Positions 1-64,000 of a stretch of 64,000 nucleotides of DNA are shown in pieces (within the stretch, counting starts at the first letter, position 1; each line of letters starts with the position of its first letter). Below the pieces are notes generated by a model. The model saw nothing but the letters and a program-made list of their open reading frames with translations. It did no database searches and was not told the origin of the DNA. Where the stretch lies: contig NZ_JAJGMW010000006.1 of assembly GCF_020782115.1 (NCBI RefSeq), forward strand, positions 62,001 through 126,000, written 5' to 3'. A program made the position numbers and the translations under genes. The stretch comes from Leeuwenhoekiella parthenopeia. Lineage in GTDB: Bacteria; Bacteroidota; Bacteroidia; Flavobacteriales; Flavobacteriaceae.

Positions 1-673
1 ATTTCATCAGTACAACCCCGGTCTTCCCTACCTCATTACGATTCTTGTGGCTTTGGTCATTGTTGTTTTGTGCATCAACCTGTTTATCGAGCTTACCGAT
101 ACGCTGGAGTCTGATACCCTAAACGCCTGGGATTCGCGCGTTACCGAATTTGTTCTCTCTTACCGTAACCCTGCACTTACCAATTATTTCATTATCGTCA
201 CAGATATTGGCGACCTGTACGGTTACCTCTCTATTCTGGTAATCGCCACAATCTTATCGTATTTTGTTTTTAAGCAATGGAAGTATGTTTTGCAAATTGT
301 TCTGGTACTTGCCCTGGCTTCGATCTCAAACGTGATTTTAAAACGCTTTATAGACCGCGCACGCCCCGGTATAGAACATTTGGTTACGGTAGAAACGCTA
401 AGCTATCCCAGCGGGCACGCGATGAGCGCAATGGCGTTTTACGGCTTTCTTATCTATCTGGTTACCCGTTTTAGGATGAACACGTTTTTAAAAGCACTCT
501 GCATTACTGCCCTGGTGCTTTTTATTCTCAGCATCGGTATCAGCCGAATTTATCTGGGTGTGCATTTTCCTTCAGACATCGCCGGTGGCTTTATCGCCGG
601 TTTTATCTGGGTAATTTTCTGTATTCTGCTTTTTAATGTAATCGAATTATTCCGCAGGGATCCTAAAACATAA
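1..673 (+). CDS. PAP2-family membrane phosphatase, 5' end outside window
   Basis: Integral membrane phosphatase of the PAP2 (phosphatidic acid phosphatase type 2) family, which removes phosphate from lipid phosphates such as undecaprenyl pyrophosphate or phosphatidate. The full signature is present, numbering from the GTG at 47: K-x6-RP at residues 99-107, PSGH at 121-124, and SR-x5-H-x3-D at 166-177 with the nucleophile His173. Several hydrophobic segments alternate with the motifs as expected. The frame stays open from base 2 to the GTG at 47, coding for more hydrophobic sequence, so the real start lies upstream and the gene is cut by the window edge. The exact substrate cannot be told from sequence. 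Confidence 0.88.
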   Translation, partial: FHQYNPGLPYLITILVALVIVVLCINLFIELTDTLESDTLNAWDSRVTEFVLSYRNPALTNYFIIVTDIGDLYGYLSILVIATILSYFVFKQWKYVLQIVLVLALASISNVILKRFIDRARPGIEHLVTVETLSYPSGHAMSAMAFYGFLIYLVTRFRMNTFLKALCITALVLFILSIGISRIYLGVHFPSDIAGGFIAGFIWVIFCILLFNVIELFRRDPKT

Positions 674-733
674 GCTTTTAAAATAGCTACTTAGTATAGC
701 TGATAAGTTGAAAGGCTTTAATGCCTGATGTTT

Positions 734-749
734 AGCTTTCGCGAAAGCT
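734..749. repeat. 16-bp perfect palindrome between convergent genes
   Basis: A perfect palindrome, AGCTTTCG followed by CGAAAGCT, lies in the short gap between the PAP2 gene and tamL. Its last base is the first base of the tamL stop codon on the opposite strand. No T run follows on either strand, so it does not look like a standard intrinsic terminator. Confidence 0.6.
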
Positions 750-3037
750 TAAAACGGATAACCAATAGCAAAATTCAAAATCGGATTACTCACGTCCCAC
801 GACCAGCGCTCGCCTTGTTGCAAACTGGGATCGTGAAAAGGAGCTGCAAGATCCAGACGTATTACAAAACTCTGAATGTCTACACGCAACCCAAAACCGC
901 CTCCAATACCCAGCTCACTCATAAAATCACTGCCAAAGGTATCACCATCTAAAGCCTCGTTATCTGTGGTGTTCCAAACGTTTCCGGCATCGACAAACAA
1001 GGCTCCCTTCAGCACATTGATCAGCGGAAAGCGGTATTCGAGATTGGCCTCTAAACGTAAATTACCGGTCTGATCATAGTAACTGTTGTCATTATCGGGC
1101 TCGTAAGTTCCGGGACCCAGCGAGCGCGTTCTAAAGGCTCGTACACTATAGGGTCCGCCCGAAAAGTACTGCTTGGTGTACGGCACCACTTCAGAATTGC
1201 CATAAGGAACACCCAAACCGGCGAAAAGCCGTGTTGCAAGGGTTTGATTGCTGAAGTTGAAATGATACCGCACATCGGCATCCAGACGCGCGTATTGCGC
1301 ATAATCAAGGCCAAAAATACTCTGTGGTTTATTTCCGCTTGCAATAAGGCTCAGGCTATTACCGGCGGTGTCAAAATTGGCGTTAAAATAAATCTGATGC
1401 GCTTTCCCCGCGTCTACCATACCGTTATAAATAAACGAGTAGGTAAGACCCGAAATAAACTGCTGCTCAAAACTGGTTTGTAAAAAAGGATTAGCCTCCA
1501 GAATGGCATCAAATTCAGGAGTGGTATTGGCCAAAGAAACGTAGTTTATCGCTACCGGATTGATCTCGTGAGTCACGTATTTATTAGCCTGCCATACGTA
1601 ACCAAACTTCCCTTCCACCGAACCCAGCGTAAACAATTGGGTACGATTGAGATAAGCCACGCCCAATTCCATCTTCGTTTTGGGAATGTCGTATTTGAAA
1701 TAGTCTTTGGAAATGGTAACGGGAAATAGCATTCTGGGGAAAATCAGCGTTCCGTTTAAACCCAATTGAATGCTCGAACTCCCGGCATTATTGCCTGCAC
1801 CACCGGCCTGTACTTCATAACTTCCGTCCAGGGAAATATTGAGCGTCTCCCCGCCTTTAAACAGATTGCGGTTTACAAACGTGAATCCCAGTCCCGGACC
1901 GGTAAAGCCGTTGGATTTGGTGACCCCTTTTACCTCAGCGCGCACGGCACGTTTGTTTAAGGGCGAAAGAAAAATATTGGCTTCCAGCAATCCCAGACTG
2001 TCATCTGCCGCATCGGTTTCCAGCTCATTGTAGCGAATGTTCACAAACTTATAGGCACCAATAGAACCCAGTCTGCGGCTGGTGGATTTTGAGGTTGACG
2101 GACTGTACAAATCGCCTTCTTCGAGCAGGATAAAAGGATCGAGACGCTTCGGTTTAAAAAAGGTTTCGCCCTGAATAAAACTCTTCTGAGCAAAGCGGGT
2201 TGTATCTAAAGCACTACTGTCTAATTCTACCGTATTATTGGGATACACATTGACTTTAGCAATCTTGTAGGGTATCACCGATTTTGGAGGAACGTCCTTT
2301 TTCAGCCTTAAATAAAGATCAAAGCGCCGGTTTTTATACTGATTGGTATCGGTCTCAAAAATCAAAAATGCCGGGTTGAAGTTGTAATAGCCCTGTTCTT
2401 TGAGATAGCCGTCTATACGCTGACGTTCGGCTTTCATAGCACTGAGATCAAAACGCATATCCTTTTTGATGAGGCTTTCAGTTAAAGAATTTTTAATGGA
2501 ATTGTAAACCGGAAGCGTATCGGTATCCAGCTGATAGGTTTTAAGCCGATAGGGTTTTGACATGCGCAAGCGGTAAATGGCTTCGGCTTCCTTATGGGTT
2601 GTGTCGCGCACAATCTCTGAAGTCGCCACGCTGTAGAAAAAACCTTTATTTTCAAGTCGGTTCAACAGAATTTGTTCCATCTCATAGGTCTGTACATCGG
2701 TATCGTAAACCGGCTCCTGACCGAATTTTTTATTGAGAAAGCGATTGATAAAACCCGGCTTTTCACGGCTGGCCTTGTAATGAAAATACAAACCGGGATA
2801 ACCGCCCAAAAGACCACTCACAGGATCTGGTCGCAGCGCTGCCTCAAGGTCAAGCTGTATATTATCAATATCGTTTACTACCGAATCTGGCGTTAGCTCA
2901 ACCCGGTGATCCACATATAAAAATTTATCTTCCGGAATAAAGCGCTCAACCGAGCAGCTGTAAAGCAGCAAACCCAGCAACAGAAGAGCGGATACCCGTT
3001 TCAATAAGTGTAGTGTATGATTAGTTCTTCTCGTCAT
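749..3037 (-). CDS. tamL: TamL, BamA/TamA-family outer-membrane lipoprotein
   Basis: Outer-membrane barrel of the Omp85/TamA type in its Bacteroidota lipoprotein form, partner of TamB in outer-membrane protein or lipid transfer. The start is the ATG at 3037, inside the last codons of tamB. It gives a 762-residue protein with a positive N-terminus, a hydrophobic stretch and a lipobox ending at Cys28 (LYSC). POTRA-like segments follow to about residue 370, then a C-terminal barrel ending in Phe (IGYPF), typical of BamA-family strands. The frame is open 39 codons upstream, but that part reads antisense-like, basic and unlike a leader. The 17-base overlap with tamB implies translational coupling. 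Function is inferred from the family and the tamB linkage. Confidence 0.88.
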   Translation of the reverse strand: MTRRTNHTLHLLKRVSALLLLGLLLYSCSVERFIPEDKFLYVDHRVELTPDSVVNDIDNIQLDLEAALRPDPVSGLLGGYPGLYFHYKASREKPGFINRFLNKKFGQEPVYDTDVQTYEMEQILLNRLENKGFFYSVATSEIVRDTTHKEAEAIYRLRMSKPYRLKTYQLDTDTLPVYNSIKNSLTESLIKKDMRFDLSAMKAERQRIDGYLKEQGYYNFNPAFLIFETDTNQYKNRRFDLYLRLKKDVPPKSVIPYKIAKVNVYPNNTVELDSSALDTTRFAQKSFIQGETFFKPKRLDPFILLEEGDLYSPSTSKSTSRRLGSIGAYKFVNIRYNELETDAADDSLGLLEANIFLSPLNKRAVRAEVKGVTKSNGFTGPGLGFTFVNRNLFKGGETLNISLDGSYEVQAGGAGNNAGSSSIQLGLNGTLIFPRMLFPVTISKDYFKYDIPKTKMELGVAYLNRTQLFTLGSVEGKFGYVWQANKYVTHEINPVAINYVSLANTTPEFDAILEANPFLQTSFEQQFISGLTYSFIYNGMVDAGKAHQIYFNANFDTAGNSLSLIASGNKPQSIFGLDYAQYARLDADVRYHFNFSNQTLATRLFAGLGVPYGNSEVVPYTKQYFSGGPYSVRAFRTRSLGPGTYEPDNDNSYYDQTGNLRLEANLEYRFPLINVLKGALFVDAGNVWNTTDNEALDGDTFGSDFMSELGIGGGFGLRVDIQSFVIRLDLAAPFHDPSLQQGERWSWDVSNPILNFAIGYPF

Positions 3038-6000
3038 CCTCTTCTTTTTTTGCCGGAAACATCGACTTCCAGAGCTCTGTAAACTTGTTAAACTCCTGCG
3101 TAAACAAAAGCGAAATACCATTAACGATGATTTGGCCGTCAACCACATTCTCAAACTGACTGCGGCGATAGCCTCTTAGGCGGTAACGGCCGTCTTCGGT
3201 CAATAAATACTCAATGCTTACGTTGCCCACCACCGGAGCCGTGCCGCCATCTGCATTGGTATTACTGCCCTGCAGGTCAACATTGCTGCCTACACTTACC
3301 ACCACCCTGTCGTCAAATAGTTTTTTCTGTGCGGCGATATCCAATGTCGTTCGCTCGCTGGGAGAACTTCCCTGATAGTCGGTGTAGCTGTCCAGACCAA
3401 AATTTAAATCGAAACCGGTGTCTCCCAAAAGTTTATCTGAAAACAGATTGAGCTGGTCTGAAATCGCATCATTCAGGTTATCCCGGGCGATAGTAGCAGT
3501 ACCTCCCGCACTGCCATCGCTGGATGCAGAGGGGAAAAATCGGTTCAGTACAAGCAATGAGAAAACCTGTTTATTGAGTTCGTTCTCCTGTTGATTAAGC
3601 TGTTGTACCCTGCTGTACACCTGTCCTCCTATCGCACCACGACTGGCTTCCGGAATATCGAGATTAAACGAAATAACCGGTTGCATAAGTTCGCCGTTGA
3701 TATTGATGTACACCCTAAATGGTACTTCCTGACGGTATTGTCCCTGAGTGCTGATATCTGCCCCACTCGTTTGTGAGGCCATAAGTCCGCTCGCTGAAGT
3801 TTCCACGCTGTAATAAGCCTTGATATCCAGATCGGCATCAAAAGGATCACCGGACCAGGTTATGCGGCTATCCGGAGCCAAATCAAACCGACGCTTGACC
3901 AAACCATACAAACTCATCTCATAATGCCCGTCTGTGACATCGTACCGCCCGCTCAGGGTCATCCTTCCGTTAGGATACATATCAAACTGAAAATCACCCG
4001 TACCGGAAACCTGAAAATTATCGCCGGTTTGCTCGTCAATTACAAGATTAAAAGTTGCTCCTTTTGCTATACTCAAATTGGCATCTACCCCAAAGCCCGA
4101 AACGGTATAGGATTCCTCTTCAGAATTGGTAAGAATAGCATCGGGATTTTCTTTATTTACAAAGATTACTACCCCATCCTTAGATTCGATCTGCACTTCA
4201 GAAGGTGGTAAGACATAGGTGAGATTCGTCTCGGGATTTACGGTAAGGTCCAGTTTAATTTCAGGTAAATTGAGATCTCCGGTTACGCGGGCATCTGCAT
4301 CAAAAACCGCTCTCCCGTAAACCAGATCAAAATCTTCTTTGGTTGAGTTTAACGCTTCAAAATTGGTCGCTTTGATATTTAAATCAAAAGTAGGATTGAT
4401 AAAACTTTCCGTGCCCACTTCCCCATTTACAACCAGGGTATTGGAGCTGGCATCCTGTATTTTGAAATCTGAAAAATACAAAGCAGTATTATCAAGCTTA
4501 ATGCTTTCGTCAGCCAATAGAAACGGTGCATTGAGTTTGGTAACCTCAAACTTGGCCTGATCAAAATTTAAGGTTCCTTCATAATTAGGCTCTGCAGTGG
4601 TACCGGTAAGACTTAGTTTACCATTCACCGTACCCGAAGCATTGCTGATCTCTCCCAGTGAAAAGTTCTCCGAAGCTTGCATCTGCAAGGCGTTGATGTC
4701 AAGGTCTAAATCAATTTCAGCAGCGGTAGCATTCGTTCGATAGGTTCCCGTGAGATCCAGATCGGCAACTCCTTCCTTTACACTCAGATCAAAATCGTAA
4801 GCCGTTGCGCTAATCGATTTTCCGTTTGCGGTAAGCACGCCCATATCGGTTCCCAGGACTTCAAAATCTACAATCTTAAGATCGGTTACCATTCCCGGAG
4901 AAGTTGTGGGTTCTTCTACGGCAAAGATTCCGCTTAACTTACCTTTTGCCAGACTTTCATCAGGATTGAGGAAGCTTGTAATGGTCGAAAGTTTAAAATT
5001 ATCAAACTGCACGCCCAGATGCTCTTTAGATACACCCGATAACGCGTTGCCCGCTTCTACCCGCTGGTTGTTGTAACTCAGCACAAAATCGGTAAACACA
5101 GTATTGTTTTCCTTAAATGCAATCCGGTTGTTTGGGTTGACATCCCAGGAATTTTTATTCAATATCAATCCGTCAGGCACAATGTGCAGCGTGACTACAT
5201 CATCTTGCAATTCGATTTCTGAAGCGATATGCATCAGGCGTTCGTTCTTATGCATTGAACTGAAATCAAGCGCGAGCTTGCTGTTTTGCAAAGCTCCTTC
5301 CAGTCGGGTATTTTGAAGATCAACGGGGCCTGCTATCAATTCCCGTAACCCAAAGTCAAAGTTTAGATGTTCAGCATCAGAATCCATCGTAAATGCCAGA
5401 CTGTCTATGGTGTACCCGTTATAATTGATGTAGGGTAAATTGATGTCTGCATTGAGATCGCGCTTGAGTTCGTCAAAATTGATTGCAATTTGCACGGTAT
5501 CGAGCTCGCGCAGATTGGGGACAAAGACTTCATTCAGTATAGGCGCTTCGTGAACCGTTCCCCTTACACGTATCAGAACAGGATCTGCAATGGTATCCAT
5601 AGTGGGGTTGGTGTCCAGGTATCGTCTAAAATGATTCTGAACCGCCGAAAGAAAATGTCCGGGGCTGGTATTAGACTCCAGATCCAATTGAAGAATTCGG
5701 TTTTGTATATCTACCGAAGTCGTATCGGGCTTTACAAAGGCGTTTACCGAAAGATCGCCCAGTTGATAAGCCTCATCATCATACACCGCTACACCGCGGG
5801 TTATTTTTGACTGAACCTCATAATCGGTTGCTGTTCCTTTAAAATTAGCCTGAAGATTAAAAGCAGCTTTTATGTTTTGCTTTACCAATCCCAGATCTTT
5901 TAAGTCGGCTCCAATTAAATCAAGGTTAACGCGTGCACCGCTTGCAACCGAATCCAGATCTACATCGGCATTAAGCTTCATATTCAGATTTGGGTCTTTA

Positions 6001-7997
6001 TAGGATGAAGTAAGCGCACCACTTCCGTTTTTAAACTCACCCTCAAGCTTCAAGTCTTTAAACGTATACGTATTGTAATCCAGACTGTCTATTTGCGCGG
6101 TAAGACTCGCATCAAGATCATTAAGTGTAGCTCCCGAACCACGGGCATCCAGATTAAAGCTCACCTGCCCCAGGCTCTCGTTTTGAAGCAGATTACCCAA
6201 TCTTATTTGAGAACCCCTCACCTGCCCCTCAAATTCAATCGCGTTCTCAAAATTAAGCTTACCATCTAAAGTCACAGCACCCTCACTGGTTTGGAGGGCA
6301 CTTTTGGTAAGAAGTCTGCTGTCTGTTCCTTTAAGCGAACCTGTAAGTTTTACTTCCTTAGGCAGGTTCACACCCAGGTCGGCCTCATTTAAGAATTTGG
6401 TCAAATCGCTTCGCGAACTTTTTACACGATAATCCGGAAAGTTATACGCTAATTCTTCAGGATTTGTGAGGTTATAAACTGTACCCCGCAAGCGTATTTT
6501 AGTAGCATTACCCCAGTTAACCTGAGCACTGGTAATATCAAGAGCGCTTAGGTTTCCGCTTGCGGAAAGATTACCGGTAACCGGGCGTCTGCTCAGTTTA
6601 GCAAGATATTCATTAGACCGAAGCCCGGGTTGAAACTTAAAAATCGTGTTTAAATCTGCGACGATTCGGTCCAAATTGAGATTGAGGCGCGCATTTCCGG
6701 GATTTTCAATAAAATCTGCCAGTGAAGGATAACTAAGTTGTGAAGATCCCGAAAGTTTGTTTCCATTCAGCTGAAGATTTAAGCCCTTGAGATTTAAATT
6801 TTCATCAGTTGCTTCGACTTCAAAATTAAGGGTCTTCAAATCGAGACCCGAAGCTTCTTCAAAATTGGCCTCTGCAACAGTGGCGGTCAGGTTTTGGTCT
6901 TTAAAATCCAGATTGGGAACCTTAAAATTAAGCTTTGATAGTGCAACCGCATTAGGATTAAATTGACCCGAGGAAACCTGCGCTCCATCGAGCGTGTAGG
7001 TAAAATCGGTATTGTGCAATTCTAAATTTTCAGCATTCACTACCAGTTCGGGCCAGGTAAACGGAACAGGTTCTGCTGGCGTTTCAGAAGAAGGCTGTTG
7101 CGTTTTTAAGTCGAGATTTACGATACTGTTTTCCAGTAAAAAACCGTCTATACGGTAATTTTGATCTTTTAGGTTTAATTGAGGGACCGAAGTAATGAGA
7201 TTACCCACATCTGCCTTGAGGCTAATACCATCTGGCAGTGAAGCATAGTCTACTTTTACATCAGTTAGGGTCAGACTGCTTATGCTAATCTGAGGCATAG
7301 GTGCCGCGGTAGTGTCCTCAAACTCCGGGAAAGGTTTGGTCTGCCTATAATACAGGCTGGTATTATTTAGGCGAACATCTCCCACATCAAAAACAAACTG
7401 ATCCAAATCGGTTTGATCGACATCGAGTTCCAATTGGTCTAGTCGTAATCGTGCATCAATACCGGCAACATCATCCTGAAATTTTAAATCGAAATTTTCA
7501 AAATCGAAAGAACCCAGATTCAGCTTAAAAGCTGTGGTATCCTGTGGTGTTTGTTGAACCGTTGTGGTGTCTGAAGCAAAGGCATCAACCAGAAACTCAT
7601 AGTTAAATCCGGCAACAGAATCCTTACGAATGATATTTGCCTTGAGTCCCTCCCAGCTTACATCATCGATACTCAGAGGACCGCCTTTTATAAGAGACCA
7701 CAGCGGAATATCGGCTTCCAGGTGTTTGCTGTAAACCAGGGTATCGCCCTGCTTATCTTCAAGGTACAAACCGTCCAGGGAAAGATTTCCGTTAAACGTT
7801 ATAAACAGCTTGTCAATCTGAACTTCGGTATTGGTTTTTGATTTGATGTAGTTTACAGCCTTGTCTACCAAAATCCCCTGCCCCCACGGACTGCGTACAA
7901 ACAGAATGAGCAAAAGGATTAAAAGCACTAAAACCCCAAGTAGTTTAGCTATAATCTTCAGGGTTTTCTTTAAAATCTTTTTGGCTTTTGAGGTCAT
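3021..7997 (-). CDS. tamB: TamB, translocation and assembly module protein
   Basis: Very long (1658 residues) AsmA/TamB-like protein of the periplasm. It is anchored by one N-terminal membrane segment (about residues 18-34, after a Lys-rich start) and is expected to form a long beta-taco groove that moves lipids or helps outer-membrane proteins fold. Nearly the whole length is repetitive beta-strand sequence rich in Asn, Asp and Leu (patterns such as LNLKGLNLQLNG). The C-terminal third matches the DUF490/TamB region, and the tail is acidic and charged. It overlaps tamL, giving a tamB-tamL unit. The upstream gap 7998-8173 has no strong promoter match on this strand. One weak TACTTTTA-like box is present. 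Confidence 0.9.
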   Translation of the reverse strand: MTSKAKKILKKTLKIIAKLLGVLVLLILLLILFVRSPWGQGILVDKAVNYIKSKTNTEVQIDKLFITFNGNLSLDGLYLEDKQGDTLVYSKHLEADIPLWSLIKGGPLSIDDVSWEGLKANIIRKDSVAGFNYEFLVDAFASDTTTVQQTPQDTTAFKLNLGSFDFENFDLKFQDDVAGIDARLRLDQLELDVDQTDLDQFVFDVGDVRLNNTSLYYRQTKPFPEFEDTTAAPMPQISISSLTLTDVKVDYASLPDGISLKADVGNLITSVPQLNLKDQNYRIDGFLLENSIVNLDLKTQQPSSETPAEPVPFTWPELVVNAENLELHNTDFTYTLDGAQVSSGQFNPNAVALSKLNFKVPNLDFKDQNLTATVAEANFEEASGLDLKTLNFEVEATDENLNLKGLNLQLNGNKLSGSSQLSYPSLADFIENPGNARLNLNLDRIVADLNTIFKFQPGLRSNEYLAKLSRRPVTGNLSASGNLSALDITSAQVNWGNATKIRLRGTVYNLTNPEELAYNFPDYRVKSSRSDLTKFLNEADLGVNLPKEVKLTGSLKGTDSRLLTKSALQTSEGAVTLDGKLNFENAIEFEGQVRGSQIRLGNLLQNESLGQVSFNLDARGSGATLNDLDASLTAQIDSLDYNTYTFKDLKLEGEFKNGSGALTSSYKDPNLNMKLNADVDLDSVASGARVNLDLIGADLKDLGLVKQNIKAAFNLQANFKGTATDYEVQSKITRGVAVYDDEAYQLGDLSVNAFVKPDTTSVDIQNRILQLDLESNTSPGHFLSAVQNHFRRYLDTNPTMDTIADPVLIRVRGTVHEAPILNEVFVPNLRELDTVQIAINFDELKRDLNADINLPYINYNGYTIDSLAFTMDSDAEHLNFDFGLRELIAGPVDLQNTRLEGALQNSKLALDFSSMHKNERLMHIASEIELQDDVVTLHIVPDGLILNKNSWDVNPNNRIAFKENNTVFTDFVLSYNNQRVEAGNALSGVSKEHLGVQFDNFKLSTITSFLNPDESLAKGKLSGIFAVEEPTTSPGMVTDLKIVDFEVLGTDMGVLTANGKSISATAYDFDLSVKEGVADLDLTGTYRTNATAAEIDLDLDINALQMQASENFSLGEISNASGTVNGKLSLTGTTAEPNYEGTLNFDQAKFEVTKLNAPFLLADESIKLDNTALYFSDFKIQDASSNTLVVNGEVGTESFINPTFDLNIKATNFEALNSTKEDFDLVYGRAVFDADARVTGDLNLPEIKLDLTVNPETNLTYVLPPSEVQIESKDGVVIFVNKENPDAILTNSEEESYTVSGFGVDANLSIAKGATFNLVIDEQTGDNFQVSGTGDFQFDMYPNGRMTLSGRYDVTDGHYEMSLYGLVKRRFDLAPDSRITWSGDPFDADLDIKAYYSVETSASGLMASQTSGADISTQGQYRQEVPFRVYININGELMQPVISFNLDIPEASRGAIGGQVYSRVQQLNQQENELNKQVFSLLVLNRFFPSASSDGSAGGTATIARDNLNDAISDQLNLFSDKLLGDTGFDLNFGLDSYTDYQGSSPSERTTLDIAAQKKLFDDRVVVSVGSNVDLQGSNTNADGGTAPVVGNVSIEYLLTEDGRYRLRGYRRSQFENVVDGQIIVNGISLLFTQEFNKFTELWKSMFPAKKEEDDEKN

Positions 7998-8173
7998 ACA
8001 ATCCCGGTCTGGCCGCAGTTAAATCTGCTGCATTTTTGGAGTGTTAAAAGTAGTCTTTCTGCCTGTTGCACTAATAAGCCTTACTATTAAAACCTTGTTA
8101 TAGTTTTCTTTAAAGGCAGTTAAAATGGTTTCTATAACGATACCAGACCGTTACCTTTAATAAAAATCACATT

Positions 8174-8452
8174 ATGAAAACCAAGAATAAAGAAGAAAAC
8201 ACGTATAATTCAGACCTTACAAAACACGATAAGGACATTCTCAACCAAAAGAACATTCACAACGATGGCGGTGCAGATGAGCAATTGCGCAACCGCACCA
8301 AAGATGTTGATTTCACCGGGAATGAACTGGATATCCCTACCGGAGAAAAAACCACAGCTCAAACCACCCGTCTCAAGGATGAAGAAAATAAATTGTACAG
8401 CCAGGGAGGTAGCCGTAATAACAATCTGGAAGAACAAAAAGGTGAGTTATAA
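8174..8452 (+). CDS. small hydrophilic protein of unknown function
   Basis: A 92-residue, very hydrophilic protein rich in Asn, Lys, Glu and Asp, with no signal peptide, no membrane segment and no Cys. It looks intrinsically disordered. It begins at ATG 8174 about 15 bases after a weak TACCTTTA box (8152-8159) and is followed at once by a strong terminator, so it is probably a single-gene transcript. It resembles the small stress-type or general hypothetical proteins seen in flavobacteria, but I recognise no named family. Its existence is supported by the isolated gene-plus-terminator layout and by the lack of any good frame on the other strand. Confidence 0.65.
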   Translation: MKTKNKEENTYNSDLTKHDKDILNQKNIHNDGGADEQLRNRTKDVDFTGNELDIPTGEKTTAQTTRLKDEENKLYSQGGSRNNNLEEQKGEL

Positions 8453-8470
8453 ACTACGGCCGCTTTAAAT

Positions 8471-8508
8471 ACTAAAAAAGGGTCTGCAGTTGCAGACCCT
8501 TTTTTAGT
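8471..8508. terminator. bidirectional intrinsic terminator
   Basis: A perfect hairpin with arms GGGTCTGCA and TGCAGACCC and a GT loop is flanked by A6 and T6 tracts and a further paired ACT/AGT. It serves the small gene on the plus strand and the secreted-protein gene ending at 8525 on the minus strand. Confidence 0.92.
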
Positions 8509-8524
8509 ATACTGTTTTTTCAGC

Positions 8525-9304
8525 TTAATTGCTGCTCTCTTTAACGTAGACAAATTGTGCTTCAAAACCGGTGGCTAGTAACCATTGATTGGAATAAACC
8601 AGATTACCCAGTTCGTCATAGATATAAAATTCTGCGGTATTTGCCCCCAGCGAACCCTGATTGAGTGCTTTAATGGCTATTTTATTGAATCCTTCCTCGA
8701 GTTGCATAGTGATCTGAGTAAAGGTGCCTGCTAAAAATATACCGGGTACCACTGTGCGATTATTGTTCAAAATAGCCACACGGTCGTTATCAATGGCTCC
8801 AAAATCGCGGCATTTTATAATGAGTTGCTTGGAATTTCCTTTAAAAACCCCAAAATCAATATTCTCGCGGGGTACATTGCCCCTGCGCTCCCGGTCCAGA
8901 CGTGCCTGGTATTCATTCATAGCGTCGGTATAGCGTTTACCCGAATCTGCAAAGTCCTCACGGTCTAACATATAAAAATCGGAAGACTCGGGTGCCCGTA
9001 GTACCGGCCTTTCGACCAGCTTACCACTTGCATCGAGTTTTAAAGCCCCCTGAGATCTCGGAACTTCGAGATCTGGTGTCGATTTTTCGGGTTGAATTGC
9101 AGGAGTATTTGTGGTGTCTTTTGCCGCGGGAATTTTAAAAGAACCAGACCGGTTATCGATCTGGCTAAAAGCGCTAAAACCTACCAAAATCATGGTAACG
9201 AGCAGCAAGCCCCTTTTGGGAAATGCATACCGATTCAATTTAAGTGGCTTTATAATCACTGTATTTTTCTTTAAATACCCATTTAGGGCCGCAATGTTGC
9301 ACAA
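8525..9304 (-). CDS. secreted protein of unknown function
   Basis: A protein of up to 259 residues with a signal peptide (KRGLLLVTMILVGFSAFSQ, cut after Ser-Gln as usual in flavobacteria), then a Pro/Ser/Thr-rich linker and a beta-rich domain with the segment FGVFKGNSKQLIIKCRDFG. The signal peptide lies unusually deep (about residues 30-48) if the ATG at 9304 is used. A GTG at 9259 or a later start would give a more normal leader, so the start is uncertain. No catalytic motif is visible. Location is likely periplasm or outer-membrane face. The family is unknown to me. Confidence 0.7.
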   Translation of the reverse strand: MCNIAALNGYLKKNTVIIKPLKLNRYAFPKRGLLLVTMILVGFSAFSQIDNRSGSFKIPAAKDTTNTPAIQPEKSTPDLEVPRSQGALKLDASGKLVERPVLRAPESSDFYMLDREDFADSGKRYTDAMNEYQARLDRERRGNVPRENIDFGVFKGNSKQLIIKCRDFGAIDNDRVAILNNNRTVVPGIFLAGTFTQITMQLEEGFNKIAIKALNQGSLGANTAEFYIYDELGNLVYSNQWLLATGFEAQFVYVKESSN

Positions 9305-9387
9305 ATTTACGCAATTATAATTTTCATAAATCGTGCCAAATAAATTAACTCTAAAAATCTATTCATTAAGGTATTATGAAAAAATCG

Positions 9388-9395
9388 TATCTTCA
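9388..9395 (+). promoter_or_regulatory. putative -7 element (TATCTTCA)
   Basis: Near match to the Bacteroidota -7 box TAnnTTTG, 15 bases before the ATG at 9411. No TTG is found 17-23 bases upstream, so support is partial. Confidence 0.35.
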
Positions 9396-9410
9396 AAATA
9401 AAAAACTTTA

Positions 9411-10706
9411 ATGAAAACGATTAATTATTGCACGTCCCAAAATTATCTCTTCAAATCACCTATGAGATACTTTTCCCTAATACTTTTTGTCCTGCTTTCG
9501 TTTAAAGCCACAGCTCAGGAGTCTGAAGCCTTTATCGAATATCAGGGAACTGTTATCGACAGCGAAACTCAGGATCCTCTTCCTTTTGTCAACATTCTCA
9601 TAGAAGGTTCTAATATTGCAACGGTAACCAATTCAGAAGGAGATTTTGTGCTTAAAATACCCGAAGCTATGCCTCAGGCAAAGGTATCCTTTGGTTATCC
9701 CGGCTATGAAAAATTGCTCATCATTTTAAGCGATTTAAGCCGAAATGCCAATACCATAAGTTTAAATCCTCAGACCACACAACTCGATGCGGTAAATGTG
9801 AGTGTACCCAAAAACGCAGAAGCTTTGGTACGCCTTGTTTTTGAAAACAGAACTCAAAACTATTTGGAGGACGAGACCTACATGACCGCGTTTTACAGAG
9901 AATCTATAAATCGCAGAAACCGAAGCGCCTCCCTGGCCGAAGCAGTGGTGGCCATAGAAAAAAAACCATATACCTCAAACGGAAAAGATCTGGTCGCCAT
10001 TTACAAAGCCCGTAAAAGCACCAATTACGACCGCCTTGACACGGTAGCCCTCAAGCTTCAGGGTGGGCCGCTTAATGCGCTCTATGCAGACCTGATGAAA
10101 TACCCCGAGTTTTTTATGACGCCACAAACTATTTCCGATTATGATTTCAGTTTTGGGGAGCCGGTTACAGACGATGGGCGTCTGGTTTACACCGTTAATT
10201 TCAGGCAAAAGCAATCTATTCTGGATCCGCTTTATTATGGCAAACTTTTTATTGACGCAAAATCCTACGCCCTTACCAATGCGGTGTACAATATGAATGT
10301 CGAAAACCGAAAACTGGCGTCAGAATTATTTGTGCGAAAAAAACCAAATCAGGTAAAAGTATGGCCTACCGAAATCACCTATCGCGTAGACTACCGCAAC
10401 CGCGACGGTAAATGGTATTACGGGTACAGCAATGTAAAGCTCGAATTTGTAGTCAACTGGAAACGTAAACTTTTTAACAACAAATACCGAATAAGCAGCG
10501 AGATGCTGGTGACAGACTGGGAGAAAGCCATCAATGTCGCAGACCTTTCGAAAAAATCAAATTTTAAAAGCAATACGATTCTAGCCGATGAAGTTTCGGG
10601 TTTTGCAGACCCTCAATTCTGGGGTTCGTACAACTTAATAGAGCCCGAAAAATCTATCGAAGAAGCCATTGAAAAAATTCAAAGACAAATAGAACGCTCC
10701 GAATAA
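9411..10706 (+). CDS. exported CarboxypepD_reg-like domain protein
   Basis: A 431-residue exported protein. After the signal peptide (MRYFSLILFVLLSFKATAQ) comes a carboxypeptidase-regulatory-like beta-sandwich (about residues 43-125: GTVIDSETQDPLPFVNILIE, then TVTNSEGDF). A long C-terminal region follows (FENRTQNYLEDETYMTAFYR onward), the type found in many flavobacterial surface proteins of unknown role. There is no beta-barrel end signature. Translation may begin at 9411 or at the second Met (9462), which starts the signal peptide directly. The -7 box at 9388-9395 fits the first choice. It is followed by a 94-base gap and the exbD gene, so the two may share a theme of envelope function. That is inference. 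Confidence 0.78.
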   Translation: MKTINYCTSQNYLFKSPMRYFSLILFVLLSFKATAQESEAFIEYQGTVIDSETQDPLPFVNILIEGSNIATVTNSEGDFVLKIPEAMPQAKVSFGYPGYEKLLIILSDLSRNANTISLNPQTTQLDAVNVSVPKNAEALVRLVFENRTQNYLEDETYMTAFYRESINRRNRSASLAEAVVAIEKKPYTSNGKDLVAIYKARKSTNYDRLDTVALKLQGGPLNALYADLMKYPEFFMTPQTISDYDFSFGEPVTDDGRLVYTVNFRQKQSILDPLYYGKLFIDAKSYALTNAVYNMNVENRKLASELFVRKKPNQVKVWPTEITYRVDYRNRDGKWYYGYSNVKLEFVVNWKRKLFNNKYRISSEMLVTDWEKAINVADLSKKSNFKSNTILADEVSGFADPQFWGSYNLIEPEKSIEEAIEKIQRQIERSE

Positions 10707-10763
10707 AATCAAAAGGATATAAAGGAGCATTCTCAAATACAGACATTTAAGGCATATTAGTTG

Positions 10764-10799
10764 ATACGTGTTTTTATAAGTCTAATTAAAAACACGTAT
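10764..10799 (+). repeat. 13-bp inverted repeat directly before exbD start
   Basis: Arms 10764-10776 and 10787-10799 pair perfectly over 13 bases (ATACGTGTTTTTA with its complement) around a 10-base loop, ending one base before the ATG at 10801. It lacks a T run on either side, so it is not a terminator. It could be an operator, or an RNA hairpin in the leader next to the start codon. Confidence 0.75.
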
Positions 10800-10800
10800 T

Positions 10801-11322
10801 ATGAGAACAACTACTTCTGTAAATGCCGGGTCTATGGCAGACATTGCATTTTTAATGCTCATCTTCTTTTTGACCACCACAACAATTGAGACCGATAAAG
10901 GTTTGAGTCAAACCCTGCCCGATCCCTGTTTAACCAAAGATTGCACAGCCGAAATTGCTGAGCGCAACCTGTTGCGAATTTCAATAAACGGGAACGGGGA
11001 ATATCTTATCAATGAGCGCGTGATTCAACTTGAAGAGCTTTCCACGCAGGTTGTCAATTTTGTAATGAATACCGAAAAATCAGCTGTAAAACCGTCGAAG
11101 CCTGAAAATGCCGTGGTAAATCTGGAGCTTTCGCGGGAGCTGGACTACGGGACCTATATTCAGGTTTTAGATGGTGTAAAACAGGCTTATCAACAGATGC
11201 GCAGTGACTACAGCTTTGAGCGATTTTCTAAGGCATTAGATCAGCTAAACGAGCGCGAGTTAGAACAGGTATTGCAAGCCTACCCGCTTAATCTGGGAGA
11301 ATCTGCGCCAGCCAGGCTTTAA
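10801..11322 (+). CDS. exbD: ExbD/TolR-family biopolymer transport protein, orphan
   Basis: ExbD-type protein (173 residues). This family uses the proton gradient, together with ExbB, to drive TonB. The start MRTTTSVNAGSMADIAFLML is the conserved cytoplasmic edge and single membrane helix, with the essential Asp at residue 14 in the helix start. The periplasmic part ends with a segment (LDYGTYIQVLDGVKQAY) that fits the family. No exbB or tonB gene is near, so it is an orphan and must borrow its partners from elsewhere. A 13-bp inverted repeat abuts the start codon. Its stop codon overlaps that of the convergent histidine kinase gene. Confidence 0.85.
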   Translation: MRTTTSVNAGSMADIAFLMLIFFLTTTTIETDKGLSQTLPDPCLTKDCTAEIAERNLLRISINGNGEYLINERVIQLEELSTQVVNFVMNTEKSAVKPSKPENAVVNLELSRELDYGTYIQVLDGVKQAYQQMRSDYSFERFSKALDQLNERELEQVLQAYPLNLGESAPARL

Positions 11323-13571
11323 TGCATCGCGCGGCTGCGACGGGCCATTTGCTCGTGAATGGTTTTAAAAAATTTCTCTGTGTTAAAGGGTTTGCTTATA
11401 ACATCATTCATCCCACTCTCGAGAGCTCTCCGGGTTACGTAGTTTTCTACGGAAGCAGTAAGCGCAATTATGGGTACATCCAGCTCAAAATCCCGAATGA
11501 TTTGTGTGGTTTGATATCCATTTAGACCCGGCATATTGATATCCATTAAAATGAGGTCATAGTCCTGGTTTTTCACCAGCTCTATGGCCTCTTTTCCGTT
11601 AGATGCTTCCTGTACTTCGGCTTTGAAATTACTCAAAATACGATTGGTCACCATCCGGTTTATTTTATTATCATCTACGACCAAAAATCGCAGCCCTTTA
11701 AAATCAGCCGGTAATTCTTTAGGAGGAATAGGTGCTTTCTTAGAATTAGTGTTAGTAACCTGAAGCAAGGTTGCCTCTTCCAAAAGCAACTCAAAACTGA
11801 AGGTACTGCCCTTCCCGGGTTCACTCTCCACCTCAATATCGGCGCCCATTTTCTCAAGCAGTTTCCGCACAATAGGCAAGCCAAGACCTGTACCTTTAGC
11901 TTCCCTGAGTTGTAACTCTTCGAGCTGGCTAAATTCATCAAAAATAGCTTCCTGCTTTTCTTTAGGAATCCCAATACCGTTGTCCTGTACTTCAAAACGT
12001 ACCTGATGTTTTCCCGATTCCAGATGCTTAACGGTAAGCCGCAGGCATACTTCGCCCTTTGGGGTAAACTTAATGGCGTTACCTATAATATTGAGTAAAA
12101 CCTGTTTAATCCTTCGCGCATCGCCCACCACATAATTAGGCACATTGCGATCGATGTCGCAGGTTAGCGTACACTGTGCGTTTCGTAATCGATTACGGTC
12201 AAAACTGTTAATCACATCTTCCACCAATAATTTAATATTGAACGATTTTTTAACCAGTTTAAACGAATCGTCCTCCAGTTTTGAAATATCAAGCAGATCG
12301 TTAATGATTTCTAGAAGATGGTCTGCACTGAAACGCAAGGAACTGATCTCGTCTTTGTATTTCTTCAATTCCGGGTTGTTTTCAAAAATTGTAATCATCC
12401 CGGTAACCCCGTAAAGCGGGGTACGCATTTCGTGACTTAAAGTAGAAAAAAAGCGGGTTTTGGCCCGTTCACTTTTTTCGGCACGTATTTTAGCCTTTTC
12501 CAGATTGGCATTTTGAAACTTTAAATTTTTGATTAGCCCCAGACGTAAACGTTCACTATAAAACAAATAAACAAGAAACAAAACCATCAATACAATAATG
12601 GAAGCCAGTAAAATAGACTGAGTCTTCTTGCGTTGCAGATCGTTATCCAGTATTTCCTGTTGCAGTTTTGCCTGATTGCGTTCGCGTTTGGCTTCGGCTG
12701 CCTCAAATTTAGCCTGAGCCAGTTGATAAGTCTCCTGAGCTTTTAAATTCTCCTGATTCTTATAATATTCCATAAACCGTTTTTGCACTTCATAAGCACG
12801 GTCAGGATAATTTTGCTCTCTTAAAAACTGGGCATAACGCTCATAAAAGTCAAGCGCCAGATAATCTATTTTCTTTTCTTCTATAAGCTCATAAGCCTTA
12901 TTATAGCTTTCTAAGGCACGATATTTCACGTTTTGGGAAACATAATAATCACCCCATAAAATCTCCAGATGAATCAGGGGATTATCAAAGTAGATATAAG
13001 CCGGATCATAACTTTTCTGCGCCTCTTCAAGGTACTCACGCATAAGCTTATAATCACCCATTTTGTGATACAACTCGGCAAGATTGAGCGCAGCATCGTT
13101 AAACTCGCCGTCATTTAACCTCTGCTGAATGTGCAACGATTTCTTATAGTATTCCAGAGCCTGAGCCTGGCTTTCTTTATGAGCCGATAAATCTGCCGCG
13201 AGATTGTTATAGGCCCAGGAAATTAGTGTGTCGTTTTTAGACATCTGCGCATAGTGCAAGGCTTTCTTCGAATAGTTAAGGGACTGAACTGTATCGCGCA
13301 AATTTGCGTGACTCACACTCAGCAAATTGTATCCGTGAAAAAGATAGGTGAAGTTTTGCTGCTGCTCAGAATCTTTGATCAACTGACCAATGAGATCTAT
13401 AGCCGCTACGTAATTGTTCGCGTCGGTTACCTTAAAAATACTGTCAAGCTGAGCTTTTAAAGTGGGTTTTGGCTGTTGCTGAACATTTTTACTAAATGAA
13501 TAAGCTGCCATGTGGCTTAATAGGAAAGCCGAAAAGAGCAGCAGAAGTAAGGGGCGAAAGTTCTTTCTCAA
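11319..13571 (-). CDS. hybrid sensor histidine kinase with TPR sensor region
   Basis: One-protein phosphorelay of 750 residues. Order: signal-type N-terminus (1-25), periplasmic TPR repeats (about 35-280), coiled coil, membrane helix (about 319-338), HisKA domain with phospho-accepting His380 in SHEMRTPLYG, HATPase domain with N box NIIGNAIKF, G boxes DNGIGIP and GTGLGLP, and a C-terminal receiver domain with phospho-Asp in LILMDINMPG and the conserved KPF near the end. It has no attached DNA-binding domain, so output goes through another protein. TPR-type hybrid kinases are common in Bacteroidota. Ligand unknown. It has no terminator, because its stop overlaps the exbD stop. Confidence 0.93.
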   Translation of the reverse strand: MRKNFRPLLLLLFSAFLLSHMAAYSFSKNVQQQPKPTLKAQLDSIFKVTDANNYVAAIDLIGQLIKDSEQQQNFTYLFHGYNLLSVSHANLRDTVQSLNYSKKALHYAQMSKNDTLISWAYNNLAADLSAHKESQAQALEYYKKSLHIQQRLNDGEFNDAALNLAELYHKMGDYKLMREYLEEAQKSYDPAYIYFDNPLIHLEILWGDYYVSQNVKYRALESYNKAYELIEEKKIDYLALDFYERYAQFLREQNYPDRAYEVQKRFMEYYKNQENLKAQETYQLAQAKFEAAEAKRERNQAKLQQEILDNDLQRKKTQSILLASIIVLMVLFLVYLFYSERLRLGLIKNLKFQNANLEKAKIRAEKSERAKTRFFSTLSHEMRTPLYGVTGMITIFENNPELKKYKDEISSLRFSADHLLEIINDLLDISKLEDDSFKLVKKSFNIKLLVEDVINSFDRNRLRNAQCTLTCDIDRNVPNYVVGDARRIKQVLLNIIGNAIKFTPKGEVCLRLTVKHLESGKHQVRFEVQDNGIGIPKEKQEAIFDEFSQLEELQLREAKGTGLGLPIVRKLLEKMGADIEVESEPGKGSTFSFELLLEEATLLQVTNTNSKKAPIPPKELPADFKGLRFLVVDDNKINRMVTNRILSNFKAEVQEASNGKEAIELVKNQDYDLILMDINMPGLNGYQTTQIIRDFELDVPIIALTASVENYVTRRALESGMNDVISKPFNTEKFFKTIHEQMARRSRAMH

Positions 13572-13778
13572 GTTGGGGCGTTAAAAGCTGCCATAAAGAT
13601 ACATTTTACCGACGATATGCACGTAATAAATTGATTAGTTTTATTTTAACACTAAATACAGCTCAAATAACAACTGAATCATTTAGCCCAAAACAGTTCA
13701 ATCTACAATTCAAAAGCGCACAGGTTGAGCACGTGTTTTTATGGTATTATCTGCATCTGCTCTCTGTTTTAAAAGATT

Positions 13779-13786
13779 TATCTTTG
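13779..13786 (+). promoter_or_regulatory. -7 element (TATCTTTG) that fixes the WbqC start
   Basis: Perfect match to TAnnTTTG 18 bases before the ATG at 13805. It makes the much longer upstream reading frame (from 13496, antisense to the kinase leader) unlikely to be translated. No clear TTG partner lies 17-23 bases upstream. Confidence 0.55.
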
Positions 13787-13804
13787 CCGCCTGAAACAAT
13801 AGCC

Positions 13805-14452
13805 ATGAAATCTGTTTTACACCCCACTTATTTTCCTGACATTCTCACAACAGCCGCTATGGTACAAAGCGAGCAAATCCTGTTTGAGGTTTGTGATAAT
13901 TATCAAAAACAAAGCTACCGCAACCGTATGTATATAGGCACCGCAAATGGCCGGCTATTGCTTAACATACCTGTAAAACATACCGGCACGGGAGGTCATA
14001 AAAAAACTGCCGATGCTCAAATTGAATCGAGTTTTTTGTGGCAACGTCAACACTGGCGCTCACTTGTTATAGCATACAGAACCTCACCTTTTTTTGAGTT
14101 CTATGAAGATGAACTCCACCCATTATTTCATACAGATTACGAGAGCCTGCTTGAATTTAACAAAGCAACTCTGGATTGTATTTTTGAACTGCTTGATAGC
14201 ACCCCAAATACCCATTATACAACAACCTATAAAATGAATTACGACGATTCAGAAATACAGGACTTGCGGATGCTGGCAGATGCTAAACGCAAACCGGAAA
14301 TGACGCTCCCCCGCTATCGTCAGGTTTTTGAAGAGAAAACAGGTTTTATTCCGCATCTTTCGGTACTTGATCTCATTTTCAATCTGGGTCCCGAAAGCTT
14401 AAGTTACTTAACCGACCTGGACCTTCAACCTCTAATGCGCTCAAAGGCTTAA
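13805..14452 (+). CDS. WbqC-like family protein
   Basis: A 215-residue protein of the WbqC-like family, which occurs in O-antigen and surface-sugar clusters and is thought to act in nucleotide-sugar or glycan biosynthesis without a proven reaction. It starts MKSVLHPTYFPDILTTAAMV and contains the typical SYRNRMYIGTANGRLLLNIP and WQRQHWRSLVIAYRTSPFFE segments. The frame is open 103 codons further upstream, but a perfect -7 promoter box inside that stretch and the family start point both favour 13805. No sugar cluster surrounds it. Its 3' end overlaps that of the convergent EEP-family gene by 12 bases. Confidence 0.85.
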   Translation: MKSVLHPTYFPDILTTAAMVQSEQILFEVCDNYQKQSYRNRMYIGTANGRLLLNIPVKHTGTGGHKKTADAQIESSFLWQRQHWRSLVIAYRTSPFFEFYEDELHPLFHTDYESLLEFNKATLDCIFELLDSTPNTHYTTTYKMNYDDSEIQDLRMLADAKRKPEMTLPRYRQVFEEKTGFIPHLSVLDLIFNLGPESLSYLTDLDLQPLMRSKA

Positions 14453-15469
14453 TACCGCCTCGATGGGATAATGGTCGGAATAATCAACATCAAAATTTTT
14501 AAATACTTCAACTTCAAATTCCCGATCCGGTAAGATAAAGTCAATACGCATTGGGATGATGTCAAAAATAAAGGTGCGCCCAAAACCACTTCCCTGCTCC
14601 TCAAAAGCATCTTTTTTAGTTCCTCTGATCTTGTTATAGGTGTAAGAATAAACGGTATTATTAAAATCTCCGGTAACAATTTTTTTATACCCGCAAGCTG
14701 CCTGATGCTTTAAAAATAAACCGGTTTGCTCCTGCTGTTTTTTAAACGCAGTGCCCAGCCTTCCCAGGAGGTATTTGGTATTCTCCTCTTCCAAAGCATC
14801 AAACCTTGGAGTCAGTGCGAGCGATTGCATATGCAGGTTATAAATTCGGAGGGTATCTTTATTTTTTACGATATCAACAAAAATCCCGTTGTTGAATGTG
14901 CTTTCAAAGTCTAATGAACCGCTGTTGATGATCTTGTATTTTGAAAAAACAGCCGGGCCATAATTTACCGCCTTTGCTGTGCTGCCCAGATATACGTGGG
15001 GATAATCTGCCAAGCGGGGCGCTCCGTATTTAGAATACTCCTGAAAACAAATGATATCGGGCTGAGCACTTTCAATAAGCTTCGCAATTCCTGATGTAAC
15101 CTCGTCATTTTGGTAATCCTCATTGCGAAAAACATGAACATTGTAACTGAGCACTCGAATCTGATTTTCAGATTTTGATACATCCTGCGGAAGAATTCCA
15201 TCCCCAAAACGATACAGGGTTTTACCATTAAAAAAGCTGATACCTATAAGTATCGCCGAAAGTAAGAACTGCCGTTTAAACTGAATAAGCCAGTAGATCA
15301 CAAAGCCCAGATTTATAGCTAATAAAACCGGTATAATAAGCGTAAGCACCGAAGCCGGAGGAAAAATACGGGGAGGAAAATAAGGCAGGACATAGCCTAC
15401 CAGTAAAAAGAAGGCAAAGAGACTGTTGAGAAAAAAAACAAGTTTATTAAGCAAACCCAGATTGCGCAT
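14441..15469 (-). CDS. membrane-anchored endonuclease/exonuclease/phosphatase (EEP) protein
   Basis: Member of the EEP superfamily (DNase I, AP endonuclease and sphingomyelinase fold). The N-terminal ~100 residues hold two to three hydrophobic segments. The catalytic domain follows with the order of motifs RVLSYNVHVF, IICFQEYSKYG (metal-binding Glu), VTGDFNN (Asp and Asn), IDFILPD and the C-terminal SDHYPI (catalytic Asp-His). The active-site domain probably faces the periplasm. It is the last gene of a unit with two rhomboid proteases. Its ATG shares one base with the upstream stop (TGATG), so it is translationally coupled. Substrate unknown (nucleic acid, phospholipid or inositol phosphate are all possible). 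Confidence 0.85.
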   Translation of the reverse strand: MRNLGLLNKLVFFLNSLFAFFLLVGYVLPYFPPRIFPPASVLTLIIPVLLAINLGFVIYWLIQFKRQFLLSAILIGISFFNGKTLYRFGDGILPQDVSKSENQIRVLSYNVHVFRNEDYQNDEVTSGIAKLIESAQPDIICFQEYSKYGAPRLADYPHVYLGSTAKAVNYGPAVFSKYKIINSGSLDFESTFNNGIFVDIVKNKDTLRIYNLHMQSLALTPRFDALEEENTKYLLGRLGTAFKKQQEQTGLFLKHQAACGYKKIVTGDFNNTVYSYTYNKIRGTKKDAFEEQGSGFGRTFIFDIIPMRIDFILPDREFEVEVFKNFDVDYSDHYPIEAVLSL

Positions 15470-16356
15470 CAGTTCTCTTTTCCGGCTTTAAACAAAAAGT
15501 CTTTATCTTCTTTAGAAAGGCTCTCATAGCCACTTTTGCTAATCTTATCAAGAATTGTATCTATGCGTTTTTGCTGTTCGCTTTTTGACATTCTGGATGA
15601 TGCGTAGCCTGCATTGGTGCGGGATTCATTTTTGTAAACGGTTTTCATTTTAGCCTTTTTCGGCTGTTTTGGTTTTGCTTTAAACCATCCGACAACCGTA
15701 TCAGACAAACGCTCCCACCAGGCACCAATATCATTACCTTTTGCCAGTTGCGTGGCATATAAGTAACCAAACAAAGCGCCGCCCAAATGCGCCAGCAAAC
15801 CACCGGCATTACCCGATGTAGGCAGCTGAATCAAATCCATCAACACTACAAAAACGCCTATGTACCAAAGCTTAACATTAAAGAAAATAAGGCGTACTTC
15901 GGTATTGGGTGTATAGGTGGCTATAAAAATCATAATGGCACGCACCGCTGCACTGGCACCTACTAAATAAGCTGTGGAAGTAATTAATACGGGAAACAGA
16001 TTATACGCCAAAACATACAACGCGCCTCCTGCCAATGCACCCAACAAATACACCGTAAGAAAACGCTTTTCCGTAAACAAATTAAGTACAATCTGACCAA
16101 ACCAATATAGAATGATCATATTCCAGAAGATGTGGAAGAAACCACCGTGTAAAAAGGCATAGGTAAGCAAAGACCAGGGCTGAATCACCAAACGGCCTAA
16201 ATCTGTAGGCAGACTCAGCCAGCGTGTAAGTACAGGACCCATATTTAAGGCCCATTCAAGCAGCATCAGCGTCAGCCATACCACTACATTAATCACAATG
16301 AGCCTAATGACTATGTTAGCCGTTTTAAATTTATAGCTTAGATCATTTGTCGCCAT
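15469..16356 (-). CDS. rhomboid-family intramembrane serine protease
   Basis: Rhomboid protease of 295 residues, cutting substrates inside the membrane. Six hydrophobic segments are visible. The catalytic pair is Ser135 in VGASAAVRA and His190 in LLAHLGGALFG. The conserved HGGFFHIFWNM segment (70-80) supplies the oxyanion-region His and Asn. After the last helix comes a Lys-rich cytoplasmic tail of about 90 residues (KPKQPKKAKMKT, later KRIDTILDKISKSGYESLS), typical of flavobacterial rhomboids. It lies one base after a second rhomboid gene and overlaps the EEP gene by one base. Substrates cannot be predicted from sequence. Confidence 0.92.
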   Translation of the reverse strand: MATNDLSYKFKTANIVIRLIVINVVVWLTLMLLEWALNMGPVLTRWLSLPTDLGRLVIQPWSLLTYAFLHGGFFHIFWNMIILYWFGQIVLNLFTEKRFLTVYLLGALAGGALYVLAYNLFPVLITSTAYLVGASAAVRAIMIFIATYTPNTEVRLIFFNVKLWYIGVFVVLMDLIQLPTSGNAGGLLAHLGGALFGYLYATQLAKGNDIGAWWERLSDTVVGWFKAKPKQPKKAKMKTVYKNESRTNAGYASSRMSKSEQQKRIDTILDKISKSGYESLSKEDKDFLFKAGKEN

Positions 16357-16357
16357 A

Positions 16358-17131
16358 CTAATACCAGCGTTTATCGTTAAAACTATTCTTTTTCCAGTAC
16401 CACATCATAATAAAACCAAACAGGGCACCGCCGATGTGGGCAAAATTCGCAATATTTTGACCAAATAAGCTAAAACCGGTCACGCCGGAGAACAAATCAA
16501 GCAGTAGTAACGCGGGAATGAAAAATTTAGCCTTGATCGGAACAGGTAAAAAGATAAGCATAAGTTCTGCATTGGGGAATAACATCCCAAATGCTACCAA
16601 AACTCCATAAACAGCTCCTGAAGCTCCAACAGCTCGGGTTGAAAAAGCCTCGACCATACCCTGTACAGCCTGCACATCGGTCACCGAGTTTGGAATGCTG
16701 TACTGACCGCGGTTGGCAACGATACTCTTGTAGGCATCATTGACATAAGAAGTTATCTGATCAGGAGAAAAACCGGAATCGGACAAAGCCTGAAAACCCT
16801 GATAATAAAAAAAGTAACCCACAGCCAGATGAATGAGTGCTGCTCCCAAACCGGCAGAAAAATAGAAAAAGATAAATTTATTTTGGCCTATTCGGGCTTC
16901 CACCGCACTCCCAAAAGCCCAAAGCGCATACATATTAAACAGTATGTGAAAAATACTGCTCTGATCGTGCATAAACATATGCGTAAGCGGCTGCCAGTAT
17001 TCAAAATACGGATTCAACGGAAACCACAACGCAAAGAGCTCCTGAGCCTGAGGGAATAAAAACTTTGTTCCCAAAAAGAAAATAACATTGATAATCAGGA
17101 GGACCTTTACAGTCTCGGTAATTCTACCCAT
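16358..17131 (-). CDS. rhomboid-family intramembrane serine protease (second copy)
   Basis: Rhomboid protease of 257 residues. Catalytic Ser171 sits in GASGAVYG and His232 in FAHIGGALFG. The HILFNMYALW segment (62-71) matches the conserved second-helix motif. Compared with its neighbour it has a longer loop between the third and fourth helices (about 105-165, FSPDQITSYVNDAYKS) and no long C-terminal tail, so the two are old relatives rather than a fresh duplication. It begins 42 bases after mutL and leads the rhomboid-rhomboid-EEP unit. Confidence 0.92.
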   Translation of the reverse strand: MGRITETVKVLLIINVIFFLGTKFLFPQAQELFALWFPLNPYFEYWQPLTHMFMHDQSSIFHILFNMYALWAFGSAVEARIGQNKFIFFYFSAGLGAALIHLAVGYFFYYQGFQALSDSGFSPDQITSYVNDAYKSIVANRGQYSIPNSVTDVQAVQGMVEAFSTRAVGASGAVYGVLVAFGMLFPNAELMLIFLPVPIKAKFFIPALLLLDLFSGVTGFSLFGQNIANFAHIGGALFGFIMMWYWKKNSFNDKRWY

Positions 17132-17173
17132 TGTTTAAGTTTACAAATTAAAGTCGCTTAAGCAACAAACCAT

Positions 17174-19054
17174 TTAGGCGTTAAATTTACGATCCAGCTC
17201 GTCTACACTAAGCGTTATAAAGGTTTTTTTATGAAATGGAGACAAGGACGGCTCTGTACAGGCAAATAATTTATTGACCAAATGCTCCCGGGATAACTCA
17301 TCAAGCTTTTCTCCGGTTTTTACCGCCATACTCTTGGCCATGCTTTTAGCCAGAACATCGGTTTGGCTAAAGCCCGAATCGGGAACCTCGTGCTCTACAT
17401 CACTTAAAAGTTGTTCTAATACAATTGAAACTTCACTTTCGGGAATTCCGGCAGGAATCCCACTTATTTCAAGCACGCCTTCTTCAGACATATTGAGCAT
17501 AAAACCGGTATTCTCGAGAGATTCTTTCAGTTCGCCAATAATCATCCATTCAGTAGGCGAAAAATCCAGCCTCAGCGGAAAAAGCAATTGCTGACTCACC
17601 GATTCTTTAACGGTAATATTGCGTAAAAATTCTTCATAAAGCACCCGCTGATGCGCACGCTGTTGATCGATGACCAGCATACCGCTTTTAATGGCGCTTA
17701 CAATATATTTATTATGTAGTTGATAGGTATTTGCCGTCTCAGTTTCTGTCATGGGTTTATCACCAAAACCCCTGCTTTCCTGCTCCACAAAAAGCGACTC
17801 GGTTTCAGATTCTTCCTCCATCTCAAGACTGCTGAAGGAATTTGAACGGGATTGCTTCTCAAGACCCTCGTAGAGATTTTCCCAACCTGCAGCGCTCTTT
17901 TTTTCATAATTGGGCGTGCCGCCAAAACCACTTTTAGGACTTACCGTCTCAAAGGGATTGAAGTTGCGATCCACATCAATACGCGGGGCCTCAACGGCCT
18001 TGTTTTTATAAGAATACGGCGTATCCATACTAGACTCCCGGTTAAAATCAAGAACCGGAGCGATGTTAAATTGCCCCAGACTGTGTTTTACTGCCGCACG
18101 CAACAAGGTATAGATGGCGTGCTCGTCTTCAAACTTCACCTCGGTTTTGGTAGGATGAATATTGATATCTATAGTCTTGGGATCTACCCGGAGAAACAGA
18201 AAATAACTGGCTCTCGCCCTGTCGGGTAACAAACCGTCAAAAGCTGCACTTACCGAGTGATTGAGATAGGGATGCTTGATAAAGCGGTCGTTTACAAAAA
18301 AGAACTGCTCCCCTTTGGTTTTCTTTGCAAATTCGGGCTTTACGATAAAGCCTTCGATAGTAACGATTTCGGTATCTTCAGTCACCGGGACCAGTTTTTC
18401 ATTGGTCTTAGGACCAAAAACACCAACGATACGCTGTCTTTTATTGGTTTTTGGAAGATTGAAGAGTTCGCCATCATTGTGATACATCACAAAAGAAATT
18501 CCTTCGTGTGCCAATGCAACGCGCTGAAATTCATCAATAATATGCCGGAGTTCGACTGAATCGGATTTGAGAAAATTCCGCCTTGCGGGAATATTAAAAA
18601 ACAAATTTTTTACGGCGATGGAAGTGCCTTTGAGACAGGCGCAAACTTCCTGCGATTTGATTGTGCTGCCCTCAATCTCAATTTGGGTTCCTACATCTTC
18701 TCCTTCGGGCCTTGTTTTTAAATCTACGTGAGCAACTGCAGCGATTGAAGCCAAAGCCTCGCCTCTAAAACCTTTGGTATGTAAGGCAAATAAATCTTCG
18801 GCACTTGAAATCTTGGAAGTTGCATGCCGCTCAAAAGAAAGCCGGGCATCTGTAGTGGTCATTCCCTTACCGTCATCAATCACCTGAATCAGGGTACGAC
18901 CTGCGTCTTTTATCAACAGCTTGATTTGAGTCGCTTCGGCATCAATGGCGTTTTCCAGAAGTTCTTTAACCACAGAAGCCGGGCGTTGTACCACTTCTCC
19001 TGCAGCGATTTGATTAGCCACATGATCGGGTAAAAGCTTGATAATATCAGACAT
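17174..19054 (-). CDS. mutL: DNA mismatch repair protein MutL
   Basis: MutL (626 residues) couples mismatch recognition by MutS to strand removal. The N-terminal GHKL ATPase is complete: LPDHVANQIAAGEVV, the catalytic Glu34 and Asn35 in ELLENAIDA, DGKGM at 61-65 and GFRGEALASI at 95-104. The transducer domain runs to about residue 330, followed by an acidic, Ser-rich linker (330-440) and the C-terminal dimerisation domain. The site where nicking MutLs carry DQHA-x2-E-x4-E reads DQQRAHQRVLYEE (463-475). The His, Ala and first Glu are replaced, so endonuclease activity is doubtful. Start at ATG 19054. Confidence 0.95.
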   Translation of the reverse strand: MSDIIKLLPDHVANQIAAGEVVQRPASVVKELLENAIDAEATQIKLLIKDAGRTLIQVIDDGKGMTTTDARLSFERHATSKISSAEDLFALHTKGFRGEALASIAAVAHVDLKTRPEGEDVGTQIEIEGSTIKSQEVCACLKGTSIAVKNLFFNIPARRNFLKSDSVELRHIIDEFQRVALAHEGISFVMYHNDGELFNLPKTNKRQRIVGVFGPKTNEKLVPVTEDTEIVTIEGFIVKPEFAKKTKGEQFFFVNDRFIKHPYLNHSVSAAFDGLLPDRARASYFLFLRVDPKTIDINIHPTKTEVKFEDEHAIYTLLRAAVKHSLGQFNIAPVLDFNRESSMDTPYSYKNKAVEAPRIDVDRNFNPFETVSPKSGFGGTPNYEKKSAAGWENLYEGLEKQSRSNSFSSLEMEEESETESLFVEQESRGFGDKPMTETETANTYQLHNKYIVSAIKSGMLVIDQQRAHQRVLYEEFLRNITVKESVSQQLLFPLRLDFSPTEWMIIGELKESLENTGFMLNMSEEGVLEISGIPAGIPESEVSIVLEQLLSDVEHEVPDSGFSQTDVLAKSMAKSMAVKTGEKLDELSREHLVNKLFACTEPSLSPFHKKTFITLSVDELDRKFNA

Positions 19055-19142
19055 GAATTCGGTTTAGCTAAAAATTAAAAAGTAGTGCAAGTTAAAAATC
19101 TAAGGGTACTTTTTTTAGCCTAAACGCAAAAAATACGTTTGA

Positions 19143-19424
19143 TTAAGAGGTAAAGAAAATGCTCAGATCAAAATCAATAATGTATAGGAAGAGAAAGACT
19201 AAAATGGCTACAATAAGCAAAGTCGTTTTACGCGCACGCTCATCCTTATTGTATTTGTAATCTTCCCAGGCTGTAGTAAATTTTGCCTTTAAACCTTTGG
19301 TTTCAAGCGTAGCCTTTCGGTACTTATCAAATTTGGATTCTAATTTATACGGACTAGTGTCTCCTTCATAATACCGGGGACTGTAGCTGTATTTCTTGTT
19401 CTTGCGTGTTTTTAAAACTCCCAT
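19143..19424 (-). CDS. small C-terminally anchored membrane protein
   Basis: A 93-residue protein with a basic, Tyr-rich N-terminal half (KTRKNKKYSYSPRYYEGDTS), a charged middle, and one C-terminal membrane helix (about 68-88, TLLIVAILVFLFLYII). In flavobacterial genomes such proteins next to ribH are sometimes labelled riboflavin synthase subunit beta. The sequence has nothing of that enzyme, so the label looks like transfer from the neighbour. Function unknown. It lies between mutL and ribH on the same strand, 88 bases from mutL. Confidence 0.72.
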   Translation of the reverse strand: MGVLKTRKNKKYSYSPRYYEGDTSPYKLESKFDKYRKATLETKGLKAKFTTAWEDYKYNKDERARKTTLLIVAILVFLFLYIIDFDLSIFFTS

Positions 19425-19503
19425 AATCGCTAAAAATCTAAAGTTACGTAAAAAAGCTGTAAAGCTTTAAAAGGGATGTTCCAAAAAGCATTCCAAAAAA
19501 AAA

Positions 19504-19694
19504 CAGTAAGCAGTTGCAGTGGGCAGTTACAGGTTGTGAAATAATAAATTAGAAATCAGAAATACAAAATTCGGATAGCTCAATAAAATTAACTCATAAT
19601 TCTACATTCTTAATTCTGAATTAATAGACCGTCCCAGTTTCAGGTCTTCGGTTTTTAAATAACTAGAATAACCCAATAACTAGTAACTAATAAC
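19504..19694. repeat. low-complexity degenerate short-repeat spacer
   Basis: Between ribH and the small membrane gene lie three successive tracts built from short degenerate units: CAGT/GCAGT-type (19504-19530), ATTAGAAAT/ATTCTACATTCTTAATTCT-type (19546-19624), and AATAACTAG/TAACTAATAACT-type (19657-19694). They code for nothing. Similar word-like spacers occur between genes in other flavobacteria as I recall them. The region 19425-19503 shows no feature. Confidence 0.5.
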
Positions 19695-19696
19695 TC

Positions 19697-20188
19697 CTAA
19701 AACCGGGCTTCCTTGCGCAGTTGGGCCATTTTAATCGCGGCGATTGCAGCTTCTACGCCCTTATTGCCGTGTTTGCCTCCGCTACGATCTATAGCCTGTT
19801 GCATCGTATTATCGGTGAGCACACAGAAGATTACCGGGATATCGTTTTGTACGTTAAGATCTTTAATACCCTGAGCCACACCTTCACATACAAAGTCAAA
19901 GTGCTTGGTCTCTCCCTGAATAACGCTTCCTACGGCAATTACTGCGTCTAGCATATCGTAGCTCTGCTGCATTTTTTTACAGCCGTAGATGAGCTCAAAG
20001 CTCCCGGGAACATTCCAGCGTACGATATTATCTTTGCGCACGCCGCAGTCTATAAACGTATCAAAAGCACCTTGAAAAAGGCCTTCGGTTATGTTGTCAT
20101 TCCATTCTGAAACAACAATCCCAAACCGAAAGTCTTTCGCGTTTGGGATTGTAGCTTTATCGTAAACAGACAAGTCTGTTGTTGCCAT
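19697..20188 (-). CDS. ribH: 6,7-dimethyl-8-ribityllumazine synthase
   Basis: RibH (163 residues) condenses the ribityl-aminouracil with dihydroxybutanone phosphate to give lumazine, the penultimate step of riboflavin synthesis. Diagnostic segments are all present: FGIVVSEWNDNITEGLFQGA, NVPGSFELIYG, AVGSVIQGETKHFDFVCEGV with the catalytic His, and CVLTDNTMQQAIDRSGGKHG for phosphate binding. Length is normal. It starts 29 bases after the TPR membrane-protein gene. No riboflavin riboswitch or other rib gene is nearby, so the pathway is scattered, as is usual in this phylum. Confidence 0.97.
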   Translation of the reverse strand: MATTDLSVYDKATIPNAKDFRFGIVVSEWNDNITEGLFQGAFDTFIDCGVRKDNIVRWNVPGSFELIYGCKKMQQSYDMLDAVIAVGSVIQGETKHFDFVCEGVAQGIKDLNVQNDIPVIFCVLTDNTMQQAIDRSGGKHGNKGVEAAIAAIKMAQLRKEARF

Positions 20189-20217
20189 ATTTTATTTTTT
20201 TAGTTAAGCAAGGCTTT

Positions 20218-20982
20218 TTACTCTGCTCTGGCCATACCTAAATAAAGAGGTACTTCACTCGCAATTGGAGAATCTGAATACGATTCTTCAATTTGCTCAA
20301 GATAACCTACCGCTTTATCGTTTTGTCCCAGACTAATAGCTGTTTGAGCAGCTTTCATCAGAAAACGCGGAGTTGTAAAGTCATTGGTGCGCATTTTTGC
20401 AGCATCCTCATAATATGACAACGCCTCTTCAGGTTGATCTAACTGCATAAATGCATCGCCAATAGCACCTTTAGCCAACGGAGCAAGCATCATATCATCG
20501 CTTTCAAAATCTTCAAGCTCATCAATAGCTTCCTGATATTTATTGAGATTTAAATACGCCATACCTGCATAATAATGAGCAAGGTTAGCGGCTTTGGTGC
20601 TTCCGTAATTATCAATGATTTCAAGGAAACCAAATTTCCCTTCACCACCGTTAAGTGCCAGATTAAATAGTGAATCTTTAGCAACGCTGCCTTCAATCGC
20701 CTCGTTGAAATAGTTTTGCGCCTGATACATTTCGTTAGAGGCTTCTAATTCTTTAGGCTGCTGAACAAATTTCTCGTAACCTAAATATCCTAAAACAGCA
20801 ACTACCACAACTGCGATACCTATTAATATAGGTTTCTGGTTTTGCTCTACCCAGGCTTCGGTGCGGTTTGCGCCTTCGTCAAGAGAATCAAAAACTTCTG
20901 CCGTTGTACTTTCATCGTGCAATTGCTCTTCTAGTTCTTCCTCTTTCTTCGGTTTATATCCTCTTTTTTGATATGTAGCCAT
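20218..20982 (-). CDS. TPR membrane protein, YfgM-like
   Basis: A 254-residue protein with an acidic cytoplasmic N-terminus, one membrane helix (about 51-69, KPILIGIAVVVVAVLGYLGY) and periplasmic tetratricopeptide repeats. Clear TPR units read YYAGMAYLNLNKYQEAIDEL and GDAFMQLDQPEEALSYYEDA. The layout matches YfgM/PpiD-type proteins that help chaperone exported proteins, though this role is inferred from architecture only. It is the first gene of the minus-strand run that includes ribH, with a TATTTTTG -7 box at 21003-21010 directly upstream. Confidence 0.85.
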   Translation of the reverse strand: MATYQKRGYKPKKEEELEEQLHDESTTAEVFDSLDEGANRTEAWVEQNQKPILIGIAVVVVAVLGYLGYEKFVQQPKELEASNEMYQAQNYFNEAIEGSVAKDSLFNLALNGGEGKFGFLEIIDNYGSTKAANLAHYYAGMAYLNLNKYQEAIDELEDFESDDMMLAPLAKGAIGDAFMQLDQPEEALSYYEDAAKMRTNDFTTPRFLMKAAQTAISLGQNDKAVGYLEQIEESYSDSPIASEVPLYLGMARAE

Positions 20983-21002
20983 ATTTTAACTTTTGTTGGG
21001 CG

Positions 21003-21010
21003 CAAAAATA
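21003..21010 (-). promoter_or_regulatory. -7 element (TATTTTTG) for the TPR gene
   Basis: Perfect TAnnTTTG on the minus strand, 20 bases before the ATG at 20982 and followed by GCGCCC. No TTG at the right distance. Confidence 0.45.
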
Positions 21011-21134
21011 AAATTTTTATTCAATATTGATAGCGGATTGTTTTGTTATTTTTCAATAATTTGCAGACGACACCCGCACAATTCAGCTCCTTATTTTTCA
21101 AGCAATTAGCATTTTTTAAGCCGAAAAAAAACCT

Positions 21135-22214
21135 ATGATTCTCAAAGCCCTTTCGCTTATCAATTACAAAAATTTTGAATCGGCATCCTTTGAACTGGAT
21201 GCAAAGATCAACTGTTTTGTGGGCAATAACGGGGTAGGAAAAACCAATGTGCTTGATGCTATATACCACCTTTCATTCGGTAAAAGTTACTTCAACCCCA
21301 TTACCACTCAAAACATCAATCACGATGCAGAATTTTTTGTGATTGACGGGGTTTATGAGAAAAACGAGCGTGAGGAAAAAGTAATTGTAAGTGCCAAACG
21401 CGGTCAAAAAAAGGTGATAAAACGCAACGGTAAAGTTTACGAGCGCTTTTCAGACCACATTGGTTTTTTACCATTGGTCATTATATCGCCCGCAGACCGG
21501 GATCTTATTATTGAAGGCAGCGAAACCCGCCGAAAGTTTATAGACGGGGTGATTTCGCAGAGCGACAAGGCCTATCTCGACACCCTGCTTAAATACAACA
21601 AAACCCTGTCGCAGCGCAACGCCCTGCTTAAGTATTTTAACGCAAATCACACCTTCAATCCAGATACACTTGAGATTTACAATGCCCAGATGCACGACCT
21701 GGGAAGCCTGCTGTTTAAAAAACGGGCAGCTTTTCTGGAAGCTTTTACCCCAATTTTTAAAAAACGCTATGAAGCTATAAGCGGCGGGAAAGAAAACGTC
21801 AAACTGAAATACAAAAGCCAGTTGCACGACGCGCCTCTAAGTCAGCTTTTTATTGAAAACCTGAAAAAAGACCGGGCCTTGCAGTACACCAGTGTGGGAG
21901 TACACCGCGATGATCTGGGTTTTAAGATTGAAGGACATCCGATAAAGAAATTTGGCAGTCAGGGTCAGCAAAAATCCTATCTTATCGCTTTAAAACTGGC
22001 GCAGTTTGATTTTATAAAAGCGCAAAGCAGTACCACGCCCCTGCTCCTGCTCGATGATATTTTTGATAAATTGGACGAAAACCGGGTTACCCAAATCATC
22101 GATCTGGTCAATGATAAAAATTTTGGGCAGTTGTTTATAAGTGACACGCATCCTGACCGTACCGAAGCTATTGTAAAAGAAATTCACCAATCGTATAAAC
22201 TCTTTAAATTGTGA
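21135..22214 (+). CDS. recF: DNA replication and repair protein RecF
   Basis: RecF (359 residues) is an SMC-like ATPase that loads RecA with RecO and RecR at gaps in DNA. The N-terminal Walker A is GNNGVGKT (30-37). The signature/Walker B side is seen in [20 protein letters not shown] and [12 protein letters not shown], followed by the D-loop and FISDTHPD. Length matches the family. It opens a three-gene plus-strand unit. Its stop TGA overlaps the GTG start of the next gene. It is not next to dnaA, dnaN or gyrB here, unlike in many bacteria. Confidence 0.97.
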
Positions 22215-22636
22215 AAAACGCTTATTATCTGATATTAACTCTAAGTTTTCTGGTTTTGGGCTGTGCCCAAAACAATCCGCAGAAGCAATTGCAGCACCTT
22301 AACGGTTATTGGGAAATCAAACAGGTTGAAACGGTTGGCGGTAAGGAGCGTGAATACAGTTTTAGCGAACGGGTAGATTATATTGAAATTAAAGATTCTA
22401 CCGGTTTCAGAACCAAAGTACTCCCACGTATCGACGGAAGCTTTGTAGCTACAGATTCGCGTGAGGCAGTGACCGCACGCATTAAAAACGACTCGCTATA
22501 TCTGGAATACAGCACCAATTACGATACCTGGCAGGAAGTGGTCTTAAAAGCTGACGCAGAAGAATTGCAGGTGCGCAATGCACGGGGTATAATCTACACG
22601 TACAAAAAATTTGAACCTATAAATATTACCGATTAA
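22211..22636 (+). CDS. small lipoprotein, lipocalin-like
   Basis: A 141-residue lipoprotein with a lipobox ending at Cys18 (VLGC). The mature part begins [20 protein letters not shown], a pattern of the lipocalin-like small proteins common in flavobacteria, and is rich in beta strands. It starts with GTG overlapping the recF stop (GTGA) and ends in a TAATG overlap with the next gene, so it is firmly part of the recF unit. Function unknown. The link with recF is probably only operon membership. Confidence 0.82.
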
Positions 22637-22932
22637 TGGCACAACGCGACGCAGACCCCAGATCTTTAAAAGATGTTTTGGGCGCATTTGTTGAAAAAAA
22701 CAAATTGCAAAAAGGCATAGACAAGGTTGACGTGGCCGAAGCCTGGCGCGATGTAATGGGACCGGCTATTGCCAAATACACGACCCAGATCAAACTGGAC
22801 GGTGATCGCCTTATGGTGCAGCTTAGCTCTTCGGTATTGCGGGAAGAACTGAGTTATGGCAAAGAAAAAATACGCACCAATCTCAACGAGCAATTGGGAC
22901 GGGAAATTATAAAAAAAGTGATTTTGCGTTAA
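22636..22932 (+). CDS. DUF721 domain protein (DciA-like)
   Basis: A 98-residue protein of the DUF721 family, to which DciA, a loader of the DnaB helicase in many bacteria, belongs. It has the typical AEAWRDVMGPAIAKYTTQIK, then LMVQLSSSVLREELSYGKEK and a C-terminal NLNEQLGREIIKKVILR. Only the short KH-like core is present, without the extension of longer DciA proteins. Linkage to recF fits a replication role. Calling it a true DciA is inference. Confidence 0.82.
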   Translation: MAQRDADPRSLKDVLGAFVEKNKLQKGIDKVDVAEAWRDVMGPAIAKYTTQIKLDGDRLMVQLSSSVLREELSYGKEKIRTNLNEQLGREIIKKVILR

Positions 22933-22958
22933 GTGTAGGCCTTTAAACAGCGCATAAA

Positions 22959-22982
22959 AAAAGCAGCCCAGGGGCTGCTTTT
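22959..22982. terminator. bidirectional terminator, recF unit / ndk
   Basis: Hairpin with arms AAAAGCAGCCC and GGGCTGCTTTT and a two-base loop. The T run is better on the minus strand (seven T), so it also ends ndk transcripts. Confidence 0.85.
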
Positions 22983-23052
22983 AATTTTTCGGGACTCCGG
23001 GGAATATTGAGATAAGCCTCATTTTCCCCTATCGTCTTTAGAGTTGAGGGGT

Positions 23053-23472
23053 TTAGAACATCTCTCTACCTGAGAAATGGAAAGCACCTTCTATAGCTGC
23101 ATTCTCATCGCTGTCACTACCGTGAACTGCGTTTTCACCTACAGAAGTTGCATATAATTTACGGATGGTTCCTTCAGCCGCGTCAGCAGGATTGGTAGCA
23201 CCAATAAGCGTTCTAAAGTCTTCAACAGCATTTTCTTTCTCAAGAATAGCTGCAACGATTGGACCTCTGCTCATAAATTCTACAAGTTCGCCAAAGAATG
23301 GACGCTCACTGTGCACCGCATAAAATTCCTGCGCATCAGCAACAGTCATTTGGGTAAGTTTAAGCGCTACAATGCGAAAACCTGAAGCAGTAATTTTTTC
23401 TAGTATTGCACCGATGTGTCCGTTTTCTACAGCATCGGGCTTAATCATGGTAAACGTTCTGTTTGTTGCCAT
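23053..23472 (-). CDS. ndk: nucleoside diphosphate kinase
   Basis: Ndk (139 residues) moves the terminal phosphate from ATP to other nucleoside diphosphates. It starts [19 protein letters not shown], carries the phosphate-accepting His117 in [11 protein letters not shown], and has the conserved [19 protein letters not shown]. Length is standard. It stands alone on the minus strand between a bidirectional terminator and a promoter box, so it is probably transcribed singly. Confidence 0.98.
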
Positions 23473-23537
23473 TTCTTCTTGTTTTAAGCGCGCCGGTATG
23501 GTTTATAAGGCGCTACTCTGGTTTTTAAAAATCGCTG

Positions 23538-23545
23538 CAAAAGTA
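23538..23545 (-). promoter_or_regulatory. -7 element (TACTTTTG) for ndk
   Basis: Perfect TAnnTTTG on the minus strand, 65 bases before the ndk ATG. No TTG is found 17-23 bases upstream (one lies at 13). Confidence 0.45.
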
Positions 23546-23583
23546 ATTCTTTTAATGACAATAGCTAAAAGGCTTAACGAATA

Positions 23584-24606
23584 TTAATAATCCTGTGTTA
23601 ATGCCTGTAAAACCTCATTATTCTCACCCATCATTTTGAAATGAACCTCATTAGTACTGAGATCAATAGCAACTAAACCGTAGTTTTTAAGGGTGACGAC
23701 TTCTCCAACTCTATTGCTATTGGGTTCGCCATCAAAAGCTGTGTAGGTATGTGTAAGACCACTACTGGTAAAATCAATGAGTGGATACTGCAGTCCCGGA
23801 AGTTCTTTTTTTGAAAATTCGGCAATATGACGGTCACCGCTTAAAAGGATCACTGCCTTTGAATTGGATTCTTTGATGAGTTGCTCAAAACGGGCAACCT
23901 CGTGTGGAAAATTACCCCAGGTTTCAAAACCGTGTTCTTTGCTTAAAAATTGAACACTGCTCATAATCACTGTGAAATCCGCATCTTCAGAAAGTTCTTT
24001 CGCAAGCCAGGCCCATTGTTCTTTACCTAACATCGTGGCTGTGGTATCTGTTGAGGGTACGTAGCGCTTTTCGGGATCTGTTGCGCGTTTCAGTTTACTC
24101 CGAAAGTAGCGTGTATCTAACACAATGATTTTTATGGTTTTTCCGGAAACGCTAAAGTCTTTAGATGCATATACCCCTTCAGTCTGGCGTGTTTCGGCAT
24201 CCGAAGGCATTCCTATAAAATCTAAAAATAATTGCTGGCTCTTTTGCTTTTCGGCATACTCAGCCCCTGCATCGTTGAGACCATAATCGTGATCATCCCA
24301 GGTTCCCATCACCGGAATACTTTCGGCGAAAGCCTTATACTCCGGAATGCTTTTCTGCGCACGATACATTTTTTTCATCTTACGCATATTTCGCGTATCG
24401 GCATAGATCGCATCTCCTCCCCAAATAAAAACATCAGCCTGAGCAGCAGCCATCTGATCCCAAAAAGGATTTGGCAATTCGGTACGGTTGCACGAGCCAA
24501 AAAGAATCTTAAAAGTCCCCGAATCTTTCTTTTGGGCACACAGTGTCTGAAACACGAGTACACAAAAAAGTAAAATAGAAAACCGCCTGATACCTGTATT
24601 TTTCAT
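23584..24606 (-). CDS. PhoD-like alkaline phosphatase
   Basis: Exported metallophosphatase of the PhoD type (340 residues) with a signal peptide ending TLCAQ. Metal-site motifs appear in order: FGSCNRTELPNPFWDQM, DVFIWGGDAIYAD, GTWDDHDYGLNDAG, LDTRYFRS, and VILLSGDRHIAEFS. The family releases phosphate from phosphodiesters or monoesters outside the cytoplasm, often using calcium and iron. It is monocistronic and divergent from nrnA. No pho-box-like repeat was recognised, so phosphate control is not shown. Confidence 0.9.
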   Translation of the reverse strand: MKNTGIRRFSILLFCVLVFQTLCAQKKDSGTFKILFGSCNRTELPNPFWDQMAAAQADVFIWGGDAIYADTRNMRKMKKMYRAQKSIPEYKAFAESIPVMGTWDDHDYGLNDAGAEYAEKQKSQQLFLDFIGMPSDAETRQTEGVYASKDFSVSGKTIKIIVLDTRYFRSKLKRATDPEKRYVPSTDTTATMLGKEQWAWLAKELSEDADFTVIMSSVQFLSKEHGFETWGNFPHEVARFEQLIKESNSKAVILLSGDRHIAEFSKKELPGLQYPLIDFTSSGLTHTYTAFDGEPNSNRVGEVVTLKNYGLVAIDLSTNEVHFKMMGENNEVLQALTQDY

Positions 24607-24627
24607 CGCTCACATTTTGCTTAGGTT

Positions 24628-24635
24628 CAAAATTA
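24628..24635 (-). promoter_or_regulatory. -7 element (TAATTTTG) for the PhoD-like gene
   Basis: Perfect TAnnTTTG, 21 bases before the ATG. A TTG lies 24 bases upstream (24660-24662), one base beyond the usual spacing. Confidence 0.5.
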
Positions 24636-24669
24636 GAACTTCTCGTATTAAGTCTATATCAAGAAATCG

Positions 24670-24677
24670 TATCTTCG
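24670..24677 (+). promoter_or_regulatory. -7 element (TATCTTCG) for nrnA
   Basis: One mismatch to TAnnTTTG, only 6 bases before the ATG at 24684, which would give a nearly leaderless message. Confidence 0.4.
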
Positions 24678-24683
24678 TCAACT

Positions 24684-25706
24684 ATGAAAAAAGCAGAAAT
24701 AGTCCTTCTCAAATCCTTATTAGCATCACCTAAAAAGATTGTAATCATCCCGCATAAGAATCCCGATGGTGACGCGATGGGTTCTACCCTGGCCCTGGGG
24801 CAATATCTTACCAAGACCGGCCATAGCGCTACGGTAATTACCCCAAATGATTACCCGAAATTTTTAAAATGGCTGCCCGGCGATAATCAGGTGGTTAATT
24901 TTGAATTTCAAAACAAAAAAGCCAAACGCCTTATCAAAGAAGCCGAGCTTATCTTTACTCTGGATTTTAACTCGCTTTCGCGTGTGGGCGATATGCAGCA
25001 TGATCTGGATAAAGCTACCGCGCAATTCATCATGATAGACCATCACCAGCAACCCGATGATTATGCCGTGGTAACCTACAGTGATGTCACGGTCTGTGCA
25101 ACCTGCCAGATGGTGTATCACACCTTTGAGATGCTTGATGCCACCCACCTGGTAGACGCAGATATGGCGACCTGCCTGTATACGGGAATTATGACCGACA
25201 CGGGATCCTTCCGCTTTAGATCTACCACAGCAACAACGCATCGTGTGATTGCAAACCTTATTGAAAAAGGTGCCGATAATGCTTACATCCACCAGCAAAT
25301 TTTTGACGCCAACAGCTATGAGCGTATGCAATTGCTGGGCACGGCACTTACCAATCTTGTAAAACTTGAAGATTATAAAACTGCCTACATCACCTTATCC
25401 CAGGCAGAACTAGACAAACACAATTATCAAAAAGGCGACACCGAAGGTTTTGTAAACTACGGCCTGTCACTAGACGGAGTGGTTTTAGCCCTTATTTTTA
25501 TTGAAAATGAACAGGAAGGCATCGTCAAAATCTCGTTGCGCTCTAAAGGGGATTTTTCGGTTAATTTGATGGCACGTGAACACTTTGAAGGAGGAGGCCA
25601 TACCAATGCAGCCGGCGGTAAAAGCGATCGCTCGTTACAGGAAACAGTTGACTATTTTATTAGTATATTACCCCAATACAAAGAAGCCCTGAATGAACAA
25701 ATTTAA
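24684..25706 (+). CDS. nrnA: NrnA-like DHH phosphoesterase (oligoribonuclease/pAp phosphatase)
   Basis: DHH/DHHA1 enzyme (340 residues) that degrades short oligoribonucleotides and 3'-phosphoadenosine 5'-phosphate, replacing Orn in bacteria that lack it. Motif I is HKNPDGDAMGS (24-34), the second motif is LDFNSL, the DHH triad is at 119-121, and the DHHA1 domain ends with the RNA-binding GGGHTNAAGG near 310-319. Length is normal. It leads an operon with gldI, overlapping it by 14 bases. NrnA upstream of gldI is an arrangement I recall from other flavobacteria. Confidence 0.9.
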   Translation: MKKAEIVLLKSLLASPKKIVIIPHKNPDGDAMGSTLALGQYLTKTGHSATVITPNDYPKFLKWLPGDNQVVNFEFQNKKAKRLIKEAELIFTLDFNSLSRVGDMQHDLDKATAQFIMIDHHQQPDDYAVVTYSDVTVCATCQMVYHTFEMLDATHLVDADMATCLYTGIMTDTGSFRFRSTTATTHRVIANLIEKGADNAYIHQQIFDANSYERMQLLGTALTNLVKLEDYKTAYITLSQAELDKHNYQKGDTEGFVNYGLSLDGVVLALIFIENEQEGIVKISLRSKGDFSVNLMAREHFEGGGHTNAAGGKSDRSLQETVDYFISILPQYKEALNEQI

Positions 25707-26250
25707 TTTCCTCTTAGTTGCCCTACTGGCTCTTGCCGGTTGCAAGACTCCCGAGGCGCGCCGCCCCGTAAGTCACACCGGCGGTTCTTATATTGATGCT
25801 TCCATAGCGCGAAATAAGGAGCTCAATAAAGCCGAAGAATCTGCCATAAAAAAATTGATGGAAGCCAATCCGCAGTATGAGTATTTTACTTCAGACAAAG
25901 GTTTCTGGTATTATTATAATGTAAAAGATACGACCGCGCTTGCCACAGCAGAAACCGGTGACCTCGTTACTTTTAATTATGAAATTCAGACGCTTAAGGG
26001 AGACGTTATTGTAAGTGAAGAAGAACTGGGCACTCAAACCTATCAAATTGAGCAAAGCAATCAGGATTTGATTTCTGGGCTTAAGGACGGACTCAAATTG
26101 ATGAAAGAAGGCGAGACTGTTACCTTTTTATTGCCTTCGCATAAAGCTTTTGGGTACTACGGCTACCTTGATAAAATTGGTTCAAACTGGCCTATTCAAA
26201 CGCGGGTTACACTTAACCACATCAAGTCTGGCGAGGCAAACACCCCCTAA
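25693..26250 (+). CDS. gldI: GldI, gliding-motility FKBP-type peptidyl-prolyl isomerase lipoprotein
   Basis: Lipoprotein of 185 residues with Cys17 in the lipobox (LAGC) and a C-terminal FKBP-type domain (about 90-180) including EEELGTQTYQIEQSNQDLIS, LKDGLKLMKEGETVTFLLP and HKAFGYYGY. GldI is needed for gliding in Flavobacterium johnsoniae and probably helps fold envelope proteins of the gliding/type IX secretion machinery. Several FKBP active-site aromatic positions are changed, as is usual for GldI. Translational coupling to nrnA by a 14-base overlap. The next gene, 52 bases on, codes for another PPIase, so this is a periplasmic folding unit. Confidence 0.9.
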   Translation: MNKFNFLLVALLALAGCKTPEARRPVSHTGGSYIDASIARNKELNKAEESAIKKLMEANPQYEYFTSDKGFWYYYNVKDTTALATAETGDLVTFNYEIQTLKGDVIVSEEELGTQTYQIEQSNQDLISGLKDGLKLMKEGETVTFLLPSHKAFGYYGYLDKIGSNWPIQTRVTLNHIKSGEANTP

Positions 26251-26302
26251 AGCATATTATCTAAATACCTGAAGTTTTAAAAAAACCGTAAGTTTAAAAT
26301 AG

Positions 26303-27472
26303 ATGAGAAACGTGACCTACTTTGCATTTCTAATTTTGTTAACCTTTACAGGTTGTTCTGATGATCCCTATCCGGACCTTAAAGATGGCCTGTATGCGCG
26401 TATTAAAACGGAAAAAGGCAGTATGCTTTTTGAACTGTTTTACGATAAGACGCCTGCAGCAGTATCTAATTTTGTTTCTTTGGCTGAAGGTGAAAATCCA
26501 TTGGCAGATACCATTTACAGCGGAAAACCTTACTACAATGACCTCACCTTTCACCGCATCATCAAAGGCTTTATGATTCAGGGAGGTGACCCTCAGGGAA
26601 GCGGAAGCGGAGGCCCGGGATATAAATTTCACGATGAGTTTCACCCGGAGTTAAAGCATGATACGATAGGAGTACTTTCTATGGCCAACTCGGGTTACGA
26701 TACAAACGGAAGCCAGTTTTTTGTCACTCAGGTTCCCAGTCCGCATCTGGATGCATACACCGCGGAAGGTGAATTAAAAAACTGTTCTAATCCTCAAATT
26801 GGCTGCCATACGGTTTTTGGTCAGCTACGTGAAGGTTTTGACGTGCTTAACGCCATTTCTGAGGTTGAAATGCTTAATCCCAAAACCGGCAAGCCCCGCA
26901 AACCTGTTAAAATCGAGGAAGTAACTATTATACGAAAAGGTAAAAAAGCACGATTTTTTGATGCGCCTCAGGTATTTACTAAAGAAATAGAGCGTAAAGA
27001 AAAAGAACGCAAACAGGCGGCCGAAGAATTACAGCAGCGCAAGGACTCCAAAAAAGAGGAGTTTGAAGACTTACGCAAGCAGACTGACAGCCTGCCAAGC
27101 GGTCTGGCTTACATTCTTACCCGGGAAGGCAGCAAGATTAAGCCCAAAAGATCGCAAAGCGTTAAGGTTCTCTATGCCGGTTACTTTAGTGATGGCGAAC
27201 TCTTTGACACCAATATCAAAGAACTTGCAGAAAGCTGGAATATGCAAACCCGCCCAAAACCCGATATGTACAAACCTTTGGAAATCCCATACGGACCTGA
27301 AGCAGAGATGATCGCCGGTTTTAAAGAGGGCATTCAAGAACTTAATTACGGTGACAGGGCCACACTCTTTATCCCATACTACTTAGGCTATGGAGAGCGT
27401 GGATACCGTATCATTCCGCCGCGTACCAATCTGGTTTTTGAGGTAGAACTACTTGAAGAGGAGACTGAATAA
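26303..27472 (+). CDS. double peptidyl-prolyl isomerase lipoprotein (cyclophilin + FKBP)
   Basis: Lipoprotein (389 residues, Cys18 in FTGC) with two different PPIase folds in one chain. The cyclophilin domain covers about 28-212, with FHRIIKGFMIQGGDP (83-97) holding catalytic Arg85 and SMANSGYDTNGSQFFVT. A Lys/Glu-rich helical linker (225-262) follows, then an FKBP domain (about 268-385) with VKVLYAGYFSDGELFD and IPYYLGYGERG. Both domains look complete. It acts at the periplasmic face of a membrane. It follows gldI on the same strand and probably shares its transcript. Proteins of this design occur in Bacteroidota. The client set is unknown. Confidence 0.9.
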   Translation: MRNVTYFAFLILLTFTGCSDDPYPDLKDGLYARIKTEKGSMLFELFYDKTPAAVSNFVSLAEGENPLADTIYSGKPYYNDLTFHRIIKGFMIQGGDPQGSGSGGPGYKFHDEFHPELKHDTIGVLSMANSGYDTNGSQFFVTQVPSPHLDAYTAEGELKNCSNPQIGCHTVFGQLREGFDVLNAISEVEMLNPKTGKPRKPVKIEEVTIIRKGKKARFFDAPQVFTKEIERKEKERKQAAEELQQRKDSKKEEFEDLRKQTDSLPSGLAYILTREGSKIKPKRSQSVKVLYAGYFSDGELFDTNIKELAESWNMQTRPKPDMYKPLEIPYGPEAEMIAGFKEGIQELNYGDRATLFIPYYLGYGERGYRIIPPRTNLVFEVELLEEETE

Positions 27473-27622
27473 AGCCTTAAAAACACCTTTAGTCCCAGCA
27501 AAATGTTAATGGAAAACGCTGTTATCTGTTAATTTTTTCTAAATAAAAACCGATTAAGCCTTATACCTCTGGCATTCCCCATCTTATTTGTTATCCTGTA
27601 GACTTAATTAAAAAAGCAACAC

Positions 27623-28130
27623 ATGATTACATTTAAGAGAAACATCATAAGCCTGGCGCTTACCGGCGCTTTACTTGGGGGATTTAGCCTTACGGCGAAA
27701 GCACAACAGGCAGAAACTCCTATAGCAGATCAGGCACAGACCGAAATCACCCCTGACGAACTCAATAATTTTGCAGATGCCTTTGTAGAGGTGCAAAGTG
27801 TAAATCAAAACGTCAAGCAGAAAATGATGGCATTAATTACCGAAAACGGTCTCGAGGTAGAGCGTTTTAACGCCATTCAGAAAGCAAAAAATGAACCCGG
27901 AAGTACCTGTGCAGGCAACGGAAGATGAATTGAAAAAGCATGCGCAGATTGTCGCGCAATTGCAGGAAATGCAGCCGCTTCTGGTAGAACAAATGAAGGA
28001 AGTTATTGAAAACCACAACCTTTCCTTTAACCGGTATCGCGAAGTTGCAATGGCATTGCAACAAAGCAAGGACTTACAAAAGCGCTTTCAGGACGTTATG
28101 AATCAAAAGCAAACAAATTCTGAAGGATAG
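27623..28130 (+). pseudogene. DUF4168 exported protein, split by a one-base frameshift
   Basis: Two adjoining frames together make one DUF4168 protein of about 168 residues. The first (27623-27928) gives a signal peptide ending AKAQQ and the repeat TPDELNNFADAFVEVQSVNQ ... ENGLEVERFNAIQKAK. The second (27891-28130) continues with QATEDELKKHAQIVAQLQEM ... ENHNLSFNRYREVAMAL. These are the two homologous halves of the family. The break is at a run of six A (27886-27891). With five A the frame reads straight through ...QKAKMNPEVPV... So a one-base insertion has occurred, or a sequencing error, or a slippery switch. As it stands, the first frame ends after about 14 wrong residues. The second ATG (27891) could by chance start a leaderless half. 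Confidence 0.85.
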
Positions 28131-28135
28131 AAACT

Positions 28136-28166
28136 AAAAAAGGAGCTGGTAAACAGCTCCTTTTTT
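28136..28166. terminator. bidirectional terminator, DUF4168 / pepD
   Basis: Arms AAAAAAGGAGCTG and CAGCTCCTTTTTT around a five-base loop, with T runs on both strands. Confidence 0.92.
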
Positions 28167-28169
28167 TAT

Positions 28170-29633
28170 TTAGGCTTTAGGGATATCTTTTAAAATTTCC
28201 AGCACAAACGTCCAGAATTTCTGAACCGAAGAAATACTCACCCGCTCATCAGGAGAGTGGGCTCCCCGAATGGTAGGCCCAAAGGAAACCATATCCATCT
28301 CAGGATAGTTTTGTCCTAAAATTCCACATTCGAGCCCGGCATGACAGGCGGCCACGTGAGGTTCGTGGTTATTTATTTTTTTGTATTTATCTACCAAAAC
28401 CTTTAATATGGGACTGTTCATATTGGGTTTCCAACCGGGATAGGCTCCCGAAAAATGGACTTCACAGCCTGTTAATTCAAAAGCACTGCGTACGGTATTG
28501 GCGAGATCGGTTCGTGAAGATTCTACCGATGAACGCGTGAGGCATAAGACTTCAATTGCTCCCCCAGCCACACGCACGCGCGCAACATTATTAGATGTTT
28601 CGACCAGATTTTCAATATCGGGGCTCATACGGTATACTCCGTTCCAAACGGCCTGCATCGCCTTGATAAAACCTTCCTGAACTCCCAACTCCATCACAAC
28701 CTCCGGTAAATTTGTGGCTTCCAAAGCAATATTCAGGTTAGGCTCCAGATTTTGATATTCTGCCTTTATAGCTTCGGCGAGTTCGGCTACATCGGCCTGA
28801 AAAGCTTCGGCATGAACCGAATCGATACAAAAAATCGCAGTTGCCTCTCTCGGGATGGCATTGCGCAAACCGCCGCCATCAATCTCGCTGATGCGTAAAC
28901 CGTAGTTTTCAAAAGAATCGGTGAGGAAGCGATTCAGCAATTTATTAGCATTACCCAAACCTTTAATAATATCCATTCCCGAGTGACCACCCTGAAGGCC
29001 GTTTACGGTAAGCCGGTATCCAGTTTTACCGGGTTCTGTCTCTTCCTGCCTGTAATTGCGTGTGGCCGTGATATCTATTCCACCGGCGCAGCCTACTCCT
29101 ATCTCGTCATCTTCCTCAGTATCCAGATTAAGCAGGATAGCTCCTTTCAACACTCTCGGTTTTAAACCCATCGCGCCAGTCATTCCGGTTTCCTCGTCTA
29201 TGGTAAAAAGTGCTTCAATCGCAGGATGTGGAATAGTTGTACTTTCAAGCAAAGCCATAATCGTCGCTACACCCATACCGTTATCAGCCCCAAGAGTTGT
29301 GCCTTCGGCTTTCACCCAATCTCCTTCAATTTTCATTTTTATACCTTCTTTGGCAAAATCAAACTGGGTGTTGTTATTTTTCTGATGCACCATATCGAGG
29401 TGAGACTGCAACACCACCATTTTTCGGTCTTCAAGTCCCGGTGTTGCCGGTTTGCGTATAATCACATTACCTACTTCATCTACAAAAGTTTCCAGTTTTA
29501 AATTTTCGCCGAAGGCTTTCATAAAAGCAATTACCTGCTCTTCGTGCTTTGAAGCCCGGGGTACGGCATTGAGATCAGCAAAGTTTTTCCAAACCGGCTG
29601 AGGCTCGAGCCGGCGTATTTCAGCATGTGTCAT
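28170..29633 (-). CDS. pepD: aminoacyl-histidine dipeptidase (M20 family)
   Basis: Cytosolic zinc dipeptidase PepD (487 residues), which cuts Xaa-His and other dipeptides. Metal ligands lie in VVLQSHLDMVHQK, LGADNGMGVAT and FTIDEETGMTGAMGL with the catalytic Glu-Glu. The dimerisation (lid) domain is in the middle, and the last metal His is near GPTIRGAHSPDERVS. Length equals E. coli PepD. It stands alone between a strong terminator and a perfect -7 box. Confidence 0.95.
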   Translation of the reverse strand: MTHAEIRRLEPQPVWKNFADLNAVPRASKHEEQVIAFMKAFGENLKLETFVDEVGNVIIRKPATPGLEDRKMVVLQSHLDMVHQKNNNTQFDFAKEGIKMKIEGDWVKAEGTTLGADNGMGVATIMALLESTTIPHPAIEALFTIDEETGMTGAMGLKPRVLKGAILLNLDTEEDDEIGVGCAGGIDITATRNYRQEETEPGKTGYRLTVNGLQGGHSGMDIIKGLGNANKLLNRFLTDSFENYGLRISEIDGGGLRNAIPREATAIFCIDSVHAEAFQADVAELAEAIKAEYQNLEPNLNIALEATNLPEVVMELGVQEGFIKAMQAVWNGVYRMSPDIENLVETSNNVARVRVAGGAIEVLCLTRSSVESSRTDLANTVRSAFELTGCEVHFSGAYPGWKPNMNSPILKVLVDKYKKINNHEPHVAACHAGLECGILGQNYPEMDMVSFGPTIRGAHSPDERVSISSVQKFWTFVLEILKDIPKA

Positions 29634-29647
29634 AAAGTCAATTTTTG

Positions 29648-29655
29648 CAAAGGTA
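29648..29655 (-). promoter_or_regulatory. -7 element (TACCTTTG) for pepD
   Basis: Perfect TAnnTTTG, 14 bases before the pepD ATG. No TTG at standard spacing. Confidence 0.5.
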
Positions 29656-29781
29656 AGGTTCTCTTTTGGCTCTGCCGAAGAAACTTAAAATATGCTTAAA
29701 GTGCCCTAATGATCTGCACCAATAGTGCGAAGTCTTAACTTAAATGGCGAAATTTGATAAAACACAATTAAAAAACACACC

Positions 29782-30066
29782 ATGAGTAAATTAGACACCC
29801 GTAGTATTGAAGAACGCCTGGAGAAACTGGAAGGCTGGGAATATAAAGACAACTCCATTCACACCTCACTGGAGTTTGAGAATTTTAAGGAAGCCTTCTC
29901 GATGATGACCCGCATCGCTTTTGAAGCCGAAAATCAACAACATCACCCGGAATGGACAAACGTGTACAACACGCTCAATATCTCGCTATCAACTCACGAT
30001 GCCGGTGGCGTGACCGAAAAAGACTTCAAACTGGCACTTGCTATTGAAAAACTCATCGACGCTTAA
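29782..30066 (+). CDS. 4a-hydroxytetrahydrobiopterin dehydratase (pterin carbinolamine dehydratase)
   Basis: PCD/PhhB-type enzyme of 94 residues that dehydrates 4a-hydroxy-tetrahydropterin made by aromatic amino-acid hydroxylases. The family signature is plain: FEAENQQHHPEWTNVYNTLN with the catalytic His pair and Trp, and then STHDAGGVTEKDFKLALAIE. Length is normal. No hydroxylase gene is near. It may also act as a pterin-independent protein, as the family is found in many bacteria lacking a hydroxylase. Confidence 0.94.
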   Translation: MSKLDTRSIEERLEKLEGWEYKDNSIHTSLEFENFKEAFSMMTRIAFEAENQQHHPEWTNVYNTLNISLSTHDAGGVTEKDFKLALAIEKLIDA

Positions 30067-30142
30067 ACCCGATTTATAGGGCAAAAAAGAACTTTTCAAA
30101 CTGGCGAATTTTACTAAATTTACTGCCTTTAAAAATGAAATT

Positions 30143-30868
30143 ATGGGAAGAGCATTTGAGTTTAGAAAAGCACGTAAAATGAAGCGTTGGAGTGCGATGG
30201 CTAAGGCTTTTACACGTATAGGCAAAGACATCGTGATGGCTGTTAAAGAAGGCGGCCCCGACCCTGACACAAACTCACGGCTTAGAGCCGTTATACAAAA
30301 CGCCAAGAGCGTTAACATGCCTAAGGACAACATTGAGCGGGCCATTAAAAGGGCCAGTGATAAAAGTCTGGGCGAATATAAAGAAGTGCTTTTTGAAGGC
30401 TATGCCCCTCACGGTATCGCGATTCTTATTGAGACCGCAACCGATAATAACAACCGTACCGTAGCTAACATACGCTCCTATTTTAATAAGTGTAACGGAA
30501 ACCTAGGTACCTCGGGCTCTGTTGAATTTATGTTTGACCATACCTGTAACTTCAGGATTGCGGCAAACGGTATCGACCCGGAAGAATTGGAGCTTGAACT
30601 TATAGATTATGGCGCCGAAGAGGTTTTTGAAGATGAAGACGGAATACTTATTTACGGCCCCTTTGAAAGCTTTGGAACTATTCAGTCTTATTTAGAAGAA
30701 CACAATCACGAGATTTTGTCAAGTGGTTTTGAACGGATTCCGCAGGTTACCAAAAAACTAACTCCGGAACAGGCTGAAGAGGTAGAAAAACTTCTTGAAA
30801 AGATAGAAGAAGATGAAGACGTACAGAATGTTTACCATTCTATGGATGAAAATTCTTCGGAAGACTAA
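30143..30868 (+). CDS. YebC/PmpR-family protein (TACO1-like)
   Basis: A 241-residue YebC-family protein. The family was first named as transcription regulators. More recent work shows that its members help ribosomes through difficult stretches such as polyproline. Start MGRAFEFRKARKMKRWSAMA is the variant seen in Bacteroidota (instead of GHSKWANIKHRK). It continues GPDPDTNSRLRAVIQNAKSV, NMPKDNIERAIKRA, YEGYAPHGIAILIE-like sequence and a C-terminal acidic tail. It is followed directly by a strong terminator. Whether this protein acts in transcription or translation cannot be seen here. Confidence 0.93.
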   Translation: MGRAFEFRKARKMKRWSAMAKAFTRIGKDIVMAVKEGGPDPDTNSRLRAVIQNAKSVNMPKDNIERAIKRASDKSLGEYKEVLFEGYAPHGIAILIETATDNNNRTVANIRSYFNKCNGNLGTSGSVEFMFDHTCNFRIAANGIDPEELELELIDYGAEEVFEDEDGILIYGPFESFGTIQSYLEEHNHEILSSGFERIPQVTKKLTPEQAEEVEKLLEKIEEDEDVQNVYHSMDENSSED

Positions 30869-30894
30869 ATCAACATCAGGAAAAACAGGTAGTT

Positions 30895-30918
30895 AAATAG
30901 GGGCATTTGCCCCTATTT
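30895..30918 (+). terminator. intrinsic terminator after yebC
   Basis: Arms AAATAGGGGCA and TGCCCCTATTT with a two-base loop, then T7. Confidence 0.9.
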
Positions 30919-30983
30919 TTTTGCCTTTTGTTTAAGCCACGCATTAATTCATAAATTTATAAGTCATTATAATTAAAGATGTT

Positions 30984-32201
30984 ATGAGTACGTTGAGATT
31001 GGGATCTGTTGACGCCGGAAAGCTTCCGGCAGACAAAGGCGATTTTTTACGACCGTATCACCGGTGGATGGCTACACGATTAAGAGACCGTGAGCAGTTT
31101 AGGGACGAGGCCAATTTTCAATGGCAGGATTTTAAGGAGCAAAGCGGAAATCTGGTTTTTAGACTGCAGCGCTTTCTAAAAAACAAAGGCTTCTTCCCCA
31201 ATGCAGAGCTCAGTGGGATTTTTGGCTACGGCACTCAGTCTGCCACACGCCTATTTCAGGAATACGTCTATTCAATAGAAGGTAACAAATCTATAGGTCT
31301 GCCCGATGGTGTGGTTGGGCCTAAAACCTGGAGCCACATAGACCGCTGGGAATCAAACGGGATAATAAATGACTGGGCACGGCACGATTTAAACAATCCT
31401 ACCGAAGAATTCAGACTATGGTTTGAAATCCTGAATAAAGCCAAATCCCATTACAGCTCTTCTGACAATAAGATAATGGCAGACGTGGCAGGCTATCCCA
31501 AAATCTCAGACACGTATGCACCCCAAAACTGGGATTTTGATCCTGCAAAAACACATCTTATCGGCATACGCCGCAATCCTGACCTGAGTGCTCAAAAAAG
31601 AGAAAATGATGACCTGTTTATTTTACTTATAAAGGGTCTCGCTTTTACATTTTGGGGTAGTACAGATCCCAGCGCCTCGATGGCAGATCGCAGTGATGAG
31701 GCTTTTTTGGTGGAAGGACAGCATAAATACCGGCTGAGCTGGCATAAGATTGCGAGTGCTCAAAAGATATACAAAGCCCTAAGACCGTATTCAAAAGGAG
31801 TTTTGGTTTACAGGGATAAAGTTGCAGACAACGCGCTAACCGATGCCGATATTGCAGCAGGTCTTGATGAGCCCAATACCACTATAAACATACATTGGTC
31901 CGGAGATGGGCGCACAAACTTCTCGGCAGGTTGCCAGGTTATTGCCGGGCGCAGTTATATTGATCCGTCAGGTCGTGTAATTAGCTGTAAAGATTATGCC
32001 GGCATTTCCTACGACGATCTTGCCAGTGGCAAAACCCGGGGTGCCTACAATGTATTAAGTGATCTCGTGGTATGCTATAACAAACCCGATGATGATTGCG
32101 TCTGGTATACTCTGGGGCGCGAAAAAAATCTTTCTGAAGTAAACAGCTCCTTCCCTGCCGACTATCTTAAAAAATCATTAAATGAACTCAAAAATGTTTA
32201 A
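30984..32201 (+). CDS. peptidoglycan-binding protein with YkuD-like C-terminal core, no signal peptide
   Basis: A 405-residue protein whose N-terminal third has a PG_binding_1-like three-helix motif (about 57-118: VFRLQRFLKNKGFFPNAELS, FGYGTQSATRLFQEYVY, LPDGVVGPKTW). The C-terminal part contains His304 in INIHWSGDGR and Ser314-x-Gly-Cys317 in TNFSAGCQVI. The spacing of His, Ser-x-Gly-Cys recalls the L,D-transpeptidase (YkuD) active site, but the rest is divergent. There is no signal peptide, so if it acts on cell wall it must leave the cell by another route or by lysis, as phage lysins and some contractile-system effectors do. It is followed after 2 bases by a membrane-protein gene. Family assignment is tentative. 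Confidence 0.62.
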   Translation: MSTLRLGSVDAGKLPADKGDFLRPYHRWMATRLRDREQFRDEANFQWQDFKEQSGNLVFRLQRFLKNKGFFPNAELSGIFGYGTQSATRLFQEYVYSIEGNKSIGLPDGVVGPKTWSHIDRWESNGIINDWARHDLNNPTEEFRLWFEILNKAKSHYSSSDNKIMADVAGYPKISDTYAPQNWDFDPAKTHLIGIRRNPDLSAQKRENDDLFILLIKGLAFTFWGSTDPSASMADRSDEAFLVEGQHKYRLSWHKIASAQKIYKALRPYSKGVLVYRDKVADNALTDADIAAGLDEPNTTINIHWSGDGRTNFSAGCQVIAGRSYIDPSGRVISCKDYAGISYDDLASGKTRGAYNVLSDLVVCYNKPDDDCVWYTLGREKNLSEVNSSFPADYLKKSLNELKNV

Positions 32202-32203
32202 AA

Positions 32204-32716
32204 ATGGATCTTGCTAAACTTATCTCTATAATTTTAGGAAGCAGTTTACTTACCGGATTGATGGGTTTTCTGTTATTAAAGCAAAGCGAAAAGATTACCA
32301 ATACCGTAAAATCTCAGCTTTCCTGGAAAGAGAAGGCCTGCGAAGCCATGGGAAGTATTTATTTTCAAATGCAACGATCGAGCCTGGCATTTGAACGTTA
32401 TGTAAAAGCTAAAACACCTGAAGAACGTCATTACATTGAGCAGGAGGTTCTTTTAAAATCAAATTCAGCGGTAAATAATCTGATACTTACTCAGGGATAT
32501 CTCATTGCTCCTGAGCTGTTGGAAAACATTAAAAAACTGCTCAATCATTATGATGCATGGGTTGAAAAATATCAGCGTATGCGGGTGACGAGCCAGAGCG
32601 AGGAGAAATTTGTATTCGTAGGTCCTGATGGTTATCCATTTCCCAAAGAGCTCGAGCAGCAATTGGCAGATCATTATCTGAGACTTTGGAATGAGTTGTA
32701 TGGTAAATCAAACTAA
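32204..32716 (+). CDS. N-terminally anchored protein paired with the wall-binding protein
   Basis: A 170-residue protein with one N-terminal membrane segment (about 5-25, LISIILGSSLLTGLMGFLLL) and a long, mostly alpha-helical, charged remainder (KSQLSWKEKACEAMGSIYFQ ... LRLWNELYGKSN). No known domain was recognised. It begins two bases after the upstream stop, so the two are an operon, closed by a terminator at 32788-32818. By position it could be a holin/spanin-like or immunity-type partner of the wall-binding protein, or merely a membrane tether. This is inference only. Confidence 0.6.
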   Translation: MDLAKLISIILGSSLLTGLMGFLLLKQSEKITNTVKSQLSWKEKACEAMGSIYFQMQRSSLAFERYVKAKTPEERHYIEQEVLLKSNSAVNNLILTQGYLIAPELLENIKKLLNHYDAWVEKYQRMRVTSQSEEKFVFVGPDGYPFPKELEQQLADHYLRLWNELYGKSN

Positions 32717-32787
32717 AGGGACAAGATTATAAAATCCCTTTTCTATACTTAAAACCACTTAGATTAATATTCATGTTGGGTAAAACT

Positions 32788-32818
32788 AAAAAGCCGCTCT
32801 GAAAAGAGCGGCTTTTTT
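32788..32818. terminator. bidirectional terminator, 32204 gene / rny
   Basis: Arms AAAAAGCCGCTCT and AGAGCGGCTTTTT with a GAAA tetraloop and T runs on both strands. Confidence 0.93.
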
Positions 32819-32821
32819 AAT

Positions 32822-34387
32822 TTATTTGGCGATGTTTACCGCCCTGGTCTCCCGTATTACGGTGATTTTCACCTGACCGGGATAGGTCATATCGGTTTGT
32901 ATTTTCTGCGAAATCTCAAACGAAAGGGCTGAAGCGCGCTCATCGTTTACTTTCTCACTTTCTACAATCACCCGAAGCTCACGCCCCGCCTGAATGGCAT
33001 AGGCCTTTTTAACCCCGGCAAAACCAAAGGCAATATCTTCAAGATCTTTCAAACGCTGAATGTAGGAATCCAACACCTGACGACGCGCTCCGGGACGGGC
33101 CCCACTTATCGCATCACACACCTGTACGATAGGCGCAAGTAGTGTTTTCATCTCAATCTCGTCGTGGTGAGCCCCAATAGCGTTACAAACATCGGGTTTC
33201 TCACCGTATTTCTCTGCCCATTCCATACCCAGTAAGGCGTGTGGAGTTTCGCTTTCCGTCTCGGGCACTTTACCTATATCGTGTAAGAGACCTGCACGTT
33301 TGGCCAGTTTAGGATTTACACCCAACTCGGCAGCCATAGTCGCGCAAAGTTTAGCCACTTCCCTACTGTGCTGTAACAGGTTTTGACCGTAAGAAGAACG
33401 GTACTTCATTCTACCCACAGCTTTAATGAGTTCCGGATGAAGCCCGTGAATACCAAGATCGATAACGGTACGTTTACCCACCTCAACAATCTCCTGTTCT
33501 ATTTGCTTGGTTGTCTTTTTGACCACTTCTTCTATACGAGCCGGATGTATACGACCGTCTGTAACCAATTTATGCAACGACAAGCGGGCTACCTCACGGC
33601 GTACGCTATCAAAACAGGATAAAATGATCGCTTCAGGTGTATCGTCTACAATGATCTCGACCCCTGTTGCGGCTTCAATCGCTCTGATGTTTCGACCTTC
33701 ACGACCAATAATGCGTCCTTTTACATCATCGCTTTCCAGATTGAATACCGAGACGCAGTTTTCAACCGCTTCTTCGGTACCGATACGCTGAATGGTATTG
33801 ATGATAATCTTTTTGGCATCCTGCTCTGCAGTAAGCTTAGCTTCCTCCATCGCATTCTGGATATAGGCCATGGCATCACTCTTAGCCTGATCTTTCAGAG
33901 ACTCGATAAGCTGATCCTTGGCATCTTCGGCAGACAGACCACTTATTACTTCAAGCTGCTGAATTTTACTGGCGTGCATCTTGTCGATATCACTCTGCCG
34001 CTTTTCGAGGTATTCAAGGCGCTCATTGTAGTCCTGTACTTTGGTCTCAATATCCTTGTTAAGTTTCTTATTCTTTGCAAGTTCACTGCTTACCTGAGAC
34101 TCTTTGTCACGCGTGCGTTTCTCGATCTCATTGATTTTTTTATCACGGGCCAAAATTACTTTTTCGTGCTCCGATTTAAGCTCAATAAACTTTTCTTTAG
34201 CCTGAAGGATTTTATCTTTTTTGATAGAATCTCCTTCATTTTTGGCCTCTTTAATAATGTTTTCGGCCTCTTTTCGGGCGTTACTAACGATTTGAGAGGC
34301 ATTATTTTTTTCCAGCAATTTTGCCAGTAAAAATCCCAGAGTGCCGGCTATCAAGATGACCCCTACGATTGTTAAAACTGTGTCCAT
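32822..34387 (-). CDS. rny: ribonuclease Y
   Basis: RNase Y (521 residues), the membrane-tied endoribonuclease that starts mRNA decay. It has an N-terminal membrane helix (about 3-23), a long Lys/Glu-rich coiled coil (about 28-170), a KH domain with the [20 protein letters not shown] loop, an HD domain with [10 protein letters not shown] and its partner HHDEIEMK, and a C-terminal RNA-binding part. All catalytic residues are present and the length is standard. It lies downstream of zapA and the 6S RNA on the same strand. Its start is 24 bases beyond the 6S 3' stem, so it is expressed by read-through or by a promoter that I do not see. Confidence 0.97.
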
Positions 34388-34411
34388 AGATTAAGTGTAT
34401 ATATATAAAAA

Positions 34412-34583
34412 GCCTACATTGGAAGTGTTTTGAGTAAACTCCTTATATAAATCATAGGACTAACGGGCTGATCAAGAATCCGTTCATCCCGAAAAATCGG
34501 GAACGGCGCGCTTTTACAACCCAGACTCATCCTTCTATAAAGAATTAGTGTTGAGTTCACCAAAAAATGTAACCAATGTAGGC
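34412..34583 (-). ncRNA. ssrS: 6S RNA (6S-Flavo type)
   Basis: The 223-base gap between zapA and rny has the features of 6S RNA, which mimics open promoter DNA and sequesters RNA polymerase. The ends form a perfect 11-base closing stem (GCCTACATTGG at the minus-strand 5' side 34583-34573, CCAATGTAGGC at the 3' side 34422-34412). The interior has a large unpaired region flanked by helices, with a terminal hairpin CCGTTCCCGA/TCGGGATGAACGG at about 34482-34510. T5 follows the 3' stem on the minus strand only, which fixes the strand. The length of about 172 bases and the position just after zapA match 6S genes in many bacteria. A flavobacterial class called 6S-Flavo is known. Confidence 0.8.
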
Positions 34584-34610
34584 AGTAAGTAAATTCTAAT
34601 TTAAAGAACG

Positions 34611-34901
34611 TTAGGATAACTGGCTCTGAATCAAATCTTCAAGATTCTTGAGTTTAAGAGCTGCTTCAGCCTGCTCTCCCTCTCCTGCCAGATCCCTTTG
34701 TATTGTTATAGAAGCAAATTGTAGTGCGCACATCGCCAATACATCCTGCTTATCTCTAACGGCATAACTCTGCTCAAACTTTTTAATCATCGCCTCAATA
34801 TCTTTTGCTGCCTTGCGCAGGCCTTCTTCCTGCTGGGGCAAAATAGTGAGTGGATATACCCGGTCTGCAATAGAAAGTTTTATTTTGAGATGTTCAGACA
34901 T
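34611..34901 (-). CDS. zapA: cell division protein ZapA
   Basis: ZapA (96 residues) bundles FtsZ filaments at midcell. It has the family head domain (LKIKLSIADRVYPLTILPQQ, EEGLRKAAKDIEAMIKKFEQ) and a C-terminal helix suited to coiled-coil tetramer formation. It follows a coiled-coil gene by 9 bases and precedes the 6S RNA, the same zapA-ssrS order known from proteobacteria. Transcription likely begins at the consensus promoter at 35230-35260. Confidence 0.92.
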   Translation of the reverse strand: MSEHLKIKLSIADRVYPLTILPQQEEGLRKAAKDIEAMIKKFEQSYAVRDKQDVLAMCALQFASITIQRDLAGEGEQAEAALKLKNLEDLIQSQLS

Positions 34902-34910
34902 ATCCTTTGT

Positions 34911-35201
34911 TTAATCGGCTAACTGCGCAATGCAGGCATCTATCTCCCGCATCATTGCATTTATTTTGAGCTTGGTTTCCCGTTTATAATCGTTACTGCC
35001 CAGCATAGCATTTGCTGTCTTGAGTGTGCTGTACTTCGCTTCCCAGTTTTCTACAAGTTTCTTGAGCGTTGCATTCTCTTCTTTGAGCTGTGCATTTTCG
35101 GCCGCAAGAGCCTGTAATTGCTGTTGAAGTTGCTGATGTCTGTTAATAAGAGTAGTTGTTGCCTTTTGCAATGATCCTACACGCTCTAACAGTTCACTCA
35201 T
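34911..35201 (-). CDS. small coiled-coil protein, ZapB-like
   Basis: A 96-residue cytosolic protein made almost wholly of heptad repeats (RHQQLQQQLQALAAENAQLK, then EENATLKKLVENWEAKYSTL), with a short C-terminal segment (RETKLKINAMMREIDACIAQ). It lies directly before zapA with a 9-base gap, so it is probably the ZapB-type partner of ZapA in Z-ring formation. ZapB sequences diverge too much to prove this from sequence alone. First gene after a full-consensus promoter. Confidence 0.8.
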   Translation of the reverse strand: MSELLERVGSLQKATTTLINRHQQLQQQLQALAAENAQLKEENATLKKLVENWEAKYSTLKTANAMLGSNDYKRETKLKINAMMREIDACIAQLAD

Positions 35202-35229
35202 AACCTTTTTTTAACAATGCTTGGTCTCA

Positions 35230-35260
35230 CAAAGTTAACATTCGACATCTAATAACACAA
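35230..35260 (-). promoter_or_regulatory. full-consensus Bacteroidota promoter for zapB-zapA-6S
   Basis: TTG (35260-35258), a 20-base spacer, and a perfect -7 box TAACTTTG (35237-35230) on the minus strand, 28 bases before the first ATG. It is the only promoter in the window where I found both elements at standard spacing. Confidence 0.72.
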
Positions 35261-35527
35261 TACAATCTATTTTATTTTTAAAGCCACAACATCTATTACG
35301 TAAACGATTGAATATGACACCCGGCAAGTCAGTTCAAATCTTAAAATACAGCGGCTCCCTTAGTGTCTGATTTAAGATTAGTAAAAAAATCAGAGGTTTT
35401 CTATACGATTTTTAGGGCGCTGCTGTTTAGTTTTATACCCGCTTATCCCGGATACCTTTAAAGCTGCCGTTTTTAAATTATAATCTTAGAATTTCTAAGG
35501 CAAACGGCATTCTTTTTAACACGAAAG
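35261..35527. other. gene-free stretch with inverted repeats
   Basis: The gene-free gap is 35202-35527 (326 bases). Besides the zapB promoter it holds a 9-bp inverted repeat (35337-35345 with 35371-35379, AATCTTAAA/TTTAAGATT) and a nested pair at 35465-35509 (outer TGCCGTTT/AAACGGCA, inner CTTAGAA/TTCTAAG around one T) followed by TTCTTTTT. The last is terminator-like on the plus strand, although no gene precedes it. I recognise no tRNA or known RNA. Confidence 0.5.
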
Positions 35528-37276
35528 ATGTATAATTTAGAGCGATTAACCTTCCGCTTTGCGGAATTCAATATTTTAAAATCTGTGCAAAAATTATTTA
35601 GCCTCTTTATTCTTCTTAGTACGTTAATTTCTTTCGCTCAGGAAGAAATACCTCAAAATTACTTCATCAAACCCCTAAAAATCCCCACCCTTCTTGCAGG
35701 ATCATTTGGCGAATTAAGGAGTAATCATTTTCACAGCGGTCTGGATATTAAAACTCAGGGGCGCACCGGTCTTGATGTGGTGGCCAGCGCATCAGGTTAC
35801 GTAAGCCGAATCAAAATTTCGCATTACGGTTACGGAAAAGCGCTGTACATAACCCATCCCAACGGGTACGTCACAGTTTACGGTCATCTGGATGCTTTTG
35901 CGGGGGTTGTGAAAGACTATGTAAAAACAAAACAGTACGAGGCGGAAAGCTATGAGATTGAGTTATTTCCGAATCCGGACGAATTGCCGGTAGATCAGGG
36001 TCAGCTGGTCGCCTACAGCGGAAATACCGGAAGCAGCGGTGGCCCGCACGTGCATTTTGAAATTCGCGATAAGAATGAGCGCCCTATGAACGCCCAACTC
36101 TTTGGCGTTGAAGTTCCCGATCACAGCGCACCGATTATCAACGATCTTTTGGTTTATGCACTTTCAGATACCAGTACCGTAAATAACTCGAGAAACAAAG
36201 TGCGATTAAAGTACACCAAACAACCCGATGGAAACTTTTTAAGCGAAAAAGTAACCGCGTACGGGCCAATAGGTTTTGCTATCGGGACCATCGACCGGCA
36301 GGATGGCTCACCCAACAGCAACGGGATTTATAAAATTGAAACTCGCTTAAACGGGTCTAAAACGCTGGAGGTCGAAATGGACAAGTTTTCCTTTGCCGAA
36401 ACCCGCTATCTGAACAGAATGATCGACTATGCCCTATTTGAATCTGAAAGGGATCGCGTTCAAAAGCTGTTTATAGAGCGCAACAATCCGCTAAGCATTT
36501 TTAAAATGGAGCAGAACAAAGGAATCCTCAATCTGTCAAAAGAAGGAGGTTCTGCTTTGTATACCATCAAAATTTCAGATCTGCCCGGAAATACCAAGAC
36601 ACTCACCGTTCCCATAACTATTCAAAAAGTAAATACTGTAAATCCTTTCATGCCTAAAGAAACATCTTATCTGGTGCAGCCTGAAACGGCTCAAAATTTT
36701 GAAGTTGGCTCCTGGTCGCTTTTTATCCCAAAAGGTGCCTTTTACGATGATTACTATCTGGACATCAAAGCAAATACAGATGCCCTGCACCTCGATCAGG
36801 ATACGATTCCCGTTCACGAATACATACGCCTGGGTTATGATGTTTCGGCATTTAAACCACAGGATCGCGAACGCTTGTATATTGGCAGGGTAAACAGCCG
36901 CGGTTTGTTAAGTTACGAAGGCGCGACCCTAAATGGAGATGAACTTTCTGCAACCGTAAACAGCCTGGGAGATTTTAAAATGGGTCTTGACACGACTGGG
37001 CCCAGCATAGAATCGCTCGACTTTAAGGATGGAAAGTGGATTTCTGAGCTGAAGCATATCGATTTCAAAATTAGCGACAGGGATACCGGCATAAAAAGCT
37101 ATAGAGCAACCATCAATGGAAAATTTGCTTTGCTCGAATATGAATACAAAAACAACAGGCTTCGCTATTTTTTTGAAGATGGAATCAGTGTAAGCGGAGC
37201 AAATGATTTTAAACTGATTGTGACCGATAATGTAGGAAATAGCACTACTTTTAGCGCAACTTTTTACCGAAAATAA
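35528..37276 (+). CDS. exported M23 family (LytM) metallopeptidase
   Basis: Envelope peptidase of 582 residues expected to cut peptidoglycan cross-links, or to act as a LytM regulator. The M23 domain (about 55-185) has the zinc ligands His69 and Asp73 in NHFHSGLDI and His174/His176 in GGPHVHFEIRD, so it should be active. The remaining 400 residues are beta-rich Ig-like segments of unknown role. The signal peptide (KLFSLFILLSTLISFAQ) starts about 22 residues in. A GTG at 35585 would place it at the very N-terminus, so the start may be there. Six bases after the stop, a TonB-receptor gene begins. Confidence 0.9.
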   Translation: MYNLERLTFRFAEFNILKSVQKLFSLFILLSTLISFAQEEIPQNYFIKPLKIPTLLAGSFGELRSNHFHSGLDIKTQGRTGLDVVASASGYVSRIKISHYGYGKALYITHPNGYVTVYGHLDAFAGVVKDYVKTKQYEAESYEIELFPNPDELPVDQGQLVAYSGNTGSSGGPHVHFEIRDKNERPMNAQLFGVEVPDHSAPIINDLLVYALSDTSTVNNSRNKVRLKYTKQPDGNFLSEKVTAYGPIGFAIGTIDRQDGSPNSNGIYKIETRLNGSKTLEVEMDKFSFAETRYLNRMIDYALFESERDRVQKLFIERNNPLSIFKMEQNKGILNLSKEGGSALYTIKISDLPGNTKTLTVPITIQKVNTVNPFMPKETSYLVQPETAQNFEVGSWSLFIPKGAFYDDYYLDIKANTDALHLDQDTIPVHEYIRLGYDVSAFKPQDRERLYIGRVNSRGLLSYEGATLNGDELSATVNSLGDFKMGLDTTGPSIESLDFKDGKWISELKHIDFKISDRDTGIKSYRATINGKFALLEYEYKNNRLRYFFEDGISVSGANDFKLIVTDNVGNSTTFSATFYRK

Positions 37277-37281
37277 TCGTA

Positions 37282-39738
37282 TTGAAGCGTCTCGTATATC
37301 TTCTTACCGGTATTCTGATTCTGGCAACACAGACTATACGTGCACAGGAAGCCACGCTAACCGGAATTGTATTTGGGGAAAATGAAAAGCCCTTAGAACA
37401 AACCAACATCAGCACTGTTGGAAGAGGAACTACAAGTACAGAAACCGGCTTTTACACCCTAAAGATTCCCGCAAATACAGTTGTTGAAGTACTGTTTACG
37501 CACATCGGCTTTATGCCGGTAAGGCAGCAATTCCGGCTTAAGGAAGGTGAAATTTTTGAATTCAATCCGGTGCTCAAAGTAGCTGTTGAACAAATATCAA
37601 CAGTGATTATTTCGGGAGACAACAGAGATCAGATTGAAGGCATCACAAGTCTCGACCCCGAAACAGTACGGAAAATCCCCGGAGCCAACCCCGGAGTTGA
37701 AAACCTGCTGCAAACGCTCCCCGGTGTTAGTTCTAACAATGAGCTCAGCACGCAATATGCTGTGCGCGGCGGCAATTATGATGAAAACTTAATCTACATA
37801 AACGACATTGAAGTCTACCGCCCTTTTCTCATACGCTCGGGACAACAGGAAGGTTTTAGCATTGTGAATGCAGATTTAGTACGTGATATCGATTTTAGTG
37901 CAGGTGGGTTTCAGGCCAAATACGGGGATAAACTTTCTTCCGTTTTAGACATTACCTATCGCAGGCCTGTTGATTTTGCGGCGACAGCAGATTTAAGTCT
38001 TTTAGGCTTATCGGTCTCTGCGGAAGGACTTTCAAAAAATAAAAAGTTCACTGCCCTTGCAGGTGCCCGGTATCGGGATAATTCACTTTTGGTAAATGCC
38101 AAACAAACCGAAACCAATTACAAACCACGCTTTACCGATTTCCAAACTTACTTGACCTATACCTTCAACACTAAATTTCAGTTGGATTTTTTGGGAAATC
38201 TGAGTAGTAACCGCTACAACTACGAGCCGCTAACGCGTCAGACGAATTTTGGAACATTAACCAATCCAATCGCTCTTGTCGTAAATTATGAAGGTCAGGA
38301 AGAGGATCGTTATACCACCGCTCTGGGTGCACTCTCCGGAAGTTATAAGCCCAATGAAAATCTTAATCTTAAACTTATAGCATCAGCATACCATACTCAG
38401 GAACAGGAATATTATGATATTCTGGCACGGTATGCTTTGGGTGTCCCGAATACAGATATAGGAAGTGATTCAGCCGGCAGTGTCGATTTTACAGAAGACA
38501 TAGGCTCACAACTTACACACGCCCGCAATAAACTGGATGCACTCATCGTAAACCTGCAACATCGCGGACAATACCAAAAAGATAATAACCTTCTTGAATG
38601 GGGATTAAAATGGAGCCACGAATCTATTCGGGATCGATTGCAGGAATATGAGATTATTGACTCGGCAGGATTTTCGGTAAGACCACCACTAGAAGGTTTC
38701 AGCAATCAGCAGCCTTACGAACCTTTTGATGCTCCATTAGAACCTTTTACAGCCGTTCGCGCGCAAAATGAGGTTGACATCAATCGCATTTCAGCTTATG
38801 CACAGTACAGTAAAAGACTGAGTTTAAAAGACGCTGAACTTTGGTATAATCTGGGCTTACGCGGGCAATTATGGACTGTAAACAGTCTCAATCAGCCGCA
38901 AAACACACAGGTTATTGTGAGTCCGCGTGGGCAAGTAAGTCTCAAGCCCAATTGGGATACCGATATGCTTTTTCGATTTTCGGCAGGTCTCTACCAACAG
39001 CCTCCATTTTATAGGGAATTACGGGATTTTCAGGGACGTGTCGTTCCTGACGTTAAGGCGCAAAAAAGTCTGCACCTGGTCGCGGGAAATGATTGGAGTT
39101 GTGATCTTTGGGGAAGACCATTTACCCTAAATTCTGAACTGTATTATAAAAATCTTACCGATGTGAATGCGTATACGCTTGAAAATGTAAGGATACGTTA
39201 TAGGGCCGATAACGGTGCAAAAGCTTATGCTTATGGTCTTGATTTAAGACTCTCAGGAGAATTTGTTCCCGGAACCGAAAGCTGGGTGAGTTTAGGTATT
39301 CTTAAAACCGAAGAATCTATTAATGACCGGGGGTACATCCCACGTCCTACAGACCAACGCTTAAAACTGGGAATTTTGTTTCAGGATTATGTACCTACAA
39401 TTCCTGATATGAAGTTGTATTTGAATACCGTTTTTCAAACCGGCCTTCCCGGAGGATCACCCAGTTATACCGACCCCTATTTGTATCAAACCCGATTACC
39501 ATTCTATTTCAGATCTGATATCGGATTTTCGTATGTGATTATTAATTCTTCCGTTAAAAACCAAAAAAGCGGTTTATTTAAGGAACTGAGTGCAGGCCTT
39601 GAGATATTTAATGTGTTTGACCGGCAAAACAGCATAACCAACACCTTTGTGAGGGACGCAGCGACACAACAGCAATATGCAGTACCCAATTACCTAACAC
39701 CCCGGGTGTTTAACTTTCGCGTTAGCGCAAAATTTTAA
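37282..39738 (+). CDS. TonB-dependent outer-membrane receptor with CarboxypepD_reg domain
   Basis: SusC/FecA-like receptor of 818 residues. It has a signal peptide (MKRLVYLLTGILILATQTIR, cut after AQ), a carboxypeptidase-regulatory-like domain (about 25-100, LTGIVFGENEKPLEQTNIST), a plug domain (about 115-230, with LLQTLPGVSSNNELSTQYAV and RGGNYDENLIYINDIEVY) and a 22-strand barrel ending in an aromatic residue (VFNFRVSAKF). It starts with TTG five bases after the M23 stop, so the two are coupled. No SusD partner is present, so it is not a standard glycan locus. The ligand is unknown. The plug is of the type seen in core flavobacterial receptors of unknown substrate. Confidence 0.92.
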   Translation: MKRLVYLLTGILILATQTIRAQEATLTGIVFGENEKPLEQTNISTVGRGTTSTETGFYTLKIPANTVVEVLFTHIGFMPVRQQFRLKEGEIFEFNPVLKVAVEQISTVIISGDNRDQIEGITSLDPETVRKIPGANPGVENLLQTLPGVSSNNELSTQYAVRGGNYDENLIYINDIEVYRPFLIRSGQQEGFSIVNADLVRDIDFSAGGFQAKYGDKLSSVLDITYRRPVDFAATADLSLLGLSVSAEGLSKNKKFTALAGARYRDNSLLVNAKQTETNYKPRFTDFQTYLTYTFNTKFQLDFLGNLSSNRYNYEPLTRQTNFGTLTNPIALVVNYEGQEEDRYTTALGALSGSYKPNENLNLKLIASAYHTQEQEYYDILARYALGVPNTDIGSDSAGSVDFTEDIGSQLTHARNKLDALIVNLQHRGQYQKDNNLLEWGLKWSHESIRDRLQEYEIIDSAGFSVRPPLEGFSNQQPYEPFDAPLEPFTAVRAQNEVDINRISAYAQYSKRLSLKDAELWYNLGLRGQLWTVNSLNQPQNTQVIVSPRGQVSLKPNWDTDMLFRFSAGLYQQPPFYRELRDFQGRVVPDVKAQKSLHLVAGNDWSCDLWGRPFTLNSELYYKNLTDVNAYTLENVRIRYRADNGAKAYAYGLDLRLSGEFVPGTESWVSLGILKTEESINDRGYIPRPTDQRLKLGILFQDYVPTIPDMKLYLNTVFQTGLPGGSPSYTDPYLYQTRLPFYFRSDIGFSYVIINSSVKNQKSGLFKELSAGLEIFNVFDRQNSITNTFVRDAATQQQYAVPNYLTPRVFNFRVSAKF

Positions 39739-39751
39739 AAAACTGAAGCTC

Positions 39752-40897
39752 TTAATTCAAGAAATCCTGAAGGCTTTGCACGACATAATCAACTTCCTCT
39801 TTTGTATTCTCGTGAGAAAAAGAAAAGCGAATAGAAGGCTTATCTAGCTTATCCTGAGGAAGAAAAGCATTAAGTACATGGCTTCCCTGATCGCTACCGC
39901 TCTGACACGCACTTCCCTTAGAACAGGCAATTCCTTTAAGATCCAATTGAAACAGCAGCATCAATGATTTTTCGGGCGGTACCGGCAGGCAAACGTTTAG
40001 TAACGTGTAGGTACTCAGACTCCCGTCGTGACAATTCCCATTAAAACTTACTCCGGGAATATTTTTTTCGAGTTGTTCTTTAAAATACCATTTGATTTCC
40101 TCAATTTTTTTGCGCTCTTCCGTCAGATTTTCCTGAGCTTTTATCAAAGCGGTTTCCATTCCGGCAATGTTATGCACCGCCTCGGTGCCTGCGCGGCTTC
40201 CACGCTCCTGTCCACCGCCAAAAATCAGCGATTTTATTTTGGAGTTTTTTCGCAGAAAGGCAAAACCAACTCCTTTTGGCCCGTGAAACTTATGAGCAGC
40301 CGCAGCTATAAAATCAACCTTAATTTCGCTCAGATTTAAATCGAAATGCCCCACAGACTGAACCATGTCACTGTGAAATAAGGCGTTGTAAGTCCTGGCC
40401 AGATTGCTTACCTGCTCCAGATCAAGCAAGTTTCCTATTTCGTTATTGATGTGCATCAGGCTTATCAATGTTTTGGTACCTGAAGACTGAAGCAATTCTT
40501 CGAGGTGATCCAAATCGACGCTGCCACATTCCTTAATACGTACCATAGAAACCATAACCTGAAAGCGTTCTTCCAGATGTTCTACCGTGTGCAGTACAGC
40601 ATGATGCTCGATGGGACTGGTGATGATGTGCTTGACGTCCAGATCACGTATCGCGCTGTTAATGATGAGATTGTCTGCTTCGGTGCCTCCCGATGTGAAA
40701 ATGATTTCAGCCGGAGAGACGTGTAGATAATTGGCAATTGTTTTACGCGCCTGTTCGATGATGCTTTTGGCTTTTCGGCCTACAGCGTGGGTTGACGAGG
40801 GATTGCCGGGCACCTCCCGCATTACTTCAACCATGCGATCTATAACTTCGGGGCGTAATGCAGTAGTTGCTGCATTATCAAAATACACCTGATTCAT
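39752..40897 (-). CDS. cysteine desulfurase (NifS/IscS family)
   Basis: PLP enzyme (381 residues) that takes sulfur from cysteine for Fe-S clusters or thiolated tRNA. Marks: VYFDNAATTALRPEV at the N-terminus, TSGGTEADN, PLP lysine Lys203 in AAAHKFHGPKG, and the active-site Cys331 in SKGSACQSGSDQGSHVL. The long loop around Cys puts it in the IscS/NifS class rather than the SufS class. No iscU or suf genes adjoin. Monocistronic, with a perfect -7 box upstream. Confidence 0.95.
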   Translation of the reverse strand: MNQVYFDNAATTALRPEVIDRMVEVMREVPGNPSSTHAVGRKAKSIIEQARKTIANYLHVSPAEIIFTSGGTEADNLIINSAIRDLDVKHIITSPIEHHAVLHTVEHLEERFQVMVSMVRIKECGSVDLDHLEELLQSSGTKTLISLMHINNEIGNLLDLEQVSNLARTYNALFHSDMVQSVGHFDLNLSEIKVDFIAAAAHKFHGPKGVGFAFLRKNSKIKSLIFGGGQERGSRAGTEAVHNIAGMETALIKAQENLTEERKKIEEIKWYFKEQLEKNIPGVSFNGNCHDGSLSTYTLLNVCLPVPPEKSLMLLFQLDLKGIACSKGSACQSGSDQGSHVLNAFLPQDKLDKPSIRFSFSHENTKEEVDYVVQSLQDFLN

Positions 40898-40916
40898 AAG
40901 ACTAATTTAGAGGGTG

Positions 40917-40924
40917 CAAAAATA
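40917..40924 (-). promoter_or_regulatory. -7 element (TATTTTTG) for the desulfurase
   Basis: Perfect TAnnTTTG, 19 bases before the ATG, followed by CACCC. No TTG at standard spacing. Confidence 0.45.
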
Positions 40925-40975
40925 GCCAGAATAAAATTATTAGATAACGGAACGCCCTGTAAAAACCAATTCGAG

Positions 40976-40983
40976 TATTTTTG
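40976..40983 (+). promoter_or_regulatory. -7 element (TATTTTTG) for the 41004 lipoprotein
   Basis: Perfect TAnnTTTG, 20 bases before the ATG and followed by CGC, divergent from the desulfurase promoter 52 bases away. Confidence 0.45.
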
Positions 40984-41003
40984 CGCTAAAGATCTATTGA
41001 GAT

Positions 41004-41936
41004 ATGAAAAAAATTGGACTGGTATTCTTGTTGCTAATTGGAATGGTTTCCTGTGATGATGGTGACTTAATTGTTACTTCATTTGACTTTACCGATTTAC
41101 CGGTAAACTATTGCTCAACTGTTGACAACAATGAGACCGCTTCAACCAATTATATTTTCTACAAAATAAATCCGGAAACCTTTGAGGCTTTGGCATTCAG
41201 ATTTACTACAGAAATTCCGATACTGGAAGAACAAAGCGAGGTTAATATTGATTTGGGGCAAAGCAGCTCCTCATTTGTTTCCTATAGATTGTTCAACGAT
41301 GTTGTAGATTCAGACTATTTTTGTGCGGACATTCCGCCGGCCAGACCCACAGTTTCAGAAGAATACACAAGCGCTGAAGGTGATTTAAGCATTGTAACTC
41401 AGGGAGATTTTAACGACAATGACGGCATCGCGGCTGAATTTGAAGAGACTTTAAACGACAGTACCGATCTTGACGGGGACGGTATACCCAATACTTACGA
41501 TTTTGATGATGATGGGGACAATGTGCCTACGAGCCGGGAAGGAGTCGTTTTGAACGAAGATGGTTCAATAGATATGCAAGGATCACTGAATACAGATGGT
41601 GATGAATTGCCTGATTTTATGGATCCTGATGATGACAACGATGGGGTTTTAACTATTAATGAAGCAAACCCGGAAAATGGACCACTGAATCCTTTAAATA
41701 CTGAAACAGATGAATCTATTGGCCCCGACTATCTCAATCCAAACGTGGCAATAGATTATAATATAGAAGAATACCGCCAGCATACCTATGTATTGGAAAA
41801 TATTACCCTCACCATAAGTCTGGAAAATCTGGTTTTTGTGAATAACTCGGGATCAGAGACTATCAGACAGGAGTCCTTATTCTTTGGAGACTTAGAGGCT
41901 CCAGACCAAACAATCACTGAAACCCCCGAACGCTAG
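41004..41936 (+). CDS. Asp-rich lipoprotein with calcium-binding-type repeats
   Basis: Lipoprotein of 310 residues (Cys17 in MVSC). The middle holds thrombospondin type 3-like, Asp-rich loops of the DxDxDG form: [20 protein letters not shown], later [20 protein letters not shown]. They probably bind calcium at the cell surface. The N- and C-terminal thirds are beta-rich and have no recognised domain. The gene stands alone and its stop codon overlaps the stop of the convergent Smr gene within a shared CTAG. Function unknown. Confidence 0.82.
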
Positions 41937-42484
41937 CCGACTGAATTTTGGTGAATGTAAATCTCGGTAGCTCCTAACCCATACTTTTGGTAATCTGCAT
42001 CGTAATATTTGACCTGCTCATATCTTGAAAAAAGATATTCGAGTTCAGCCTTTAGCACGCCCTCACCTACTCCGTGTATAAACACCACCCGCTGTATACG
42101 CTTAGCTATTGCAAACTCCAGTCTTGATTGCGCTGTATTGAGTTGTAAGTTTAACTTATCGTGAGCCGACATACCGCGTTCATTTGCGGTGAGCTGATGT
42201 ATGTGTAAATCTACTTCCATAGGTGGAAGTATTCCTTTTATTTTATTTGTAGGCTTTTTCTGTCTTTTTAAGTCTACACTTTTCTGTTGCAATTGATCAG
42301 CAAAATCAGCATCAATATCTACTTCCAGAGCCTTATCAGGAACAACTTCACTCCTTTTTACACAAATTTCAAAATCGTCATCAGTCTGAATATAAAACTG
42401 TTCGCCATCTATTTGGAGTATTGTTCCGGAAATTGCTTCATCAATTAAGTTAACCCGTTGTCCTATCTTTAAATTTGGAGCCAT
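41933..42484 (-). CDS. Smr-domain protein (MutS2-like C-terminal domain)
   Basis: A 183-residue protein with an N-terminal small beta domain ([20 protein letters not shown], resembling the DUF2027/KOW-type start of flavobacterial Smr proteins), a Lys-rich linker, and a C-terminal Smr domain with EVDLHIHQL and [11 protein letters not shown], the two nuclease motifs. Smr domains nick or bind branched DNA or stalled-ribosome mRNA. Which applies here is unknown. Convergent with the lipoprotein gene, sharing stop-codon bases. Confidence 0.88.
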
Positions 42485-42518
42485 ATTTTTTTAAATATTC
42501 GATGAAAAACACGTAATC

Positions 42519-42532
42519 ATCTTTTAAAAGAT
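42519..42532. repeat. 14-bp perfect palindrome upstream of the type IX cargo gene
   Basis: ATCTTTTAAAAGAT lies 44 bases before the ATG at 42577 and 21 bases before the -7 box. It could be an operator site. Just before it (42505-42515) is an 11-base word, AAAAACACGTA, also found in the inverted repeat before exbD. Confidence 0.4.
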
Positions 42533-42553
42533 TATTTTATATTTCATTTTGAT

Positions 42554-42561
42554 TATCTTTA
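42554..42561 (+). promoter_or_regulatory. -7 element (TATCTTTA)
   Basis: One mismatch to TAnnTTTG, 15 bases before the type IX cargo gene start. Confidence 0.4.
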
Positions 42562-42576
42562 CAAAAATATTTCATT

Positions 42577-44730
42577 ATGGGAAAATTTTACTCCAAAATC
42601 ATTCTTTTGATGTTACCAGCTTTTGCAATGGGGCAATTACACATCAAATCTTCTACTGCGGGTACCGCTGCCGATCAAACCTATGTTTATAATAAAGGTG
42701 AAATACTTTTTGTGACTCAGGAAATAGGTATGGATGGTAACCCAAATCAGGATGGTGGGAATTTGTACTTGCGTGATGAAGGTCAGTTAATTCAGGGCAA
42801 TAATTCCGGACCTAACAACGGGTCTACCAATTCCGGTACTGGTATAGTTTCTGTTTATCAGGTTAACACTCGAAATCAATGGGATTATCATTACTGGACA
42901 TCACCCGTTGGAGACCCCGGAAAAAGTGCTTCTTCTAATGGCAATTCTGGAAATGTAAATTTCTATCCGGGAAGTTCAGGCTCTGGAGGTTTATATCAAA
43001 CTGATGCCATTAGTACTATTGACGCGACACCTGTCACATTTACCAATGCATTTAATAGTTCAGTAGTTAATGCGAATGAATTTAGTCTTTCATCATATTG
43101 GTTATATAAATTTGTAGCAAATACTGGGTATGGTAGTTGGCAAAAAGTAACCTCGGCAAATCCGCTTAAGGCTGGAGAAGGTTTTACTATGAAGGGATTA
43201 AGCGATGGTACTAGCCCTAAGGGAATAGTCCCTATTGACTTTAGAGGTCGTCCAAATAATGGAACTATTAATGTTCCTGTAGCTAATAATAATTTAACTC
43301 TTGTAGGAAACCCATATCCTTCAGCTATGAATTTAAGTTTTTACTTATTATCCAATTCTGGCGCTAGCGACACTGATTTGGCTAATTGTGTTGGCCTATC
43401 GAGTTCTACACCTCGTAGTGCAGTAAATAATACGATTACCGGTACAGCTTATTTCTGGGAATCTGACCCAAGTGTTAAATCTCATTATATAAAAGATTAT
43501 CAGGGTGGTTACGGTACTTTTTCTCCTCTTTTAGACTGCTCAAGTGCAGGTGAATATTCGAAAGCTGTCTTTATAGCGTATGACAATGAAGGTGAACGTG
43601 TTTTAGAGCCTGTTCCAAACATTGACTCTAGTGGAAATCCAATTTATGTTGAACCAAATGGCGATCCCACTTATGCTGATAGTAATGGTGACCCATATCC
43701 TTATGTACCGGATTATGACGCTAGCGGAAATTTACAATATGATACAGATGGAAATATAATTTGGGAATTGCAGCCCGTAGTAACCGGTGTAGAAGGAGAA
43801 GATATACCCAGACATATAGCTCCCGTTGGTCAGGGTTTCTTCGTAGAAGCTATTGCAGACGGAGTTGTAACTGCAAAGAATGAATTTCGAGTTTTTATAA
43901 AAGAAAGCGAAAGCTCTGCTTCTCAATTTAAGAATAAGTTAGAGCCTAAAAGAAAATCTAAAAACAATAATTTCAAAAGTAATACAAACTTGAAAGCTGG
44001 TGGGTTAACCTATGATGATGAAGGTTTCTTGGTAATGCCAAAGTTTAGAATAACCACTCATATAAACAACACTTACTTTAGAAAAATGAGCGGAGTAATG
44101 TTTGATGAAGCTACTTTTGGTTTTGATAAAGCTGGGGATGGAGATAATGTTTCGGTTTTACCTTCTGACGTAAGTTTTATTGTTGAAGATGCGCCCAGAC
44201 CAATTGTTATAAATATTTTCCCATATAGTATTGACGCAGCACTGCCACTGAAAGTAACCGGGGCGCAAGAAACTAATACATTTAAAATGCAGGTTTTAGA
44301 ATTAAATTTTGAACCTGATGAAAGTATATACTTATATGACAATCAAACCGGCGAGTATCACGATATATTAAATAAAGCATATGAATTTGAACTCCCAAAA
44401 GGTAGCTATGCAGATCGCTTTGAAATTCGATTTAAAGACGGCAATAAAGAAAACCTGGATTTAGCTGAAGAGGTAAAAGAATCATTCGCTGTTTATCAAA
44501 ATAACGGTCGTGCAGAACTTACTATTCTTAACCCTCTTGAAACTGAATTAAAGGATATAAGTGTTTATGATATTACCGGTAAATTACTAGTATCAAAAAT
44601 AAATGAAGGTACCAGTAATAAAGTAACTATTCCATCAAATACCTGGAGTGATGGAATTTATGTTGTACGTGTAGTAACACGAGACAATGTTGAGTACAGC
44701 AAAAAAGTATCTGTTTTTAATAAAAAATAA
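42577..44730 (+). CDS. secreted protein with C-terminal type IX sorting domain
   Basis: A 717-residue exported protein. It has a signal peptide (SKIILLMLPAFAMGQ, 6-20), a Gly/Asn/Ser-rich N-terminal region (50-140) and several beta-rich segments. Residues 350-395 hold tandem short units of the form D/S-x-x-G-N/D-P (DSSGNPIYVEPNGDPTYADS). The last ~75 residues are a type A sorting domain (ISVYDITGKLLVSKINEGTS ... SDGIYVVRVVTRDNVEYSKK), so the protein is exported by the type IX system and probably attached to the surface. By eye its codons are more AT-rich than its neighbours, which fits an accessory, fast-evolving surface gene. Function unknown, adhesin-like. Confidence 0.85.
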   Translation: MGKFYSKIILLMLPAFAMGQLHIKSSTAGTAADQTYVYNKGEILFVTQEIGMDGNPNQDGGNLYLRDEGQLIQGNNSGPNNGSTNSGTGIVSVYQVNTRNQWDYHYWTSPVGDPGKSASSNGNSGNVNFYPGSSGSGGLYQTDAISTIDATPVTFTNAFNSSVVNANEFSLSSYWLYKFVANTGYGSWQKVTSANPLKAGEGFTMKGLSDGTSPKGIVPIDFRGRPNNGTINVPVANNNLTLVGNPYPSAMNLSFYLLSNSGASDTDLANCVGLSSSTPRSAVNNTITGTAYFWESDPSVKSHYIKDYQGGYGTFSPLLDCSSAGEYSKAVFIAYDNEGERVLEPVPNIDSSGNPIYVEPNGDPTYADSNGDPYPYVPDYDASGNLQYDTDGNIIWELQPVVTGVEGEDIPRHIAPVGQGFFVEAIADGVVTAKNEFRVFIKESESSASQFKNKLEPKRKSKNNNFKSNTNLKAGGLTYDDEGFLVMPKFRITTHINNTYFRKMSGVMFDEATFGFDKAGDGDNVSVLPSDVSFIVEDAPRPIVINIFPYSIDAALPLKVTGAQETNTFKMQVLELNFEPDESIYLYDNQTGEYHDILNKAYEFELPKGSYADRFEIRFKDGNKENLDLAEEVKESFAVYQNNGRAELTILNPLETELKDISVYDITGKLLVSKINEGTSNKVTIPSNTWSDGIYVVRVVTRDNVEYSKKVSVFNKK

Positions 44731-44737
44731 TTCAATT

Positions 44738-45013
44738 TTGGAAGAGTACATGCTCCCCTGCCTAAACAAGAAATTCTTCGGGTTTGAGTGTATGGGATGT
44801 GGAATGCAACGATCTTTAATGGCCCTTATACAGGGCCATTTTGCTGAGGCTTTTTTTCTATATCCTGCAGTATTTCCTCTTATCACATTAGCTCTTGCAA
44901 TTGGGGCTAATTTTTTTTTCGATATTAAACATTCCGGTAAAATTATCTCGTTTTTAGCTATCTTGTCTGTAATTACAATTATTACGAGCTATATAATCAA
45001 ACTAACCCACTAA
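44738..45013 (+). CDS. DUF2752 membrane protein
   Basis: A small membrane protein of about 90 residues. The DUF2752 signature is the Cys-rich start LPCLNKKFFGFECMGCGMQR, which in longer members reads CPxCGxxR, followed by two hydrophobic helices. The start is TTG at 44738 (giving MEEYMLPCLNKK) or ATG at 44750. An in-frame ATG at 44687 lies inside the preceding gene and would add unrelated residues. The next gene, two bases on, is the CCC-motif protein, its regular partner in flavobacteria. Function unknown. Confidence 0.8.
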   Translation: MEEYMLPCLNKKFFGFECMGCGMQRSLMALIQGHFAEAFFLYPAVFPLITLALAIGANFFFDIKHSGKIISFLAILSVITIITSYIIKLTH

Positions 45014-45015
45014 AA

Positions 45016-45351
45016 ATGGAACAACAAAGACTCAATACCACATTAGTTTATGTATTAGCGATTCTCGCACTATTATGCTGCTGTTTTGGTGGTTCAGGGT
45101 TCATTCTTGCCGGTATCGCCTTTTATATTGCACATACCAAACTCAAAGAGGCCAAGATTTATCCGGAAAATTATGACCTCCAAAATGTAAAAGCAATGAA
45201 TACAGCAAAAACAATTGCACTTATTATTTTGATCATCAATATTTTATACTTAATCTATACTATTTATAAAATTTCGACTATAGGTTGGGAAACAATCTGG
45301 GAAGACGCCATGCGACAGGCTGAAGAAATGCAAGCTTCTCAACAAAGCTAA
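45016..45351 (+). CDS. CCC-motif membrane protein
   Basis: A 111-residue protein with two membrane helices (about 9-31 and 66-88). The first contains three consecutive cysteines (LLCCCFGGSGFILAG), the mark of the flavobacterial CCC-motif membrane-protein family. The C-terminus is charged (WEDAMRQAEEMQASQQS). It starts two bases after the DUF2752 gene, so the pair works together. The Cys clusters suggest a thiol, metal or lipid-modified role, but none is proven. A strong terminator follows. Confidence 0.82.
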   Translation: MEQQRLNTTLVYVLAILALLCCCFGGSGFILAGIAFYIAHTKLKEAKIYPENYDLQNVKAMNTAKTIALIILIINILYLIYTIYKISTIGWETIWEDAMRQAEEMQASQQS

Positions 45352-45371
45352 ACTTGTTGTCATCGTAAAAA

Positions 45372-45410
45372 ATAAAAAGGATCTGTACACTAGTAACAGA
45401 TCCTTTTTAT
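45372..45410. terminator. bidirectional terminator, CCC gene / symporter gene
   Basis: Arms ATAAAAAGGATCTGT and ACAGATCCTTTTTAT with a short loop. T-rich on both sides. Confidence 0.9.
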
Positions 45411-45430
45411 TTTAAACTATAATGCCTGAC

Positions 45431-46810
45431 TTAAGCTTTATTTATTTTCAAATTCTGAAAATAAATCCTCGCCTTCCTCATAACCTTAGGCGCTAAAATC
45501 AAGGTAGTAAACATTGTAGGTATAGCCATTAAGGCAAAAAAGGTATCTATTACATTGATCATAAGACTTAAAGAAGTAGTAGCTCCCAGCAAAATACTTG
45601 CGATATAGAAATAATTGTAGAGATGACTGTACTTGGTTCCTATTAAAAAAGAAAGGCATTTTGTACCATAATAGGAGTAACTAAATAAAGAACTAATACT
45701 GAAGATCGCGATACAAACAAGAAGAATATAAGTTCCAAAATCGGGCATGGTGTCGCTAAAGGCTTTTGCAGTAAGGCTTACGCCATTTGCCTCTGAAGTT
45801 TGCCATACTCCAGTAACCAGAATACACATTGCCGTAAGTGTACAAACAATTATAGTATCTATAAAAGGTCCCATCATTGCCACAAGCCCCTCCCGTATAG
45901 GCTCATTTGTTCGGGTTGCCCCGTGAGCCATAGGCGCTGTACCAATTCCCGCTTCATTAGAAAAAGCCCCTCTGCGTATTCCTAAAACTATAAGAGCTCC
46001 TAAAACACCTCCAAATAAAGGATCGCCCCTGTAATTATCTGCCGCAAAAGCATCGGTGAAGATCAATTTAAAGTAATACGGCACTACATCGAGATGTACA
46101 AAGAGGATAAAAAGAACCGCAATAAAATACAAGCCCACCATCGCCGGAACCAGTCTCGAAGCGGTTTTACTGATACGATCAAGCCCTCCAAGAATCACTA
46201 TACCCGTTACCATTGCTAAGATTACACCAATGACCAGATCATTAAAAAAACCTTTTTGAATGCCATTTGGAATTAATAAAATATCATTAACGGCCTGAGT
46301 AAGTTGGTTTACATTGAATACAGGCAGAGCCCCAATTAAACCCGCAAGACTGAAAAAAACGGCTAAAAACTTCCAGTTTTTACCCAGGCCCTCGACAATA
46401 AAATACATTGGGCCGCCCTGTACTTTACCGCTGTCATCCTTTCCCCGGTATAAAATGGCGAGACTGCACGTAAAAAACTTGGTACTCATACCCACGATCC
46501 CGCTGACCCACATCCAGAATACAGCGCCCGGACCTCCTGCAGCAATTGCCACGGCGACTCCGGCGATGTTACCCATACCTACTGTTGAAGATAAAGCAGT
46601 CATCAAAGCCTGAAAATGGGTGATTTCACCCTCGTCATCGGCATTGTCATATTTGCCCCGCAAAACCTGAATCGCGTGTCCAAAATATTTAAAAGGAACA
46701 AATCTCGAATAGATCAATAAAAAGATTCCCCCACCAATGAGTAAAATCAGTAAAGGCAAGCCCCATACAAAGCCGGAAGCCTTTTCAAAAAAGGTATTGA
46801 GTTTTTCCAT
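45431..46810 (-). CDS. sodium:alanine symporter (AGCS family)
   Basis: Eleven- or twelve-helix transporter (459 residues) of the alanine or glycine:cation symporter family, which takes up small neutral amino acids with sodium. Typical segments: LMTALSSTVGMGNIAGVAVA, GGPGAVFWMWVSGIVGMSTK, VQGGPMYFIVEGLG and GAFSNEAGIGTAPMAHGATR. All core motifs are intact. The ATG lies only nine bases past the T run of the purC terminator, so it must have a promoter within the purC end, or be reached by read-through. Confidence 0.94.
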   Translation of the reverse strand: MEKLNTFFEKASGFVWGLPLLILLIGGGIFLLIYSRFVPFKYFGHAIQVLRGKYDNADDEGEITHFQALMTALSSTVGMGNIAGVAVAIAAGGPGAVFWMWVSGIVGMSTKFFTCSLAILYRGKDDSGKVQGGPMYFIVEGLGKNWKFLAVFFSLAGLIGALPVFNVNQLTQAVNDILLIPNGIQKGFFNDLVIGVILAMVTGIVILGGLDRISKTASRLVPAMVGLYFIAVLFILFVHLDVVPYYFKLIFTDAFAADNYRGDPLFGGVLGALIVLGIRRGAFSNEAGIGTAPMAHGATRTNEPIREGLVAMMGPFIDTIIVCTLTAMCILVTGVWQTSEANGVSLTAKAFSDTMPDFGTYILLVCIAIFSISSLFSYSYYGTKCLSFLIGTKYSHLYNYFYIASILLGATTSLSLMINVIDTFFALMAIPTMFTTLILAPKVMRKARIYFQNLKINKA

Positions 46811-46819
46811 CGCACAAAA

Positions 46820-46844
46820 AAACCGAAAAGACTATTTTCGGTTT
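46820..46844 (-). terminator. purC terminator abutting the symporter start
   Basis: Arms AAACCGAAAA and TTTTCGGTTT with a five-base loop, followed on the minus strand by T7. It ends phoH-purC transcripts and sits 10 bases from the symporter ATG. Confidence 0.85.
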
Positions 46845-46856
46845 ATGATTTTACTA

Positions 46857-47810
46857 TTAAGAATTCAGATAATCTAAGACATGATCTTCTATCCGTTTTT
46901 CGATATTGGTCAAATCTGCCTTGACAAATTTTTCACCGGTGATATTTTCATAGAGCTCAATATACCGCTCTGATACCGTCTCAATGTATTCATCAGTCAT
47001 TTCAGGTAGTTTCTGCCCTTCAAGCCCCTGAAAACCATTACTTATGAGCCATTGCCTTACAAATTCTTTTGACAATTGCTTTTGGGGTTCATTTCTACTT
47101 TGACGCTCCTCATAGCCTTCCGCATAAAAATAGCGAGAAGAATCGGGAGTATGAATTTCGTCTATTAAAACTATAGTCCCATCTGCTGTTTTACCAAACT
47201 CATATTTGGTATCAACAAGTATAAGGCCGCGACTGGCTGCTATTTCAGACCCTCTTTTAAAAAGTTTATGGGTATAATCCTCAAGCACAGCATAATCTTC
47301 ACCTGAAACGATACCTCTCTTGATGATATCTTCTTTTGAAATATCCTCATCGTGATCGCCCATTTCTGCTTTGGTTGCAGGAGTAATTATAGGCTGGGGA
47401 AACTTATCGTTTTCTTTTAAACCTTCAGGTAAAGGCACTCCGCAAAGCATACGCTTTCCGGCTTTGTATTCGCGGGCAGCATGACCACTCATATAACCTC
47501 TTATAACCATTTCGACTTTAAAGGGTTCGCATTTTTTACCTACTGCGACATTAGGATCAGGAGTAGCCAAAAGCCAGTTAGGTACCAAATCTTCGGTATC
47601 CCGCATCATTTTAGTCGCAATTTGATTCAATATTTGTCCCTTATAAGGAATTCCTTTGGGCATCACCACATCAAACGCGCTTAAGCGGTCTGTAGCGATC
47701 ATTATCAACAAATCATTCTTGAGGCTGTAGACCTCACGAACCTTGCCTTTATAAAAATTAGTCTGACCCGGAAAATTGAACTGTGTCCGGGTTATGGTTT
47801 TATTTGACAT
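46857..47810 (-). CDS. purC: phosphoribosylaminoimidazole-succinocarboxamide synthase
   Basis: SAICAR synthase (317 residues) joins CAIR and aspartate in purine synthesis. It has the longer, yeast ADE1-like form. Evidence: [60 protein letters not shown], and [20 protein letters not shown] with catalytic acidic residues. It follows the phoH gene by 17 bases. No other pur genes are near. Confidence 0.97.
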
Positions 47811-47827
47811 TGCTAAAAAATTGCGTT

Positions 47828-48781
47828 TTAATCTCTGTTTTCGATCGCTTTGTAGGCCGCGATAACTTCTTTTACGAGCCTGTGACGGATCACATCTTTA
47901 TCATCCAGATAAATCATACCCACTCCCTTAACATCTTTCAATACTAAAAGGGCCTCTTTGAGTCCACTAATCACGCGTCTCGGAAGGTCTATCTGTCCGG
48001 GATCTCCGGTGATCATAAATTTGGCGTTTTTACCCATACGGGTTAAAAACATTTTCATTTGAGCATGGGTGGTATTTTGCGCTTCATCAAGAATTACAAA
48101 GGCATTATCAAGGGTGCGGCCGCGCATAAACGCCATCGGAGCGATCTGGATTACCCCCTTTTCTATAAAGCTTTCCAGCTTTTCATGAGGTATCATATCG
48201 CGCAATGCATCATACAAAGGCTGCATATATGGATCCAATTTTTCTTTGAGATCTCCAGGTAAAAAACCCAGATTCTCCCCTGCTTCAACAGCCGGTCTGG
48301 TCAAAATTATACGTTTAACCTGCTTTTCTTTTAAAGCTTTTACTGCCAAAGCAACACCGGTATATGTTTTACCCGTTCCGGCAGGACCCACGGCAAAGAC
48401 CATATCATTCTTGCGTGCGATATCAACAAGTTTACGCTGATTAGCAGTTTGCGCCTTTATGATTTTTCCACCTACCCCGTGCACTAAAATCTCACCGCTG
48501 GCCGCCGAAGTCTCGTAATCTTCACGACTTTCACTGGTAAGTACACGCTCGATACTGTTTTCATCTAACTTATTGTATTTGGCAAACTGCTCTAAAAGCA
48601 TTGTGATGCGTTTATCAAATTCCTCAAGGAGGTCTTCATCACCATAGGCCTTTATGGTATTACCGCGGGCAACCAGTTTTAACTTGGGAAAATACTTCTT
48701 AAGAAGTTCAATATTGGCATTGTTTTGACCAAAAAATTCACGGGGCGTGATCTCTGAAAGTTCGATGATAAGTTCGTTCAA
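47828..48781 (-). CDS. PhoH-family ATPase
   Basis: PhoH-like protein (317 residues), a P-loop ATPase of the type linked to RNA helicase or RNA-processing work and often found beside ybeY. Walker A is GPAGTGKT (132-139), Walker B is VILDEAQNT, and the N-terminal KH-like segment lies at about 20-60. It begins with TTG at 48781. No ATG lies in frame nearby. It is the first gene of phoH-purC. The divergent SAM hydrolase gene lies 110 bases away. Confidence 0.93.
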
Positions 48782-48814
48782 AAGCGGAAGGATTTTTATA
48801 AAAAACTAGTTAAT

Positions 48815-48828
48815 TATCTTTAGTTTTG
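48815..48828 (+). promoter_or_regulatory. overlapping -7 elements (TATCTTTA, TAGTTTTG)
   Basis: Two overlapping matches, one perfect, to TAnnTTTG. They lie 63-76 bases before the SAM hydrolase ATG in the gap shared with phoH. Confidence 0.45.
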
Positions 48829-48890
48829 TGCATAACAAATGTAACCAAATTTAGTTACTATCCCCCTTAAAAATATCAACAAAACCACCT

Positions 48891-49721
48891 ATGCCCATCA
48901 TAACCCTGACTACTGATTTTGGCCTGAAAGATCATTTTGCGGGTGCAGTTAAGGGCGCAATTTATAGCGAAATGCCTGAGGTGACACTTGTTGATATCTC
49001 GCATAATGTGTCTCCTTTTCATATTACCGAAGCAGCTTACATCATTCAAAATGCCTATCGCAATTTCCCAAAAGGAACCATTCATATAATAGGTATTGAC
49101 TCGGAACGAAATCCTGAAAACAAGCACATTGCGGTCAAACTAGACGGGCATTATTTTGTGTGTGCAAACAACGGGATTATGTCTATGATTACGCGCACCA
49201 TAATGCCCGAAGAGCTGGTTGAAATCAATATCCACGACCGTATAAAAACCAATTTTACAGAGCTTGATGTTTTTGTACAGGTTGCCTGTCATATAGCACG
49301 GGGCGGGAAACTTGGGGTTATTGGGAAACCCATTCAGGAAATTAAGGCTATAACCGGTATTATGCCTGTTATTAGCAGCGAACAAAAACAAATCATCGGT
49401 AACGTGATCTATGTTGATAACTACGGAAATGTAATTACAAACATCACGCGCCGCCTGTTTGAAGATGTGGGTAAAGGACGCTCCTTTATCATTCAGGCTA
49501 AACGCGCTCATTTTAAACAAATCCATCAGCATTACAGCGATGCGATTAACTTTGATCTTGAGAAAACCAAGCGCGAAGAGGATGGAAAAAAAATCGCCTT
49601 GTTCAATTCTTCCGGATACCTTGAACTTGCGATTTACAAAAGCAATCCCAGCACAGTGGGCAGTGCCTCTACCCTATTTGGTCTGGACTACCGAGACACG
49701 ATAAGTGTAAATTTTGAATAG
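48891..49721 (+). CDS. SAM hydrolase (S-adenosyl-L-methionine hydroxide adenosyltransferase, DUF62)
   Basis: DUF62 enzyme (276 residues) of the fluorinase/chlorinase superfamily. Non-halogenating members split S-adenosylmethionine with water to adenosine and methionine. N-terminal ITLTTDFGLKDHFAGAVKG with the key Asp, LVDISHNVSPFHITEAAYII, and FVCANNGIMSMI are clear. The middle VACHIARGG carries the conserved His, and the C-terminal domain binds adenine. There is no sign of the halide-binding loop of fluorinase or chlorinase. Length is normal. It heads a plus-strand run of enzymes. Confidence 0.92.
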   Translation: MPIITLTTDFGLKDHFAGAVKGAIYSEMPEVTLVDISHNVSPFHITEAAYIIQNAYRNFPKGTIHIIGIDSERNPENKHIAVKLDGHYFVCANNGIMSMITRTIMPEELVEINIHDRIKTNFTELDVFVQVACHIARGGKLGVIGKPIQEIKAITGIMPVISSEQKQIIGNVIYVDNYGNVITNITRRLFEDVGKGRSFIIQAKRAHFKQIHQHYSDAINFDLEKTKREEDGKKIALFNSSGYLELAIYKSNPSTVGSASTLFGLDYRDTISVNFE

Positions 49722-49722
49722 T

Positions 49723-50034
49723 ATGATTATTCGCATTGTAAAGTTGACTTTCAAATCTGAAAATGTTGAAGCCTTTATTAAACTTTTCGCAGCTGCTCAA
49801 CAAATCATTCAATCTACTGAAGGCTGTGAACATCTTGCATTGTTAAGAGACACTTCTAATCCCAATATGTTTTTTACACACAGCCATTGGCAAAATGCAG
49901 AGGCTCTGGAGAATTATCGCAATTCTGATTTTTTTAAAAAGACCTGGTCTCATACAAAAGTCTTGTTTGCAGAAAAACCGGAAGCCTGGAGCCTTGAAAA
50001 ATTCGTAAATTTACCCAAATTGAATTCGATTTAA
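49723..50034 (+). CDS. antibiotic-biosynthesis-monooxygenase-like (ABM) domain protein
   Basis: A 103-residue ferredoxin-like dimeric domain protein of the ABM/quinol-monooxygenase type: IIRIVKLTFKSENVEAFIKL, STEGCEHLALLRD, SHWQNAEALENYRNSDFFK. The ATG at 49723 is one base after the SAM hydrolase stop and is a better start than the in-frame TTG at 49714. Members range from quinol oxygenases to heme-degrading enzymes and regulators. The HSHWQ and NYR positions fit, but the substrate cannot be assigned. Confidence 0.82.
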   Translation: MIIRIVKLTFKSENVEAFIKLFAAAQQIIQSTEGCEHLALLRDTSNPNMFFTHSHWQNAEALENYRNSDFFKKTWSHTKVLFAEKPEAWSLEKFVNLPKLNSI

Positions 50035-50110
50035 GTCGATTTTTACTAAACTACATATACCTAAAACCAGAATATTTCAATAATCTGAGATATTCTCTAT
50101 AACCATTTTT

Positions 50111-51001
50111 ATGAAAAATATTGCTGTAATAGGTGCCGGAACCATGGGTAATGGAATTGCTCATACTTTCGCCCAAAATGGATTTAAAGTAAATCTTATA
50201 GACATTGCGGATGCCGCGCTAAAAAAAGGAATTGAAACCATCACCAAAAATCTGGATAGACAGGTTGCTAAAGAAATCCTTACCGATGCACAAAAAAATG
50301 AAACCCTTCTCAATATCAAACCGGTAACTGATTTAAAGGAGGGTGTTTCGGAAGCTGATTTGGTTGTTGAAGCGGCCAGTGAAAATCTTACTATTAAACT
50401 GGATATTTTCAAAAAGCTCGACGCGTTCTGTAAACCATCAACCATCTTGGCAACCAATACTTCATCGATCTCCATAACTCAGATTGCTGCCGTTACCAAA
50501 CGCGCCGATCAGGTTATTGGGATGCATTTTATGAATCCGGTTCCTGTAATGAAACTGGTCGAGATCATAAGCGGCTATTCTACCTCAAAAACCACCCTCA
50601 ATCATATAATCAAATTATCGGAGCAATTGGGCAAAACACCCGTTCCGGTTAATGATTACCCGGGCTTTGTGGCTAACCGTATTTTAATGCCTATGCTCAA
50701 TGAGGCTATTGAAACGCTTTATAATGGTGTTGCCGGAGTTAAGGAGATTGATACTGTTATGAAACTGGGTATGGCTCATCCTATGGGACCGCTGCAACTG
50801 GCCGATTTTATTGGGCTTGATGTATGTCATGCCATACTAGAGGTCATGTATGAAGGCTTTAAAAACCCAAAATATGCCCCCTGCCCGCTTTTGGTTAATA
50901 TGGTACGTGCCGGAAAATTAGGCGTAAAATCGGTAGAAGGTTTCTACGATTACAGCGAAAGCCGCAAAGCGGAACAGGTTTCATCTCAATTTAGCCGATA
51001 A
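50111..51001 (+). CDS. 3-hydroxybutyryl-CoA dehydrogenase
   Basis: NAD-dependent 3-hydroxyacyl-CoA dehydrogenase (296 residues). The Rossmann motif is AVIGAGTMGNGIAHTFAQ. Later come TNTSSISITQIA, GMHFMNPVPVMKLVEII with the catalytic His, and PGFVANRILMPMLNEAIETL. It is the short stand-alone form, without an enoyl-CoA hydratase domain, as used in butyrate, polyhydroxybutyrate or fatty-acid breakdown pathways. No partner enzymes lie next to it. Confidence 0.95.
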   Translation: MKNIAVIGAGTMGNGIAHTFAQNGFKVNLIDIADAALKKGIETITKNLDRQVAKEILTDAQKNETLLNIKPVTDLKEGVSEADLVVEAASENLTIKLDIFKKLDAFCKPSTILATNTSSISITQIAAVTKRADQVIGMHFMNPVPVMKLVEIISGYSTSKTTLNHIIKLSEQLGKTPVPVNDYPGFVANRILMPMLNEAIETLYNGVAGVKEIDTVMKLGMAHPMGPLQLADFIGLDVCHAILEVMYEGFKNPKYAPCPLLVNMVRAGKLGVKSVEGFYDYSESRKAEQVSSQFSR

Positions 51002-51028
51002 CGTCCTGTTTAGACTTGGCATATTGCT

Positions 51029-51036
51029 TAACTTTG
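51029..51036 (+). promoter_or_regulatory. -7 element (TAACTTTG) for the YggS-type gene
   Basis: Perfect TAnnTTTG, 32 bases before the ATG at 51069. No TTG at standard spacing. Confidence 0.45.
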
Positions 51037-51068
51037 TACAGCTTTCTCTAAAATAGTTATTCATACCT

Positions 51069-51728
51069 ATGGCCTCAATTACTGAAAATCTCAGTGCATT
51101 TAAAAAAGCAATTCCCGATTATGTTGATCTGGTTGCCGTTTCAAAAACTAAACCTGTAGCAGATTTGCAGGAAGCTTATGATGCCGGGCAGCGTATTTTT
51201 GGCGAAAATAAGATCCAGGAAATGACCGATAAATGGGAAGTGCTCCCCAAGGACATTCGCTGGCACATGATAGGTCACGTACAAACGAATAAAGTCAAGT
51301 ATATGGCACCTTATGTAAGTCTTATTCATAGTGCAGACCGGCTTAAACTTTTTAAGGAGGTAAATAAGGAGGCCGAAAAAAACGACCGTGTTATCGACGT
51401 CCTGCTTCAGGTAAAAATTGCAGAAGAAGACAGTAAATTTGGGATGGATCCTGAAGAGGCAAAAAAACTTTTATCCGGAGATCAACTGAATAAATACCCT
51501 AATGTACGCGTTGTAGGTCTAATGGGTATGGCTTCTTTTGTAGATGATGAGGCTCAAATAAAGCGTGAGTTTTCACAACTTGAAAAAATTTACAATACCT
51601 TTAAAGAATCCCGGGGCTTTAGTGTGCTTTCTATGGGAATGAGCGGTGATTATCGCCTGGCATTAGAGCACGGAAGCACTATGATACGAATAGGTAGCTC
51701 CATTTTTGGAGCCCGCAATTACGATTAA
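51069..51728 (+). CDS. YggS/YBL036C-family PLP-homeostasis protein
   Basis: PLP-binding barrel protein (219 residues) that balances vitamin B6 and amino-acid pools and has no known reaction. It shows LVAVSKTKPVADLQEAYDAG with the PLP lysine, FGENKIQEMTDKWEVLP, WHMIGHVQTNKVK, and the C-terminal LSMGMSGDYRLALEHGSTMI with phosphate-binding Ser/Gly. Length and motifs are complete. Confidence 0.95.
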   Translation: MASITENLSAFKKAIPDYVDLVAVSKTKPVADLQEAYDAGQRIFGENKIQEMTDKWEVLPKDIRWHMIGHVQTNKVKYMAPYVSLIHSADRLKLFKEVNKEAEKNDRVIDVLLQVKIAEEDSKFGMDPEEAKKLLSGDQLNKYPNVRVVGLMGMASFVDDEAQIKREFSQLEKIYNTFKESRGFSVLSMGMSGDYRLALEHGSTMIRIGSSIFGARNYD

Positions 51729-51757
51729 GCTGTAAAAAGTAGGATTTAAAGCTGTTT

Positions 51758-53104
51758 ATGTACGCAATACTCGATCTCGAAACCACAGGAGGCAAATACA
51801 ATGAAGAAGGCATTACCGAGATTGCTATCTATAAATTTGACGGGCACGAGATCGTAGATCAGTTTATTAGCCTGGTAAATCCCGAACGCCCCATTCAGGC
51901 TTTTGTAGTGGGCCTTACCGGGATCAATAACCAGATGCTGCGCAATGCCCCCAAGTTTTATGAAGTTGCCAAAAGGGTTATTGAGATCACTACAGACTGT
52001 ATCATCGTGGCGCATAACGCACAGTTTGATTATCGCATCCTTCAGCTCGAGTTTGATCGTTTGGGTTATGACTATCAGCGTAAAAGTCTTTGCACGGTAG
52101 AACTCGCTCAGGAGCTCTTGCCCGACCAACAAAGCTACAGCCTGGGAAAACTGGCCCGTAACCTTGGGATTCCGGTTACAGACCGGCATCGTGCAAATGG
52201 AGACGCTCTGGCAACTGTAAAACTTTTTAAAATCCTGCTGGCCAAAGACACCCAGAAAAAAATAATTCAGGAGTCTGTAAAACTCAATCCCAAAAAACAG
52301 CTTGACACCAAATTGCGGGACTTAATTGAAGAAATCCCCAGCCAGACCGGAGTCTATTATATGCATAATGCCAATGGCCGCGTAATTTATATCGGTAAAA
52401 GCCGAAATATGAAAAAGCAGGTCAATCAACATTTTACGAGCGATAATCAGAAATCAAAACGCATTCAGAACGAGGTGGAAGCCCTGAGTTACGATGAGAC
52501 GGGAAGCGAACTCGTTGCTTTACTCAAAGAACATGAAGAGGTTAAAAAGATAAAGCCTCACCACAACAGAGGTGCAAGGCGTGCTAAGTTTAAAGCCCAG
52601 CTGGCCAGCTTTTACGATGAACAGGGTTATCTCAATTTACAGGTTGAAAAAGCTGACCGCACCAAAGCCTGTATCACTACCTTCTCGACTATACCTTCGG
52701 GTCTGGCGTATCTGGGGCGTATGGCTGAGCAATATGAGCTGTCTCCAGACAAAATAGGTTTAAAAGATGTAGATGAGAATTCTAGCTGTACAGATTCACC
52801 GGAAGTTTATAATGCAAAAGTTCAGGACTTTATAAATGCACACACGTTAGTAGGTAAAAACCAGATCATAATTGACCGCGGGCCCTCACGGGATGAGCGG
52901 AGTGCTATTTTAATCGAAAACGGTAGCTTTAGAGGCCTTGGCTATTACAACCTCAATCATCAGATTACCAATCTTGATATTCTGGAACGCATCATAACCG
53001 CTATGAAAGATTCTCAGGACGCCAGACATATCATTCAAAGCTATCTGCGCAACCGTAAGGTCATTAAGATTATTGAGCTTCAGGAATTGAATAACCCGGA
53101 CTAA
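51758..53104 (+). CDS. DEDDh exonuclease fused to GIY-YIG nuclease domain
   Basis: A 448-residue protein joining a DnaQ-type 3'-5' exonuclease (about 1-165) to a GIY-YIG nuclease like the N-terminal half of UvrC (about 192-275). Exonuclease residues are Asp6 and Glu8 in LDLETTG, Asp91 in AHNAQFDYRI, and His144/Asp149 in HRANGDALATV, so it is a complete DEDDh site. The GIY-YIG part has GVYYMHNANG and VIYIGKSRN. The last 170 residues are of unknown fold. Such fusions, as in some Actinobacteria and Bacteroidota, are thought to act in repair. Biochemical data are scarce. Confidence 0.9.
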   Translation: MYAILDLETTGGKYNEEGITEIAIYKFDGHEIVDQFISLVNPERPIQAFVVGLTGINNQMLRNAPKFYEVAKRVIEITTDCIIVAHNAQFDYRILQLEFDRLGYDYQRKSLCTVELAQELLPDQQSYSLGKLARNLGIPVTDRHRANGDALATVKLFKILLAKDTQKKIIQESVKLNPKKQLDTKLRDLIEEIPSQTGVYYMHNANGRVIYIGKSRNMKKQVNQHFTSDNQKSKRIQNEVEALSYDETGSELVALLKEHEEVKKIKPHHNRGARRAKFKAQLASFYDEQGYLNLQVEKADRTKACITTFSTIPSGLAYLGRMAEQYELSPDKIGLKDVDENSSCTDSPEVYNAKVQDFINAHTLVGKNQIIIDRGPSRDERSAILIENGSFRGLGYYNLNHQITNLDILERIITAMKDSQDARHIIQSYLRNRKVIKIIELQELNNPD

Positions 53105-53116
53105 TCCCATTTTAAG

Positions 53117-53962
53117 TTGATTGAATCTGCAAAACATACCTGGCGCTCCAAACTTCATGAAATTATTTATGAAGCCGACACACCTGCAGGAAAAGCTTTT
53201 GATGTCGTATTGCTCATTCTCATTTTCCTGAGTGTTGTTTTGGTAATGCTTGAAAGCGTTTCCAATCTCCAGATTGAATATGGAAAATACTTTTACATTG
53301 GAGAATGGATCATTACCATTTTCTTCACTATCGAATATATTTTGCGGGTTATTTCGATAAGAAAACCTTCGGCATACATTTTTAGCTTTTACGGTCTTAT
53401 CGATTTTATTTCTACCATTCCGCTTTATTTATCTTTCTTTATTGTGGGTACTAATGCCTTGCTGACCATTCGGGCATTGCGATTGCTAAGGGTATTTAGA
53501 ATTTTAAAAGTCACCCGTTATATTGGTGAAGGAAACAAACTTGCCAAAGCCCTTAAAGACAGCAGACCAAAAATTTTGGTATTCCTCTTTGCCGTAATGA
53601 TTCTTTCAGTAATCGCAGGTACACTGATGTACATCGTAGAAGGTCCGGAACATGGTTTTAAAAGTATCCCGGTAAGTGTATATTGGTGTATTGTAACGTT
53701 AACGACGGTAGGATTTGGGGATATCGCCCCAGTAACCGCTTTGGGCCAATTTATAGCAACCGTAATCATGATTATGGGGTATGGAATCATTGCGGTACCT
53801 ACAGGTATTGTGAGTGCAGAAATGGCTAAAGGCGAAAATTCTGAACCCGATTCAAAAAAACTGCACTTAAACACACAGGTTTGCCACAACTGCGGCGCCC
53901 GTAAGCATCAGGATCAGGCCAAATATTGCCACAACTGCGGAAACATTCTGCATTATGACTAA
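53117..53962 (+). CDS. voltage-gated-type potassium channel with C-terminal zinc ribbon
   Basis: Six-helix ion channel (281 residues). The S4-like helix has Arg at every third position (119, 122, 125, 128, in IRALRLLRVFRILKVTR). The pore holds the potassium filter TVGFGD at 197-202. After the last helix a short tail carries a zinc-ribbon-type Cys-x2-Cys...Cys-x2-Cys (Cys256, 259, 271, 274 in VCHNCGARKHQDQAKYCHNC). The zinc ribbon on a Kv-type channel is unusual and may sense metal or redox state. It starts with TTG 12 bases after the exonuclease stop and overlaps miaA by 8 bases. Confidence 0.92.
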   Translation: MIESAKHTWRSKLHEIIYEADTPAGKAFDVVLLILIFLSVVLVMLESVSNLQIEYGKYFYIGEWIITIFFTIEYILRVISIRKPSAYIFSFYGLIDFISTIPLYLSFFIVGTNALLTIRALRLLRVFRILKVTRYIGEGNKLAKALKDSRPKILVFLFAVMILSVIAGTLMYIVEGPEHGFKSIPVSVYWCIVTLTTVGFGDIAPVTALGQFIATVIMIMGYGIIAVPTGIVSAEMAKGENSEPDSKKLHLNTQVCHNCGARKHQDQAKYCHNCGNILHYD

Positions 53963-54863
53963 AATCTTACTCGCCGTAGTAGGCCCCACGGGAATAGGCA
54001 AAACCGCTTTAGGCATAAAGCTTGCCAGAAAATTTAATACCGAAATACTTTCGGCAGATTCCAGACAATTTTTTAAAGAAATGAATATAGGTACGGCAGT
54101 ACCATCACCTGAAGAATTGAATGCCGCCACGCATCATTTTATTCAGCATATATCAATTTCTGACGAATACAATGTAGGATTATTTGAAAAAGATGCACTT
54201 GCTAAACTGGATGAACTTTTTAGAAACAACACTTATGCGGTTATGGTTGGTGGCTCCGGATTGTATGTTGATGCTGTTGTAAATGGCCTGGATTCATTTC
54301 CTGATGTTGACGAAAATGTCAGAACACTTTTAAAATCAAGGCTTCGAACAGAAGGAATAGAAAGCTTGCAGAATGAGTTAAAAATGCTGGACCCATATCA
54401 GTTTGACATTATGGATGTCAACAATCCGCAAAGACTTATAAGAGCTCTTGAAATAAGTATAGGTACAGGAAAACCCTATTCGTCATTTACCGCAAAGAAG
54501 CGGGTTAAACGACCTTTTCAAACGCTTAAAATCGGACTCACGGCAGAACGAAAAATCATCTACGACCGCATTAATAAACGTGTAGATCTTATGATTACAA
54601 ATGGCCTGGTTGAAGAAGCCAGAGCCCTATATTCTAAAAAGCATCTCAATGCCTTACAGACTGTAGGTTACCGGGAGTTATTTACCTACTTTAACGGTGA
54701 TTGTGATTTAGAAACCGCAATTGCGGAAATCAAAAAAAATACACGCCGGTTTGCCAAACGGCAACTAACCTGGTATCGCAGGGATGACTCTATACTTTGG
54801 TTTGAGTACACAACTCCTGTTGAAGAAATTACCAGGGCAATAGAAAAAAAAGTGTCTCTGTAG
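53955..54863 (+). CDS. miaA: tRNA dimethylallyltransferase
   Basis: MiaA (302 residues) adds dimethylallyl to A37 of tRNAs reading UNN codons. It has the P-loop GPTGIGKTALG (10-20), DSRQFFKEMNIGTAVPS with the substrate-binding Asp, and AVMVGGSGLYVDAVVNGLD. The catalytic region and the RRFAKRQLTWYRRD tRNA-binding end are present. The ATG lies inside the end of the channel gene. The last codons form the left arm of the terminator and the stop TAG is its loop. Confidence 0.97.
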   Translation: MTKILLAVVGPTGIGKTALGIKLARKFNTEILSADSRQFFKEMNIGTAVPSPEELNAATHHFIQHISISDEYNVGLFEKDALAKLDELFRNNTYAVMVGGSGLYVDAVVNGLDSFPDVDENVRTLLKSRLRTEGIESLQNELKMLDPYQFDIMDVNNPQRLIRALEISIGTGKPYSSFTAKKRVKRPFQTLKIGLTAERKIIYDRINKRVDLMITNGLVEEARALYSKKHLNALQTVGYRELFTYFNGDCDLETAIAEIKKNTRRFAKRQLTWYRRDDSILWFEYTTPVEEITRAIEKKVSL

Positions 54864-54877
54864 CAGAGACACTTTTT
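54847..54877. terminator. terminator with the miaA stop codon as its loop
   Basis: Arms AAAAAGTGTCTCTG and CAGAGACACTTTTT around the trinucleotide TAG (54861-54863), the miaA stop. T runs on both strands serve the response-regulator gene too. Confidence 0.9.
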
Positions 54878-54886
54878 CTTTTACCA

Positions 54887-55606
54887 CTATTTCTTTTCTT
54901 CTTCATTTTTAACCACAAGGCGGAAACCTTCACCGTGAATATTAAGTATTTCTACAGAATCATCACGCTTCAGATACTTACGTAATTTGGCGATATACAC
55001 ATCCATACTTCTGGAAGTAAAGTAGTTGTCATCACGCCAGATCTTAGTAAGAGCAAGCTCTCTGGGCATCAAATCATTTTCGTGCAGGGCCAAAAGGCGC
55101 AGCAGTTCGTTTTCCTTTGGAGAAAGTTTATTAGGTTCCTCATCTTTATAGGTAAGGAAACGCAATTTTGAATTCAGGAAGAAATTACCTATCTGAAACT
55201 CAAACTGTTTGCTGTCTGCAACAGAATCTGTCGCTTTGCGCATCATGATTGCTTTGATTTTCATCAACAAAACCTCACTATCAAAAGGCTTGTTCAAATA
55301 ATCATCTGCACCTACTTTATAGCCTTTAAGCACATCTTCTTTCATCGCTTTTGCGGTTAAGAAAATAATAGGCACATCTTCGTTCTTCTCCCGTATTTCT
55401 TTAGCTAAAGTAAAGCCATCTTTATAAGGCATCATTACGTCAAGAATGCAAAGATCAAAATCGTCTTTCTTAAATTTCTCAAAGCCTTCCATTCCGTTTT
55501 TTGCGTGCGTGACGTCGTAATCGTTCATAGAAAGATAGTCTTTAAGGACTGTTCCAAAATTTGGATCATCTTCTACGAGTAAGATTTTTTTGTTTTCTGT
55601 TTCCAT
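54887..55606 (-). CDS. OmpR-family response regulator, RprY-like
   Basis: Two-component DNA-binding regulator (239 residues). Its receiver domain has the phospho-Asp56 in LCILDVMMPYKDG, acidic EDD at 12-14 and the conserved Lys in DDYLNKPF. The C-terminal winged helix (about 140-235) shows KENELLRLLALHENDLMPRE and DVYIAKLRKYLKRDD. It pairs with the sensor kinase 4 bases upstream. This pair resembles RprX/RprY of Bacteroides and is near-universal in flavobacteria. Target genes are unknown here. Confidence 0.93.
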   Translation of the reverse strand: METENKKILLVEDDPNFGTVLKDYLSMNDYDVTHAKNGMEGFEKFKKDDFDLCILDVMMPYKDGFTLAKEIREKNEDVPIIFLTAKAMKEDVLKGYKVGADDYLNKPFDSEVLLMKIKAIMMRKATDSVADSKQFEFQIGNFFLNSKLRFLTYKDEEPNKLSPKENELLRLLALHENDLMPRELALTKIWRDDNYFTSRSMDVYIAKLRKYLKRDDSVEILNIHGEGFRLVVKNEEEKK

Positions 55607-55610
55607 GTGT

Positions 55611-57182
55611 TTAAGATATTAGTGGTAATTTAATTATAAAGGTGCTGCCCTTTCCTTTCTCGCTCTGTACCCAGATTTGACCTGCGTGGTCCTCTACAAT
55701 ACGTTTTGCATACGAAAGACCAAGACCATGACCTTTTACGTTGTGAATATCGCCGGTGTGTTCGCGATAAAATTTGTCAAATATTTTCTTCTGAACCTGC
55801 TTGCTCATCCCGTCTCCCTGATCTTTTATCTTAACCAGAATAAAATTCTTCAGGTTTTCGGTATAGATATCGATCTTAGGAGGCTCTGACGAGTATTTTA
55901 CTGCATTATCGAGAATGTTAACCAATACATTGGTGAAGTGTGACTCATTTGCAAGTACCGATGATTTTACAGCTCCTAAATGCTGTTTTACATAGCCCTC
56001 GCGGTCTTCAACCAATAATTCGATGTGTGTTACAGCATCTTCAATAAGGTCGTGTAGTTTAACACGCTCTTTTTTGATATCAAGTTCATTTTTCTCCAGT
56101 TTCGAAATACGCAATACATTCTCAACCTGTGCGTGCATACGCTTATTCTCCTCACGAATCATACCCATATACCGGTTAAGCATTTCTGGGTTGCCCGATA
56201 TTTTAGGATTGCGTATCGCATCGAGCGCAAGATTTATCGTGGCGATAGGCGTCTTAAACTCGTGCGTCATATTGTTGATAAAATCAGTCTTGATCTGTGA
56301 GATCTGGCGCTGCTTTACCAGCTGCTGTAAGGCACTGCTGTAGGCAATAACAATAATTAAGGTAAAAAGTATACTCAATCCTCCCATTCCTACTACCGAT
56401 GACACCACATACTTTTTCTCCCCGGGAAAATTAGCTACTAACTGGTAATCACTGTTGCCTTCACTGTCTGAAAAGAGGGGCACGCTAAAGTTCTGCTCCG
56501 GAGATTCGATATCAAAATCATCTGAGCGTACATTGGTAACCAGATTATTGCTGTAGATGGCAAATGCAAAACGCGTATCCATATCCCGTTCTGCGAGTTC
56601 CATCGTCAACAAACGCGTAATCTCTTCTTCAGAAACCCTTTTGTGTATGGGTATCTTCCGTGTGATGTACATCACTGCCTGCTCGATATTAAAACGCTCA
56701 ATATCACTTAAATCTGACATTCTGTTTAGAATAGTCGTACGATTAACATCGGTTTTATCGATATCGTTTTTATCAATAATCTGCGTGTATTGGCGCTGCA
56801 AATAGCGCTTAAAGCGTATGCTGTCTACTTCATAATCCAGCACCGGGGCACTGAGCTTGTAATTTTGCTCAACAATGCTGTTTCTAAAAATCTGAGATTC
56901 GTTTGTAAGACTGTCTTCTGTTTTATAAACCAAATCATACAAACTAATATCATCGGGAACACCCAGACTATCACGTATGCGCAAAATAGGATTATACCAG
57001 GTATTTACTTCTTTAATTTGAATCTCGCGGGAAACTTCTTTCAAAACCTGTTTGGCGTTAAAAGCAAACTGACCGCGCTTGGCTTCGATGCTGTTTGAAA
57101 TCCAGTAGCCCTGAACGAAAATGATACCTATGAGCGACAGGCTCATAAGCACAACCAACAAGACAAATAGATTTTTATTCAT
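55611..57182 (-). CDS. sensor histidine kinase, RprX-like
   Basis: Membrane sensor kinase (523 residues). It has membrane helices at about 7-27 and 262-283 around a 230-residue periplasmic sensor, then HisKA with His307 in NNMTHEFKTP, and a HATPase domain with LVNILDNAVKYS, KIKDQGDGMSKQ and VKGHGLGLSYAKR. No HAMP domain is obvious. It forms a unit with the downstream regulator. Upstream lie inverted repeats and a perfect -7 box only five bases from the ATG. Confidence 0.93.
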   Translation of the reverse strand: MNKNLFVLLVVLMSLSLIGIIFVQGYWISNSIEAKRGQFAFNAKQVLKEVSREIQIKEVNTWYNPILRIRDSLGVPDDISLYDLVYKTEDSLTNESQIFRNSIVEQNYKLSAPVLDYEVDSIRFKRYLQRQYTQIIDKNDIDKTDVNRTTILNRMSDLSDIERFNIEQAVMYITRKIPIHKRVSEEEITRLLTMELAERDMDTRFAFAIYSNNLVTNVRSDDFDIESPEQNFSVPLFSDSEGNSDYQLVANFPGEKKYVVSSVVGMGGLSILFTLIIVIAYSSALQQLVKQRQISQIKTDFINNMTHEFKTPIATINLALDAIRNPKISGNPEMLNRYMGMIREENKRMHAQVENVLRISKLEKNELDIKKERVKLHDLIEDAVTHIELLVEDREGYVKQHLGAVKSSVLANESHFTNVLVNILDNAVKYSSEPPKIDIYTENLKNFILVKIKDQGDGMSKQVQKKIFDKFYREHTGDIHNVKGHGLGLSYAKRIVEDHAGQIWVQSEKGKGSTFIIKLPLIS

Positions 57183-57187
57183 AGGCC

Positions 57188-57238
57188 CAAATGTATAATT
57201 TTAACATTTAAGGCTTTGGTGGTTTAACCAAATGTTAA
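57188..57238 (-). promoter_or_regulatory. -7 element and inverted-repeat operator candidate before the sensor kinase
   Basis: TACATTTG (57195-57188, minus) is a perfect -7 box five bases before the ATG at 57182, suggesting a leaderless or near-leaderless message. Just upstream a 9-bp inverted repeat (57201-57209 TTAACATTT with 57230-57238 AAATGTTAA) encloses a 6-bp one (57215-57220 TTTGGT with 57227-57232 ACCAAA). Confidence 0.5.
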
Positions 57239-57248
57239 CAAGAACAAC

Positions 57249-57842
57249 CTATGTATTTATGCGGCCTCCCAGTAGTTTGTAATGAATAATTTCGGCCTGC
57301 TTCCTGCTATCCTGAAGCGCTATGTTCTCAATCACAAAATCTGCAAGCGGAATCTTTCGATCATCACTCCACTGCTTACTCATTCTTTCTTTTACCGCTT
57401 CGGCAGAAGTACCATCCCGTTCTACCACCCGGGCAATACGTAAATCTTCGGGAGCTGTGACCAAAATAACAGCATCACAATCTGCAGCATTTCCATTTTC
57501 AAAAAGAATGGCAGCTTCTTTTAAAACATAAGGAGCCTCTTGCTCCTGAACCCAGGATTTAAAATGCCTGCCTACAGCCGGGTGTACTATCGCGTTTAAA
57601 GCATTAAGCAAATCGGTGTCTTTAAAAACACGTGAGGCGACAAATCCCCTGTCGAGTGTATCGCCTTTATAGGCCTGCTCTCCCAGGAGTTGGATTATTT
57701 TTTTCTTTAGTTGTGGAGTATGCATCAATGCTTTTGCTTCTGCATCAGCATAATATACCGGGATCCCAAACCGCTCTTGAAAATAACGCGCGATCGTCGT
57801 TTTACCACTGCCTATGCCTCCCGTTATACCTACTATTTTCAT
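57249..57842 (-). CDS. coaE: dephospho-CoA kinase
   Basis: CoaE (197 residues) phosphorylates dephospho-CoA in the last step of coenzyme A synthesis. It has the P-loop GGIGSGKT (8-15), the YYADAEAKALMHT segment with the catalytic Asp, and KEAAILFENGNAADCDAVIL, ARVVERDGTSAEAVKERMSK for the lid. Length is normal. Its ATG overlaps the ybbR-like stop (ATGA). The 66-base gap to the sensor kinase holds that gene's putative operator. Confidence 0.97.
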   Translation of the reverse strand: MKIVGITGGIGSGKTTIARYFQERFGIPVYYADAEAKALMHTPQLKKKIIQLLGEQAYKGDTLDRGFVASRVFKDTDLLNALNAIVHPAVGRHFKSWVQEQEAPYVLKEAAILFENGNAADCDAVILVTAPEDLRIARVVERDGTSAEAVKERMSKQWSDDRKIPLADFVIENIALQDSRKQAEIIHYKLLGGRINT

Positions 57843-58780
57843 TTGATAAGCAGGTATTGAACTGTACTTTCACTCAGACGGATATCACGCACAAAATCCG
57901 GCGCCTGAGCAATTTGAGGAGTTAATGAGGTAGACACGCTGTCTGTTTCCTTAAAATCGACCACAATTCTAAAATCTGAAGATTTTACCTGTTCGTAATT
58001 GGAAAGGTTTACATTAAAAATAACGTTGATGCGCTTAGGAAATACTTTTGCCGAGATCCCGGCAGGCACATTTATAAGTTGAAGCGGTACAGTTACCGAA
58101 CCTTCCGTAAATTTATCGACTTCTAACCTGTAGGCTACCTGATTGGGAATCAACTCGACCAATGGAATTTTTTTAGAAAGATTCACCGGTAAATTCCCTT
58201 CCTGATTTGCCCTGATCTCATCCAGTTTAATCTGTGTAACCACCCGGGCGATGGTATCCAGTTCGGTCTTAGGACCGCGCACCAAAACACTATCAGGGTC
58301 TAAAACTAATCCTTCCATACTCCCGTAACCTGCTGCAAAAGTGATCTCTTCCCTAATTTCTATGGGTACGCGTTTTTCAAAATTTCGGTCTAAATCAAAG
58401 AAAACCGTATCCGGCTTAAACGCAGTGATCGTACTACCGCTCAAACTGCCTTTTAACGCATCGTTTTCATTATTGAAAACATAAAAGTAACGGTCCTTTT
58501 TACGGGATAATGCTGAAAGATCAATGGGGAAATCCTGCGAAAAAAAACGGTATTTAAAATAATCATAACCGCTGGCCTTGCCGGTCACTTTTACATTCTT
58601 TGCAGAAGTAGACTTTAAAATAAGATCTTCTGAAAGATTTTCGAACCGAAGCGGAATGGTAACCGAAAACGTAAAGTTTCTGTTGAGTTTAATCATTACC
58701 GAAATAGTCGCAGTTACCAGCAAAATGGTAATAAAAACCCGAAGGTTCGCTTTTCTGTTTTTGGCATTTCGGTTTGACAT
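57839..58780 (-). CDS. YbbR-like domain membrane protein
   Basis: A 313-residue protein with one N-terminal membrane helix (about 13-30, LRVFITILLVTATISVMI) and two or three YbbR-like beta domains (EEITFAAGYGSMEGLVLDPD, SVLVRGPKTELDTIARVVTQ). In firmicutes, YbbR stimulates the CdaA diadenylate cyclase. Here no cyclase gene adjoins, so the role is open. It overlaps coaE by four bases and follows a glycosyltransferase gene by 23 bases. Confidence 0.85.
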   Translation of the reverse strand: MSNRNAKNRKANLRVFITILLVTATISVMIKLNRNFTFSVTIPLRFENLSEDLILKSTSAKNVKVTGKASGYDYFKYRFFSQDFPIDLSALSRKKDRYFYVFNNENDALKGSLSGSTITAFKPDTVFFDLDRNFEKRVPIEIREEITFAAGYGSMEGLVLDPDSVLVRGPKTELDTIARVVTQIKLDEIRANQEGNLPVNLSKKIPLVELIPNQVAYRLEVDKFTEGSVTVPLQLINVPAGISAKVFPKRINVIFNVNLSNYEQVKSSDFRIVVDFKETDSVSTSLTPQIAQAPDFVRDIRLSESTVQYLLIK

Positions 58781-58803
58781 AAGAGTAGTATAGCGTTGTA
58801 AAC

Positions 58804-59802
58804 TTAGTCAAAAAATAAGTGGGGGAAGCTTTGCCTCGCATCCTTTTTAAGGAGTCTGATTTTGATAAAAGACTCTAAAAAACCCAACCCATAACCTGTA
58901 AACTGCACAAAAACAGCCACTACAGCAAGTAATCCCAGATATACACTTCGTGTCACCAGCGTAGCGTGAATAAGGATGAGCATAAGATAGCTCAGCATAA
59001 GATATATGGGTGCCAAAAATCCCATAACGGCAACTACAAGACTTGCGATAACTCCAAATAAAAACACGGAAGGAAACCAAAACGTGATGCGCGCTGTTTC
59101 CGGATGCCAGCTTGTAAGTATGGGTCTCAACAGACCAAACTTACGTACCTGATTATAAAATTTGGACCACGAGATACGCCTTTTATGGTATACGAAAGCA
59201 TTAACCAGAAGCTTTGACCGGTAACCCAATTTCCAGAGTCGTATAGATAAATCAGGATCTTCCCCGGGATGAATGTCTCCAAAACCTCCCGAAGCTTCAA
59301 AAGCAGCTTTGGAAATTCCCATATTAAAACTTCGGGGTTCAAATTTACCGGCTGCAGATTTTTTTCCCCTTATTCCTCCTGTGGTGAGAAGTGAAGTCAT
59401 GCTGTAGTTGATAGCCTGTTGTAAGGGTGTAAAATCATCCCGTGCAGCATCGGGCCCTCCGTAAAAATCGCAATAGTCTTCAGAAAGTCTTTTATTTACC
59501 TCACTAAGGAATTGATGTGGGATAACGCAATCACTGTCAAAAATGATAAAGTAGTTGCCTTTTGCGTTGCGCATGCCAAAATTACGCGAGTCACCGGGAC
59601 CGGAATTTGCTTTGTAGAAATAGGAAATGTCCAAATCAGGAAAGCCTTCAACTACTTGTTCAGAGGTATCAGTCGAACCGTCCTCAACCAAAACCACTTC
59701 AAAAGGCTGCCTGTAGTCCTGCAAAACGAGACTTTGCAACAATTCGCGCACCTCGTCGGGACGATTATAGACCGGTATGATTATCGAAAAAAATAAGCTC
59801 AT
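58804..59802 (-). CDS. family 2 glycosyltransferase, membrane-bound
   Basis: GT-A glycosyltransferase (332 residues) with the family 2 opening FSIIIPVYNRPDEVRELLQS, EDGSTDTSEQVV, FDSDCVIP (the DxD-like metal site) and GGFGDIHPGEDPDLSIRLWK. The last ~90 residues form two to three hydrophobic helices. It probably adds sugars to a lipid-linked or surface glycan. Upstream of ybbR and coaE on the same strand. The donor and acceptor are unknown. Confidence 0.9.
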   Translation of the reverse strand: MSLFFSIIIPVYNRPDEVRELLQSLVLQDYRQPFEVVLVEDGSTDTSEQVVEGFPDLDISYFYKANSGPGDSRNFGMRNAKGNYFIIFDSDCVIPHQFLSEVNKRLSEDYCDFYGGPDAARDDFTPLQQAINYSMTSLLTTGGIRGKKSAAGKFEPRSFNMGISKAAFEASGGFGDIHPGEDPDLSIRLWKLGYRSKLLVNAFVYHKRRISWSKFYNQVRKFGLLRPILTSWHPETARITFWFPSVFLFGVIASLVVAVMGFLAPIYLMLSYLMLILIHATLVTRSVYLGLLAVVAVFVQFTGYGLGFLESFIKIRLLKKDARQSFPHLFFD

Positions 59803-59898
59803 AGGTATTTCTAGTCTGCTAAAGTACGGTAATATGTTCTCTTTAAATATGCTAAAGCGCCCTGCGACACAGCGCTTAGCCTAAATTAATTCATGAAA

Positions 59899-59929
59899 AA
59901 TGCCCGAAAACACAAAGGTTTCGGGCATT
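59899..59929 (-). terminator. fabI terminator
   Basis: Arms AATGCCCGAAA and TTTCGGGCATT. T5 follows on the minus strand, just after the fabI stop. Confidence 0.88.
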
Positions 59930-59949
59930 ATACTAGTATTCAATGTGTT

Positions 59950-60774
59950 TTATTTATCCTGCTTCTCTACGAAAGCTTCCATCACCGCATCGCTTACGCC
60001 CATATTGCTAAATCCACCATCGTGGAAAAGGTTTTGAAGCGTAACTTTTTTAGTAAGATCTGAAAACAGCGAAATGGTATAGTCTGCACAATCCTGTGCG
60101 GTTGCGTTGCCTAACGGACTCATTTTTTCGGCATAGGCTATAAAACCGTCAAAACCTTTAACCCCCTGGCCGGCAGTGGTAGGAGTTGGTGATTGTGAAA
60201 TGGTGTTTACACGCACTTTTTTATCACGGCCAAAGAAATACCCGAAGCTTCGTGCAATGCTCTCCAAATAAGCTTTGTTATCTGCCATATCGTTATAATC
60301 CGGGAATACGCGCTGCGCTGCCATATAGGTAAGGGCAACAATACTACCCCACTCATTCATCGCATCTTGCTTGTATAAAACCTGCATAGTCTTGTGAAAA
60401 GACATCGCGCTTACATCTGTTCCTTTTTGAGTCCAGTCGTAATTCTGATCGGTATAGTGCTTGCCTTTGCGCACGTTGATAGACATCCCGATACTGTGAA
60501 GTACAAAATCAAGCTTTCCGCCCAATTCTTCTACTGCTCCGGCTACCAGTTTCTCCAAATCCTCTACAGATGTTGCGTCTGCAGGAATAATTTTGGAACC
60601 TGTTTTTTCGGCCAGTTTATTTATTGATCCCATTCGCATAGCGATGGGAGCATTGGTAAGAACAAAGGTACCCCCTTCTTCGTGAACACGTTCTGCGGTT
60701 TTCCAGGCAATAGAATTTTCATCTAATGCCCCAAAAATAATACCTCGTTTTCCCTTAAGTAAATTATAAGACAT
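59950..60774 (-). CDS. fabI: enoyl-[acyl-carrier-protein] reductase FabI
   Basis: FabI (274 residues) reduces trans-2-enoyl-ACP in fatty-acid elongation and is the target of triclosan-type inhibitors. It has the NAD(H) loop GIIFGALDENSIAWKTAERV, DFVLHSIGMSINVR, and the active-site Tyr and Lys in DYNDMADNKAYLES with the Tyr-x6-Lys spacing. The length is close to E. coli FabI. It lies 39 bases downstream of recN, with a perfect -7 box in that gap. Confidence 0.96.
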   Translation of the reverse strand: MSYNLLKGKRGIIFGALDENSIAWKTAERVHEEGGTFVLTNAPIAMRMGSINKLAEKTGSKIIPADATSVEDLEKLVAGAVEELGGKLDFVLHSIGMSINVRKGKHYTDQNYDWTQKGTDVSAMSFHKTMQVLYKQDAMNEWGSIVALTYMAAQRVFPDYNDMADNKAYLESIARSFGYFFGRDKKVRVNTISQSPTPTTAGQGVKGFDGFIAYAEKMSPLGNATAQDCADYTISLFSDLTKKVTLQNLFHDGGFSNMGVSDAVMEAFVEKQDK

Positions 60775-60797
60775 AATAGTTGTTTAATTTAAGTGGT

Positions 60798-60805
60798 CAA
60801 ATATA
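60798..60805 (-). promoter_or_regulatory. -7 element (TATATTTG) for fabI
   Basis: Perfect TAnnTTTG, 23 bases before the fabI ATG in the short recN-fabI gap. The only near TTG lies 12 bases upstream, too close. Confidence 0.5.
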
Positions 60806-60812
60806 CATTTTA

Positions 60813-62465
60813 TTAATCAAGAAGTTGTCTTGCGTGCTCAAAAGCCGACTCAGAAGTAGCCTTGCCCCCCAGCATTTCTGCCAACTCTGCAATACGCTCT
60901 TCTTTGGTCAAAGCCCGTATGGCCGTTGTTGTTTTTTGATCTTTATCTTCTTTATAAACCTTAAAATGCGAAGCACCCTGCCCTGCTATCTGAGGCAGAT
61001 GCGTGATACTTAGCAATTGCATACGCGAACCCATAGCCTTCATAATACGACCCATTTTTAAAGCCACCTCGCCACTGACCCCGGTATCAATTTCATCAAA
61101 AATTAAGGTTGGTAAATTGGCATAATCGCTTAAAACAGATTTGATCGCCAGCATAATTCGCGAAAGTTCTCCGCCTGAGGCCGCTTTCTTCAATTCCTGC
61201 GCCCGCATACCCTTATTTGCAGTAAACAGAAAATGCAACTCATCTTTACCATTCTCCAGGAATGCCGTGCTATCGGTGAGACTTACCTCAAAACGCGCAT
61301 TAGGCATACCTAAATCAATCAGAATTAAACGAAGGCGCTCGGTAAGGGCCGGCAAAATTGCCTTACGCTGTGACGTAAGTTTTTTAGCCAGTTCTTCAAG
61401 ATCTAACCTGGCCTGAGCAATTTCGCGTTCAAGCCTTAAAATATCGGCATCAAGATTATTTAGAGATTGTACCTCTTCATCAAGTTGCTCCCGAATGTTG
61501 ATTAACTCCTCAACCGTATCGACCTGATGTTTCTTTTGTAAGTCAAAAATCAGCTTTAAGCGGTTTTCCACTTTAGCAAGTTCTTCAGGATCGCTTTCGG
61601 TATCTGAAGCCAGATCATTTATAGTCTCTGCAATATCTTCCAGCTCTATATGTGCAGCCTCCAGCCTGCTGCTGAGCTCACTAAACTGATTCCCGAAACC
61701 GGCAAGTTTTGATAGTTTTACCTTAACCGCCAGCAACAGATCATTAACTCCCAGCTCTTCCTGGCCGAGGGTTTGGTAAGCTTCTGCCAGAGATTCGGTT
61801 ATGACTTCGACATTATTTAAAGTTTCAAAAGAAGATTCAAGACTTTCCTGCTCGCCCGTCTTTAAATTTGCTGCAAGCAATTCTTCGAGCAAATAGGACT
61901 TATATTCTTCTTCTTTTTGGGCTTCCTCTTTGAGTTTACGCAGTTTTTTGAGGTCCTGCTCTTTTTTTCGATAAGACTTAAATAAAAGTTTGTAAGCCGA
62001 AAGGATTTCTGCATTTTCAGCAAAGGCATCAATCACCTGAAACTGAAAGTCCAGACCCGTCACCTCAAGCGTCTGGTGCTGGCTGTGAATATCTACCAGT
62101 CTTTCGCCCAAAGCACTTAATTGCTGCAGGGTTACCGGAGTATCATTTACAAATGCCCTGCTCTTCCCGCTGGGTAAAATCTCACGGCGAACAATAGTAG
62201 TAGACTCGTAATCCAGATCTTCCTGTTCAAAAAGCTTTTTGAGATCATACGATTGAATATTGAAATGCGCCTCGATTACGCACTTATCTTCCGGATTACC
62301 AATACTGCTTAAATCGGCACGCTTTCCTAAAATTAAACCCAAAGCGCCCAGCAATATAGACTTACCGGCTCCCGTTTCACCGGTAATTACCGTAAAGCCC
62401 TCTGTAAACTGAAGCTGTACTTCTTCAATTAAGGCGTAATTTTTTATGTGTAGTTGACTTAACAA
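60813..62465 (-). CDS. recN: DNA repair protein RecN
   Basis: RecN (550 residues) is an SMC-like protein for double-strand break repair. It has Walker A GETGAGKS (29-36), a long split coiled coil (about 155-360, with a central RLDEEVQSLNNLDADILRLE-type segment), the signature region KKAASGGELSRIMLAIKSVL and Walker B LIFDEIDTGVSGEVALKMGR. Full length and motifs are intact. TTG start at 62465, five bases after the preceding small gene. Confidence 0.97.
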   Translation of the reverse strand: MLSQLHIKNYALIEEVQLQFTEGFTVITGETGAGKSILLGALGLILGKRADLSSIGNPEDKCVIEAHFNIQSYDLKKLFEQEDLDYESTTIVRREILPSGKSRAFVNDTPVTLQQLSALGERLVDIHSQHQTLEVTGLDFQFQVIDAFAENAEILSAYKLLFKSYRKKEQDLKKLRKLKEEAQKEEEYKSYLLEELLAANLKTGEQESLESSFETLNNVEVITESLAEAYQTLGQEELGVNDLLLAVKVKLSKLAGFGNQFSELSSRLEAAHIELEDIAETINDLASDTESDPEELAKVENRLKLIFDLQKKHQVDTVEELINIREQLDEEVQSLNNLDADILRLEREIAQARLDLEELAKKLTSQRKAILPALTERLRLILIDLGMPNARFEVSLTDSTAFLENGKDELHFLFTANKGMRAQELKKAASGGELSRIMLAIKSVLSDYANLPTLIFDEIDTGVSGEVALKMGRIMKAMGSRMQLLSITHLPQIAGQGASHFKVYKEDKDQKTTTAIRALTKEERIAELAEMLGGKATSESAFEHARQLLD

Positions 62466-62470
62466 TGTAT

Positions 62471-62635
62471 TTATTTGGCTTTTTTGTATGAAAAAACTCC
62501 AGTTATGGCAAATGCCAGACCCGATCCCGCTAGTATTCCTCCCAAAAAACCCATGAGGTCACCTGAAGAAAAATTTAAAATTAATATGCCTGAAACCAAC
62601 GATACTATTCCCAGAAGACGGACTTTATTCATCAT
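62471..62635 (-). CDS. small two-helix membrane protein
   Basis: About 54 residues, with two hydrophobic helices (LLGIVSLVSGILILNF and GFLGGILAGSGLAFAITGVF) and a basic end (YKKAK). It starts at one of two adjacent ATGs (62635). It ends five bases before recN, and a TATCTTTA box lies 34 bases upstream, so a real small gene is likely. Function unknown. Confidence 0.6.
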   Translation of the reverse strand: MMNKVRLLGIVSLVSGILILNFSSGDLMGFLGGILAGSGLAFAITGVFSYKKAK

Positions 62636-62669
62636 AATCAATACTAAATTAAACAAGATCTACGCAAGC

Positions 62670-62677
62670 TAAAGATA
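62670..62677 (-). promoter_or_regulatory. -7 element (TATCTTTA) before the small gene and recN
   Basis: One mismatch to TAnnTTTG. A second, perfect TATTTTTG lies at 62691-62698. Either could drive the small gene and recN. Confidence 0.4.
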
Positions 62678-62720
62678 CTCTTGAACATTCCAAAAATAAG
62701 CGGATAGTTTTATTCTTTTA

Positions 62721-63602
62721 TTATTTAATCTGTTGCCAGTAGGTAGATTTTGTAGGCGCCACTTTATTAAGTACTGAAACCAGATTACTTATATTTACCT
62801 GCGGCCCTCCCGAAAAAATAGCAGCAATTTCTTCTGCCTTTGAGTCAAAAAATACCCGTGTCAGAAAATTATTGGGACGGCTGTTATAGAGCTGGTTAAA
62901 AAGCGCAAGGCTTACCGCAATAGATTGTTTGGCCTCCCGTTCGCTTTGGGCCATATAGTCAAGGCCGTTACGGTGATAGGCATACATGGCATCAAAAAAC
63001 TCTCTGAAATTGGGAGAGAGTAAATCCTGATTAAGACGATAGCGCGACTGGGTTCCGCTTTGAGCAGACCAGCCATCACTTACCTGTTGTTGTGCCGTAT
63101 TTATAATCTGCTTGGCCTCTTCAAAATAAGGTTCTCCGGCTCCCAATTCGTATGATGCCGCATCAAGACCTATAATGGTGTAGGCATAAAAAGCCAAAAC
63201 CGAAATAAGATTGGAATCAAACGTATTTGCATTGTAATTGAGTGGTTGAAACTCGGTATACTGAAAATTGAACTGCCGGTCGTTAAAGTTTAAAATCGGT
63301 GTGTTGTAGGTACTGTTATAAACCGGGCGGGACGATTGTACCTGAATTGTTGCTGTAAAAAAATCTGAATTGATGTTAGATACAATGATAGCCAGGCTGC
63401 AATCTATTTTTTCCTGCTGTTTCATATTGAGATCTGTCCAGCTGGTTTTATTCATAAACTCTGTAATCTCTGATTGCAGGGTTCTAAATACCTGCAGATT
63501 GCTTTGACCCGTTTGCTCTGCGTTGATACTTACCGTGCAATTGAGTTCCTGAGCTTGCAGGCTCCAGGTAAGGATCGAAAGAATAAAGAGCAGTTTACGC
63601 AT
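62721..63602 (-). CDS. DUF4835 exported protein
   Basis: DUF4835 family protein (293 residues), common in Bacteroidota. The signal peptide ends SLQAQ, and the mature start ELNCTVSINAEQTGQSNLQV is typical. FTATIQVQSSRPVYNSTYNT, YYLGAGEPYFEEAK-like and ALFNQLYNSRPNNFLTRVFF segments fit the family. No enzyme motif was found. It overlaps the end of coaBC by 8 bases, the usual coaBC-DUF4835-recN order in flavobacteria. Function unknown. Confidence 0.88.
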   Translation of the reverse strand: MRKLLFILSILTWSLQAQELNCTVSINAEQTGQSNLQVFRTLQSEITEFMNKTSWTDLNMKQQEKIDCSLAIIVSNINSDFFTATIQVQSSRPVYNSTYNTPILNFNDRQFNFQYTEFQPLNYNANTFDSNLISVLAFYAYTIIGLDAASYELGAGEPYFEEAKQIINTAQQQVSDGWSAQSGTQSRYRLNQDLLSPNFREFFDAMYAYHRNGLDYMAQSEREAKQSIAVSLALFNQLYNSRPNNFLTRVFFDSKAEEIAAIFSGGPQVNISNLVSVLNKVAPTKSTYWQQIK

Positions 63603-64000
63603 ACCGTTTTTGTTGTATTAATTGAAACAGGTCCTGAGCAACCGCTTCTTTAGGCTTCAGTTCCTGCGGAAGGATCTCACCTTCACGGGTGATGAAAGTT
63701 ACTTTATTTGTTTCGGTTTTAAAACCTGCTCCGGTGTCGTTTAGCGAATTGAGTACTATGAGGTCCAGATTCTTGCGTGACAGCTTTCCTTTTGCATTTT
63801 CAATCTCATTTTCAGTCTCAAGGGCAAAACCCACCAGAAACTGATTTTGCTTGTGCTCTCCCATATATTTTAAAATATCGGGAGTAGGCTCGAGATTGAT
63901 TTGAAGCGACGCAGCCTGTTTCTTGATTTTTTGATCAGCAACGGCTGAAGGGCGATAATCTGCTACGGCAGCTGCTGCAATGGCAATATCTGTATCCGGA
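63595..64000 (-). CDS. coaBC: CoaBC, 3' part only (phosphopantothenoylcysteine synthetase end)
   Basis: Only the C-terminal 134 codons are in the window, and the frame is open to the edge. They match the CoaB half, which joins phosphopantothenate and cysteine using CTP: AIAAAAVADYRPSAVADQKI, LEPTPDILKYMGEHK, FLVGFALETE, and KNLDLIVLNSLNDTGAGF. The missing part should hold the rest of CoaB and the CoaC decarboxylase. Fusion to CoaC is assumed from the family, not seen. Confidence 0.92.
   Translation of the reverse strand, partial: PDTDIAIAAAAVADYRPSAVADQKIKKQAASLQINLEPTPDILKYMGEHKQNQFLVGFALETENEIENAKGKLSRKNLDLIVLNSLNDTGAGFKTETNKVTFITREGEILPQELKPKEAVAQDLFQLIQQKRYA

Follow-up and report, generated by a model that had tools for sequence, protein, structure and literature searches.

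Why should two overlapping reading frames that match the same protein family meet at a run of six adenines? The window (the whole 64,000-nucleotide stretch of Leeuwenhoekiella parthenopeia DNA analysed) carries ORF A (27623-27928, plus strand), which starts with ATG and encodes 101 aa, and ORF B (27891-28130, plus strand), which also starts with ATG and encodes 79 aa; the frame changes at an A6 run at 27886-27891 (plus strand). ORF A consists of 89 native residues, made up of an N-terminus that by eye resembles a signal peptide, a linker and a first repeat, followed by 12 out-of-frame residues and a TGA. ORF B, in the next frame, carries the protein's second repeat and has no signal peptide. 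Together the two make up one DUF4168 (PF13767) protein, as its consecutive halves; each fragment on its own scores above the curated cut-off of 25.8 bits (35.5 bits for ORF A, 32.0 for ORF B), and the coordinates given in an earlier note on this DNA are exact. A tblastn search with the intact protein of a relative gave the same picture: residues 1-92 align in one frame, residues 85-168 in the following one (E 2e-74).

The reading that we favor, with a probability of about 0.7, is a recently arisen loss-of-function allele of the single DUF4168 gene, whose intact form encodes a probably exported, two-repeat helical protein. A second DUF4168 copy was not found in the strain's own genome. A working member of the family is expected to occupy a single open frame, an expectation that lies outside the Pfam definition itself; here there are two frames, versus one in each of the 42 copies from relatives that were read directly.

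In the near relatives, the intact protein has 168 aa, with two homologous repeats and a signal-peptide-like N-terminus; it is probably exported. The homology of the two halves, already proposed in the earlier note, was borne out by alignment of the repeat 1 and repeat 2 profiles (hhalign probability 96.3, E 2e-9, 44 columns). An AlphaFold model of a relative's protein (mean pLDDT 73.9, with residues 1-38 below 50) predicts helices at residues 44-74 and 79-90, then at 100-130, 135-147 and 149-166; the break thus falls at the end of the first predicted repeat (helices 44-90 vs. 100-166). NCBIfam held no family matching the intact relative, a scan of a viral collection returned no relative, and a literature search on DUF4168 and PF13767, in a limited collection of papers, returned no function. 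Kinship with HP0242 of H. pylori, a knotted protein, was considered and dropped: family-profile matches were weak (E 0.17), a tandem chimera of HP0242 reached E 0.0022 as a sum over two identical copies, Foldseek with the AlphaFold model gave no match at E ≤ 0.001, and the best VIA-align score of the model (Z 5.8) lies in the range of common helical arrangements.

The intact state of the gene is documented in relatives at the same locus. The nearest named loci are those of L. nanhaiensis G18 (L040; G004:C6) and the metagenome-assembled genome MAG SP167 (L041; G002:C24), whose orthologues belong to the same family, are 77-86% identical to the window's protein over the two halves, and consist of one 168-aa open frame, whereas the window gene is broken at the A-run. 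The gene order, namely DHH phosphoesterase, gldI, double PPIase, the DUF4168 gene, a convergent dipeptidase, pterin dehydratase and YebC, is kept on both sides in both. A terminator-like hairpin with a T run (28142-28167, no strand assigned), conserved in both relatives by alignment, sits between the DUF4168 gene and the convergent dipeptidase. Rough identity between the window's contig and the L. nanhaiensis contig was 84.1% over 104 of 173 fragments; the ANI value given for L. parthenopeia and L. nanhaiensis in a published account is 88.0% (PMC9859067). At the site itself both relatives have A5 in register, and the other 14 copies of the first genome set have at most four A, none with an extra base.

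Conserved separate genes in relatives, which the earlier note had named as evidence that would speak against a disruption, were looked for and not seen: 0 of 50 distinct DUF4168 copies from 46 other genomes are split (for 42 the sequence itself was read; for the other 8 the open-frame column of the search table was the sole source). The first genome set had a DUF4168 match in 16 of 60 genomes, own included; the others contribute 16 copies in 15 of 59 genomes, all single frames of 150-169 aa (0/16 split). The family-wide set had a match in 37 of 397 family genomes, again counting the strain's own, with 39 matches in the other 36 of 396 (0/39 split), and each of the 30 matches read directly is covered by one open frame of 147-179 aa. 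Five of the 39 were already in the first set (four among the 30 read, one among the remaining nine). L. marinoflava DSM 3653 has two DUF4168 copies on two contigs (L045 and L048; 61% and 51% identity to the L. nanhaiensis protein), and is the sole two-copy species among 12 other genus members in the first genome set; L. blandensis MED217, for example, has one copy.

These comparisons fit a simple course of events. Ordinary replication slippage would have added one A to the run, a state known from one assembly; compared with the two nearest relatives the run has one additional base, so the first frame stops after 12 foreign residues and repeat 2 is out of frame. Translation would give a product of 89 native and 12 foreign residues, and the cell would export at most a one-repeat fragment. 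The ATG of ORF B does overlap the run, as had been pointed out before, and it corresponds to Met90, which is in frame in the two nearest relatives, and not to a separately evolved start; any product restarting there would be cytoplasmic, having no signal peptide. Pseudogenes arising by gain of one base in a short homopolymer are a known kind, and the window gene shares with them the added base in an A-run, a premature stop and otherwise little decay, with no notable difference. Both mutS and mutL have family matches over their cut-offs and no internal stops, so these two genes give no sign of a mutator. For annotation, the two ORFs belong together as one disrupted gene and should not be entered as separate proteins. 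A real lesion would suggest that the protein, encoded by a single copy here, can be dispensed with at least under isolation conditions, which would make the strain a natural null for DUF4168, a family of unknown function.

How old such a lesion could be was approached through codon comparisons with the two near relatives. For the second half, dN/dS was 0.035 (0.065/1.85) against L. nanhaiensis G18 and 0.044 (0.086/1.958) against MAG SP167, with contig medians of 0.041 and 0.035, respectively; synonymous distances near 1.85-1.958 make these ratios rough. Window-specific differences, defined as codons at which the window departs from a state common to both relatives, and left unpolarised by an outgroup, were non-synonymous in 9 of 30 cases in the out-of-frame part (binomial probability 7e-6 to 3e-7, assuming neutral non-synonymous shares of 0.70-0.75), and in 1 of 13 over its last 38 codons (5e-6 to 6e-7 on the same assumption). 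This pattern indicates that selection acted on the now out-of-frame part through most of the divergence. With purifying selection still visible there, either the break is of very recent origin or the living strain lacks it; in the loss-of-function reading, the retained mark of selection makes the lesion young.

The first half behaves differently. Fifteen of its 26 window-specific differences are non-synonymous (probability 0.04-0.13), 8 of these 15 lying in the linker, and its dN/dS of about 0.13 is close to the contig's 95th percentile (0.131). The ratio of its pN to the pN between the two relatives is 4.4, where the 95th percentile is 2.55; for the second half this ratio is 2.2, also higher than the median of 1.41. 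As judged from these codon counts, the first half is under less clear constraint than the second. A fast-evolving linker may account for the first-half excess, which a single young frameshift would not. This linker, between signal peptide and first repeat (27707-27751, plus strand), has 8 of 15 codons changed at the amino acid level, counting codons where both near relatives agree with each other and comparing the window with both; its amino acid divergence is far above that of the rest of the gene.

Of the four options raised in the earlier note, fresh pseudogene and, with less likelihood, assembly error are retained given the intact copies in relatives, and phase variation and programmed frameshifting are left without positive support, the run being short and unconserved and split copies absent. 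An error in the assembly or consensus, with an intact gene in the living strain, is the main rival. We consider it improbable but worth taking seriously: the change is carried by one assembly only, and the second half still looks constrained. Against it stands a frameshift scan of the 177-kb contig for genes lying in two frames relative to both near relatives, in which the DUF4168 gene was the only one broken against both; the scan is blind to one-base shifts near gene ends and to genes without a match. Matches were obtained for 115 of 209 ORFs of the L. nanhaiensis G18 contig and for 145 of 164 ORFs of the MAG SP167 stretch, with 103 and 136 full-length in one frame and one and two flagged, respectively. 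The second flag against MAG SP167 was not counted against the window genome because that ORF also differs from L. nanhaiensis. The remaining 11 and 7 matches, neither full-length nor flagged, included none with two frames; they comprised matches below 50% identity, matches at contig ends, a single shifted start, and a single ORF matched as two distant pieces of the same frame. In the reverse scan, one 236-aa ORF of the window's contig, which we read as an acetyltransferase-like protein, appeared split in both relatives, but its match is good only from about residue 70, pointing to a wrongly placed start and no frame change.

Homopolymers as such are commonplace on this contig. The 93 ORFs intact in the three-way comparison contain 218 runs of six to nine identical bases (154 of six, 54 of seven, 9 of eight and 1 of nine; 64 longer than six), a figure that serves as a denominator only, because intactness was the criterion for including an ORF. 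The 10-base context CAAAAAATGA is present once in the window, against a chance expectation of 0.68, and the A6 run by itself is unremarkable. Since the DUF4168 gene alone is broken while such runs are common in intact ORFs, a systematic homopolymer problem in the assembly is unlikely.

The same runs bear on phase variation, in which A-run length would toggle the gene on and off, the site being a young contingency locus at which the DUF4168 protein is switched, or cut to a secreted one-repeat form, within the species. A one-base homopolymer gain is the sort of change such a switch would involve, constraint persists in the second half and the product is probably exported, but we regard this as very unlikely. 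Phase-variable homopolymer genes are recognized by a long, hypermutable repeat kept across relatives; here the run is only six bases long, in a contig whose genes commonly have runs of at least six, and it shrinks from A6 to A5 in the two nearest relatives and to four A or fewer in the other 14 copies. No off copy was present among those found in relatives, and the intact mutS and mutL also speak against it.

Recoding, by ribosomal +1 frameshifting or by transcriptional slippage on the A-run to yield some full-length protein, has a still smaller chance of being correct. The A-run lies exactly at the junction, and low-level slippage could give a trace product, but recoding would be superfluous in relatives, and a conserved split layout or shift site is absent (0/50 copies in relatives split). 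The 112 nt of RNA from the site onwards are no more stable than shuffled versions (z -0.45), although some known programmed frameshifting sites need no RNA structure. Transcriptional slippage is usually discussed for longer runs. A bacterial survey places the run length at which selection becomes evident at nine bases for a large fraction of genomes, suggests that slippage on eight A is productive in some organisms, and leaves room for shorter runs in a number of bacteria (PMC1088944). Least probable of all is a working two-chain version, with halves made separately that then associate. In its favor, the frame changes where the first of the two predicted repeats ends, and ORF B opens with an ATG. 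Against it, the second piece lacks a signal peptide, that ATG simply corresponds to Met90, in frame in the near relatives, and the layout is absent from every copy found in relatives.

Some features of the surroundings can be added. Upstream, the DHH phosphoesterase gene (24684-25706, plus strand), NrnA-like but below its curated cut-off, overlaps gldI (25693-26250, plus strand) by 14 bases. The gene right after gldI (26303-27472, plus strand) encodes a cyclophilin-type part (residues ~32-209) and an FKBP-type part (~230-385), and its protein, at 72.6% identity, is the least conserved of the six neighbors compared with the two near relatives. The genome's mutL also lies inside the window, at 17396-19042 on the minus strand (G000:C55:79396-81042).
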